From: Antedon mediterranea
Taxonomy: Eukaryota; Echinodermata; Crinoidea; Comatulida; Antedonidae
DNA length: 64,000 nucleotides
Assembly: GCF_964355755.1 (NCBI RefSeq)
Contig: NC_092676.1
Span: 27,758,288 to 27,822,287 of the forward strand
Direction: 5' to 3'
Shown: one piece after another, positions 1 through 64,000 of the stretch
How the letters are laid out: each line of letters begins with the position of its first letter
Numbering within the stretch: position 1 is the first letter of the stretch
The notes under the pieces: generated by a model
Database searches by the model: none
Told to the model about the DNA's origin: nothing
The model's input: the letters and a program-made list of their open reading frames with translations, nothing else
Position numbers and translations under genes: made by a program

Positions 1-462
1 CAGTATTAATACTTTGATTTCACGACATACGATATTTAGGCCTAAGAAGAAAAAAAAAATACACCCAAACACATTGAGGTTTATCAGTATTAATTATTAT
101 ACAAAAATAAAACATAAAAGAAATTAGTATTCGATAGAGAGGCTTATTTTGTCTTAAAACAATAATAAATAAACAGTTTGACGTGCCATATTATTTGCTT
201 AAGACTAAAGGTGTATTAACTTGGATTCACCATAGAGACTAATCTATTTCTTCATGGATTCACCAACGAAACTTTCGTTACAAACTAGCATGCTTAAATC
301 CTGAATAATAGTTTAATTTATAAAATGTTCCTCATTAATGTTGTGCAGTCCATTTGTGATTGGTTAATTAGTCAATCGTAATCCATCTGTGATTGGCCAA
401 TTAGTCAATCGTAATCCATCTGTGATTGGCCAATTAGTCAATCGTAATCCATCTGTAATTGA
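1..462. other. Downstream flank of the SLC22 gene
   Basis: AT-rich DNA without a supportable gene. On the minus strand it should hold the SLC22 3' UTR. The only structure seen is the 33-bp tandem repeat at 355-470. Confidence 0.5.
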
Positions 463-470
463 TCAAATTA
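355..470. repeat. 33-bp tandem repeat at the SLC22 stop codon
   Basis: Three near-identical 33-bp units (355-387, 388-420, 421-453), each with 'gattggccaattagtcaatc' or a one- or two-base variant, followed by a degenerate partial unit that runs over the SLC22 stop codon (463-465). Each unit contains an ATTGG box. Confidence 0.85.
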
Positions 471-3400
471 CACCGTCCGCTGGCTTGTAAGTCGTATTAA
501 GGGCATCCTCGGTCGCTTTTTCGTCGACTTCTCTGTTTCTTTTCCAGCATTTTAATGTTGATGAGTTATTCCTACAGATTGAAATAATTATATTTTTATT
601 ACAATGTGAATAAACGTTGTGAAATCGAATATTATTGTAAAACACAAAAGTTGATAAATCATCATCATAAACACAATTTTCTTGCTACTTACTTGCCAAA
701 GGTTTCTCCATCTTCGATACTTTCTGGAAGTTGAACATTCAACGTCTCCGGCAGCAAAAGGACCAGAACTCCGGCCGATACAGACATCACACTAAACACA
801 ACGTATGGCAATGGCTTCCACAGACTACCAAAGTATAGTATTTGTGGCGCCATTATCCCACCAATTCGGGCAGCGACAGAACAGCAGCCTATCCCAACGC
901 CCCTATATAAATGTAATGTTTGATTCTGAACTTTAGTTAGTTGTAACATTAGTATTTTATTTAATTTTCAACATATGAAAAGGAATAAATATTGAGTATT
1001 TAATTTTCCACATGAGGTATACAACTACATGGACATTGCTCTTTAGTGAACAAGTATTAAGGGTCTTTCACACCTGTTCCCGCACGGTTCGGTCCCGCGC
1101 CGTCAAATCAAATAAAAAACGTAATTGTTTTGTTGCTATACTTGCTACTATCAAAGAACTTGCTTTGCTGCTATGCGCCAATCGATGTGCGCGTACAGTA
1201 CGTAGCTGCGTACGTACGTGAAAACGAAACATTGACGTTCGATTTGATTTGCCGGCGCCGGACCGGAACAGGACGTGTGGAAGACCATTTTCCAATACAT
1301 GCTGACTCTGTTGTAATGCACTATTGTGAATTACCATCACACCCACCATCTGTTATTGATATTTGACAAAACATACATAATTCAATCTCTTAAAATGTGA
1401 GAATTAAATGGATATGCTTTTGTTTTAGTGTTGTGCATCACTGATTTTGAACACATCCCGACTGGTCTAGTTATGGTCACATGATACAAGTGGAAAAACC
1501 AACTGTACATTTAGTTGACTTATTACTTATTTTGAAATTGTCCATCTATAAGTTGAAGATCATATCTATATTTATTTATTGGTAAAAAGTACCATTATTA
1601 TCTGCTGAAACCTGGACAACATTTTAACTTCTGCACAGTACAAGGTTACTTGATAGTAGTTTCAAATTACTATTGCAGGATGGCTAGCAAGGATGTAAGT
1701 TTACTTGGAGATATAGATGAGAAAGTACTAGAATGTTCTATTTGTAATGGAAGGCTAGAAGACCCAAAATCACTTAGCTGCCTTCATAGTTTCTGCCTCA
1801 AATGTTTGGAGAAATGGGTTCAAACCAACAGTGGAAAGTTAACATGCCCTATTTGTCACAAAGAGTATCCCATTCCAGTAGGAGGGCTTCAAAAACTTGC
1901 ACCAAATACATTTCTAAACAACCTCTTGGAAACCATCAAACAACATGAAGAGAAAGATGAGGCTAAAGGCACTGCCTCTCTGTGCGCCGCTCACGCTAAA
2001 CCATTGAAAATGTATTGTACAAAATGTAAAGTACCAATATGCATAGAATGCACTGCAATGGAACATGCCGCAGGAGATGGAAAACATGAACTAATTAACA
2101 TTGTAACAGCATTTAATACATTTAAGGAAACATCAGAAGACTTAAAGAAAGCTGCATATGAATCGATACAAAAAATAGAAAAAGTACTCAAAGTAGTTAC
2201 GAAGAATGCTAAAGAACTAGAAGAAAGTAAAGAGGCAAGTCTCACCAACATTGATAAGCAAGTTCGAGAATTGTTTCTAATAATCCAGAAAAAAGCAGAT
2301 GAAATGAAGAAAAAAGTTGAAGCAAATTATAACAATGAAAAGAAATTTAATGACTTACAAATTACAAATTTAAAAAAAAAATATTCTGAATTGAATACAA
2401 ACTTGAGTTCTTTAAATCAGTTACTAAAGAGTGAGCCAGCAACTGCTATGAAATCAAATGGGATTGTATTAAATAAAATGATGGATGAAATTATTAAATC
2501 TGAAGAAATCAGGCAAAAGGAAAGCAGCAAACAAATTAACTTTATCAGAAACCAACATTTAATTGATTTATTGAAAAAAAATGACATTGGAAAAGTTGTA
2601 TTCAAACCAATTCATATCAAAGGTAAGCCTAGAGGAGTAGCAAATTGTGATGATGATTGCTTGCTGGTTTCATTTTGGACAAATGTAATTCACAAGTACA
2701 ACCAATCAGGAGAATGTACAAGCAAGATTACACTACCAGTAGGTGTCATGGTTAACAGAATGTACAGAATGAAGAATAGCAACATAGCATTCAGTGATCT
2801 TGGTAATAGATGCATTCAAGTATGTGATATGAATGGTCATGTGATGAAATCCATTGGTAGAGGTGTATTTAAAACTCCAAATGGTATTCACACAAATGAG
2901 GCAACTAATGCTATATATGTAGCAGATTGGGGCATTGAATGTGTGTTTATGTTTGACATAATCAATGGTAGGTTGTTGAAGAAGATAGGATCACAAAAGG
3001 ATTCAAATTATTATGGATACTCTGATGTTTCACTTACAAAAACTGGTAAAGTACTTGTAGCAGATAAAGGACAGCAACAGGTATTACTGTATGATGACAA
3101 GGACAAGTCACTGAAAGTACTCATCAATGGAGGAGATGAAGATGGTAAGGTAATGTACCCATGGGATGTTGTAGTTGGTGAGGATGACAACATCATAATA
3201 GCAAGTTGCAACAAACTACAACTATTCAGAAGTGATGGATATTTTATCAAAAGAATTGATCAAAGAAAAGATAGAATTAGGTCACCAGATCAGTTATGTA
3301 TCATTTCTCATAACCCATGTAAGGTTGCTTTAGCAAATCAGGGTAACAACACAATCAAAATGTTTAATTATTAAAGCAAGACTTTTCTCCTGTGTATATA

Positions 3401-6400
3401 CATTAAATATATAGAGTATTTCATATATAAATTGAAATATTCAAGTTAATAAATGATAATAAGTGATTTGTTTATACACATTTGAGATGAATAAATAAAA
3501 TGATTGGTAAAAAATTCATTCAGTTTGTTATGTTAGAGTGATAGTTCCTGATAACAGAAAATGTTACACGTGACTATTTTCATTAAAGCATCACTATTGA
3601 TTTGAAAACAGGAATGACTGTTAACCAATCAGATAACTTGATTGATTATGGGCAATAAAGGGTCTTTCACACCTGTTCCGCCTGCACAGTCAAATCGAAC
3701 CTCAGTGTTTCGATTTCAAAACGCTCCACGGGACTACTATGCCATGCGCCAGTCGATGTGCGCGTACGTAGCCGCGTGAAAACGAAACATTGACATTTGA
3801 TTTGCCGGCGTCGGATCAGAATCGTATCAGAACAAGTGTGAAAGACCTTTTAAGCACGAGCTTACCTGACAGGCGTAGGAAACTGCTCTGCGGCGAATAT
3901 ATAAATAATAGCAAACGAAGCGGTGATACAAAATTTACCAATCATCGCCACACTCATCAATGCTGGGCCTTTTTCTATAAAAACAATTAAAAATTGTTAA
4001 TAAATTGGCACAAACAGGAATGATACTTAAATTGACTCATGCAGACAATCTTAACTCCTAAATATTTAGATACTTTATTTAAAAAAACATACAAAAAGCC
4101 AAAGGTTGAAACAGTAATCTCACAAAGAGTACACAAGGGCTTATTATTGAAAACATTAACAACATTACTGAACATTAAACATTAGTAACAATAGGTGATT
4201 AAAAAATAAAGTACGATAGACTGGCTACAGTACCTCCTAAAAATATTCAGTATGAACAACACTGTGTAGCCTAGAGTAAAGCTATACAATTATGCTCTTT
4301 ATATCTCACCCAAAAATACCGTCGCGAAACATGCTAGGCCACCAACGATCATGACAAAACTGATTGTACGACCGCGCCCAAATCTACTGGCAGTGAGCAG
4401 ACAAAATACGACGGCGGGAAGTTCAACAGCACCGCTCACAAACATGGCCAGGTAATCGTTGACACCCATGTTACTGGTTCCAAGAGAAAGGCCGTAATAC
4501 ACAAGACTGTTTACCATCCTAAAGAGATCAGAAAAATGACAAGAATGACTAAAAATACAGAACAATGAAAGAAAGAAAGATCGACCATTTTAGTATGTGT
4601 CACGTCATATTAGCCTAGATGCACTTACAATTTTGGCTTCACGTCACAGCTTTCGTTCTGCTTCACTTTATAATAAGTGAAACTTTTACAAAAACAATTA
4701 TAGGCCTATTTTATACTTTTTAATAGTAATTTAAAACCCGGAACCCTCCTTTAAACTCAAATAAATCGAAGTTAGGCTTTGAGATTTAGTTTCCGTGACT
4801 TGTGATTGATAAACCTACTTGCATTGCGTTCAGTGAAACAAACAAAATGAACGAAACATAAAAGGGCACATTCAAGATTTCCAAAATGGTAGCACATTAT
4901 ATGATTACAACAATTTTAATTTGGTCGAATTAAAACAATATTTCGTTTGTACAAACCAATTGTAAAATAAATTCAGCGATTTCTTTCTTAAATTCGGTGT
5001 GCGAAAGAGATCAACAATTGTATGTCTTTTCATATCACCCTCTTCTTCAGATTTCATCTGTAAAAATACATAATGTACAGTAATATGTACAGTAATATGT
5101 ACAGTAATAATAATAATGTACAGTAATATAATGTACAGTAATAAAAATGTACAGTTATAATAATGTACAGTAATAATAAGGTGATGAATTATGACGTAGA
5201 ATTCAATGTGACGCAATTCGAATATGTTGTGATATGCAGAAGTCTGTGATATAGTGGCATGTAAAATGTTTGAAAGTCACGTGTCACTGACGAGGTCGTG
5301 TGATGACGTAATTTACTGTGAAGGAATAATGTATTTCAATAAGAATGCAACCTAAAAGAATATACGCCGTGTGAAAATATGGATGTGTTCTTTCGTAGTA
5401 TACTCTACCAAGACAATCTAACAACAGGTTGCTGAGCTCCGTGGATCAAAGGATTTATCTGTGGCTGCGACACGATAATTTTCAGACACCAGGCGGAGAA
5501 TATGTACATACTGTAGTACAGTACTGAGGTATTTTGTCGCAGCCAGACATAAGATCAAATGACTGTTACGAGTTCCTATCTTGGTAAGGCGAGCTCAGAA
5601 TCCTGTGATTAAATTGCCTTGACCCTACACATTTTCCTACCATAGTTTTCTCTAGCTCATCCGGGTCACTGAATTCTGATGGCAGTTCTCTTCCATTCCC
5701 TTTCGCCATCTTCTTCAGAATGTCTGTCGCTTCCTTATATCTCTTTTGCGTTATTAACCATCTGGGTGATTCTGGCACGAACCTGATGACATTTAAAGAA
5801 GAAAGAAGTTACGTCACAACTAAGTATTGACAGATTTGCACTATCATGTACTAAAGTTGTTGGAAATATATTTTTGCTTTTAGTATAACTAGATGAAGGT
5901 GCGTATTTTTACTAAACTTACGGAAAAATTATGAAAGTAAGAAGAATTGGAACCGATGAGACGAGTTGTAAGTTACGCCAAGACCTGATGAGATAACTGA
6001 GAAGGGCCAACAGCATGTAGCCAATCGCAAAGAACATTTCTATCGTGATGCCGGTGAAGGTTCGTGGCTTAGGACCAACTATTTCTGTACCTATAAATAA
6101 AACCAAAATAAAATAATTAGGAATGTAGACTTACGTTGCGCATACGTACGTCATTGCTTTACGCACACATACGTCATCACGTTACGGGTACGTACAGAGT
6201 TACGTTACGCTTACGTACATAGTTACCTTATGCGTACATATATATTTACTTTACGCGTACCTACATGATACGCGTACGTATATAGTTAGGTTACGCGTAC
6301 GTACATAGTTCCGTTACGCATACGTATATAGTTACGTTACGCGTACGTCTACAAGTAAAGTAAGTAAACTCACTTATAACAAAGGCCATAAGGTAAGTGC

Positions 6401-9400
6401 CCATACACGCTGCTCCAATACAGAACCGCATCAGGCAATAAAACCAGAAGTTTGGCGAAAATGAAGCAAGACTTCCGGTCAATGTGGCCAATGACAAACA
6501 AATGAATAGAACTTTCTTTCTTCCGATACTGAAATACAACAATATCTATTAATGTATATATCTAAAAAATGCCGCCACAAATAGTTTATAATAATCATTG
6601 TCAAAATTGTCATCGTAGAACAAAGTGATACACTTGCACTTGCATCAACAGGCTTACTACCAGAGAACACATCTTGAAATAATAATTAAACACTGATATC
6701 ATTTATTTTCAAATTTAAAGTGTAGGTAGATAGGTACTTACTGATCAGCAAATGTCCCACATAAAATCGATCCCAACAAAACGCCTCCGAACATAACTGA
6801 CGCAGCGGTAGCCGGTTTGTGAGAATCTTTGCACACCAAATTCCACTATACAAAATATAAATAAAATACTAACCAATTATTATGGAGAAGTAAGGGGACA
6901 TTTTCAGGACCAAATAAAGTGTCCCTTTATTAGAGGGTTGTCGTAATGTTAAAATATATATTGCCATTTTGTTCATGAGGAAATGTGTTATAGGCCTATC
7001 AAACTCTGTCTACACTATTAAACCAGTTTCAAAAAAAGTATGATGCGCTCAAATACAGTAGTGATATGTCATCATCACGTCCATATGGGCACATCACATC
7101 AAGTCGATAGTGTAGAAAGAAATGTACCTCTATCACCATACAGTAGCACCCACCCCTCCTTCGCGAAACCCCTATTAAAGAGACACTTCCTCCGAAACGA
7201 AAGAGGGACAATATTGTTCACAATGACCAAATCCCCATTCAGGGGACAAGCTCAATTATAGATTACGTTGTATATGTCCCGAAGTGTCCATTTAATAGAG
7301 GTTCACTAAGCATTCATTTACAGTAGGTTAGACTGAGGATAAACATTGATTTGACATCTGACATCCAGTTGGCACTAAGCACGAAGAGACAAATTAAACA
7401 TAATATCCGCCTCCTTATATTAACTTTATTAATTGCTTCCCCTCACAAATTACAAATATTATACGTAACGGATAGCAAGAAATATAATTAAAACACATTG
7501 TTTAGATTTGAGTCGGGAAATAATTAACGTCTAGTCATTAAAGTTTAAACTGGTAGGCCTACTTATTGTGACTCTTTCTATTTCCATGTGCCCCACCCCC
7601 ACCACCCCAACGTGTATTGATTATAAACATGGGCGGAACTTATAGAGAAGTTCAAGTAGAAGGACATTTCGGGACCCAAGAACGTGTCCCCCTAAGGTCC
7701 CCATATGCGGATCATAGGATCACAGAGCTGCACAAACAAAATAATAACAGTCTGTCAAAAATGTATAAGGTATAATGTTAATAATAATGAATATGCAGCT
7801 ATGTGTATTTTTGTCAGACTAGCGCATTGAGCAATTGTGATATATTAATTTATTACTTACAGTAATACTGTATTATTATTTTATCTGTCAAAAGGGGTGG
7901 GGGGGGGGAAGCGCGACCCTTACCTCTCCCCTGTCCATACCGCCTATCTAATACAGAGGTTGACGCCACGCTCCTCTAGACCACTGGTTAACTAATTATA
8001 ATATACACATTGAATAGGCCTACAAGGATGATGGCGTCTGAACTTGTTCTCACGTTTGTCAGATGAACTTACATCGAATATGATATTATTGTAGAACAAA
8101 ATGTGTATCAGTGTTGTGATCAAAAGTTTTAATTTTGTCTGCATCGAATATGAATTAAAAGGGAATTACGGGTTAACACGATTTAAATTAATAATACGCG
8201 TAAGTAAGCAGTAAATTAAACATGATCTAACTGGATTAATCCAGAAAAAAAGTGTTTGTTACAAAATGTTGGGTTAGTTCCATTGTGTTCACACCATTAC
8301 ATCCCTACATAAATGCATTTTCAATTTGTTTTCTCGTTTTAATTATAATTTTGCATTATCACTGTTAACTGGATATAGAAAACATGCATCTTCGACTGGA
8401 CTAAACCAGAAATTGTTTTTGAAATCATTGATAATAATTTGTACTTCTCACTTCAACGCTTTTAAAATTAAGTTCACGTTTTGATAACAATTAAAACTAA
8501 TTTGTTCTGAACTAAAAAAGAACTTAAGCATGCGTTTCCGATTCAAATAAACTCTAGTGAACCTTTCGGAATACTACTATTATAGAACTATATAGAACCA
8601 CTCTTTTGGGACACCATTCTATTCTAGTAACATCCAATAGCAATGGGTTAACATTCCCATGAAGCGAACGCTGCAGAAAACCTATCTATTGACATCAAGG
8701 GACACTTTTTTGGTACAGGTTTTAACGGAACGGGGTTGGTGGATATTAGCATAAAGTTGAAATATATGTTGTTATGTTATCAGGCTTTTAAATCGTGCGT
8801 CTTGAAGTTCATGTGACGGAAAATAATCTAGTAGCAATCCGGAACGGATGAGGATGCGGAAACAAATCAATGGATTCCTCCTCGTTTAACACGTCACTAT
8901 ATATTATACCGAACTAAAATATAGATATAGATCTTTTTAATCTTTTTCTGTTTAAAAAGTTTTATTTGTTTATTTCCACTGCTATGCGTGCTAATTGCAG
9001 CATGTTGTTATTTGTTTTAGAAGTTGAATTTCATTGTTCTTCATTCAAACTGACGAAATAGGAGCACAGTGCAACAAACTTGAATCTTAAGCTCTGTCAC
9101 ACTATCAAACTTGATGTGACAAAAACAAAATGTCATGTGCCCATATATGGACATGATGATGTCATATCACTACCATATTTGGGTATATCACTACCATATT
9201 TGGGTATATCACTACCATATTTAAGCACATCACACATTTTTTGTGTCAAACTATAGCTTTAGCAGAATTTGACTTTGAATTTGACTTTGAGAAATGATTT
9301 AAAATAAGGATAACATTAAAATGTTATTTAATTTGGCCGGAAATCGACATATTAAGTTATAACGGTCCGATAACATTTCTGTTCAAGAAATCACTTCTTG

Positions 9401-10448
9401 CGTTGAATCATCAAATGATAGTACAGTATTTTGATTGACTTTTTTACCCTCACAAAAAATTGCGAATGAACTGTTAATGATGCAATATGGCCTTGGTATT
9501 CATGTATAATTTATATATATCAATTTGCAGGTTTATAGGCTATGGTATATGATTTTGTATAGCTTTTTGTAAATTTCTATCACAGATTTAAGAATGATAT
9601 TAGTTTAACATTAAGAACTATATCTGAATCGACAGTAGTAGGCCTATTGAAAATTAAACGTCGCATTCGCGTTTTCAAACTATAATATGAACGAATTTGT
9701 TGTCCAAATCGACTACCCGTCGATTTGTAGAAAGCGTGTTTTTTGAAAAAAAAAATAGTTGTCCTAGGGGACACTTTCACGTGAAGCCTCAAGGGACACC
9801 TCTATTGCGGGATTTATAATTTGTTTCGATAGCAAAAACAACAAAGAAAGATATAATATTTCATAATGACTCCTGCTCAAAGTATATTCATCGAAACGTC
9901 GAGAAACTCGACAGTTCATTTCAGAACTAAACATACGTGGTGTTGTACAGCAAACTTTATATCAAGATATCACTTAATATGATACTTTCTCTGCCTTGGG
10001 GGTTGGTTCTACAGCCGAATGTTATTCTAATGTAAAAATTAAAATGAAAACTTACTTCTTGTATTATAGTAGAGTGATACTGCGACGTGTCATACTTCCA
10101 TCCAGTGGTACAGTCCACAACTGGCCAACTAGTATTATCAAACACATCGTCTTCACTCTCAAATTGATAACTCTTGCAATGCCGTTCTTGCTCATTCGTT
10201 TCGGTGTTATCTTTAACAATGAGCGAATTTGTAAGATTTTTACAGCCGTTTTCCGACAAGCCGTATTCAGTGCAGTTAAACGCGTCTATCACTGCATTTG
10301 TACACCAGTGATCTGTTTCGGCCGCAAGAAATACCTGGGCTAAGAAATGTATTCCGACTGGAATAGCCGTCAGTACTAATAACGCGTAAGCTCTTTTTTG
10401 ATATGCTCCAAACTCTCCAATCGATTTAAAAACATCATCGAACTTCAT
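463..10448 (-). CDS. SLC22-family organic ion transporter, complete 10-exon gene
   Basis: Predicted plasma-membrane major-facilitator transporter for organic cations, anions or carnitine-like solutes; the substrate cannot be told from sequence. Exons (minus strand, 5' to 3'): 10448-10056, 6845-6742, 6528-6374, 6090-5922, 5782-5641, 5057-4957, 4518-4310, 3974-3866, 902-693, 571-463. All introns are GT-AG and every phase matches, giving 1701 nt, 566 aa plus stop, the usual SLC22 length. Exon 1 encodes a short N-terminus, the first membrane span and the large Cys- and N-glycosylation-rich extracellular loop typical of SLC22. Later landmarks are EWNLVC, GRKKVL, PESPRWL, the NW/NSLVYYGLSL segment in span 7, and a soluble C-tail after PETL. 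It lies about 310 bp downstream of the NAALADase gene in the same orientation. Intron 8 contains an antisense TRIM gene. The stop codon sits in the degenerate end of a 33-bp tandem repeat. Confidence 0.9.
1059..1290. mobile_element. MITE family C, copy 1
   Basis: Inverted ends 'gggtctttcacacctgttcc' on the left and a diverged 'gaacaggacgtgtggaagac' on the right, with internal inverted 'tcaaatcaaat'/'atttgatttgcc'. No coding capacity. Related to 3658-3852. Lies in SLC22 intron 8, upstream of the TRIM gene. Confidence 0.65.
1680..3374 (+). CDS. TRIM-like RING/B-box/coiled-coil/NHL protein, single coding exon
   Basis: Probable E3 ubiquitin ligase of the TRIM-NHL type, 564 aa. A C3HC4 RING spans about residues 19-59 (CSIC, then CLHSFCLKC, then CPIC). 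One B-box zinc finger lies near 97-140 (CAAH, CTKC, CIEC). A long Lys/Glu-rich coiled coil runs about 145-290, and the C-terminal part (about 310-560) has NHL-like propeller repeats such as PRGVANCDDDCLLVSF and PNGIHTNEATNAIYVAD. The start chosen is the ATG at 1680, which directly follows a 'tattgcag' 3' splice-site consensus, so a non-coding 5' exon is likely. The gene sits wholly inside intron 8 of the SLC22 gene on the opposite strand. Intronless TRIM-NHL genes are expanded in many marine invertebrates. The ligase role is inferred from domains; its substrate is unknown. Confidence 0.9.
   Translation: MASKDVSLLGDIDEKVLECSICNGRLEDPKSLSCLHSFCLKCLEKWVQTNSGKLTCPICHKEYPIPVGGLQKLAPNTFLNNLLETIKQHEEKDEAKGTASLCAAHAKPLKMYCTKCKVPICIECTAMEHAAGDGKHELINIVTAFNTFKETSEDLKKAAYESIQKIEKVLKVVTKNAKELEESKEASLTNIDKQVRELFLIIQKKADEMKKKVEANYNNEKKFNDLQITNLKKKYSELNTNLSSLNQLLKSEPATAMKSNGIVLNKMMDEIIKSEEIRQKESSKQINFIRNQHLIDLLKKNDIGKVVFKPIHIKGKPRGVANCDDDCLLVSFWTNVIHKYNQSGECTSKITLPVGVMVNRMYRMKNSNIAFSDLGNRCIQVCDMNGHVMKSIGRGVFKTPNGIHTNEATNAIYVADWGIECVFMFDIINGRLLKKIGSQKDSNYYGYSDVSLTKTGKVLVADKGQQQVLLYDDKDKSLKVLINGGDEDGKVMYPWDVVVGEDDNIIIASCNKLQLFRSDGYFIKRIDQRKDRIRSPDQLCIISHNPCKVALANQGNNTIKMFNY
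3448..3453 (+). promoter_or_regulatory. Poly(A) signal of the TRIM-NHL gene
   Basis: A canonical AATAAA lies 74 bases after the TRIM stop codon, in AT-rich DNA. The position fits a short 3' UTR that ends before the MITE at 3658. Confidence 0.5.
3658..3852. mobile_element. MITE family C, copy 2
   Basis: Same ends as the copy at 1059-1290: 'gggtctttcacacctgttcc' and 'gaacaagtgtgaaagacctt', clearly inverted complements. It ends only about 13 bases from the 3' end of SLC22 exon 8 (3866), so the splice donor lies almost at the transposon edge. Confidence 0.7.
5070..5185. repeat. Short tandem repeat in SLC22 intron 5
   Basis: Repeats of 'atgtacagtaata' with variable 'ataat' spacers, directly upstream of the acceptor of SLC22 exon 6. 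Confidence 0.7.
6120..6352. repeat. Degenerate GTAC/CGTA-rich minisatellite in SLC22 intron 3
   Basis: About nine or ten diverged units of roughly 24 bp built on 'gttacgcgtacgtacatagt'. It fills most of the short intron between exon 3 (donor at 6373) and exon 4 (acceptor at 6091). Confidence 0.75.
7001..7121. mobile_element. MITE family A copy (diverged)
   Basis: Begins 'aaactctgtctacactatta' and ends 'gatagtgtagaaagaaa', with the internal 'atatgggcacatcacat' of the family. SLC22 intron 1. Confidence 0.7.
9088..9262. mobile_element. MITE family A copy
   Basis: Left end 'ttaagctctgtcacactatc', central 'catatatggacatgatgatg', then three tandem copies of the internal 'tatcactaccatatttgggt' module. 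The right TIR is degenerate. SLC22 intron 1. Confidence 0.8.
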
Positions 10449-10759
10449 TGTTTTCTGTTTCTTTGTACGATCAGAATGTTAGCCTAGTTTAGTTTGCTGT
10501 GCAGGGTATAGCCGTGTTGTTGTAAAGTTTAATGATAGTGAGATATCAATATTCTCTTATATATTTTGTTCCCACAATAATGTCAAAGGTCAACAGTGAT
10601 TCCGTCATGAATATGCATTAACAAAACTTCTAACTCTTCCTTTGAATCACAACATTTATTTCGTAATCAAATTAAAACAAAACATCCTAAACTATAAAAA
10701 CCGTCACAACTCAAAGTGGTTAATTTGAATCATTCTTAATACATTTCCTATTTTTCTTT
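10449..10759. other. Intergenic spacer between two minus-strand genes
   Basis: About 310 bp between the NAALADase stop codon and the SLC22 start codon, both on the minus strand. It must hold the NAALADase 3' end and the SLC22 promoter/5' UTR. No TATA box could be assigned with confidence. Confidence 0.5.
10655..10660 (-). promoter_or_regulatory. Poly(A) signal of the NAALADase gene
   Basis: AATAAA on the minus strand, 100 bases downstream of the NAALADase stop codon and before the SLC22 start. Confidence 0.45.
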
Positions 10760-13700
10760 CTACCACGAAACAACATCTAACAATGTTGAAGCAGCTGACT
10801 CAATAGTAAATGTTAGTACAGATAGTTGCTTATCGACAGACTGCCATCGTAATTCTTCGTCTTCTATTTTCATAGCGGTGTATAGTCCCGGGAATGGATG
10901 TTCGTTAGTTGGAGCGAATAATACATGTCTAGAATTGGAATAATAATAAAAAGCACTAAATCGACTGCAGTCTGGGTTCAAGTCGGAGTTTTTTCTTAAT
11001 ATTAGTACAGTAAAAAGATAAATATTTTTGCACATATGGCGTTTGATACGTATAACGTACTATTTGAGCTTGGGTTTTCAGACAAAATCAAAGTAAAAAG
11101 AAGACAATGAATACAGACTTGGTGCAAGTTTAAATCGACTGGTGTAAAGGAGAAAGGGAAAGGGGGAGGGGGGGGGGGTTCGTTCAATAATTGGTTACTT
11201 TGTGCATAGTATGTATCCATGCTTTGTGTGTGTGGTGGGTGTGTGCGTGGGTGGGTGTGTGCGTGGGTGTGTGCGTGGGTGTGTGCGTGGGTGTGTGTGG
11301 TGGGTGTGTGTGTGCGTGGGTGTGTGGATGTGTGTATGTGTGTTGGGGGAGAGGGTGTGATTTGTAAACATTTAACACTAAATAAACCTACCTCTGTATT
11401 CGTTGTTGTAGGTTTAGCCTCGGGAGCCCTTCTCGATCCAAAAACGCTCTGTCAAGCAACGCCATTTGGTCGTTAACTTTACGTACATCTAGTACTCTAA
11501 AATGAGTAGGAATAATAATATGGTTTTTGGGCATTGACTAATGAATGACGTGTCAATTTTAAAATTGAGGAGTAAAGTTATGGGTCTGTGACAATCAAGC
11601 CATTACTATTTTCCAGATTACCGAAAAACTCCCGAATGAGCACTTGTCAATTTTTGGCCAGAAAGAAAGGGGACCACTAACAATCTCTAGTTACGTGGGT
11701 AAATGTCTCAAAGAAAACTGAAAATCTTACCTTTCTTTATCAATATGTTTTAGACGGTCGTTAAAATTTGATGCAGCAATAGAAAAGTTGGTTATAGCAC
11801 CTTCAAGATAGTCTATATAAAGTAAATACAGTAATATATAGTTATTATATTGTAGTGTGACTTTCTTAAAAAAGTGCATACTAATATAACTTCTTTCAGT
11901 ACAACGCCCTCTATACTATTCCATTAAGAATACTACTGTAGGACAAATCTATATAATCGATTAATGTGATCAGGCAATTAAAACCATTATTACCAAAAGA
12001 GAAGCCATGGTTAGTGATCTCTTTACTAATATTCAGCGATTTAAAGTCGTCAAACTGACGTTGTATGTAGTCCGCGTATGCTACAACGTCGATTGGTAGG
12101 ATGTACTCGTCGCCAAGACGACGCAACATTTCACCAAAAATTTGCGCAACGGCTTGATGAGTTTTAAATCCGGGATCTATCAATTCATCCATTAATCGGA
12201 ATGTTTCGTATGATGTGTGGTATAAAGGATAAAATGAACGCCAATGGTCATACTGTGGTGGAAGAAACAAAAAATGGTCAATGCAGGAATTGAAGAAGGT
12301 GCATCAGTTGGTTCACACTTAGACGCAACTCAAGCGAATTGACCAATCACAAGCGACAGTTCGAATAATCCATCGCTTGTGATTGGTAAAATTCCTTATG
12401 TTACATTACGTCGTTGTGTTGCGTTGGGAAGCAAGCTTTAGTTGATTCACATTTGGACGCAACGCAACGTTAGGCACTAAAGTGATTTTAAAGCTCGAAT
12501 GATCCATCGCGTCGTGATTAGTCAAATTTCATGCGGCGTGCTTACGTCATTGCGTCAACGTGGAACCAAGCCTTAAAGCGTGGTTCCCACTAGCGACGCA
12601 ACGCAAGGACGTAACGCAATTGACCAATCAAAAGCGATGGCTTATTTGCTTGTGATTGCTAACTGTCTATATCTTCGCTTGTCATTGATCAACACGCTTA
12701 CGTTGCGTTTACGTGCTTGCGTTATGTTCTAGTGGGAACCAAGCTTAAGCGTGGTTCGCATGAAAACGACGCAACGTAAGAAAATGCCCTTCCAATAATT
12801 GTGTTTGCCTCCGCCGCCTGCGTGAAATCAAACCTGTGATGTTTGCAGCACTGTTGCGTCGTCGGTTCCCACTCGTGATTACGCAATACAGCACTTTGCG
12901 TCAATACGTCGTTGCGTTGCGTCCTAGTGTGAACCACGCTTTAGAGTTAGGAAAGTATACGGTAGTAAATGGTAAATACGAGAGGAAAACTGAGAATGGT
13001 ATTTAGGCCTATTCACGTCAGATGTATTTTTAATAAATAAACCGAGAGAAAAGAAAAAAACTCATGCAATATTTTAAATTTATTTTCCGGACAGGGGGAT
13101 CGCACTCTGCTCTCAGAAAAAGTTAGAAAACACAACATAAGCTTACAAAATTGTATGAATAGAAGGCACTAATGGTGGGGACACCCACTCCAAACACGAA
13201 TCCGTAATAATCGCTACCACCTAAAACCATAGGGATTCTGAAAAAGAAATACGCACAGAGATTAGTATCAATAAATTGAACAACAATTGAAATAATTCAG
13301 GTAGGCAAGTTGGACAGTTCGAATAATCCATCGCTCAAGTGATTTGTCAACTTAACTCCCATACATTACAGTAGGACCTAACATTCATAGCATTTGTTAG
13401 ACCCCTCCCCCCCCCCCACCAAGTCTGTAGTTATCGTCCTTTTCTATGTTATTGTTAGTTAGATTTTTGTCTGAAGAAAAACTACCATGAGCTCAAGCAT
13501 TATACGTATGAAACGCCATATGTGCCAAAATATCTTTTTAGTAATTTCGGTCTATATACTAAGCATTTCGTATACACAGCGCGCCTTGTATGCAACGATA
13601 AAGCCATACTTGAACTGATCATTAGGTGAAATTCGGAAAAAGTATGTTAATTTGTCACTAGTGAAACGAACTGTATACAGTGCATGATAATAAAGTTATA

Positions 13701-16700
13701 AAATTGGGATGAACGAAAAATAATAATATAAAGCTCTATCTACAATATCAAACTTGATGTGACAAAAAAATGTGATGTGCCCATATATAGACATGATGAT
13801 GTCATATCACACTTTTTTTGTCAAACTAGTGTGATAGTGTGGACAGAGCTTTATATTATTATTTTTCTTATTGCTCTTGTATGCCCGTAAATGGTTGCAA
13901 GAAACAACGCCATTAAACTTGACCTAAAATTGACATTATATATACTATTATAAATATATATTATTGTCAAAACTGCCTTAATATAAATTTATTATTGACA
14001 ATATGTATATAATATATATTTATATATCAATTTGATCTCTGGTGTGTGAGCTTACAAAAGGGGATAGAGGGCTGTTCCGCCGTACCACTCCGAGAGTGTT
14101 AAAGAGTTGCTATCCAATCGAGTTTGAACAATACCATGAAAGCCTCAGGGGTCTAATAATTAGGACATTTACATATCAAGCAGAAGGTTCTGGGTTCGAA
14201 TCTCGATTGAGGCTTTCCTCATCTTTATCGTTTGAAATTAATTAATTAAAATTCAGTATATATTACTGGGCGGTTTAGAACCCATGTTCTGTGTCTGATG
14301 TGTATATATTATACACCCACAGCATTGTCATTTTTTGAGTAATTAGCCTTTGATTTATATATTCATTAAATATATATTATAGACATTAATGATATACATA
14401 CTCTCGAAAACTATTCTTATTTGAATTATTTCCTGGAGAGGTTAATCTCACACTCATGGTGTTATACAACGTTGTCTTGTCGTCGAAAGCTGCACTAGGG
14501 TCACGAACCTGAAAACATTTAAATGCGAATCTACAATTTGAGAATTAAAACACTAAAAACATAATAAAGTCACAATAACACAAATTGCAATTCTACTTAA
14601 TAAGATTTTATAATCTTAGAGCTCTGGCTACACTATCAAACTTTATGCGACAAAAAATGTGATGTGCCCATATATGGACATGATGACGTCATATCACTAC
14701 CATATTTGGGTATATCACTACCATTTTTTGCGCATCAGAGTTTTTTTTGTCAGACTAGTTTGATAATGTATACAGAACTTACTCTCTTAATGTAAAAGAG
14801 TGAAAATCCACTCTTTTCGAGTGAATTTTCACTCTTTTGAGGAGTGGTATTAAGGACCACTCTTCAAAGAGTGAAAACCACTCTTTGAAAAGAGTGGAAC
14901 TATTCACTCTTTGAAAGAGTGGGAAAAGAGTGGAAAAAGAGTGAAATAATATTGTCACTCTTTTGATAAAGAGTGATAGTCACTCTTTAAAAGGAGTGGG
15001 AGCTCACTCTTTTATAGTATTTTCACTTCTTTGAAATGCAGTACTGTAGTGAAATCTTAAAAAGTACTTTAAATCTGCTGGTTCAATGTATAAAATATCT
15101 CTAACAATAACACGACCAAAGATGGATAATAAAATCAAATATTAATTTGTTATCATAGTGCAAAATTGTTACTACTACTGCTGTAGATGACAGATTACGC
15201 ACACAGGATAAATGAAATAGAAAAAACTTTAATTTCACTAAAATAGTAGCATTTATTAATTAATAATAAAGTTCAATGTAATATATCACAATATGTTGGG
15301 CAACTAAGTGCTTAAAAATTAACCAAAATCAAGAGAAAAGTATATTAAGACAATTTTTTAATTAAAGCATACAAAGATTAATACAAATTTGGAATGAATG
15401 TAAGGCAATCTTTGACTTTATACACAACACCAAACAAGCAATAGTAAAACAAAAGTTAAAAAATGTATTACGTACGTATTTTACCTTTGCGTTAAATGGC
15501 TGTAATATTTAAAGTTGCATTCTCTACGTTTTTTCGACCTAATTTAAGGTCACAGACTACATTTTATGTAAAAATAAATAATATATGATCCTATAAAAAG
15601 AGTAAAGGCAGCCAGGAAAAAAAACATTAAAAGTATAAAATGACTTAAAAACTAAATCAAAAGCTAACACTACTGCCGAACCAGCTTCGGTAGCACAATG
15701 GTCACAGACAAGAAAATATTGTTCCGGATTTGTGGAAGGACCAAGGGCTAACAAAAATGGTTGAGTGAACTTGTCACTCTTGTTTTTGGAAAACGTGTCT
15801 ACACTGGTGCCAATCTGTAAAAATAAGAAGAAATATCGTTGTTCTTATTTGTTTAATCAAAATAAGAGAATAAAAAGTACATTTATTTTTGTGTACTTTA
15901 TGTCAATAATTGATAAACCAGGTACATAAAATAAAAATGAAACTACGCAATTGATGAAACATAATAGGGCATTAATAATAGGACATTTGACAAACGTACT
16001 GTATGTGTGAATGAAACAAAACTTGTTAACAGCAAATTTATTTAGGCACAAAAGATGACTCAATTATTGTTACTGCTTGTGAATCAAGAATTATTTAAAC
16101 AAGACCTTCTATTTTGTTACTTACTGGTTGATGTTGGATAAGGTAGTCAAGTGACTCTTCCCTACTGGCTCCTTTTGATTTTCCTTTGCCTTTCTTTGTA
16201 CAATGTGCATTTGAAGATGGCAGCATCAGGGCTAAAACCTTTATGGCACATATGTCACCTGTAAATAAACATACAAGATATCAGTACTATGTTTTTAGTT
16301 TATATACCTAACTTTTCAATTTAAGCCATTTGACTTGTGAATAGGTATTGTAAATATTTAGATAAAGAATCGTCTTTTTAAAATGTAATACTGTGTACTA
16401 CGCCTAGGCTGTGCACGCCAGCATACTTACAGTAAAAGAAAAACGTTCCATCTAGATAAAAATCCATCTGAAATGTCATCTCCATATGTGATCTTAAAAT
16501 CAAGATTTATCTGTGGAAATATGTGAATAATTTCATTGTGCTAAGTTACATATCAAATATCGAGCGGTGTATAGGGGCCAAGCAGTAAGGCAGGGGCGCC
16601 ACAAACCACAGCCATAACATTGGCAAGGCTCAGTCACTTCTTCATTGTTCTGGTGGAAGAACAAGTCTTCTCGGATAAGGACTAAATCATAGGTCCAGTA

Positions 16701-19700
16701 TACATACACTTAAATTGTCATTGTAAATATCTTACCAATCATGGCATGTCCTTTATTCGTGGAAACATTTCAAGCACTTTTGTTATTGTTGGATTTTTTG
16801 TTTTAATGATCGTTGACCTCATGGTGGCTGTCTCCTTAAAATATGTCCTTATCTGCGCAGTATTTTCACGGTTAGCTGGGTGATACTTCATCCATTCAAT
16901 CTTAAATAAAAAATATTTATATTTAAGAAAACAAAATTAAAACAATTTAATACGGTATTTGACAAAAAGGAAATAAGAACTGCTTTCAAGGTATTTATAC
17001 CAAGTTGATCTTTTCTTTATACTAGAGTATAATCATTTTTATCAGTTTAGACCACTACCAAATATGGTACACACTTAGCTAAGGGATCACCTTAAAGAGG
17101 TGCAGAGAGAAAGACTAGTAGTAATATCAACAGTGTGGTAAATTAAGATGATCCCTAAATTCTTTAGTCTTTACAAAGTGAGTTATAAATAACCCAACCT
17201 GTCATTCTTAAAGATCAAAGGTGTTATACTGTACTATAGTACTAATATAGACCTAAAATAGTTTGTAAGCATTTTTCTTCTGCCACACACTCATTTGTGT
17301 AGTCTAACTTAACTAGGCCTAGTATAGTTGTTTAAAACTTTATTTCATTCTCAGTGAAACAATGAATACTGTATTTAAAAGTTCCAACTACAGTACAGTT
17401 GGTTTCTATATTATCATTACAGCCAATGGCAACAGAGCAGCATCATTGGCAATCATGCATGAACATTTGTGTGAAAACACTAATTATAATTATAAAATTT
17501 GTTAAATGAAGTACAAATATATACTTATACTACTCTATCTAGCCTAGAGCCTAGCCTATCTATAAGGCTAGGCTTTGTTATCATATCACTTTTGGCCTAG
17601 GTCTAGACCTACTTACTTAAAATAGTACTAATTTAAAGGTCTAATATGATCGTGCATATAATAATTAAAATCGCTAGCTAGGCCTTCCTTCCTATGCTAG
17701 GTTTAGCCAGGCTAGTAGTACAGGCTAGTAGTAGGCCAATAAAAAAATGTGGCCAATTAATTTATTTAGGCCCTAAAACAAATAATATTAATTATTAATT
17801 AATATTAAATAAATATTATTAAATAATTAATATCATCATAACATAAGGAGAATAGACAAGCCTATGCTAGGCCTATGCCTATTATAAGTAGTAGGCATTT
17901 TGACAATTTCTAACTAGGCCTAGGCCTAGCTCTAGTGCGGCCTTAAGTTGTCATGCTATTTGCGTTTATTCCTCCTCCTGCAGCCGGACCGGTCTCCGTA
18001 CGAGTACGTGCGAGTAAAGGGTAACAGGATGCGACCGGTCGACCGCGCCCTGCCTTCAGGCTAGAAGGATTATTATTTCAAAGTGTACAGTAAATTTGTT
18101 ACTGATGTTTCTTCCTCGCCTCTCAAATATAATATGTCTCTATATTATCAGTATTGTAAATAATCATCTTATTCAATATTCTTACCTTCAATCAGTTTAA
18201 TTGTCTCATTTTAATGCTAAATTTCTGAAGAAACTCCTCCATGATGACGATGTCACGCGATGGTGGTGAAAACAAAATGTCTCCCCATCAAGCACAAAAA
18301 TTGCGCCAAAATTGCATACGCGTCTCTGATTGGTTCACGCGGTCACTCTTTTTTCACTCTCGAGGAGCGAACTGCTTTCAGCTATTCGTATTATTTTAGA
18401 CGATTTTAACCACTCTCGGGGAGTGAAAAATCGCTCTTTTAGAGTGAAAACAGTTTCACTCCCCACAACGAGTGACGTTTTCACTCGTTTACAATAAGAG
18501 AGTAAGATAATATAATATCAAGATAAAGATTTATTATTTAAAATTTATTTTAGTGAATGTCACTAGACTTTTTGGATGTTTGGGCGTGGCAAACATTTAC
18601 GTACCGTTTTCGCCGAATCTAAAGCAACGTTTGCTAGATGAGGTGAACCGCTAACACGTAAAACGTAACTGCCTGTAAAAACAAATCTGCATCTTATTGT
18701 TATTCTGTAAAAGTGGTTATTATTACGAATTGTGACCAGAGGCTTTGTGTCAACTGTGTAGGTCTATAACAATAGACAAAAGACACAGTCAACTCTACTC
18801 CACATTAGTTAAATACAGTCAACTTTCCCATACAGAGGAGTCTCAGAAACAGTAAAAATGGATGTTTAACATTATAAACAAATCCGAATACCAGACTTTC
18901 CAGACATAAACAGGCCAACTCAAATGTGTCTAGTATTGGAAGAGTTGGTATAACGTTTACCTGCTACGGCTATATCAATGTTGAGATACGCAACTGCACG
19001 TTCGACTAGATTCATGTAAAACTCCTGTAAACCAAACATATACGTATATGACTATGACTGAGTGCACTAAAATCACGATAGATCAGAGAGTTATTATAAG
19101 CTGAATATCTTTGCGATAGATACAGTGTTTAAGCAACGCACAAAAAGTTATAGTCTGTGCGCTGGCATGTACTAAACCAGAACCATTCGGAATTGGTGGA
19201 AATATAATATTAGCTTAACTTTCCATTTGCACTTCACACAACAAAGGTTGTATCGCTACTCGTGCGCGCTACGCAGTATTATTTACCTCCGTGTATTCGA
19301 CAGATCCAATTAGACCGAATTCTTCAGCTCCCCAGCTGCCAAAAATGATGGTGCGACGAGGGCGCCAACCTGTGCTTATAATAGAAGAAGACACCATCAT
19401 AATAACAGTGTATGGTAGTTGGTGAATAAACTAGTTACACGGCAGCCGTGAAATACATTGTGATGCCGTGTAGGCAAACTGTCTATATTTAAATCTGGGG
19501 AGTATGAAAGCGATTGAACAGGTAGGTTTCAAACCCTATTATGCAATATTCATTTAAGTATAAATAGGCCTACCTTCTTGTTTCAACTTTCCAAATACTC
19601 GTGATAATTCCAGGAGGCAAGCCGTTCCACTAGTGGGGTCCACTGAACCTAGCCCCCAAGCATCCCGGTGATTTCCGATTAATATATATCGATCTATAAA

Positions 19701-22700
19701 AAATATCTTTTTTTTTTTTATTTTACTTTAAATTTTAATTTTTAATTTTACCCCGTTTAAATAAGTTAGTGATTGATTCCTAAAAAACTATTATAACTAT
19801 TTATATATTTATTTTAATATATCGAATTCTGAAATTGACTGCCAGGTAACATTTGTGTATATTAATTACGATACGATATCCTATCACTCTTCAAATTCAT
19901 ATTTGTAATATTAATAAAAGTTAATAACCTGTCTACAGTAATCACAAAATTATTAATGAAAGAGTATTTGTTGCCTTAATACATTTCCACGTTATGAATT
20001 AATTCGAAAACTCTGTATCATCAAAGCCGAAAATAATGAAAGTAAAATGATATCTAATCAATATATTATTCATAACTCCAAAGGGGCCATTAGGAACATA
20101 AACAAACTGCTAGTCCCATGGGCATAACTCTTTGACTTTGTTATTTGGAATAATTACAAAATTTGGCACTTCTAATATATTGAATATAATTTATAATAAA
20201 AAATATGAACAAAAATGATACAGGATGACTTCAATACAGAAATAAACTACACTGGCTTATTTAGACACAATCTGCCCACGACAGAAATAAAGGGCACGAA
20301 ATAATAGAACGCGATAGTGTAGAGAGCTTACCGATGATGAAGTTTATTGACAATGATAAGATAATTTGCATCTTTTAAATCAATTTGCTTCATAGGAACG
20401 TACCTGGTTCAAACTCGCCCTTCAGATAACCCATGACGTTGTAGGTCCAATGCTGACTTGTATTCGAGTTGATAACTATCCGTACTCGACTTAAAATAGA
20501 AAACAAATACAATACTGTGTTTATGTAGTATATAAAAAAAAGTTACCTATAATTGTAAATAATTCACAATTTAAATTGTCGACAAGTTTGGTGCAACGTT
20601 TTATCACATTGTGAATTAAAAACCAAAACAAGTGTGATCGGCCCAAATATGGTAGTGATATGACGTCGTCGTGTTCATATATGGGCACATCACATTTTGT
20701 TGTCATATAAAGTTTGATATTGTAGATAGAGCTTAAAAATGCATATACTCACTAGTCCTTGTATGGCGCCTTGAAACCTGGGCCTGTTCTGTATTCGATG
20801 TCTAAAGTACCCGTACGTGGAGCTTGTTCCCCTTCCATTTTGCTGTAAAGAAAATAGAAGAAAAACACACCTATATACATTATACTGTTATGCAGGTGAG
20901 AGATAGACTCAAATAAAAGCCACTTCTAAACTGACCCTTACTTAAGTAACTGTCTTAGAGATCGAAACTGTGATTCTTTAAGTTTTGTCTACACTACATA
21001 TAATAATAGTATAGTGATATGACATCATCATGTCCATTATGGGCACATCACATTTCTTTGTCACATAAAGTTTGATAGTGTAGACAGAGCTTAAGTGGTC
21101 TTTTTGAGAGTGCCCTGCAGTTCTGCATCACTATGCAAATGCTTTCTTTTCAAAGAAAATAAAAAATAAGCTTAGGCCTCACGATAACCAAGGTTTTTTA
21201 TTAACCACTTCAAGTATCCTAGGCTCACTTCTAACCACAACAAGTATCATAGACTCATTTCTAACCTACCTTAACAACTCCTTAGCGTCTGCGTAGCCGA
21301 TAGGGTGCACGATAATTTTAGGTAGTCCTGCATCACTGACATTCAAACGATAAGCATAATCTAAAGAAAAGTTATATTTTTTATTAATTTAAGCGATCAA
21401 GTGCTCGCTTCTCTTTTGAAAACCATATCCTGATTGGTTACTTATAACAGATAATTTGAATACGGTATGTTACGAACAAGACGAATATCCTTGTTGGGGT
21501 TTGTCTTATTCACCCGGATAAGTTTGTCCATGAAGCTAATTTGGCAGGTAAATAACTAAGTCTGAACGCGTTGGAAGTATCAAGCTATGTCTACACTGAC
21601 AAACAAGTATAATGTGCCCAAATATGGTAGTAATATGCTAAACAATATTAGTGATATGACATCATCGTGTCCAGGGGCACATCTCATTTTTTTGTCACAT
21701 AAAGTTTGATAACGTAGACTGAGCTTCATGACCATCATTGCTGTACCTTTTGACGGATATCCCGGTGTTAACGGATCTCCAAGTTCAGATAGGATCGATC
21801 CTCGCGGAGCAGCGGTACTTGGTAAACCCGTTCCATTAGGATAAGATTCCCATGAAGAATAATCTTCTGGATCGGGGTACAGGATCAAACCCGCAGCTCC
21901 ATACTCTTCCGCGTTTTTCACCTTAGAAAAATATGTAAATGTAATTTAAAAGCAGCTGTATCCGATCCCCAGTGCATGGAGTTATATCCATTTTTATACC
22001 TCCATGCTCGGTATATGTCGATATTCATTTATTTTTTGCGCATAATAATCATCTTAAAGTTATAAAATATATGTAATGGAGTAGATGGTTTTAAAGTGAT
22101 AAAGGAACTTCGCTTACAATGGCTATTTGTTTATCTTTTTTATATCATCATGGCGGAAGATTCCTCCATATTTGGATGCACGCACAATGATCCGTCGGTT
22201 GTGATTGGTTTGATGCGCGTAAAGCTTGCTTCCCACTAGGAGGCAACGCAAGGGCGTAACGCAACGCAAGGTGATTTGCCCAATCACAAGCGATGGATTA
22301 TTCGAACAGTCGCGTGTGATTGGTCAACTCGTTTGCGTTGCGTCTACGTCCTTGCGTTACTTCACTAGTGGGAACCACGGTTAAGTTTAATGTACTGCGA
22401 ACCAGTGGCGAATCAAGCTTTACTACACTATGCAAATGATGCGATTTTGGTGACGAAATTGATGCTAACAGACTTATCGCGAACTCACCTTATTAAAACG
22501 CGGTATGCCACTCATTCTTGCAATTAAAATCTTATCCTTCAAATTAATACCAACTGTATTGGTTAGATAGTTAAGATCTTTTACTCTGCAGTAATGAACG
22601 AAGACCAAGTCACCCTGTAATGATAAACATAATCGTAAGTTGATAAATACATATTCTTTCTTATCCCATGACATGCATAATGTATTTAAGGTGTTACATA

Positions 22701-25700
22701 GCGGTAGACGTTTACCAGTCCATCATCTCTCTCGTACAAATAGGTTTCGTAACAGCTTTTATCCAGCTGCCATTCAGGCACTGAATGCTTGTCAGTATAC
22801 CGCACGAGAGTGATGTGACACTTTGTAATTGTTTTTTTCATTTATCTGTTTTTGTATATCTCATAGCAAGCATAATTTATATGTATAAATGACAATCAAT
22901 GGAATTCATTTTCCACTGATTCACGATTATTGCAGACACATCCTAATTATTTTCATCATCATTTCACAATTCTTTTACTTGGCAAGGTGCCCAATGTTAA
23001 GTTCAATCTGAGACGAACAAGTTAGGGCGCGCGAGGAAGTACACATGCGCAAAATTAATACAAATTACGTAGCTGGGTCGACGCAAACCGGTTCCCACTT
23101 GTGATTACGAAATACAGCACTTTGCGTCAATACGTCGTAGCGTTGCGTTACGTTGCGTCGCTAGTGGTAACCACGCTTTATTAAGCTATACGTACCTGAA
23201 CTTCACCTGTAGCAGAGTATGCCAAGTACGGCGGTGGAATACCGTCCTGGAGTAGCTCCTCCTCATTAAATGGATCCTCACGTGAGGCAGACTCAAATAA
23301 GGGCTTAGACGACGGATCACCCGGATTGAATATCTCCACCTATAATAACAGATAAACAAACTTGGATTGAAACAGTGTATATAATAAAACATTTTACAGT
23401 ATAAGATGACAAGCTAAAATTATGATGATAATGATGATACAGGCAATTAACATTACGATTCTATAAGAATTAAGCCTTTAGGTCAATGTTTTATCATTTA
23501 AAATCTCAACTGTATTCACTATAATATCTTTGAGAAGTTAAGACTACTTTAGATTATGCAAGTCATTCGTATCAAGTCAACATCTCAGTAACTTGACTTG
23601 TCCAAGAACATTATTTCATTTTGAAAAAAAAAACACCAATTGTTATTATAATCAACATTATTCCTTCTCATCTTTCATTATAATGACAGATAGGCCTACA
23701 TTTAAGATGCATCGTCACACCTTATCTGTCAAATTGTCATTATACAGATGTTATTAACTTACGAAATTAATCGGGTTTTTTTGCAAATTTGAAAATGAAC
23801 AAATTCAAAGAAACTAGAAATACGATTATAATACATAGAGTTTAATCAAAGCTGTTTGATTACCTTGCTTTAATTATTGGTTGCCTTCGAATTTGTGAAT
23901 AATATGGATATTAAAACGTTCATAAATCACTCCTGTAATATTTGCTTTTCGATTTAGTTTTGTTGACAATTGATGTCAGAAAAATATTGCTCTTTACACT
24001 TTTAAATTAAAGAAAATTGTATGTCTCATGTGCAATTCAGTTTTTGTTTAAATGTACAGTATTTGGCGAGATAATCCTAGAATCTTTTAACATAAACAAT
24101 ATACATTAAAATTAATTCCCTTATGAAAAGGACGGAGGTAATAAAAACTGAAACTGGATATCGTATAGTAGACATCAATTTCTTTTCAGTTTTGTATAAA
24201 TCGTGCTTACAGTGAGGATGGCAGATCATTACATTTATTTATTGTAATTTTTGCTCATCCGCCATAAAAAATAGCATTATTCTATTTTTTTTTTCGCGTA
24301 CCGTTAACACAGTATGCAACCGGGAGTAAATTGGCCTTTAGAAAGAAATAGAAAAAGGGGTTAGGTTCGAGAACAACGACGTCTTTAGCTCGGTCTACAC
24401 TATCAAACTTTATGTGACAAAAAATGTGATGTGCCCATATAATGGAGATTATGATGTCATATCACTACCATAATTAGGAATATCACTACCACATTTATGC
24501 AAAAATCACAAAATAGTTTGATAGTGTAGACAGAGCTTAAATCTTAGGAAAAGAATTAATCTTTTATAGGAAGAAATTTGCTTTGATTTGGTCAATAAGA
24601 GTAAACATACCACCATGACAATTGTAACGTGATGATGGTCACATGATGATGGTCACGTGATAATGGTCATGTTTCTGATGTTGAAATCTCTCCCCATGAT
24701 GGACCTAATTATGAAGAATATTCCATTCCTCATCGGGTCTGTGTTTGATGTTACTGATATCCATAAAATAAACATGATATTTGTAACAGAACTTTAAAAG
24801 TGCATTAAATAAATTGGATCATTACGCAAATGTATTATGTGTTTAATGATAATCGTATACTTTAGTATCAACATGTGTTTGCGGTATTTCAAAATTGTGT
24901 AATATTCTGTTTTATTATACTAATGAGATGGTTATACTCTGTAAAAGCATGAACTAACGTACATAACAATAAAAAACACAGACTCGACACACCGTGGCCG
25001 GGCGCGATATTTCCTTTCGTACATAAGTTGGGGTCCATCATGAAACGTCACAAAATAAACATGAATATTCATATGTGTGACGTAAGAATTGAGCTAACAA
25101 TTCGCTAATGCAAACGCTCTCCATCAAGCCGTCTGTCCATGGAGGTATAATACCTCCATGGACAGACGGTCTGTCTAGAATCGAGTGGAGTAAATTAAAT
25201 GGACTTTACATGTCGATGTATGGGGTTTGAATCTCATGAGAAATTTCTTTTACTTTATAGAAAGAGATTATTTAGAGGTTGGGTTTAGTTATGTTTAGGA
25301 AGTATAATTCGGCTATCTTTCACATGGGGTCCACAACTTATGTACGAACAAAATCGCGGCCGGTCAAGTATTGCGCCACAACACATGAACGTCCGCGTCA
25401 TGTCACACACGAGGGAACGCCACAAAATGTCATGTCATAATACACTGATATTGCGCCAAACACTAATTTCACATTGCACACGTGATACTATCAACCTGAA
25501 CAGTTCATCATTCGACGTGTCATTTGCAGTATATCACGTATTTTCTCGAGTTGTTTATGCATTCAATTGTCAGAATATATAAATATATTTATGTCCAGTA
25601 CGACATTTTGAATGATACCATGCATTTCAAACAAATTTTTTGTAAATTTAAAAATGATTGAAAGTAAGACTTACTTAATAACTATTTGTAATGCGTTTTT

Positions 25701-27724
25701 AGGCGGCTGAAGTATATTATGTCACATTAACCACCGAAATAAGTATCGATAATAAAACATGACACCGGTATCATTGATTGAAACGTATTTTACGCCATAT
25801 TCTTAATTCAATTCAATTCAATTTTGTTTTTATAAGATACCGTACTTCTTTGTGTAATGACATGAGAGTTTTTTTAGAGTAGAATGCACATATAGGCCTA
25901 CTGGGAGAAACTTAAATAAGTCCAGTGGGCTTTAAGGCTAGTTCCACCAGAAAAAAATAATTCAAAAAGTATATAATTATTATAAATGTTTCATAAACGA
26001 GCTTTATTCGTGGATTTAAGTATAACTTAAAATAATCGAAAAAGAATGATACGTTTATATAACTCATTTAGAGAATTTTTATTATGCATTAGTATCTGAA
26101 ATAATGAATAAATGAATAGCCCAACTGTAGTTCGTTTTCAGAATAGGACCATGAGCTTAAATTCCAATTTACACAGACGAGCGGTAACAGTAAGCGGAAA
26201 ACCGCGTAGCGTGTCCGTCTTAATCTGTATAGCTATCCTGATATTTAGTGTAAACCGCCCGTCCGCTCCGCGTTGTGTAAATTATCATAAGAAATAAGAT
26301 AAATTCGATATTTATTACCGTTATCGATCGTCTGTGTAAATTGGCCTTTATAGGCATATAAATATTGAATGAACCTATTGCATAATTACCTTGTTTCTGT
26401 CTGGTGACGTGGGATGTGGTGGGTGTTGAAGCAACACCTTATAAGGTAGAAGCTTGACAGTGTCTAGGCCCTGATCTAACCACGTTTTCTGAATAAACTG
26501 AGCCCCAGACAAATCGTTCTCCGTACCAGCAACGTGCGGCTTAGTCGTGAGAATTCTAGGAAATTAAACAAGAATCTATGAAGAGAATGTTTAGTTATTT
26601 GATAACTATGCAGAGCAAGTATTTGTCTTTATGTCGTCGTGCGCGCGCGCGTCGTCAGCACATTTTTTTTCGAAATATCATCTTGCAATCTTTTGGGGTT
26701 AAAAATTATAGATACCTGGATTTTAACCAAAAAGTATTGTGGGCGTTGGAAATGTGATAGTGTGAAAAGGTCTCTATATCTCATTAGTTCTGCATGAGTG
26801 TATATGTGTAGGCCTATCGGTTTTGGATATGGTTTTGCCATAAAGTAGTTAGATAATTAGTGGATATTATTACGCAATAATAATGTTGCTTAATGACGTT
26901 TAAATATATTGTTAGTTGTTATTACTTTTTTTTACATTATTATACATAATATACAGAATCGTTTAATCCGACGAATTTCAAACGAACATATGTTTTAAAT
27001 CGTATTTAGGGCCACATGTAGAGAAGAGTTCAAACGTCATCAAATATATAAATTGTATTTTATGTTGTGTAATGTTTCTTCTTTCTCCTCTGGAACAAAA
27101 TGATTTCTGGACATTTCGACTCGTTTAATCGACGATTCCATTCATTTTCCTCAGCCCCTCCTGTTTCGATTCATGGTTGAAGCTCGAAATGCAGTCTTAT
27201 TTATTTCATTCCCATACAAATCTTTTTTGGCTGTTGCGGGTGCAAAATTCACCGGAAAGAATATCTTTACTTTCCTGACACATACTGTAAAGCTCTGTCT
27301 ACACTATCACACTTTATGTGACAAAAACAAAATGTGTCACACCACTATCATATTTGGGCATCACTACCATTTTGAGCACATCACACTTTTTGTGTCAAAC
27401 TATTTTGATAGTGTAGACAACAGCGTGTATTCTATAGCCTGCAAATGTTTAAGTTTGAGGATTCTTTCCATTTTATAGTATTTTACTCGACTGACACATT
27501 TAAGAATTTTGACCTAGACTGATAAAATTCACTTACTTTAGGTTATTCCGAATGTTATTTGAGTTGATCTCATTCATTATCCGATCCCTTATACCTTCAT
27601 CGGCTTCCCGAGACTCCGGATTCTCCGCCTTCATCCGTCCAACAACAAATCCGATACCGATACCAATACCGATACCAACTACCAGCATCACAACAACCGC
27701 GCACACAACATGTCGTCGGTCCAT
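10760..27724 (-). CDS. N-acetylated alpha-linked acidic dipeptidase / glutamate carboxypeptidase II-like (M28B), 18 exons
   Basis: Predicted type II membrane zinc carboxypeptidase releasing C-terminal glutamate (FOLH1/PSMA, NAALAD2 family), about 737 aa. Exons (minus): 27724-27537, 26555-26390, 23339-23196, 22614-22489, 21921-21747, 21360-21270, 20842-20753, 20489-20404, 19693-19576, 19369-19287, 19024-18961, 18672-18605, 14508-14402, 13237-13147, 12252-11994, 11812-11731, 11496-11392, 10928-10760. Residues 1-30 give a short cytosolic tail and one Gly/Ile/Val membrane anchor. Zinc and catalytic residues are visible: His364 in GNHRDAW, Asp374 in SVDP, Glu411/Glu412 in WGAEEFG, Asp440 in YLNID, His545 in [10 protein letters not shown]; their spacing follows human PSMA (377, 387, 424/425, 453, 553). 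The dimerisation-type C-terminal domain is complete. Phases agree at all junctions if exon 9 is 120 nt; my coordinates for that exon give 118, so its ends need checking. Intron 12 holds a 3.7-kb element. Confidence 0.9.
10960..11185 (-). repeat. Dispersed repeat, copy 1 (SINE-like)
   Basis: On the minus strand: a C-rich run, 'caagtctgta', 'tttgtctgaa', 'acgtatcaaacgccatatgt', then 'gaacccagact'. The same order recurs at 13404-13620 and, in part, at 62452-62560. The plus strand carries 'gggttcaagtc', which resembles a Pol III B box. It ends some 30 bases upstream of the acceptor of the last NAALADase exon. Confidence 0.6.
11226..11345. repeat. GT-rich microsatellite
   Basis: Tandem 'gtgtgcgtgggt' units and simple GT runs in NAALADase intron 17. 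Open frames across it on both strands are artefacts of the repeat. Confidence 0.9.
12306..12943. mobile_element. Tandem array of four MITE family B units
   Basis: Four related elements lie end to end: about 12306-12441, 12442-12575, 12576-12747 and 12748-12943. Units start with a variant of 'gtggttcccactag', hold 'gacgcaacgcaag', 'gaccaatcacaagcg' and 'cttgtgattggtca' motifs, and end 'tagtgggaaccaagctta' or a variant. Neighbouring units share their 'aagctta' boundary. NAALADase intron 14, just upstream of exon 15. Confidence 0.75.
13404..13620 (+). repeat. Dispersed repeat, copy 2 (SINE-like)
   Basis: Plus-strand copy of the repeat at 10960-11185: C-run, 'caagtctgta', 'tttgtctgaa', 'gagctcaag', 'acgtatgaaacgccatatgt'. 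It is in the opposite orientation to copy 1 and lies in a neighbouring region of the NAALADase gene. Confidence 0.6.
13730..13853. mobile_element. MITE family A copy
   Basis: Short complete copy: 'aagctctatctacaatatc' on the left, 'gatagtgtggacagagctt' on the right, flanked on both sides by TA/ATT-rich DNA. Confidence 0.85.
14142..14213 (+). pseudogene. tRNA-like relic
   Basis: A 72-nt stretch with a 7-bp acceptor-like stem (GCCTCAG with TTGAGGC, last pair G-T), a D-arm-like segment and 'gggttcgaatc' as T-arm/B box. The anticodon and T stems have mismatches, so this is a decayed tRNA or the head of a tRNA-derived SINE, not a working gene. The original identity is uncertain. Confidence 0.5.
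14616..14781. mobile_element. MITE family A copy abutting the 3.7-kb element
   Basis: 'gctctggctacactatcaaa' to 'gataatgtatacagaactt'. Its right end coincides with the left end of the element at 14778-18506, suggesting insertion at or in the MITE end. Confidence 0.85.
14778..18506. mobile_element. 3.7-kb TIR element with subterminal repeat arrays and an internal spliced gene relic
   Basis: The two ends are inverted complements: 'cttactctcttaatgtaaa' at 14778 and, on the minus strand from 18506, 'cttactctcttattgtaaa'. Inside each end are clusters of 'cactcttt'/'aaagagtg' motifs in both orientations (14795-15030 on the left, 18340-18490 on the right), as in DNA transposons with transposase-binding subterminal repeats. 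Minus-strand exons at 15557-18242 encode a decayed protein unlike any transposase I recognise. The whole unit lies in NAALADase intron 12, so it is removed by splicing. No target-site duplication is clear. Superfamily unassigned; a non-autonomous DNA transposon is the best inference. Confidence 0.65.
15557..18242 (-). pseudogene. Decayed multi-exon gene inside the 3.7-kb element
   Basis: Five exon-like segments with good splice sites (minus): 18242-18186 (starts [11 protein letters not shown]), 16900-16736 ([10 protein letters not shown]...), 16510-16431 ([10 protein letters not shown]...), 16258-16125 ([10 protein letters not shown]...) and 15814-15557 ([10 protein letters not shown]... to a stop). 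The last reads [12 protein letters not shown] followed by [12 protein letters not shown], then [13 protein letters not shown]. That arrangement resembles the C-terminal region of large uncharacterised proteins common in fish, cnidarian and echinoderm gene sets, some annotated SAM-domain-like; this is from memory and not proven. In-frame TGA codons near the end of exons 1 and 2 and a phase clash between exons 3 and 4 show it is broken. About 230 codons. The role is unknown. Confidence 0.5.
20618..20735. mobile_element. MITE family A copy, left end missing
   Basis: Has the 'cccaaatatggtagtgatat' module and the right TIR 'gatattgtagatagagctta'. It ends 18 bases from the 3' end of NAALADase exon 7 (20753). 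Confidence 0.75.
20978..21094. mobile_element. MITE family A copy
   Basis: 'taagttttgtctacacta' to 'gatagtgtagacagagctta', with the family core 'gacatcatcatgtcc'. NAALADase intron 6. Confidence 0.8.
21582..21726. mobile_element. MITE family A copy next to a splice donor
   Basis: 'aagctatgtctacactgac' to 'gataacgtagactgagctt'. It ends about 20 bases into NAALADase intron 5, very near the donor at 21746. Confidence 0.8.
22220..22384. mobile_element. MITE family B copy
   Basis: 'aaagcttgcttcccactagg' to 'actagtgggaaccacggtta', with 'cccaatcacaagcgatgg' and 'gtgtgattggtcaactcg' inside. NAALADase intron 4. Confidence 0.8.
22685..22930 (+). mobile_element. 5'-truncated LINE 3' end
   Basis: A plus-strand frame from about 22702 to a TGA at 22812 reads [18 protein letters not shown], the typical last residues of non-LTR retrotransposon ORF2 proteins. 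It is followed by an AT-rich tail. No upstream part of the element is present, as expected for a 5'-truncated insertion. NAALADase intron 3. Confidence 0.65.
23088..23181. mobile_element. MITE family B copy, partial
   Basis: 'accggttcccacttgtgatt' to 'ctagtggtaaccacgcttta'. Most like the last unit of the tandem array at 12748-12943. It ends 15 bases from the 3' end of NAALADase exon 3. Confidence 0.7.
24385..24540. mobile_element. MITE family A copy
   Basis: 'tagctcggtctacactatc' to 'gatagtgtagacagagctta'. NAALADase intron 2. Confidence 0.85.
24994..25365. mobile_element. TIR element with a central palindrome
   Basis: Diverged inverted ends: left 'cgtacataagttggggtcc' (with 'ggccgggcgcgat' outside), right 'ggtccacaacttatgtacg' (with 'atcgcggccgg' outside). 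The interior has no coding frame but holds a near-perfect palindrome at 25129-25169. Confidence 0.6.
25129..25169. repeat. Near-perfect 41-bp palindrome
   Basis: Two perfect 20-bp arms (left arm 'ccgtctgtccatggaggtat') separated by one base. It can fold as a cruciform or RNA hairpin. Lies inside the TIR element at 24994-25365. Confidence 0.9.
26159..26349. mobile_element. TIR element, 'ttacacagac' family
   Basis: Left end 'aaattccaatttacacagac' and right end 'gtctgtgtaaattggccttt' are inverted complements except for one or two bases. The interior is GC-richer than the surroundings. NAALADase intron 2, about 40 bases from exon 2. Confidence 0.65.
27289..27424. mobile_element. MITE family A copy
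   Basis: 'aaagctctgtctacactatc' to 'attttgatagtgtagacaac'. NAALADase intron 1. Confidence 0.8.
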
Positions 27725-27938
27725 TTTCAAACAAGAAACTGGAGGTACGGAAGGCGTGGGGTTTACGGTGCAAGGGTGACCTGGAGGAGGTTGGTTCTAG
27801 AAATAATACAACAAAATATTTCAGATGAATATTTTCAATGAATGCGAGTAGGCTACATGCCCACGACAATCGAACCAAAAGTTTTGTTTAGGGAGATGGG
27901 ATGTAAATTTCCGCTAGTAGGTATTGTCATTATGAACT

Positions 27939-28093
27939 CTAAATCTCTGTCTACACTATCACACTTTATGTGACAAAATAATGTGATGTCTCCATATATG
28001 GACATGATGATGTCATCACTACCATATTTAAGCATATCACTACCATATTTGGGTACATCACAATACCGTTTGATAGTGTAGACAGAAATTTAA
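27939..28093. mobile_element. MITE family A copy
   Basis: 'aaatctctgtctacactatc' to 'gatagtgtagacagaaattt', with two internal 'tatcactaccatatttggg'-type modules. Upstream of the NAALADase start codon. Confidence 0.8.
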
Positions 28094-28319
28094 TTAATAT
28101 ACATTTATACAGTACGTTTATTGTTAACACACGATATTAATAATGAACACCGTTCCCATGAGAATAGTTAAAACCGTGAAGAGGTCGTAAAATATGTAAG
28201 TGTTCTATTTTTCATAATCTTCCATCGTTATGCTTAGCAGTGTTTTGCTATTTTAACATTTTTTATTTCATTTTTTTGCTAAGCAACATAACGTGACGAA
28301 AATTCGCGCTTTCTTTACC

Positions 28320-28420
28320 ATGTGATATGTACAAATAAGGTAGTGTGACATCATCATGTCCATATATGGGCACATCTCATTTTTTTGTCACATAAGTTTG
28401 ATAGTGTAGACAAGGCTTAA
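28320..28420. mobile_element. MITE family A copy, left end missing
   Basis: Contains 'catgtccatatatgggcaca' and ends 'gatagtgtagacaaggcttaa'. Confidence 0.7.
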
Positions 28421-28724
28421 TACATTGCTGAGGGAGTCACATTGTTGGTTTAAGGTCACTCCATACTCAATTCGGCCCAGTGGGTTCCATGTATCGTGCT
28501 GAGAGTACAGTATATTCAAATGTATGCAATATTTTGTGAATTGGTGGAACTTTCCAGACCGGTGTTATTAAATCACAACACAATAAATAACATTTGTCAT
28601 TATATTGAATTCTATATAGCACGTAGGAGGAGACGCACAACATATAATTATGAGTAGTACAATAGTACAGAAAACTATATTAGGGGGTCCGGGACACCGT
28701 CGAGACTCAACAGAAAACTGTCCC

Positions 28725-28861
28725 TAAAGCTCTGTCTACACAATCAAACTTTATGTGAAAATGCCATGTGCCCAAATATGGCAGTGATATGCACAATGAC
28801 ACCATCAAGTCCATATATGGGCACATCACATCTGTTGTCACATAAAGTTTGATAGTGTAGG
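28725..28861. mobile_element. MITE family A copy
   Basis: 'aaagctctgtctacacaatc' to 'aaagtttgatagtgtag'; the last bases of the right TIR are lost. Confidence 0.8.
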
Positions 28862-30002
28862 GGTAGGCCGATTTCCCCTCATTCATTTTACGGGAAAGTG
28901 TTCTATAGTTGATAGGTGTGTGGTCCCCTGGGTATCCTTAAAGGTTCTATACTATATACTTACGATTTGAAGAAAGTAGCCACAGGCCTACCCACACGGG
29001 AGGAGACGCTTATCTTCTATGACTAAACATCGGAGAAGAAAATAACTAAATAGCTCAGAAAGAAAAATTATCATCCAAGTTCAAGATGCATATCGAACTC
29101 TGTCTGTATCTTGTCAGTGCAGTATTAAAAAGCTTCAGAGACATGAATAAACATATCGAATATCTACACTGTGACGTCATGTGAAACAGATGAAGCGTTA
29201 CATTATTATTAAAGGCTAGCTCCGGGGCCGGCACTGATAATAACTCCACTTATTTTTCTTCAGCAGTAAAGAAACAAGTGTCGTGTAATTTTTAAAAAGT
29301 GATGCAGGCCACGACGTTTTAATGTTAAGATAGATAACAATGATTGTCATTTATGTAAATTTAATGGAATTTTCTTAGTAAAATAAAGTAAATCAAACCA
29401 GGGAGTTGTTACAACTCCCTGATCAAACAATAATCACTTACAAACTAGGACAATCCTTTAAAAAGCCGGAGCTACCCTTTAAGTTGGATGGTCACATGGT
29501 GCATAAACGAACGTCTAAACCAATCAGTAAACACTTTCTTTTATGGGTAATTTTCATTCGTCGTGTTTCATTTGATATTCTGTGGAATGTTTGTTATTGC
29601 GGTGGGTGTACGTGCATATTTTGTATAAAACATTAATTGAAATTTTAAAAGACGGAGATATAATAATGGACAATTTAATATAATACATGGATATTTTGAT
29701 ATATAAGATATTTGAACTGCAGCGCTATGTAATAATTTATATCTATAATTTTAAAATAAATAGGATAATTGCAACTAGAGTGATTACGTAACAATTACTT
29801 TCAACAACTTTTGTCTAGAGGTCTCACTACTTCACGGTTACACACACCGTACCCACACACACCCACGTCAGCTTCCTGTGACGTAAAAGTCATTGAACTA
29901 TATCCGCTCGACAAACATTTTGTCAACAGACTGAGAGTGTTTACTGGACCGGTTTTTGTTTTTTGGTTCGAAGGTTTTCCCTCTGTCGAAAAGTAGGTAC
30001 GA

Positions 30003-33000
30003 ATGTGGGACGTTGTTTCTCTCCACGTATCCTTCATGTTCTTCATTTGTCGAACACGGGGTTCTCGAAAACGCTGCAAAACTAGTATATATTTATTAAC
30101 TTTTATTTCATTAGTTTTAGCTGGATTTTATGGGATTTACACTGGTGGTAGTGTGAAGCAAACGGACCGCGACACGCCTTTACGGCGAGTAGTGCAAGGT
30201 AGTAGGGACCATCATGTAGGCCCAGCCCAGGGCCTACCGCTACCACCTGAAGATCTGTTGCATAATAATCTTCAAAAAGAACAGAACATTAACAATATTT
30301 TTCAAAATAACAATGGTGTAAATAATCCAGAAAGATCATTAGATACAAATCAGGAAAAACATAAAATTTCTTTTGAAAGTGATGATAAATATCCTGGTTT
30401 TGATAAGCCATGGAAAAAGTTTCCAGATCCGATTATCCTTGAGCCACAAGAGATTGCTGCTCAGAATGTTGAAAATCAAGTTCATAACGCAGGCCTAGCA
30501 GCCCCACAAGTTAATAACGCAGGCCTTGATGCACCCCAAGTTCCTAAACAAGTGCCTGTTGCTGCCGCAAATGTCAATGCAGTGAAAAACGAAAGAGAAG
30601 TGAATCCAGAGATTGAGAAACCACCAGCAAGGAGCTATGTTGTTGATCATAGGTAAATTGTTGTTTTATATCACCCCATCTCAAACCACAGTCCTACTCT
30701 TCCCCCTTTTTATGCAGAATTATTAATAAATTAACGCGTATTATATACTTTGGTTGACCTCATCAAATCCATGTTCAATATTTATTCAGCGATCCATGTT
30801 CTAATGTGACTAAAAATTATACAATACAACTTTATAAATTTGTGAATATTTAAATTTCTTTTTCAAATAGAATCCATGTTGCTGTTGTGTGCTGCGGCGA
30901 CAGATCAGAGGAAACGGTAGTGATGTTGAAAACTGCAGTTATAAACACACAACAAAAACTTGTCTTTCATATATTTGCTGAAGAGGAGTTAAAACCAGGC
31001 TTATCACAAATGGTAAGATTACAAGTAGTCATTTTTTTCATATTACAGTATATAACCAGTTTCGAATAGAGGAGGATATTTGTGTATATGGTGGTGTCTA
31101 TGGCACCAACATTTTTGCATTTTTTTTCCTCTTGAGTTCGGGGATAGCGCAAGGGGAATGCATGCCCCTTCCCCATATGACAGCTAAAATATGAAATACA
31201 TTTAACAGAATATTACTTAGTGCTCCTCTGTTAAAAAAATTACTGGATGTACCCATGTAGTATATTATAAAAGGCCTAATAATATACTATAAAATTTTAT
31301 TTGAGAATCAAAATGTGTGTTGTGCAATATTAATATCTTATCATACACTACTTTATATTGTTATGTTACAGCTGGAATCTTGGCCAGTTTCTTTCCAAGC
31401 AAAGATGGAGTACATGCTTCACTCGATTCAGTTCCCTAAAGGTGAAAACCCAGAAGAATGGAAGAAAATGTTTAAAACATGTGCAACACAGAGGCTCTTT
31501 TTACCTGTAAGCAGAAACATGTGATGTAAAAAAAAACCAAAAAGGTGGCTAATATCCCAGGGTGGGCTTATAAACAAGGATGGAAATTCTTGCCACAAAA
31601 CAAGTCTAGAAATGAATGAGGAAAATAAATATGAGGAACATCTTAAAATATGATTAAACAGAATATTTTGCACCTTTAAAACAACTTTTTTATTATTATG
31701 TATTTTTTCAAACTACAAGAATTGTGCCTTTGCTGCAAAAGAGAAAACAATAAATTATTATTATTAACACCAGTGTGGAATTACAAGACAGGGCTTATTT
31801 ACACAAGGATGGGGTTGTTATACCACATTAAAAAAAACTCAAAAGGGTTGCTTATATCCCAGAATGGGCTTATATACAAGGATGGCTTACACTACATTAG
31901 TATGTGAGTATCATTGATTTTCATCTTTATCTTTCAGGACATTTTAAAAGATGTTGATTCGTTGTTGTATGTGGACACAGACATCCTGTTCATCCAGCCG
32001 TTGGATGCAATTTGGTCATTTTTTAAAGAGTTCAACGCAACGCAAATAGCAGCACTAACTCCTGAGCATGAAATAAAAAACATTGGGTGGTACAACCGCT
32101 TCGCCCGTCATCCTTATTATGGCATGACCGGCCTGAATTCAGGCGTTATGCTCATGAATCTAACGAGGATGCGCGCGTTTGGATGGACGCAAAAAATAGT
32201 GCCTATATATCGTGAATACAAGATGAAAATCACATGGGGTGATCAAGATTTAATTAATATTTTATTTCATTTTCATCCAGGTAAGTTTCTGTTCTGTTTA
32301 TATTTATAGTGTGCTATGTGATGTGCATTGTATACAGTATTCTGTCTGCAGCTCTGTCTGCACTATCAAACTCTATGTGAGAAATAAATGTGATGTGCCC
32401 ATATATGGACATGATGATGTCATATCACTACCATATTTTGGCATATCACTACCATATTTGGGCATATCACACTTTTTTTTGTCAAACTAGTTTGATAGTG
32501 TAGACTGCTTGAAATGACTGTGAAATGAATGAGGGGTCATTTTTAGCACTCACATTTAGCACTTAGCATTCAACTCCTATTCAGGAGACACCTATTAATG
32601 GGATACTTGTTGGATCCCAAAGATGTCCTCTTTATACTAAAGCGTGAGGATGTAAGCACAGAAGGTTTAATAGACGGAGCTTTATACTTGCTGATGGTTA
32701 AAAAAGGGCAAGTCCAATAATTAGGATCACTACTTGTACCAAAATATCATTTTTCAGATCGTGTATTCGTTTATCCGTGTGAGTGGAACTTTCGACCGGA
32801 TCACTGCATGTACACCAACAATTGTCATCGGATAAATGATCATGGAATCGCAGTGATTCACGGTAACCGGGGCGTGTATCACAACGAAAAACAGTGGCCG
32901 TTTAGGATGATATATGAAAGTTTTTTAAATGTAAGTAATGCAACTTGCCCTTTCTGTGTGTTTATGTGAAAAGTGGTACATATTACAATTAGTTGTTGCA

Positions 33001-33811
33001 GTGGAGCTGTTGAATGGTTGTTAACATGCTTGCCTTCCAATCCCAATGTCCGGGGTTCAATTCTGACCTGGTCAATTGTTCTAAATTCTTTGGTATTTGA
33101 AAATCCTTAGTATAATTACAGTTCACTGTCAAATAACAAGAGTGAATGGTTTATTTCATATTTAAAACAACTAAAAAATAACTGTAACCGATTTGTTTTT
33201 CTTCAGACAATAGAATCCTACAGTACATTTAATGCTGAATATTTTGACATTCAGCAGCTCACTTTACTAGTTAGTTTAAATACACAAAGCATTACATTGT
33301 TCAAAGGTCAAAGGTCAAATTAATGTTTTTTTAATAAATAACCATATCTTACGAGTAGTGTTATAATTTTTAGAACAGTAAAAAAATAAATTTTAGTTGA
33401 GTTATATTCAGCATAGTATCATTATGTAAGCGCCAGGCATTTTGACAATATTTTATAGAATTAATGAAAGTTCTGGCCATGTACATGATAATTTCATTTG
33501 TGAGTAAAATATAGATTTATTGCGACCTTATTATGCCAAAAATAAAGGTTATTCGAAAATTAAGAATACAGAGTGTATGAACAGACAGATGCTAGCAAAA
33601 ATAACTACTAAATAAAAAAAAAAACAAACATTATTGAATACTTCTTTTTTTTCAGTATCAATTAGGAACGACAACAGCAATGCACCTAATTCAACCTTTA
33701 CAACGAAAATTATCAGAACCAAAATCTATAAATTTATATTGTGGAAAAACGTTAATTCAACCTTTGGTGTCCACACTAAGAAAAGCATGTCAAGAAAACA
33801 ATAACTTATAA
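30003..33811 (+). CDS. Glucoside xylosyltransferase (GXYLT1/2-like), complete 6-exon gene
   Basis: Predicted Golgi/ER type II glycosyltransferase (GT8) that adds alpha-1,3-xylose to O-glucose on EGF repeats, for example of Notch, as its human homologues do. Exons: 30003-30652, 30871-31012, 31372-31506, 31938-32280, 32758-32930, 33656-33811; all phases fit, 532 aa. Exon 1 has a basic cytosolic stretch ([10 protein letters not shown]), one membrane anchor ([18 protein letters not shown]) and a long Asn/Gln/Pro-rich stem with two 'NNAGL.APQV' repeats. The catalytic domain (about 217-500) shows [20 protein letters not shown] (the DxD metal/donor motif), [31 protein letters not shown] and [10 protein letters not shown], all diagnostic of GXYLT. 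A second in-frame ATG at 30036 would shorten the cytosolic tail by 11 residues. Intron 4 holds a family A MITE, and intron 5 a tRNA-like SINE relic. Confidence 0.93.
32349..32511. mobile_element. MITE family A copy
   Basis: 'gctctgtctgcactatcaaa' to 'agtttgatagtgtagactgc'. GXYLT intron 4. Confidence 0.85.
33001..33075 (+). repeat. tRNA-derived SINE-like relic
   Basis: About 70 bases resembling a degraded tRNA: an anticodon-loop-like 'gccttccaat' and a B-box-like 'ggggttcaattctg'. No intact cloverleaf. GXYLT intron 5, just after exon 5. Confidence 0.45.
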
Positions 33812-34414
33812 TTAATAAGGTGGTAGGTATAACAATGATTTATAGATATAAATGATTTATGAAGGTGGTGTGGTGGTGGTAGGTATTGGGAGAAAAGATG
33901 GTGGAGGTTTAAAATCATGTGTTTTTAACAAAATAATTGGATATTTTTCATGAATGCTAAATATGAGTCTCCCTCTTTTCAGTCCACAATTGCTTGGTGG
34001 ACTGTAGCAATTTGGTTCTAAAAATAAATAAAAATTGTCAAATAAAGCTGAACGTGCAATATAACCATTAAATATCACTTTTTCCATTAGTAAATTCTAT
34101 ATTGAACAGCACATGATACAAAATAACCAATGAAATGGCAAGACAGTGTTATAACACAAAATAATTAACAAATGAAAATCTAATTACACAAGAGATTGAT
34201 AGATTAATGATTGATCATTACTAAATAAAACAATATTAAAATGAGACCAAATGAAATTTGCATTCCATGTGGTGAATGAATTATAATACAGAATTAGATT
34301 TCTAAAGACAAAGTAATTAAAGTAATTATTGAAACATTGTAAAATATTTACAATAAGGATTATATACTTTTTATATTACATATTTATCTTGGATTGTGAA
34401 TGACGACTGCCCTA
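33812..34414. other. Downstream flank of GXYLT
   Basis: 3' UTR and spacer. A plausible AATAAA poly(A) signal is at 34023-34028. No other gene is visible; the open frame at 33857-34087 on the minus strand has no family resemblance. Confidence 0.5.
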
Positions 34415-34485
34415 CTTAAGCTCTGTCTACGCTCAAACTTTATGTGTTAACAAAATGTGATGTCCCCATATATGGACATGATGAT
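34415..34485. mobile_element. MITE family A, left half (split by a LINE)
   Basis: 'taagctctgtctacgctcaa' through 'atatatggacatgatgat'. The family sequence breaks here at the LINE 5' end and resumes at about 37843. Confidence 0.85.
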
Positions 34486-37400
34486 CAAGCTGCAGCCATC
34501 ACGTTTTTCTTGTTCGCTCTTCGCTTTCTTCTTTTTTTTTGTGTGTTTTTTGTTCGTAGCCCCTTTTTTGATGTAATTTGATGATTTTTGATGTTAGTAA
34601 CTGTTCCCGATTGTGCTGTCTCGTTTTTATAGTCTTGTGAACTGTTTTTTACGTGTTATATACTCTCCGACCAACAATCTGCAACATAGGCTAGGCTACC
34701 CCGCTTCCGTTGGCCGCTACAATGTGCAAGCAGAATTCCACCGGCACTCGCTATGATGAGTTAACAACATCCGGAAGCGTGATCAGAGCTAGGCATAGGC
34801 CTAGAGGAAGGAGAGCAGGGCGGAAAGTACGGCGCATGATTCCAGTCATATTCAATGTTTTCCCGATTGAATCTAAACGGCCTCACATCATTTATAGAAC
34901 CCCTGTGAGAACTGTCATTCATATCGCTACTTCAACAAAGCAGGATAACAATAGGCTCACGATAGAGAAGAATATTAAGCAACAACATTTGCCTAATTTT
35001 TTAGTAACGAACGCCCAATCGCTGATCAATAAGCGTGATGAATTTCATCTGTTGATGAATAAGGAATCAGTTAATGTTGGTATAATTACTGAGAGCTGGT
35101 TTTCTACCACCCACCATCAAGACCAACTGGACATACCTGGTTATGCCTTATTCTCCAAATGTCGTGAAGACCGACGTGGGGGTGGAGTAGCAATCTACAG
35201 CAAAGATGGCCTCAATGCTCAAGAACTTAAGGTTGCAGCCCCCCCTGAGTTGGAGATTCTTTGGATCAAACTAAGAGGCACCAGACTACCTAGAGGACTA
35301 TCGCAAATTGTAGTGTGTGGTATATATATAGTCACAGATTCACCACATCAACAGTTATTGAAAGAACATCTAATCAACACAATTGATGAAATTCGCACAC
35401 GGTCCCCAGATACCGGATTTTGCATAGCTGGTGATTTCAACCGTATGGTAATTGGTGACATTCTTAAAGGCAACGATTTTCGTCAAATTGTTAAATTTAA
35501 CACGCGTAATAATGCTGTTCTTGATCTAATCATTACAAATATGGATGACACGTTTTATACAGCACCATCTGCATTAGCGCCTATTGGTATGAGCGATCAT
35601 GTGTGTGTACTATGGAAACCAAAGATCAGACCGCGACTCAACTCTACAAAGAACATAGTGGTTCGTCCATTTTATGAATCAAGAAAATGTGAGTTTGGAA
35701 GATGGTTATTAACACAGGATTGGCTTGAGGTGATCAATAGCGCTTCTACTCAAGACAAAATGGACGCTCTTTATAACATTTTGAACAGTGCAATAGATAA
35801 GTATTTTCCGACAAAAAAAGTAAAAATACACTGTGCTGATAGACCCTGGATAACTAATTGCATTAGAGACCTAATAGCTAAGAGGCAGACTGCTTTTGCT
35901 AGGGGGGACACAACACTTTTTAAGAAGTTACGAAATAAAGTAAAACGAGAAATTGAATTGGCCAAAACTAAGTATTTTTCAACTAGAATAAGACACCTAC
36001 GGCACAATGACCCACGAAAATGGCACTCGCAAATTAAAGATTTAACATCATCTAAAATGGGTCGAGATCTAAATATTAATGTTACAGACATATCCGCCTC
36101 TGATCACATAGGTATCGCTAATGCAATTAATTCCCAGTTTGCTAGCATTAATAATGACATACCCCCACTAGACTATTGTATTTTACCGGCATATTTGCCA
36201 TGTAACAGCCCTGCACCGCAAGTTAAAGAATGGGAGGTTTATAATAAGTTAAGAAAAACCAACCCGCATAAATCAGTAGGACCTGATAAAATACCACCCT
36301 TAATTCTTAAAGAGTTTGCCCTTGAGTTAAGTGAACCCCTCACTAATATTTTAAATTGCTCATTTAGGGAAGGAAGTCTCCCGACCCAATGGAAATCTGC
36401 TGTGACTGTTCCTATCCCCAAGGTACATCCACCAAAAATTGATAAGTTAAGACCTATCTCGTTAACATCTGCCTTTGCAAAAGTGGCAGAGCAATTTGTT
36501 TGTGAATGGGTGGTATCTGATATCCAGAATAAATTAGATGTAAGACAGTATGGCAATGTCAAAGGGGCATCAACTAGCCACTACTTAGTACGTCTAGTTC
36601 ATGATATGTGTGCTGCAGCTGAGGAGGCTCATAACATAGGGACGGTTGTCCTTACGGACTTCACTAAGGCCTTTGATCGAATTGAACACAACACCTTAAT
36701 CAATAAAATCATCGACATTGGAGTCCGTAGGTCTATCGTCCCTTGGATTTGTAGCTTCCTCAGCTGCAGAGAACAATGTGTAAAATATAACAACTCCCTA
36801 TCAAGTGCTATCACGTTAAAAGCTGGTGTCCCCCAGGGGACCAAACTTGGTCCCATTGCATTTCAAATCATGATCAATGATGCTGTTAAGGGTGCTAAAA
36901 CGAATGCTTTAAAATACGTTGATGACCTATCTGTTTATGAAAATCGTAAGATAACACAACCAGGTCACTTGCAGCATGATCTTAATGAGTTTCATGATTG
37001 GTGTAAAAGGAATATTATGGACCTGAACCCTGCTAAATGCCAGGCACTACAAATATGTTTTAGTAAAAGGAATATTCCTGAAAATAAAATTTATATCGGG
37101 GGTAACGAACTAGCATTTGTCACTCATGCTAAAATACTTGGAGTCACGTTACAAAATAACTTAAAATGGGATAAGCATATTGGGGATATTGTCCTCAAGG
37201 CTAATAGGAAGCTTTTTATTTTAAGGAGTCTAAAGAAATTTGGCTTCAACCCTGATGAACTATGCTCTGTCTACTGCGGGTATATTAGACCCCTCCTTGA
37301 ATATGCCGATGTTGTATGGCACCCCGGCTTAACCAAATCGCTTAGCAACTCTATAGAATCTGTCCAACGCAGAGCATGCCGTACCATATTGGGAAGGGAT

Positions 37401-37842
37401 TTTAGTTCGTATGACAAAGCTCTAAAGGTCTGTAACATCTCATCCCTTACTGATAGGAGAATAGCTCACAGTCTCAAATTTGCCAAGGGAATATCTCAGA
37501 CTGTTCATTCTGCCGATCTTTTACCGGTGACACGGTTTGAAAGTCATGGGAGGTTGCTCCGTAATAGTAATAACATTTCACAATTACCATCCAGAACCGC
37601 CCGTTTCAGTAACAGCCCAATCCCTTATTTTATCCGCCTGCTTAACGCCTGATTTTCACTCATTTTTGTATAATTTATTATTTTGTATGTTTCTATTTTG
37701 TATATTTTTATTGGTCTTGGTACATGCATGTAAAAGTTACCCACAATCTGGCCTTTGGCCACTAGTGGTAACTTGTGGCATGGTGGTGTCTAATGTTTTT
37801 TTTTTTGATGTTTTATATGAAATAAAAGAATAATAATAAATA
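34486..37842 (+). mobile_element. Non-LTR retrotransposon (CR1/L2-like), apparently intact
   Basis: About 3.36 kb: a 236-bp leader, one ORF (34722-37652), a short 3' UTR with AATAAA at 37821, and an 'aataataataaat' tail. It interrupts a family A MITE, which proves an insertion. No separate ORF1 is present, so it either lacks one or is slightly 5'-truncated. Confidence 0.85.
34722..37652 (+). CDS. LINE ORF: AP endonuclease plus reverse transcriptase
   Basis: A 976-aa protein for target-primed reverse transcription. Residues of about 90-300 form an exonuclease/endonuclease/phosphatase domain (TNAQSLINKRDEF, IITESWF, CIAGDFNRM, MSDHVCV). The reverse transcriptase occupies about 500-770: VGPDKIPP, KLRPISLTSAFAKVAEQ, LTDFTKAFDRIEH, GVPQGTKLGP and the catalytic KYVDDLSVY. 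The C-terminal part has SIESVQRRACRTILG. No stop or frameshift interrupts it, suggesting a recent insertion. The start is the first ATG of the frame (34722); only a TTG lies upstream at 34710. The domain order and lack of an RNase H suggest the CR1/L2/jockey group; the exact clade is not determined. Confidence 0.9.
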   Translation: MCKQNSTGTRYDELTTSGSVIRARHRPRGRRAGRKVRRMIPVIFNVFPIESKRPHIIYRTPVRTVIHIATSTKQDNNRLTIEKNIKQQHLPNFLVTNAQSLINKRDEFHLLMNKESVNVGIITESWFSTTHHQDQLDIPGYALFSKCREDRRGGGVAIYSKDGLNAQELKVAAPPELEILWIKLRGTRLPRGLSQIVVCGIYIVTDSPHQQLLKEHLINTIDEIRTRSPDTGFCIAGDFNRMVIGDILKGNDFRQIVKFNTRNNAVLDLIITNMDDTFYTAPSALAPIGMSDHVCVLWKPKIRPRLNSTKNIVVRPFYESRKCEFGRWLLTQDWLEVINSASTQDKMDALYNILNSAIDKYFPTKKVKIHCADRPWITNCIRDLIAKRQTAFARGDTTLFKKLRNKVKREIELAKTKYFSTRIRHLRHNDPRKWHSQIKDLTSSKMGRDLNINVTDISASDHIGIANAINSQFASINNDIPPLDYCILPAYLPCNSPAPQVKEWEVYNKLRKTNPHKSVGPDKIPPLILKEFALELSEPLTNILNCSFREGSLPTQWKSAVTVPIPKVHPPKIDKLRPISLTSAFAKVAEQFVCEWVVSDIQNKLDVRQYGNVKGASTSHYLVRLVHDMCAAAEEAHNIGTVVLTDFTKAFDRIEHNTLINKIIDIGVRRSIVPWICSFLSCREQCVKYNNSLSSAITLKAGVPQGTKLGPIAFQIMINDAVKGAKTNALKYVDDLSVYENRKITQPGHLQHDLNEFHDWCKRNIMDLNPAKCQALQICFSKRNIPENKIYIGGNELAFVTHAKILGVTLQNNLKWDKHIGDIVLKANRKLFILRSLKKFGFNPDELCSVYCGYIRPLLEYADVVWHPGLTKSLSNSIESVQRRACRTILGRDFSSYDKALKVCNISSLTDRRIAHSLKFAKGISQTVHSADLLPVTRFESHGRLLRNSNNISQLPSRTARFSNSPIPYFIRLLNA

Positions 37843-37926
37843 ATATCACTACCATAGTTGAGCATATCACTACCATATTTGGGCACATCACATGTTTTTT
37901 GTCAAAGTAGTTTGACATTGTATTCT
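37843..37926. mobile_element. MITE family A, right half (split by a LINE)
   Basis: Resumes 'atatcactaccatagttgag' and runs through 'tttttgtcaaagtagtttga'. Together with 34415-34485 it forms one element; about three bases ('gtc') of the family sequence are missing at the junction. Confidence 0.85.
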
Positions 37927-38123
37927 ATAAAATGTTTTTACACTTATTTTTATGTATAAAAATTTATTTATATTTTGCTAAAAGTGTGAATCTTCAATGT
38001 ATATATTATGTGGTGAAGGGGTGTGTGTGTTGCAAAAAAATTAACATTCCATTTGTATGTTATAAATATTGTTTAATACTTTGTTTATTGTTTTTTTTTA
38101 ACTTTGAATAAAAATGTATTGTG

Positions 38124-38277
38124 TTAAGCTCTGTCTACATTATCAATCTAGTTTGACAAAAAAAGTGTGATGTGCCTAAATATGGTAGTGATATACCCAA
38201 ATATGGTAGTGATATGTACATCATATCCTTATATATTTTTTTGTCACATAAAGTTTGATAGTGGAGACAGGGTTTTA
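38124..38277. mobile_element. MITE family A copy
   Basis: 'ttaagctctgtctacattatc' shortened form on the left, 'gatagtggagacagggttt' on the right; internal 'cccaaatatggtagtgatat' twice. Confidence 0.8.
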
Positions 38278-38650
38278 CGAGGAGTTTTGAATTTACCCTC
38301 AGTTGTCATTGAGGTCATTGAACGCCGCCGTTGACCTACGTACTCGCATTTTGTCATACAAAATGAATGCAAACATCTCATTGATGACTTGTCTTTAGTG
38401 AATAGTAGGTGTCCTCGGCATGCTAGTGTAAACAATTGCTTTCAGTCAACCAAGCTTTTAGATGTGAATATGTATAAGAAAATATAATGTAGTATTACGT
38501 AATAAATAAATTTGATTTATTATATGAAACGTAATAATTGTATTTGAGAATAAGAATAATAAATATTTATTAGACATGTTTCAGGGTTAGAAATGATGCA
38601 ACTTTATTATTAAAAGACATTAAAACAATGTATGTTTGTTTACCTTTTAT

Positions 38651-38773
38651 TGAAGCTCTGTCTACACTATCAAACTTTATGTGACATAAAAATGTGATAT
38701 GGACATGATGATGTCATATCACTACCATATTTTTGGATAAATCACTATAATATTTGGGCACATCACACTTTAC
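38651..38773. mobile_element. MITE family A copy, right end missing
   Basis: Left TIR 'gaagctctgtctacactatc', then 'atatggacatgatgatgtca'; stops at 'gggcacatcacacttt' without the right TIR. Confidence 0.8.
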
Positions 38774-39430
38774 ACATGTTGCACCGCAAGATTTCAATTG
38801 CTCAACTATAGAGGACGACAAACTGAAACACTGACTCGCTCGGGCTCGACTCACAAGCGAGTGGTGGCGCTGTTTTTATTTACGGTAAATGTCATACTTG
38901 TTATTACTTTGTTTAGTTCATATTTACAAGGACAGAGATAAGAAGAAGGGTACGTTAGGTAGTAGGATAGCCTGCACTATGTAGGCTTCTATTCTACAAC
39001 ACTGTATTAGCTTGTTGGGCGCTAAATTGTTGGAGGCTGCTTACATATTCTAGCGCCACTGTAGCTAGGCCTAGCTAGGCCCAGGCCTAACTAGTGAGGC
39101 CTATCTATCCCATCCTTCCAGGCGGTCAGTGTACGCATTCAACGCCATAAAACATCACTAATCACAGAGGGCGGTCTTCAGTTTTGGAATAAATTTTTAA
39201 AATAACATTTTATATTTATTATAGAGATAGTACAGTAGATTATTATGTCTAGATCTAGGCCTAGCATATATATATATATATAGGAATCGTGCCTAGATTC
39301 TTGGGCAAAATGAATCCTACTGTCTGCTGCTGGTTGCATATGGATGTATGCGAAATATTAATTTATGTGATTTTTTTTACATTTTTCTTCACTTAAAAAT
39401 TACAGAATGGTCGAGTTTAAGAAATGAAAA

Positions 39431-42400
39431 ATGCAGTGTGACGAGAACTGTATAGTTTTAGTCGACCGACTAGAATCGTCTTTATCATTAATCTCAGCCG
39501 ATTCGTCGTCAAACTTCCCAAGTAACAGTCAAAGCGGTATACTTGTAGACTACGAAAATGGATTTGTCATCACCAGTGCGGTACTCTTCTCATCCAAAAT
39601 CGATAAACAAAAGTTGGCAAATAATTTGATCAAATGTTCAAAAGATTTTGAAACAATTAAGATAACAGTTATCCTTCAAAACAAATGTTGTAAAAACGAT
39701 CAAAAAGAATTTATTTCTGTTGCGGGGAAGTTGATGTTAATATGGAGTTGCATGGAGTTTCAAAATGTTATGACGACACATTTTTCAGAAAGAGACGGCT
39801 GGCAATTTGAAAAATATCAGGAGAATGAGATTTTGAAAGAGAGGTCAAAAAATTCACTAATAGAACCAGTAAGCTTAAAGTCAGAATTTGAGGAAAATGA
39901 AAACATAAATTTACTGTTCTGGTTTGCTTTGATAAAACTAGACTATAATGAAAAAATAAAAAGGTAGGTAAAACATTTTCAAATTATAAAATGTTTCTAT
40001 AGGTCTTTGGCCTACCTCATTATTTATTTCTGTCTTTTCCATGATAACAATATTAGTATCAGTGGCAGTGACTTAAAATTGAAAATTGTCCATAGAAAGG
40101 CAAGCAAATAGAGAAAAAAATAAAATTGTATTTACTTTGTTTTAAAATTTTGTATGAAAGTTAAGCTCTGTCTGCACTATAAAACTAGTTTGACAAAAAA
40201 AGCATGATGTGCCCAAATATGGTAGTGATATAATGACCAAATAGGGTAGTGATATGAAATCATCATGTCCATATATGGACACATCACATTTTTTTGTCGC
40301 ATAAAGTTTGATAATGTAGACAGAGCTTTATTCACAAGGTCTTGTGGTATTATTTATTGTTTTAGGTTTGGGAACCAAGTAACACATTACTATCCATCGG
40401 TGAACCTTCGTCAGGGTGACGCCTTACTAGCGAGTGGTACACCGTTCGGTGCTCTCTGCCCACCAGTTTTCATGAACAGCGTGAGCATGGGAATTGTGTC
40501 GAATTTAGCCGGAAAGAAAAACACACTGATAATGACAGACGCCAGAGTGATGCCAGGTTCAGAGGGAGCAGGTGTGTATGTACTTCCACATGGGGATATA
40601 AACAAAAGGTTTGACAAAATATAATATTAACTAAATAAATTTATTAAAATTGACATATTTAAACTGAAATTCATAATGCTGTTTATTCAATTCGATAAAA
40701 AGATATATTACATAGGAGCCCGAAGGTTAAATTGCAAAATATACTACAATTATTTAGTTAAAAAACTTTTTTTAAATATTACAATACCATCAAAAGAATA
40801 CAAGAATACAACCAATCCAATAAAAAAATAGTTTAAATCTGGATAAAAGAGACGCACAAAAGCACAACAGGATAATAATAAAATAGAAAGTTGCACAGGA
40901 TTCACTGAACCACAAGGATAAAGACAGTACAAAAAACTGTAACAAAAAACAGATATGCACAAATCTATCTCCACTCCTTTGATATTATGTTTGTCGCTAA
41001 ACGTCTTGTGTAATTTCTAGAAAGCTCGCAGCAATGATTGTCAGTCCTGTATCTTGGAAATCTGATGAATGGATTGGTCTAACTCTTGCAGTCTCTATCT
41101 CCGCTCTTTTAGACTCGTTACAAACTCATCTACAGTTACCTCATAATTTGTTGATGCCTGCGGTTGATGCTGAAGTCAACCAAGGTATGATGTTTTCATT
41201 TAACTTTGAACCTCACATAATAATATACTTTCTGAATTAAACTGGTCTGCGGTATGTGTGTGGAACCATTGGTTTGAAAAACGGGTTAAACCAGCTCCTG
41301 AATATAAGTAAGGAAAGAGCTGAACCACAAGACCACAGTCCCACTTTGGTGGCAAAAAGTATCCTAAAAGTTTAATGTCTATAGCAAACAAATTGGGCAT
41401 AATATCTGTATATTGTGGCAACCCGAGGTCAGGCAATTATACAGAGAACATGTTTTACAATACAAGAGATGCCGAGTTGATAATTAAAGACAGAGCATAC
41501 ACAAAATGGCTTAGTTGTAAATTGTTATTTAATGTGTTATTCAATATAATTATAGTCAACATTACAATTACACTTCTTCCACCACCTTCTCTCTCCGCCT
41601 TCTCATCCTATACTTGCATCTTTCCTTCAAGATACCTTGGTCAATTTAAAATGCAATGCCAACATTTATTTTACTTCTAGCTTGCTGGACATCTGAAATT
41701 ATGAATGCTATCAACTCTGTGGTATATGTTCAGGTTGGATCAATATGGGGATCAGGGGTTATAATTGATGGGGTCAAAGGTTATGTATTGACCTGTCGTC
41801 ATGTAGTGAGGAGCAGTAAAAGAGGAGGTTGGTATTCCATTGTTTTATAAGTACAGTTTTTATAGTAAGAAAATAACTGGTTACTTTAATTTTTTTTAAA
41901 CATGAAAAATTCCAATAACCAGTTCATTAGCATTCTCAAATTAAAACTGTCAAAAACACCCAATTGATTAAATGAAACTCATTTTCTGGTTGTTATACTG
42001 GAGCTTTTGGCATCCACAATTCATTTGAAACTTTTTGTATTTTCAGTAAGAATATTCAGTCGGTACCCTAGCCCAAGGTGGCTAGCAGCTGATGTGGTCT
42101 TCTCTACCTGCCCTAGTTCCCCTCTAGATTTGGCTCTGCTCAAGCTACAGAATTGTCCAAAAGGCCTACCAGCGGTGAAGACCTCAACAGATGCCTCTAA
42201 AGGTATTTCTTCAATTTCAGAATACATTGTATATGATTCATTGGTACAGTTTTTGTATGTGGGCCTCATCAATTTTTAGTTAAATTCAATCCATTTAATT
42301 TTTCTTAACCATCACAACAAACAGAATCTTACTATGACATACAAATAGATCACATTTCTTTTTGTATATTTTATATCGTCATACATCAATACTATAATCA

Positions 42401-43894
42401 CATATTAACCAGATTTAAATTCTGTGCATATTAAATTAATTGATTGGGTTGCTTCACATAAAGACCATTAATAATAACTAAACGATTTTGCTTGTAAATT
42501 TCTAATTAATGAGGAAAACGTGTATCGTAGAAAATGATTTAGTATATATTACAGTAGAATAATTACCATTTCTGTTCCTCAATCTTGGCATCATAAAGCT
42601 TGGTTCCCACTAGAACGTAACGCAAGGACGTAAACGCAACGCAAGCGTTTTAACCAATGACAAGTGAAGTTATAGACAGTTAGCAATCAAAAGCGAATAA
42701 GCCATCGCTTGTGATTGGTCAGTTCACTTGCGTTGCGTTACGTCCTTGCGTTGCGTCGCTATGGGAACCACGCTTTACTAAGTCTATTGCAGTTACTGTA
42801 GTTAACTTTATTTACTGTTTTATGCAATTTTGTAATCATAAGCACCTCATAAACTTTATATTTTTTATTAACTACATTATAAACTACATAAAAAAAAATC
42901 ACTACATTACTGCAGTAACAAAATATAGTTACTGCAGTACTGTAACTGCAGTAGATTAAATTTTGACATGAAATTCTTTTTTTCTTTTTTTGGTGAAATT
43001 CTGTAATAGATATGTGTGATAATTCATAATTGATTATTATTGAAGTAAAGTTGTTTTTTTGTTGTTATTTATCAGGTCAGAGGGTGATTGCGGTCGGTCA
43101 CGCTCTGTTTAGTTTTGAGTTACAAAATCAGCCATCCGTTACATCAGGTGTCGTGTCAAACACTGTCACGTATAAAGATGAACTTGTTATGATACAGGTA
43201 AAAAGGAAATTATGATTTTAACCAATCAACTGAATTGATTTTAAACAGCAATCATGATTTTAACCAGTCAAAACTTTATTTTCAACCTAGTTTTGATAAA
43301 TTTCTAATTTATTTTATTTTTATTTATTTTCTTATTTTTTTGGAAGGATAACACTGTCCTTTATTTATTTTCAGTCTACGTGTGCTGTACATGGTGGTGC
43401 GAGTGGTGGCGCCCTACTATGTGCGGAAACGGGACAATTTATCGGCATCATTGCAAGTAATTCAAGAGACATTGAGAACAACGCATCATTTCCACATGTT
43501 AATTTTAGCATACCAACTGCTATGTTCTGGTTTCCTATTACATCTTATATAAGCAGCAAAGGTAAGTATATTACTATACAACTTTCTGTGTTGTGATAGC
43601 TTCCGTTACCACCCCAATTAAAAAAATTCCCTTTCTTATATTTTCTTTGCTTTTTCTAGAACAAAATATTATATTATATGGTGTATTTTTTTGCCTCTTG
43701 TATGTTTAGCACTTTTGTTCTCCATGACTCGTATTTTTTTTTGTTAAATACAAAAAATGCGCAATATTCGGATAAAAAATCTTTGATTACTTACAGACTC
43801 CAGTGTTCTTGAATCGTTAACAAAAACTGAAGTAGAAATAAAACACTTATGGCAACTTGATGCTTCAAAAATCAACATTATGAGTAAACTATGA
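39431..43894 (+). CDS. TYSND1-like peroxisomal serine protease, complete 8-exon gene
   Basis: Predicted peroxisomal trypsin-like protease that in vertebrates processes PTS1- and PTS2-carrying beta-oxidation enzymes. Exons: 39431-39963, 40366-40608, 41021-41184, 41681-41827, 42047-42202, 43076-43197, 43375-43561, 43797-43894. All phases agree, giving 549 aa, close to human TYSND1 (566). The N-terminal half contains the family's QGDALLASGTPFGA and MTDARVMPGSEGAGV segments. The C-terminal protease domain has a full triad: His354 in TCRHVV, Asp390 in SPLDLALLKL and Ser465 in GGASGGALL. The last three residues are SKL, the strongest type 1 peroxisomal signal. An 18-bp tandem repeat begins at the SKL/stop codons. 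Intron 1 holds a family A MITE ending 35 bases before exon 2. Confidence 0.93.
40161..40330. mobile_element. MITE family A copy
   Basis: 'ttaagctctgtctgcactat' to 'gataatgtagacagagcttt'. TYSND1 intron 1, ending 35 bases before exon 2, so it may overlap the branch-point region. Confidence 0.85.
42595..42777. mobile_element. MITE family B copy
   Basis: Well-preserved copy: 'aaagcttggttcccactaga' to 'ctatgggaaccacgcttta', with internal inverted 'ccaatgacaag' and 'cttgtgattggtca'. TYSND1 intron 5. Confidence 0.85.
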
Positions 43895-44022
43895 GGTCAA
43901 AGTTGACTATGAGGTCAAATTCGACAATGAGGTCAAATTCGACTATGTCAAACTAGACTATGAGGTCAAAGTTGACTATGATAAAGTTGATTATAAGATC
44001 AAAGTTAACTATGATTATGATT
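43888..44022. repeat. 18-bp tandem repeat starting at the TYSND1 stop codon
   Basis: About eight units of 'actatgaggtcaaagttg' with variants; the first unit supplies the final Leu codon and the TGA stop. Most units contain AGGTCA, a nuclear-receptor half-site, or a variant of it. Confidence 0.85.
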
Positions 44023-44382
44023 TTATCATCAGTGGAAACATTCACATTTGTTTAATTTCAATTTACAAAGAAAATTGTCTTGCTCTGAGAGATAAAATAA
44101 TGATAAAAACAAGTTACAAAAATACATTCACTTCTGATGATTTTTTTGTTTGAAACTGGACATATTATCAGGATTTTTACATTTTAGCAACACAGAATGC
44201 ATTAATTCAGTCATGGTGATGGAGATGGAATGGAGATAATTAATTTTTAATTAACAAATAATATATTGAATTATATGATCATTTTACGAGGAAATTTCCG
44301 GGTGATTAATTATATTTGTAAAGTGGATAAATTTCAGGTTATATATAATATATATAATTATGGAAACAGTTGTATAACATTT

Positions 44383-44466
44383 AAGCTAAGTTCCCACAAG
44401 AGAGCACAAGTAATGTGACCAATCACGATGAATTATTCAAACTCCCCATTGGTCAACATTCGATAA
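44383..44466. mobile_element. MITE family B, diverged partial copy
   Basis: 'taagctaagttcccacaaga', then 'gaccaatcacgatgaattat' and 'cattggtcaac', the family order, but with no right end. Confidence 0.5.
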
Positions 44467-45122
44467 AACAGCAAATAGTGATACTTGTAAGTTGACCTCG
44501 TCATCCAATTTTTAATATTTTTCGTTTATTTATTTTGTTTTTGGTGTAAATCTAAATTGAAAATGTAAGGTTAAATATTACCTTTCGTGCAATACAGCAT
44601 TTGATGACGAAAAAGCAACACGAATGAGTCGGAATTAATATAATAAATAAAGTATTTCACAGCAATTATAAACACATATACGTATTAAGTGATGGTGTGT
44701 CATTAAATCTGTTGGTAAGCTTTTTAATGTTGTCGTGCTTGTATCCCTGGAGTAACATTTTCGTACGATCCCACACTGTCTGTGCATGAGCAGCGGAGTA
44801 TTCAAACTAATGAGTCACTCTATCGACAGATTAAAAGCAAACGTTGTTTAGCTTCGATAATGCTTGACAGTTTATGGTAATTGTACCACGGAATAACGTG
44901 TGAAAACGTGCTAGAAATTACAAAGTTAAGAACGTGCTGGTATCTTTGGAGACGTTCCGTGCTATGATTTGGTAGTACGCAGTATATGAGTAGTTTAATT
45001 TTATTATAAACTATCGAATAAGCGGAGCATAAAATTTCTGAAATGCGTTGAAATACGCGCGCTGAAATACACTCCACCCAGGCCCATTCCCCCACCCATT
45101 CCTCAACCTCCCCCAGCGAATT

Positions 45123-45261
45123 CCACTAGGCGAATTTGTTCGCGCGAATCGAAGGCGTCAGCTAATACGCATGCGTAGAGAAAGATTTGGAAGATGTAAA
45201 CATGAATACACATGCGTACAAGCTGGCGCGTTCGATTCGCGCGAACAAATTCGCCTAGTGG
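45123..45261. mobile_element. Short TIR element with perfect 31-bp ends
   Basis: Positions 45123-45153 and 45231-45261 are exact inverted complements (outer bases 'ccactaggcgaatttgttcg'). The 77-bp interior is non-coding, with 'cgcatgcgta'/'catgcgtac' motifs. Likely a MITE or a fold-back element. Confidence 0.85.
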
Positions 45262-46455
45262 AAAATCGGCTTAACACATGAAATTAAAACAAAAACATCA
45301 CCTAATTTTATTTATATTGTACAGGTACGTATTTTATCATAATTAGGTACGTCAACGTACTTTCGCATTTCTAATAATCGCGACAGTGCATGCGTACTTT
45401 TTACATTTAATAAGCTTTGGCGAGCTTTAGTTTTGCGTGTTATTATTAAAGAATGTCCCCCTAAAAAATTAATCAAACATTTTTTTTGGAATATGCCATT
45501 TTAATGTCACATAAGAGTTATTCTCTTTGACCAAAAACTGGATCGAACAAAAAATTATTTACCTGAAAAAAAGTAATTTAAAGCAAAAAAATACTTAATT
45601 GTATCAGATGGTTTTTAGTTTAAATTAACCCGTTTATTTTGTCTTTTTATAGAGGCCTAAAGTGAAATATTTATATTTGTTTTTTCTAAATAAGGGAATA
45701 ACTTTATAAAACTGAAAAATGGCCTATTCAAATTATGATTTTAGTAATCTTTATTTTTCAAGTTTTTCGGGGGACAATACATCTTTAATTGTTTTGTATA
45801 ATATTTTAACCGATTGTGCTGTTTCCAAAATCAAGTCTGGCGCCCTCTTTTATAAACCAGAGTTGATGCTGCATTCACTACATACCGATCATAATTTTCA
45901 TCTGTTGTTCTAATCGCCGAGCACTTTCCGAGAGGCAGTTCACCTCCAATAAGTCTGCAGCAAAGCTGTGTTGCTTGCAACTATCTTTAACAAAGTAGGA
46001 GCTTAATTCGAAATTGTCCGGCGTTGTTGCATTGATAGTTTGCAGTTTGGCTCTGTACTCAAAACAAAAGGACTAAACATTATTGCGAACGAGCAATGTG
46101 TTTCTTAGCAACGTCTTCAGGCAATTACTACACACTTAATGGAAGTGCGGCAACGCGCGCGTAAAACAAGTTAATTGCGCGTACGTCACGTTATCCCCCT
46201 CACGTTTATTTCACACAAAATTCAACACGCGAAAGTCGATGAGCAGCTGCTGCGATCTGCTATCTTGTCGTTCTTGTCATCGTATTAGAGTCGTATTTTT
46301 CGGAGACGATTGTGGTTAAAGTTGACGTATTTTCAAACTGTTGAAGATGAACGAAGTATTTTGAGAAAATAGAATAATATTGAAGCTGAAACCGGATTGT
46401 AAACGATGTAAATGGAGAGCGGAAACAGTGAGTGAAATCAGCCTGAAAATTCTTC

Positions 46456-47023
46456 ATGATGACAGACATGAAAAATTCAAACAACAACCATGATTCTTCA
46501 ACAATATCTGCAGCAGAGACATCTTCTTTGGAAGTTGATAGCTGTACAACAAGTACAGCAGGAGGCAGGAGAGTTAACACTAATCCTAGCAGACACTTTT
46601 ATTTATCACCTCACACATTTTGGATGCAAAGATGGGAAGCCTTAGTTGTTACCACCGTAATTTTTACCTCCGCATTAGAAGTTTTCATAGCAGTTTTAGA
46701 TTCGCGGGTCTTGGGACTGTGGGTTTTTGTCTACCTTTGTGACTTCATTTTTATCATTGATATTGTCCTGAGATTTTTTGTTGGATATATGAAAAACGGG
46801 ATTTTAATCTCAGATGTTCGTCTCATTCGCAAGCATTATCTACGAACAACATTCATACCTGATATTGTTTCTGTTCTACCATTGGGTTTGATAGTTTTGG
46901 CAAAACCTGGAATACAAGTAGCTGATGGTTTTGTTACCACGCTTACAAATATCGTACCAAAACTTGCCCAATATCGTTGCATGAACCGTTTGCTTCGAGT
47001 TTATCGGATAGAATCCTATTTTG
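46456..47023 (+). CDS. Cyclic-nucleotide-gated-type channel, first coding exon (S1-S4)
   Basis: N-terminal 189 residues of a CNG/HCN-superfamily cation channel. After a polar Ser/Asn/Thr-rich tail, membrane segments can be placed: S1 about 57-80 (WEALVVTTVIFTSALEVFIA), S2 about 88-112 (LWVFVYLCDFIFIIDIVLRF), a GYMKNG turn, S3 about 130-152 (FIPDIVSVLPLGLIVL) and S4 about 173-188 (RCMNRLLRVYRIESYF). NRLLR in S4 and the 'vDivxRxxxGY' pattern are typical of CNG rather than Shaker channels. The exon ends with a 'g|gtaagt' donor in phase 1. Pore, C-linker and cyclic-nucleotide-binding exons were not found in the following 17 kb. The start is the first of two adjacent ATGs. The subtype (CNGA, K-selective CNG or CNG-like) is undetermined. 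Confidence 0.75.
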
Positions 47024-47459
47024 GTAAGTTTAAATTTATCAAAGTTTACATTCGTTAGCGTATTTTTTATGGCCAAAACAAATATAAAAACATTAAAATA
47101 ACGTCATTGGCCTTTCATTACTGTAGTAGCTTTGTAGTTTGTTTGGTTTGACTTGCCCAATATATCATTGCATGAATTTGTACAGTATGAACCGCGCGTT
47201 GTTTGCTTCGTTCGATCGAGAGAGTTTAACGGATAGAAATCTAGGCCTATATAGAATCCAAAGTTTAATACATTTGTTATGCCTTAGTGCCTAATATAAA
47301 ATTAAAATAACATTGGCCCTCCCATAATTTTGTATTTATGTTTGGTTTTATTTACCACTGACCAGAAATATTAGCCAATGATATCATTAACGCCTAAAAA
47401 CAATGCCAATTGAATGTTAAAAAATATTATTGTCTTGTTATTTTTATATTAATATTCAA

Positions 47460-47810
47460 AGAAAAGTATAGGCCTAGGCCCCTAGGCTAGGCCTATCATC
47501 AGCTGGGGCGAATAGCAGCAAGATTATTTGACATAAAATTTCTACATTGCATATTTTATTTTTGAAAAGATGACTACCTAAATAAAAGGCTAGGCCTAGC
47601 CTAGCCTAGGCCTAATATTAATATTAATATTATAAATATTGAAGTTGTAAATTGAATTTCAGGATCCTACACAGTATAGGCCTAGGCCTAGTAGTCACTA
47701 GGCTTAGGCCTAGGCCTAGCTAGTCCTAAATAGGCCTAGGCCTAAGACTAGGTTACTAGGGCCTATAGGCTACAGTAGTATTTAAATTATGTAGCCTAGG
47801 CCTACATGTC
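47460..47810. repeat. TAGGCC/CCTAGG palindromic cluster
   Basis: Dense, irregular copies of 'taggcctaggccta' and 'ctaggctaggcct'. Similar clusters lie at 17530-17960 and 39060-39110, and single copies occur across the window. Confidence 0.75.
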
Positions 47811-48904
47811 TACCTTGGCCAATTTTCACAAACATAAACAAATAATTAATAAAACATTAACAAATCTTCATAATATTATGACGGTCTATTATATGCCTAG
47901 GCCTAGTCTAGTTTAGGACTCATTATTATTAATTATTGATGTGCATTTTATTTTAATTATTAAAAGTGTATGTATACCATTTTGTCAGCAGCAGTATGCA
48001 ATATTGCAAAACAATAGACATTTACTAGCCTACTTGTTACTACATAGAATTACCGCAATAGAGTCTGTTCGACAAATTAACATCAATTATGCTGTTATTA
48101 TTACACAAACATTGTCGGCATTTGACATCATTAACGAAAACGTTAATTGTAATAAGTCAATAATGGACAGAACGAATGCACTTTAGGGATATCGTTACGT
48201 AAATACCGTATTATTCACTACATGCATACATTCAATGTTATGTTATGTACATTGGGCTTTAAAAAAATTTTTGAATTTTGATAACCGCTGTTCGGATAAT
48301 TGTCAGAATAATATTGACGACTATTCATTAATATCAATGCGTTATTGAGAAAAGAGACCTTGGGCTGCTGTAACCACGCTATTGTTAATTTTATGCCCTC
48401 CTCGAAGTATTATTATGTAAAAAGGCAATCGTAAAAATCGACATTAGCATTTTGACATTACAAAACTAACCAATAACTAATTTCAGATTCAAGTCTATTC
48501 AGTCGGAAATACTAAGTCAACAATTATCTAGATTAATGTTACTTTTTTTACATATTTAACGGATTATTTATGTACCACCTTGTTTGACGGTTGGTTGGAA
48601 TGCTATACTAACAGAGATTGGAAATTTAAAATGTAGCTGTAGTTATTTATAGTAATAGTATAGGATATAGAAAAAACCCCAACAAAAAAATTCCATGATT
48701 AGAATCAGATAATATTATCCCGTTAGATTCGGTTTCGATTTACTGTATTTATTTACAGGTATTACTTGTGCAATACTTATTAATTTAGCAATAACAATTA
48801 ATTACTAATGACCTTGAAAAAGATATTTTTTACAGGTAGTCGTAATAAACCAGAGAATGTGTGTATTCTTAAAATATATATACAGTAGTAGAATCGGTGA
48901 ATAA

Positions 48905-49075
48905 TTTTGCCAGTGAAGCATATAGCAAAAAGCTATACAACAACCTTATTGCTACACATTTATAAAATTTATAAAATTTATAAAATTGTGTAGCAAGAAA
49001 TACAATACAAAACTGTCTATCTCGACTCAAAAATCAGTTTGATTAGCAATATTGCAAAAAAAAATTTAGAATGAA
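48905..49075. repeat. Dispersed 170-bp repeat, copy 1
   Basis: 'agcaaaaagctata', then 'ttgctacaca' paired with 'tgtgtagcaa' around an AT core, then 'ctcgactcaaaaatcagttt' and 'gattagcaatattgc'. The same series occurs at 55130-55300. Confidence 0.8.
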
Positions 49076-51160
49076 ATTTTTCTCTGAGAATAAATGTGTA
49101 AATAATGAACAAATTGAATAATCAGTTAATATTCGTAACATGTGTCGGCTGATAATAATCCCGTTATTGTCTTGTTAATTTTGTATAAAAGGAATTAAAT
49201 GTCCATACTTCACAACAAATGGCGGTATCTTTATATTTAGGAAACATAATTCTTTAACAATCCGACGATTTTTAGCCAATTTACCAAAATAAAGCAAATC
49301 AAAACTACACAATTTGCATAAAATTATCAAAATTGCATTAAAAAAAACCCAGTTAAACCAAAATCATAACTCAAACGTAATGGTGACATTATACGGTATT
49401 CTCTATTTGTGTTATACCTTTGCTGTCCAATTAAATTGATTAGGTCCTGGAGCTTCACTTAGTCAGCCGATCAATTTATCTGTCCACTTGTATGTTTGCT
49501 AATTACGATGTTGTTCTTCTTGTATGTGTGCTTCTGGTCGTGTACATTTAATCTGTAGCTACCATTCTTAAAGCTTCTTATTGTTATCAGAGCTATTCTA
49601 TCCATAACATTCCACTGGGTTCCTTTCAACATGTGTAGGCCTATAATCGGACGAGCGTTAGGCCTGAATTAGAAGAGTGTCGCCCCTTAAAATAATAGGA
49701 CATTATAACCTTCTAATTCTTACAAATCACTGCAATATTGGCCTAGAGAATAATAATGCATCATCCTAAGTTGAAATGTCTCCTCGTCGTAAGTGCGTTT
49801 TGAAGTGTTTGAAATAGGCCAAGTCAATATGTGTGCTGCTCGAAATGTTCTCACTGCTACTAATGTGAGGATTTATTATAGTATGCATTGATGCATTGAA
49901 TAATATTACGTGAATGAAGGGATGATGATGGGACAATGCTATACCTCCTATTAACCCATCTCCACAACCTTTTACCGTATTCTAAATTTTCCCTTTTTGG
50001 GTTTCGCCGCTCTTATTTATAATTCGTTTTATCATAAACTCTGTACATAGAAAAAAAAGAGAATTCAATGTTCTGAAATGAAATGAAGGAAAATTTAGGC
50101 TGGGCGTGCGCCACCTGCACAATCCAAGTCAAAATTTGACAGCCAAAATGATAGAGAAAATTAAATTCAACTTGTAATACAATTCGTTTTATAATCATTT
50201 TATTCATGTAATCTAAGACCATAATGAATATGACTCATGGAGGATAATAATTTGCACTTATAAGTGCATGGTAAATTGCTCTATAAGTAAAAGAAATAAG
50301 CAAATTGTACCGTGTTAATCGATGTATAAGGCGCGTGAAAGTAAATGTTTTTTTAGAATAATGTAGTAAAATAAAACTAAAAACACCTACCCCCTTCACC
50401 CCCAATGCCCTTGGTGATTCTAGGCTGGTGTACATTTATAAGCAATTGTTATTGGCTAAATAAAAACTATTGCAATAAAATGATTGACAAAGATACACAC
50501 TGATTTTAAATGTATAGTAACGTATAATTAAGCTACAGTATATACCTGTTTCCATGCAATTCCCTCTGAATGGAGATTATTAAGATTAGGTACTCGCTGT
50601 CGTTGAGGATGAAGGCCATGTTACGTCTGGGTTTGCCTTTTGTGCGCCTTTTAATAATTAATAATAGACACATGACAACATTGCATCAAAATTACTTGTT
50701 ATTCTGTATTAAAAAGAAGGTTTTGAAAGAACGTATAACGCTCATTTTGTGCGAAACAGAATTATTTCCAATCAGGATTTCTCATCGTAGGCCTATCATA
50801 ATCTAAAAAGTGGTAAAGGCCCGTATTATCTGAACGTAATAAAAACGAGCTCATTCTACCCGGGGTTGTCTGTACAGACCCGGGTATATTAACAATGCAA
50901 AATAAGATTGTAAGCAGGAGGAGCATAACATTATAGGCCTAAGAGTTTAATCGCAAAAAATAACTATTATGTTACGTTGCGTATATCCAAGACATTGTTA
51001 TTTGATGTTACAAAACCAACTACGCATACATTGGTTAAAAACCAATTGTGGAAATCTTTCTGTGATACATTGAATTTGACATTTGTTCGATTTAAAAAAT
51101 CTAAAATGGCGTTTATAGGTTTCGTATTATTCCTTCCAGCTAGATTTTCGTGAATTGGTT

Positions 51161-51435
51161 AAGAATTTCTCCAATTGCCTCGCCGTTTAATCAGTTGTTT
51201 ATTAATGTAACTTTATACTTAAGTATCAATGCTTACAGAATATATATATATGTAGGAATACCATTATATATTTGTACTGCCTTAATGATCGAAAATTGTT
51301 TTTAAAAAAGAATTTCTCCATTGCCTCGCCGTATAATCAGTCGTTTATAAATTTTACTTTACACTCAAGTATCAATGCGTAGATAATGTACGTAGGCATA
51401 TAATTATATATTTTGTATTGCCTTAATGATCCGCG
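51161..51435. repeat. Tandem duplication, about 145 bp
   Basis: 51161-51297 and 51308-51435 are diverged copies: both begin 'aagaatttctcca', share 'ttgcctcgccgt', 'cttaagtatcaatgc' or 'ctcaagtatcaatgc', and 'tgccttaatgatc'. Confidence 0.8.
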
Positions 51436-52267
51436 ATATTTTTTTCAATAAATGGTAATTATAATAATTTATTGTAATCATAAAAACAGTATGGCAAATA
51501 CATCGCCACGAATGTAAATGTTTGCATTTTTGCGAGGGCTTTGAAAACAGCTTTCTTAAATCGTTGGAATTATTACGGTCGATATTTGTCTCGTGCAACA
51601 AGATGAAACATACAAGATTTACTATCAAAGTTTCACTTAAGTAGATTCGGGTTTACAGTCTGCACTTTGGATATTGATCCTATAGCCTCCATAAATATTA
51701 TGAATCTATCACTCTCCACACACATCGCTGATCGCGATTAGACTGAATGCGGCCATTTTGCTGCGATCCTCCTGTATTAATAATCAAATATTTCTATAAT
51801 AATGCAACAAAAAGTAGCAAGTCAAGCGCCAATAAAAATGAGCCGATTATTTCTTTGACGCGGCACAATCAATTTATCTGGATTGTGGCTCTTATGTCCA
51901 TTGCATTGCGAGTTATGTTCTTGACCTGCGAGCTTATGTTGATGCTAGAAACTATAACGGTATCATATCAGCGGTACTGCCCCGTGGAATCTCTTCACTT
52001 ACTGTGTCATTTTGTAGTAATTAAAGTTAATTGAGCGACCGAGCGTATCCCATTGCGACGCTATCGATCTAAGACTACGTACTCGCGAGAGGTATCAAAA
52101 CATAAACCAGAAACAGTAAAAACAAAAGAAGATATAAATATTGCTTTTGTCAGGTTGATGACGCGTTTTATATCAACGATTTTACTCCCGAGAAACGCGT
52201 GTGCACTATAATACGTATGATACGTACTCCAGTTCCCGTAGTTCTCAATGTTGAAGATGACATATTG

Positions 52268-52434
52268 TAGTCGTCACTGGACAGCGCCGCACGACGAGGC
52301 CTGACTCGTCGTCTTGACTCGTCGGTGCTGTCTGAGTTGCAGGGCGACGAGAAGCGTTAGGCGTAGTTTTTAAATCGTCGGGACGAGGCAACTCGTCGGG
52401 CCTCGTCTACAACGCTATCTGAATTGGCCTTTAT
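52268..52434. mobile_element. Diverged TIR element
   Basis: Left 'ggacagcgccgcacgacgag' and right 'ctcgtctacaacgctatctg' are imperfect inverted repeats. The interior is full of 'actcgtcg'/'cgacgag' motifs and is much more GC-rich than its flanks. Confidence 0.5.
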
Positions 52435-52910
52435 GAACAGTGCGCAGATATTATCTATAACCTATACCTGGAAGTAGAGTTTGTTTGTTATCAAGATTGA
52501 AACTGAACGAACCACAGTATGTGGTATTATTATAAGATAACTGAATCGGCATGTTTAGTTCAACCATGGTAACTCGATTAATAGAGAATCATTAATAATG
52601 ATACCTACTGGTACATGTTGATGACCTATGCACAATAAATATCAGTAACAATTTTCCCGGAAATATTAAAATGGGAATTACTCAATTTGAACTCTCATAA
52701 ATATTTATTAATATTATTAATAATGTGGTAATACAATATCTAATACATTTATTTTTAAATTGCTAATTATTGACATCTTGCCTCGATTAGGGGGATCGAG
52801 GCAAGAATGGACTCTACCACAATACAATATTTTTAAAATCCCTGTCACGTATGTGATATTTGTGCCCTAATGATATTGTTAACGACAGGTCATTTTGTTG
52901 TATGAAAATG

Positions 52911-52975
52911 AGTGGGATTCGAACCCGAGACCTCACATTTACAAGGCAAGTCTACCTATAATACCTGACTGTACA
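52911..52975 (-). repeat. tRNA-like relic (SINE head)
   Basis: On the minus strand: an anticodon-arm-like 'gccttgtaaatgtgaggt' followed by 'cgggttcgaatccca', a perfect T-arm/B box. No 7-bp acceptor stem is found, so it is not a working tRNA gene; it resembles a tRNA-Thr(TGT)-derived SINE head. Confidence 0.5.
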
Positions 52976-53671
52976 AAGACTGTGCAGTATAGCATTCGAT
53001 GTGTTCATTATGATTGTAATAATTGTAAGCCATAATTTACATGTGAAACATGATGTGGCTGAAGGTTGGTTAAGGGCCTTGATTTATTGGACACGTGATA
53101 ACCAGTCTTATTCAACATTATAGTGAAGGCTTCAAATTACGCATTACGTTATATTTAATGTAATGATAAACCGAATAATTTGACTAGGTACTCAAATGTC
53201 ACTAATTAACAATTAGGCAAGCATCTATTTGAAATTCCGTGTATACAATGAAAGGTAATCGCAATAGCAAATTGAATACGTGTTTTGGCATGTTAAAGTT
53301 AATGTTATATTTTATAGATATACTGTATTCAGTGGATATTGATCGGGCCTTTGAGTAGGCCTAGTGGTTTCAAACGCCAGCGGTCAAGTAAAATCATAAT
53401 CAATAACCGTCTTTTATCAAAAATCATGAATGGGTTTTATAATCCTGTGTTCTCCATTTCATTAATATGAAATCTTATATAGTATACGGAAAAATGCTAC
53501 AATTCCTGTGCCACGCCTAAAGAAACTATCATAGATTTAGAAACGAAATTATATTCATATATTAATATGCTTCCATTTGCATGCACTACACATGGTTTAC
53601 AATAAGTTAATAATAATAATATTATTACCAGGATGTTGGAAATGGAGGCGATTATTGCTGGATCTTAAGAA

Positions 53672-54243
53672 TTGTGTCGCTCAAGTGACCCTCCAATCAT
53701 CTATGGGGCTGGTCCATGGTTCATCTCACTACTCGTGTCACTTGCGTGGCCCTCCAACCCTTTATGGGTATAGTTCCACTGTTTATCTCATAACTCCTGT
53801 CACTCGCGTGGCCCTCCAACCCATTATGGGACTGGTCTATGGTTTATCTCATGACTCGTGTCACTTCCGTGTCACTCCAATCCTTTATGGGGCTGGTCCA
53901 TGGTTGATCTCACGACTCGTGGCACTCCAATCCTTTATGGGGCTGGTCCATGGTTTATCTCACGACTCGTGTCACTCGCGTGGCCCTCCAACCCGTTAGG
54001 GGACTGGTCCATGGTTTATCTCATGTTTCGTGTCACTCGCGTGGCCCTCCAACCAATTAGGGGACTGGTCCATAGTTTATCTCACGACTCGTGTCACTCG
54101 CGTGGCACTCCAATCCTTTATGGGCCTGGTTTATGGTTTATCACACGACTCGTGTCACTCGCGTGGCCCTGCAACCCCTTTATGGGTATAGCGCCATGGT
54201 TTATTTCACGACTCGTGTCACTCGCGTGGCCCTCCAACCCTTC
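53672..54243. repeat. Minisatellite of about 61-bp units
   Basis: Nine full or nearly full units, each with 'ggtccatggtttatctcac', 'gactcgtgtcactcgcgtgg' and 'ccctccaaccctttatggg' segments. One unit is about 10 bases short. Plus-strand frames of 138 and 140 codons stay open through the array. Confidence 0.9.
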
Positions 54244-55129
54244 AAGAATGACTGGCACGCGTATTTATTTATAGTTTCACTCACGTACAATCTAATACCC
54301 AATTTGACCCCAACATGTCAGAAGGTGAGATGGTTAATGTTTGTAGTGTAACCTTTAAGTCGTGTAATAGAGTGCAATGCGATGACATAAGTTGCATAAC
54401 AAATGGTATTATAGCACGCGACGAGCCTCCCGAAGGCAATTTAGTATTATACTGTTAAGTACCATCTATAACAGCCCAACAAATGTTCTTCGATTTTGTA
54501 TACGTTGTCCCCACATCTAAATTAAATGAATTAAATATTAAAGCAATAATTAAACATTTTGTTGATCCCAAAAATAAATAAATACGTAGTATACTATAGT
54601 ATACTGTACACTGTGAAAACATTGTGGAGCTTTTAAACACATAGCGTATTTAAAACCTAAACGTGTTTATAGCTACATATGTTGTTTTCCTCGACTCATT
54701 TAGCAGTCAGCATGTCACTGTTTTGTTCAATTTCTCCACATGTTTAGCTAGCAAGAGTATTTAGCGTACATGATTCCCCACACATAGCGTTGAAGGGCCA
54801 CTTGGGTTTCCTAAACCAAGGGCCCAGGCCTCTGCGTTACGTCACTGAATATGACGTTGCTCACTATTACCAAGGTATGTCCTAACGACAGACACATGGT
54901 TGGGTTTAATGCGCTGATTGTACACCATAAAGACTTCAACAAGTAATTGACATGTAATATGTAAGCAATGTTACTGGTGACGTCATCACGATGATGCGAA
55001 AACGATGCGGTTTCACCAAGATATTCTGTTTTGTTTTGTCATAAAATAAAAGTCAATTTAATAATTTAAGCCGGGTTCAATGCGTCTGCGCCGCTAACAC
55101 AACATTTGTACATGTAACTTCAGGGAATA

Positions 55130-55300
55130 ATTTCGCCAGAGTATAGCATAGCAAAAAGCTATATACAAATGTCAACATTATTGCTACACATTTTTAAAAT
55201 TGTGTAGCAAAAAATACAATACAAAACTATGTTTCTCGACTCAAAAATCAGTTTGATTAGCAATATTGCTAAACAAAATTTAAAATTAATTTTTTTCTCT
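55130..55300. repeat. Dispersed 170-bp repeat, copy 2
   Basis: Direct-orientation copy of 48905-49075, with 'catagcaaaaagctatat', 'aattgtgtagcaa', 'ctcgactcaaaaatcagttt' and 'gattagcaatattgc' in the same order. Confidence 0.8.
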
Positions 55301-55989
55301 AAACTTAATTTTTGAATGTCTTTCATTTCAAATTCTGAGAATCATGGTTTACTGCATGCACTGTATTTTCTAAATTTCAGAATAAAAAAATTATCGTATA
55401 TTACTAATGCAATAATGGCCGCCCATACTCGCTCGCATAACGAGATAAAGTGCGCTGCGTGCTGTATAGCGAGTTGTTAATCTTTTATCGATTTGTAACA
55501 TTCTATGGTAACGAGAATTTGATGTAAAATATTGTCATCGTCATATATTGGCCTTGTTCATATTTACTTTCAGCTAAGGTTTTTTGAAAGCAGTTACCAC
55601 GAATCATGTGTGGGCAGTTTGCGGAGGCTGCGTACACAGTTTTATTGAATCAAAATTGTCTATAAACCATAATAAGATTAATATAAAGTATGTAATAATG
55701 AAGTATATAAATGCTACATTATGCACAATAATGTGAGCCGCGATCAGGACCGACCGACAATGGAAAACCGACAGAATTATCCCTCAAATTGCCTTATAAT
55801 TGCGATCAATTTTCTTTGACCCGAAACGCTATACTGTGGCTAACTCGTTCTTAATGTGATTTTAATTAGAAACCAAGAATATTGCTGTGTATTTATATTT
55901 TAACATAATGATCAATCTGTTGTGTTCTAAAGTGTATTCTAAATTATTTGTTTACAAACTACAACATTTTAAGTTTATTCTTCCTTTCC

Positions 55990-56227
55990 ATCTTGGACGC
56001 AACGCACCGACGTTGACGCAACGCAAATAATTTGACCAATCACAAGCGACAGTTTGTATGATCGGTCGGGTGTTGATTGGTCAAATTACCTTAAGCTTTG
56101 TTACCACTGGAACGCAACGCAAGGACGTAGACGCAACGCAAGCGATTCGACCAATCACAAGGGACTGTTTAAATGATCCATAGTTGTGTTACGTCCATGC
56201 GTTGCGTTCTAGTGGGAACCAAGCTTA
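55990..56227. mobile_element. MITE family B, a partial and a complete copy side by side
   Basis: Partial copy at about 55990-56088 ('ttggacgcaacgcaccgacg' to 'gattggtcaaatta') followed directly by a complete copy at 56091-56227 ('taagctttgttaccactgg' to 'ctagtgggaaccaagctta'). This echoes the tandem array at 12306. Confidence 0.75.
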
Positions 56228-56807
56228 ATGTGTATTAACCTTTGTTGACGATTTAAAGTTGATTCAGTGTGAATGGACATAAAAACTAATAACATTCAGA
56301 GCACCCGATCGTAAAAGTCGTATCTGTCGTAATATAATGCTAAGCTTTATTCCTCCTCTGTAATAAGTTTTCGTGGAAAATTCTGGTCATACACACATTC
56401 AATCCATTTAGCTGAATATTGGCACCAAACGCGTTATGTTGACATACATAGGTGAATGGAACTTGTGCGCGTTTTTGTTGCTAGATAATTCAATATAAAA
56501 TATTTACTATTAGGAATTTGTGTCCGTCCGCATCCTCGCTGCGTTGAATGACTGTGTTCTCCCATCTCCATCATCTGATACGACGACCCATCTATGGTTT
56601 TATCATCATGCTTGTTCTAATTGCAAGCCTGCTGTGTAAATATTATTCTGAACTGGAGCTGTTTCTGCTAAGAAACGACGACGCACGTCATTTAAAATAT
56701 GAATCTGAAAAGAATAGGTGACCTGCTGTCAGATGAATTGTATTAACAGAAAACAACCTATTATGTTGGATTTTAGTTTAATTAAAGTCATTACTAATAT
56801 TCAAATA

Positions 56808-56847
56808 TATTTTGTCAAACTAGTTTGATAGTGTAGACAGAGCTTAA
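56808..56847. mobile_element. MITE family A, solo right end
   Basis: Only 'ttttgtcaaactagtttgat' and 'agtgtagacagagctta' remain. Confidence 0.75.
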
Positions 56848-57563
56848 GGTTTTGAGTTGGTAGTCCCATGCAGCGTGACGTCACTTTCATGATCATGTGA
56901 ACGCAATGCCTGCGATCGAATTAATGTCCAAATCATCATCGTTCAGTTTCAGATGAGTTACGTGTTTTTAATAACATTAATTTGGTTCATCGATCAGCAG
57001 AACGCCGTCCTATTTAATAAACCATCTCAACTTATTTTTGACCATACTAAATCTGTGAACTCTAGAGGTACAGACCTACAATTTGTGATCTAATCATCGA
57101 TTCGATCCCAGTAACAGTTCGTTGAATATAATACGTTACGTGAATGCTGTATAAATGCGACACATGTATTATTATTACGACTGCAAGTAGGTTTTAATTG
57201 AATGTGTTGGTTTACCGATACGTCATTCAGTTCTGTTGAAGAATTTATGGTTTTCTTAACAAATTATTAGTACGCAAATTATGGGTGTAACTACTGTATC
57301 TGATAACCGTTAATGGTTATAACCCTAAGGACCAATTCACATTGTCAAAATAATCTGATAATATTTCACTTTATGAGTTGTTAATGATCTCGCGGATCGC
57401 TCATTCATTACACTTAGAGTGAGTAAGTGTCGTATTCAGTCAGTCAAGTTTCTATTTAAACGAGGTCGGTTTATCAAAATGGCTACTTGTATGTCGTGTG
57501 CTCAACTATAAAACAACCGTTTTAGTTGTTCTGGGTGGGTAAATAACACCTAGGCCTTTTATG

Positions 57564-57714
57564 TTAGGCTCTGTCTACACTATCAAACTAGTTTGTCAAA
57601 ACAAGTGTGATGTACCCAAATATGGTAGTGATATAATATCATCCATCGTGTCCATATATATGGGCACATCACATTTTTTTTGTCACATAAAGTTTGGTAG
57701 TGTAGACCAGGCTT
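57564..57714. mobile_element. MITE family A copy
   Basis: 'ttaggctctgtctacactat' to 'agtttggtagtgtagaccag'. Confidence 0.85.
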
Positions 57715-58029
57715 TACGAGGATAGATGTAAGAGAAATTCCGCAATTTTATTAAATATATATTTTAATTTATTTGTTCGCCCAAGGACTGCGTCTTTGTT
57801 AATATAATATTTGACAAATACAATAATAATTGTCATTACACGATTATCCAATTAGCTCCCTCTAATTACGATCCTATTAATTGATTAAAAACTTCCAATT
57901 ATTGAGACCATTGACCAAGAGAAACCAAAGAGATAAAATGGAAAAAAACGACACAATCCTGGTACCACTAAGTGGTCGTTAATATATGATAATATGAGAG
58001 GTACCATTTTGTTAGGCATTTGGAAAGTC

Positions 58030-58193
58030 GGGCCTTGTCTACACTATCAAATTTTATGTGACAAAAAAAAGTGATGTGCTCATTATGGACATGATGATGT
58101 CATATCACACCATATTTGGGCATATCACTGCCATATTTGGGCATATCTCACTTTTTTGGTTCAAACTAGTTTTATAGTGTGGACAGAGCTTAA
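58030..58193. mobile_element. MITE family A copy
   Basis: 'gggccttgtctacactatca' to 'tttatagtgtggacagagctt'-type right end, with two 'catatttgggcatatcac' modules. Confidence 0.85.
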
Positions 58194-60205
58194 GACTTCT
58201 TATTCACAATGTCTGCAATATTAATTTCGTTTCCACTATTAAATGTTGTCTTTTTGTTACTTGTGCTCTCACCTGCTGCAGCAGTTGTCTCGTGTTAGTG
58301 GAGATAATAGTTTCCGATGACAACAACAAACGGTTCCTCGCAGAAATAATTTCGAATTATCATACGCACATCGAATTAAATTGAAATTGTATTAGGCAGT
58401 TGGACTATATTTGGAACTCATCAAATTGGATCTAGTTTCAGTGAGTCGTTCCCCATAGATATGCTTTTATATACGGAGCTATTTCGTTATCGACTCCCCT
58501 GTGACCAACCCTTAATTTCTTGGCTTGGTAAAATCGATATTATTTTGGTTGAATGTTCGAATGCAATGTTCGAGTTATAGCCAACCAATCTTAAACAGTG
58601 GAAGGATCATACAGTAGTGGTGGTGAAGTTTTGACAATACCTAGGCCTACTTTCTTCTTCAGAATATCTCTGCAATATTTTCGTGTAAAACAAATTCCAC
58701 TTTACAGTATTTGAATAATATGTTGTATGGTCACGTGGCTATGAATACAACAATTATCTTAAGAAGCGTCAAGAGTAAGTCACGCTTCATTTAGCTGCTC
58801 GGAATGATTCAGTGATCGACAAGGCCGGCAAATGGTATACTACTTAGAAGATTGAATTGCCTATACACACTGGCAATTGCAACCTCATAATCGCATTCTA
58901 ATGACAACTGAGAAAAACAAGAGTTTTAAAAGACCGTAAATTATCTAAATACACGGCCGCTGTTAATTCCACAAGAGGTGGCTATTAAACGTCTAAACGT
59001 ATAGATACTGTATTGGTATTTCTAAATACTGATTGTGTTCCAACTAATATATGTGTCCAACTTCTGCGCATATCGTTTGTGCGCTATCTGTTCTCAATGT
59101 GCACGCATTGATTCGCCATAATCATGTTTAGTAACCACAAGTTTGCAGCGCGGCACTTATTCTTGCTTGCGAACAGATACGGATTTCGTCTGTTTCAGCC
59201 TAAATATTCTAATAAACCTTCATGGGTTAACTGTACCGTATTGGTTAAAATTAGTTGACTTGTGAGTGTTTTTAACGATTCGAACCAAATTCTTCAACAC
59301 TTAATTTCTTTAAAGTTTTAATTTACAAAGTTATATCAATTTGTTCATTATGTTTTAGTAAGTAGGCTATTCCTGCCTTATGTAACCATTGTACAATAAA
59401 AATGAAGAAATTATTTTTTTTTATAGCATCGAACAATATAGTTCTATATTATAAATTGGTTGACATGGTTGAAAAACTCATTCTCAAGCCTAAATGCGAT
59501 CTCGTATGTTTTGTTTTCACCTGAGGTGTATCAACAGAAAATTGCATTTTCTTAACATTTCGCCCACGCCATTTTCAGAACCGATCATCATCAATACAGC
59601 ATTTTTGTTCCCTTTAACCGTTAGCCTATTGTCTATTTGTCAGTACAGTAGTACTTCAATATAGCCTATAGAGACGTTGAATAATCAAGGCAGTCGTTTC
59701 TCGTATTTTATTATAAGAAAGTAATTAGTTTACCGTGAGTAGCATGACAACCACGAAGGGACACTGTTAAACACTGTTACAATAGTAACACTAATTTAAA
59801 CGTATTTATTTGAAACATTATTTACACTTTACACTATACATACAGTACAGTATGCTATTTTATAAACTCCCCGTGTGGTTAGTGTCGTCATTATATTCTA
59901 TTTAAGAATATATGGCGATTATGGCGGCAAACGCGCACCATATCGGTTAACGGATCGGAAGGCACAACGTAACAATGCGTGCGCGTTATTGTTTATACTA
60001 CAAACAAGCGCATAGGTTAATGATTATGATTTTACGTAACAATTCAGATGAATAACATTATTAACGTCAGAAAGTTTGATTTGTTATACGTGGTTAAATA
60101 AACGTAAGCTTAATTATTATTAATATAATTATGTCCTGGTATTAAATAAAGTAATGTTCTGTTCTCCGTTGTATTGCTTAGATGAAGAGTCCCCATTTAT
60201 CATGT

Positions 60206-60359
60206 CTTAAAGCGCTGTCTACACTATCCTATCAAACTTTATGTGACAAAAAAGTGTGATGTACCCAAATAGGGTAGTAATATGCATAAATACGGTCCAT
60301 ATATGGGCACATCACTTTTTTTTTGTCACATAAAGTTTGATAGTGTAGATAGAGCTTTA
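60206..60359. mobile_element. MITE family A copy
   Basis: 'cttaaagcgctgtctacact' to 'gatagtgtagatagagcttt'; shares with 63391-63532 a 'cctatcaaactt' duplication after the left TIR. Confidence 0.85.
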
Positions 60360-60843
60360 GTTTTGACTTCACGCAAAATATTGATGCATCCGCATTGCAA
60401 TTTCTCTTTAATAGCAGACTTTGATCTGTGCAATATCCAGTTCTCATTAACTGCAAATGATGCTTACTTTGTATTTATTGTTATAAATTATGCTACCAAA
60501 AATGGCGCATTTAAGATATTTTTAAATATAGAGGAATATGGGCCAATGCTTTAAAATAGTATTAAATTTAAATGCTATATACTTAAAATGTGTTTGCATT
60601 GTAATACCAGACATAGTGGGCCCCTGGTCTTGCCTGGGTAAATAGAACGCATCGCAAATTATCTCAACTCGATATAATAACTGTTGTTATTAATTTGTTT
60701 ATGCATATTTAATTGTTACATCGTTGAGAAATCGTTAATTTATTTTCTTTGCATTTGAAGAGTGGGTTGTAATTAATAACAATAAAATATGATGTCACCT
60801 GTGACGTGCGAAACAAGATACATTCATTTTTTTATTTATTTAG

Positions 60844-61203
60844 CACTAGGACGATAACGATCGACGATAAATAGATAAACATACATTTTTCTTACATAAA
60901 ACAAATAAATTGGAAGTTTTCGTTTTAAACTACCGGTATATAGGATTATAATCATTTATGCTGTCTTTAATAAAAAATAATATATATTTTTTTTAATTCG
61001 ATCATGATCAATAAAAATAATAAAATCGTTGTATTGTCACGATATTTTTGCTCTTACTAATCATGACGTCATTTGATTGGACGTGTGAAAATATCATCAG
61101 GAAGCATGGTTATCCTATAGTTCTAGGATGAACACTTTTAGATTGTTTTATGTATGAAAAATGTATGTTTATCTATTTATCGTGAATTGTTATCGTCCTA
61201 GTG
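60844..61203. mobile_element. 360-bp TIR element, about 47-bp ends
   Basis: Left begins 'cactaggacgataacgatcg' and right ends 'gtgaattgttatcgtcctag' plus 'tg'; both arms also share 'ataaatagataaacatacat' as inverted complements. The interior is AT-rich and non-coding. Confidence 0.8.
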
Positions 61204-61899
61204 TAAATGGGCCTTTAAGACGTTTCGAAAAGAAAACATACATGAATACTTATTATGGTTATATTTTGTCATGATTTTCCATCAAAATATTCCAGCGTTC
61301 CATGTAATTGTTGCGAATAGGTTGAATTACGTAATGTTGCATTTATTTGCTTTGGCTTTTTACATTATTTACCGAGTTGTCGGCCTTGGTCATCAGAAGG
61401 ACATCTCTTGGTTTTTTTTTGTCCGAATCTAAGCAAACACTTTTATTATGTCAGTCAAACAATATAAGAACATGGACAAATGTTGCCATATTTATTTTAG
61501 TCATTTGTATTTATTTCCATTCCAGCTTAACCCGTATTTTCAGTGGCGGTCCTCATGACAAAATACATACTGTAATTACAACTATATCTAAATTAAACAT
61601 ACTATATATTAACATAAAATACAAAAATTATTCCGCTTGTTCAGTAAGAATTGCTATTACATTATTTAATTTAATTGTACGTTTGATTTGTGCTTTTTTT
61701 TTATCACCCGACTCTAACAACCATAGGTATAACTCCATCCATTCTTCAACCCCGTATAAGCTTTGCTTTATTTCTCACCTTCCCAAATGATCATATCTGA
61801 AGATTAGCCCTATTGCGTGTTAATTGAAATGATTCATTACGGCTCGACAGAGAATTCAAACGCGTTAGCAAGCTTAATTCCACTAGGATTGTTGTCCCC

Positions 61900-62000
61900 C
61901 TTATTTTAATCATTTTTACTGTTAATTTTTAATTTCTATGAAAGACAATAAGAGAAATAAATGTTACTTTGATTGATTGATGATTGATTGATTGATTACA
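61900..62000 (+). repeat. (TGAT)n tract, possible LINE 3' tail
   Basis: 'aataaatgttactttgattg' followed by a TGAT microsatellite, which resembles the 3' end of L2-like elements, but no coding part of a LINE precedes it. Confidence 0.35.
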
Positions 62001-62100
62001 AGATACCGACTATCTATCTATAAGTCGGTGTACTATTTACTATGTATTTACAATGCTGTTTTGTGTTAATTATTAAAGCAAGGCTTTTAAAGTACATTAT

Positions 62101-62140
62101 ATCATAGAGATATTATAGTTCACTATAATATCTCTATGAT
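62101..62140. repeat. 40-bp palindrome
   Basis: Perfect 19-bp arms ('atcatagagatattatagt' and its complement) around a 2-base loop. Confidence 0.9.
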
Positions 62141-62451
62141 TATATCTAATATCTAATCTAATGTAATGTTAATAATAATCAAAACAAGACACCCTAGTTG
62201 GAAGATGTTTACTCTAAAATTTGAATTGGCGAGCAATATGAGTTGAGCATTTATTTGTTATAACTTATGCGTTTACGCCAATTTCTAAAATTGCGGTCGG
62301 TATGGAAAACCTATGACAACGCCAAGTGCACGACATTTTATATATCCATTTACGGGCGCGTGGTCAGTCTTAATTTGTTTACATGGCACATAAAGGCCTA
62401 TTGCCCCACAGACGCTAGACTTGCTCCAGGCTGTATGCAAGTAGCCTAGTA

Positions 62452-62560
62452 TACGTATGCAACGCCATATGTGCCAAAATATTGATCTTTTAACTTATAT
62501 ATTAAGTCAAAATTCCGTCTGTAACCCAGATTACACAGTCACCAGTACATGGTTAGATTT
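62452..62560 (+). repeat. Dispersed repeat, copy 3 (partial)
   Basis: 'acgtatgcaacgccatatgt', 'tattaagtcaaaattccg' and 'taacccagattacacagtc' align in order with copies at 10960-11185 (inverted) and 13404-13620. Confidence 0.55.
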
Positions 62561-62897
62561 ATTTAACATACAATATCAAACATTTAAAGATGTTACCATT
62601 TTTCAGCATTGTAAATCTGACGTTGACGTCATGTGCAATCAATAGCAACCATTGTAACGCACGATGACTGGACTTGACCTTGCTGTGTCATTGTATTCAA
62701 AATCCTGTTAATTTAGTTATTTATAAATTAATCTGAATTTGTTTATCATTAATTAAGGTAACTGTTTCTCCTCGTTGTTAATATAATACGTATCACGTGA
62801 GTGAATCGTCTGCTATTTTCAACAACCAATAATTATCCTCGTATTACTTGAGATACACACCGCCCTCATTACTTGAGTGTTTGTGTGTGCGTATCAT

Positions 62898-62922
62898 CAT
62901 GGAGAAATATTATTTCTCCATG
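62898..62922. repeat. 25-bp palindrome
   Basis: Perfect 12-bp arms 'catggagaaata'/'tatttctccatg' around a single T. Confidence 0.85.
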
Positions 62923-63195
62923 GTATCATCATGTTCGCACATCGGTTAATCTTATTGTCCGTCAGAGTCCCTATTACGTTTACATGATTTGGTAAACAGA
63001 TCTCCGTCTGTTATCAAGCATAGATAAATTTAAAATTATACAAAGCCGCACATGACGAAAAAACATATTATGGTTCTTATTGGTTTAACAATAGACATTT
63101 TACTATAGGACATTTTTAAAAGTAGTATTTATTCTATTGTATTGAATTATTGAAGTTAAAACATCAGCAGAGTGGTACTGAATTTCTGTTAGTGT

Positions 63196-63349
63196 TAAGC
63201 TTGGTTCCCACTAGGACGCCAGGACGTAACGCACAGTGATTTGACAAATCACAAGCGATGGATTAATCAAACAGTCGCGTGTGATTGGTCAACTCGCTTG
63301 CGTTGCGTAAACGTGCTTGCGTTGCGTCTATGTGGAAAGCAAGCTGTAA
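63196..63349. mobile_element. MITE family B copy
   Basis: 'ttaagcttggttcccactag' to 'ctatgtggaaagcaagctg', with 'tcacaagcgatggattaatc' and 'gtgtgattggtcaactcg'. Confidence 0.8.
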
Positions 63350-63390
63350 TGCATTATTGGTCCATGCATTAGATCATATGCGTTGCAATC

Positions 63391-63532
63391 TAAAGCTCTG
63401 TCTACACTATCCTATCAAACTTTATGTGACAAAAAATGTGATGTGCCCATATATGGACATGATGATGTCATATCACTACCATATTTGGACACATCACATT
63501 TTTTTTGTCAAACTAGTTTATACAGAGCTTTA
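63391..63532. mobile_element. MITE family A copy
   Basis: 'taaagctctgtctacactat' to 'aaactagtttatacagagct'. Sits between two family B elements. Confidence 0.85.
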
Positions 63533-63545
63533 CGGTACATTATAT

Positions 63546-63664
63546 GGCTTGGTTCCCATTTGGAAACGCAAAGAGAACCTTTCATAATATAATCCATCGC
63601 TTTTAATCGGTCCAATTATATGCCGCGGTGCGCTTGCGTACCGTCCAAATGCAAACCAAGTTTA
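63546..63664. mobile_element. MITE family B, diverged copy
   Basis: 'ggcttggttcccatttggaa' to 'gtccaaatgcaaaccaagtt', inverted ends with a degraded middle. Confidence 0.65.
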
Positions 63665-64000
63665 AAACCCAGTTTTGCTTTATATAATACACAACCAAAC
63701 AATACGCGTTCGGAATAAAGTAGTATTTTTTTTTATATTGTAAAATTTACGACGCCTTGTGGTGCAAATTTTGACAATTTGTGAGCACTTATTCAGTCAG
63801 CTGCAGAAACTCATTACTGAACATCTCCCTGGGTGAAATAAAAATACATATCATATTCAAATTGAATAGGTAATGAAAGACAAGAGAATAAAATGTCATA
63901 TGTATATATATAATAGAAACGGCGAGCGCGCGTTCATAATTATACTCACAATATCGACTGTGATGAATTTTGCAAAGGTTTTAAAAATAATTCTTATTCT

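Follow-up and report, generated by a model that had tools for sequence, protein, structure and literature searches.

A Recently Mobile TIR Element in the Crinoid Antedon mediterranea Carries a Decayed, Intron-Containing Gene of Probable SAM-Domain Ancestry

The window, that is, the whole stretch of 64,000 nucleotides that was analyzed (NC_092676.1, positions 27,758,288 to 27,822,287), contains at positions 14780-18504 a genuine, recently mobile TIR-type element. It probably represents a Pack-TYPE-like, non-autonomous family of TIR cut-and-paste elements (TA target duplication, CTCTCTTAATG ends, GAGTG arrays), whose cargo would be a complete, intron-containing host-type SAM-domain gene, now decayed. 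The family of the window element is called F1; a second family with the same ends, F2, carries a related gene.

Borders, Target Site, and Copies

The inverted-repeat arms of the window element (14778-14806 and 18478-18506) comprise 29 nt and are 93% complementary. When copies are compared, the repeated unit narrows to 14780-18504, a span that takes in both terminal TAs: homology among F1 copies stops at TACTCTCTT...AAGAGAGTA, and reaches from TACTCTCTTAATG to AAGAGAGTA. The matching inverted ends of the original prediction are thus present, as are its subterminal motif arrays, which consist of GAGTG/CACTC motifs at both ends. The corresponding features are:

14780..18504, no strand: whole TIR element with its two terminal TAs (limits of homology to the C9 and C2 copies; end table)
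14782-18502: element proper, CTCTCTTAATG...CAATAAGAGAG, inside the terminal TAs
14780..14781: left TA target-site duplication (joined flanks with a single TA match other MITE copies)
18503..18504: right TA target-site duplication (same empty-site comparison of MITE copies)
14780..14806, plus strand: left terminal inverted repeat, TACTCTCTTAATGTAAAAGAGTGAAAA
18478..18504, minus strand: right terminal inverted repeat
14798..15017, no strand: left subterminal GAGTG/CACTC motif array
18340..18490, no strand: right subterminal GAGTG/CACTC motif array
14620..14781, no strand: older MITE with AGCTCTGTCTACACTATCAAACT ends; the element sits at its right edge, where it inserted

A search of the genome (354 Mb, 18 contigs) gave two further full-length copies, at C9:14206127-14209851 (98.5% identity) and C2:14957101-14960825 (99.4%). 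The flanks of these three near-identical copies are unrelated, starting exactly at the TIRs. Three such copies at different sites with the same borders bear out the claim of a mobile TIR element. Moreover, when non-mobility was checked for (ends confined to this site, coding relatives always lacking such flanks), further ends and flanked coding relatives were both found repeatedly, so mobility stands. The 23-bp end pattern has 42 matches genome-wide vs. 8 for a reversed-pattern control, and short derivatives with the same ends occur, for instance at C3:25876428-25876671.

An empty site is also available. When the window flanks are joined by one TA, they match other copies of a MITE of about 170 bp through the junction, in an alignment that is short beyond the junction (a few bases to about 8) and that has the single TA within it in several copies. 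The target duplication is therefore TA, and insertion took place at the MITE edge. With TIRs at the exact unit borders, a target-site duplication with its empty site and copies at unrelated sites, the element has the features of class II TIR elements; the tally is three young F1 copies, further diverged F1 copies and nine F2 insertions.

The MITE with AGCTCTGTCTACACTATCAAACT ends is itself abundant: the 64-kb window alone has about twenty full or partial copies of it (for example at 9083-9201, 20642-21095, 32350-32502, 40161-40327, and 58036-58195). At C5:24097745-24098809 (G000), this MITE end recurs in tandem at a spacing of about 168 bp, in what looks like a satellite derived from the MITE.

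A Decayed Gene in the Window Copy

All the lesions and segments described earlier are present: the minus strand has five exon-like segments bordered by GT/AG, the first of them opening with the ATG at 18242, and these contain two in-frame TGA codons and one phase clash. Exons are lettered below from the start codon.

18186..18242, minus strand: exon a, the first SAM half; against the C4 copy it has a 1-bp deletion that brings a TGA into frame
17100..17760, no strand: stretch where the C4 copy has extra exons instead; the window copy holds unrelated sequence
16736..16900, minus strand: exon f, contains a TGA
16432..16510, minus strand: remnant of exon g, followed by an 82-bp deletion
16125..16259, minus strand: exon h
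15587..15814, minus strand: exon i (lower end about 15587)

The 1-bp deletion, together with a small change, accounts for the TGA of the first exon. The phase clash goes back to the loss of 82 bp at the end of exon g (the third of the five), which takes out EPILKYAKNQ...GGD. Compared with C4, the window copy also lacks the exons that lie between a and f; those lost there and kept in C4 comprise the second SAM half, DYNIKHIL..., YPTKDQK..., and EHFYNEGSGFIEYRLK.... The lesions of the gene are common to all three youngest copies (window, C9, and C2).

The C4 copy is a diverged F1 copy (C4:12371212-12375495) with a fuller gene, likewise decayed by frameshifts, and has lost its right end. A single-copy chromosomal gene at C5:10519-10526k encodes a protein with an N-terminal match to Pfam SAM_1 (6e-8). 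The exons of the C4 and window copies taken together are collinear throughout with this C5 gene (BLASTP 6e-65, 29% identity), in a comparison for which the C4 and C5 exon chains were pieced together by eye out of open segments, breaks being marked by X. The counterpart of exon a in the C5 homologue is the exon MEVFLKSKNVDDDVINVLK, and exon borders agree between F1, F2, and the C5 gene. Taken at the level of sequence, these comparisons show that the ancestral gene would have encoded a SAM domain plus a "QPFLLALG" C-terminus. Pfam searches of the decayed element protein and its exons gave no match, neither a SAM score nor a catalytic domain. The element gene is thus tentatively assigned to the SAM family by its collinear homology with the C5 gene, whose protein alone matches SAM_1. 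The gene is, as first described, spliced, decayed, of the QPFLLALG type and not a transposase gene; this view is amended in that the exons appear as remnants of a longer SAM-domain gene.

Proteins of the QPFLLALG type are probably widespread in animals. The closest likeness is to SAM-domain proteins that we take to be SAMD3-like, which have the same N-terminal SAM domain and QPFLLALG-type C-terminus; unlike theirs, the gene described here sits decayed inside a transposon. Searches for viral relatives and for solved structures found none, and the C5 homologue has no F1- or F2-type ends within the stretch read. Abutting the missing right end of the C4 copy (C4:12370598-12371211; L019/L013) is a fragment of another uncharacterized gene, VVDAMADLQ...DELTTYLAEKILDH, which has no Pfam match.

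A Second Family With the Same Ends

The ends of F2 are the same 17-23 bp as those of F1, with 85% identity across the first 59 bp. The interiors of the two families are alignable only in subterminal repeats, the GAGTG arrays being shared, and in exons. Examples among the nine F2 insertions are:

C9:17390750-17393945: F2 element
C3:17658621-17661871: F2 element
C5:13686339-13689353: F2 element

The F2 gene has the same orientation as that of F1, begins with a MEEFL start exon and contains QPFILALG. Exon order, as well as the position of the MEEFL start exon near the right end, is the same in both families. In the last exon the two genes are about 40% identical, vs. 45-47% between F1 and the C5 gene, and a tree of exon i does not resolve a single origin for the F1 and F2 genes. 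Since F2 combines the same ends with a gene about 40% identical in the same orientation, the gene seems to be an integral part of these elements rather than a one-off capture. This suggests a long-standing association of a jumping element with a host-type gene. It also bears on the original alternative of gene capture or own cargo: the mobile carrier is upheld, and a single recent capture does not suffice to explain homologous genes in two deeply diverged families.

Two F2 loci on C9 (L067, C9:17390750-17393945; L069, C9:17163679-17166685) represent one insertion found twice, with identical flanks, 227 kb apart, and are a segmental duplication or an assembly duplicate. The F2 copy on C5 (L068) is split at positions 369-2400 (C5:13686608-13688639) by two nested foldback-type repeats.

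A third dispersed pair, 99% identical, is found at C2:32815846-32818200 (L084, L082, L080) and C5:7569718-7571556 (L083, L081). It contains a relative of the last exon (QPYILALGADKLTSTEHF) adjoining CAACTATTGGGTAAT-type repeats, and is possibly a third mobile family. For this group, an end-like sequence, CACTGTAAAAAGGTTGGGC, gave one exact match and one with three mismatches, unpaired; for this reason the group is not called a transposon.

Coding Constraint in the Cargo Gene

Two F1 sublineages were compared, {window, C9, C2, C4, C7b} and {C10, C7c}. Between them, dS is about 0.3-0.5 and dN about 0.1, giving dN/dS of about 0.2 to 0.34 (p from 2e-10 to 2e-3; from 6e-9 to 2e-3 for the ratio of about 0.2) and so a bias of substitutions toward synonymous sites, and codon positions 1/2/3 differ at 17/19/48 sites (p 2e-5). 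Between the window copy and C10, synonymous divergence (about 0.5) exceeds that of introns (0.13) and of 3' noncoding sequence (0.23), perhaps because of a mosaic history; when dN is set against intron and 3' noncoding divergence, the ratios are about 0.45-0.8. The codon pattern shows constraint, of a size that is uncertain given the lower intron and 3' noncoding divergence. Within F1 sublineages and among F2 copies, the gene gave no sign of constraint. C10 has its left end, 3' noncoding stretch and introns in common with the window copy, which places the gene inside the element before the sublineages split.

Mobilization

The copies read yielded no transposase, and assignment to a superfamily is withheld on that account. 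Among the matches listed, all those to DDE_3 or DDE_1 lie, by eye, more than 20 kb away from the ends listed. The lesions of the gene being common to the three youngest copies, these moved after it broke, which would have required a transposase acting in trans. The copies read also gave no larger autonomous element. The long copies on C10 (F1) and C1 (F2) are broken up by non-LTR retrotransposons, which account for their length in place of an added transposase, and the insert of L068 consists of two foldback repeats devoid of coding capacity. Four loci with ends having at least one mismatch (L075-L078) contain no gene in the stretch read.

Comparison With Known Transposons

The closest design is that of Pack-TYPE elements (Pack-MULE, Pack-CACTA, and relatives), which are likewise TIR-bounded and non-autonomous, carry gene sequence of host type and depend on mobilization in trans. 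The copies read here have host-type gene sequence with introns inside TIRs and no transposase of their own, and no autonomous partner of a known superfamily was found among the end-pattern and DDE_3/DDE_1 matches listed. Pack-TYPE elements have been reviewed for plants (PMC13317346). By contrast, the host is here an animal, the gene is not a fragment but complete, and one gene type occurs in two deeply diverged families. A lineage of Pack-TYPE design would thus have kept a complete spliced gene, with a signature of coding constraint, in two families with the same ends. A literature search gave no relevant account of SAM-domain or SAMD3 genes in transposons.

Like Tc1/mariner and its MITEs, the element has a TA target duplication and short TIRs, and the duplication is compatible with Tc1/mariner-like machinery. 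It differs in that no copy read contains a transposase and in its dense subterminal arrays, which are not usual in Tc1/mariner. CACTA (En/Spm) elements do carry subterminal repeat arrays, and share short target duplications with the element. However, its ends begin with CTCTCTTAATG after the TA, not with CACTA or CACTG, and membership in CACTA/EnSpm was rejected. In the CMC superfamily, target duplications are of 2-4 bp (PMC4482050). ISL2EU elements (PHIS superfamily) combine, as here, a dinucleotide duplication with a second, non-transposase gene: AT is duplicated within A|AT|T, and a THAP/DDE transposase is accompanied by a YqaJ protein (PMC4482050). The present element has a TA duplication and a putative SAM-domain gene, and Pfam finds neither YqaJ nor THAP/DDE in its exons, so that ISL2EU was also set aside.

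Origin and Possible Role of the Gene

Under the favored Pack-TYPE-like reading, the gene would have entered the element with its introns, at the DNA level, before F1 and F2 separated. The transposase of another element would have recognized the shared ends and moved the elements in trans. The SAM-domain protein would have been functional during part of the history of the family and may have aided the element before decay, for instance through binding to its subterminal repeats. By the time the window, C9, and C2 copies spread, the gene was already decayed.

A more active role can be imagined, in which the SAM-domain protein would be a working component of transposition, alone or with the transposase of a partner element, and F1 and F2 its decayed copies. 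By analogy, TnpA of En/Spm binds subterminal repeats. The same gene in the same place and orientation in two diverged families, each with the MEEFL... start exon, argues for this role, as do the signature of coding constraint, the dense arrays at both ends and the third 99% pair (C2:32817k, C5:7570k), whose related last exon lies beside another repeat array. It is nevertheless unlikely, given that Pfam finds no catalytic domain, that the single-copy C5 homologue is free of such ends in the stretch read, that the youngest copies were mobile although none had an intact gene itself and that the third pair offers only candidate, unpaired ends. It would be similarly improbable that the SAM/QPFLLALG family is not ordinary cargo but an end- or array-binding factor of an unrecognized transposon group, with such elements accounting in part for its many copies in animal genomes. 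If the gene does serve the element, this would provide a first function for an uncharacterized SAM-domain family and a pointer to an unnamed transposon group.

Alternatively, the F1 and F2 genes could be different paralogues from one host gene family, captured independently between ends of the same kind. That the last exon of F1 is as close to the C5 gene as to F2, and that the exon-i tree lacks resolution, would agree with two such events; the shared orientation, exon order and start exon near the right end speak against them and make this origin unlikely. Finally, segmental duplications of a host pseudogene could mimic a transposon, as the F2 insertion found twice on C9 illustrates, but this is extremely improbable in general and rejected for F1, whose boundaries are exact at three sites with unrelated flanks, alongside an empty site with a single TA and short derivatives with the same ends.
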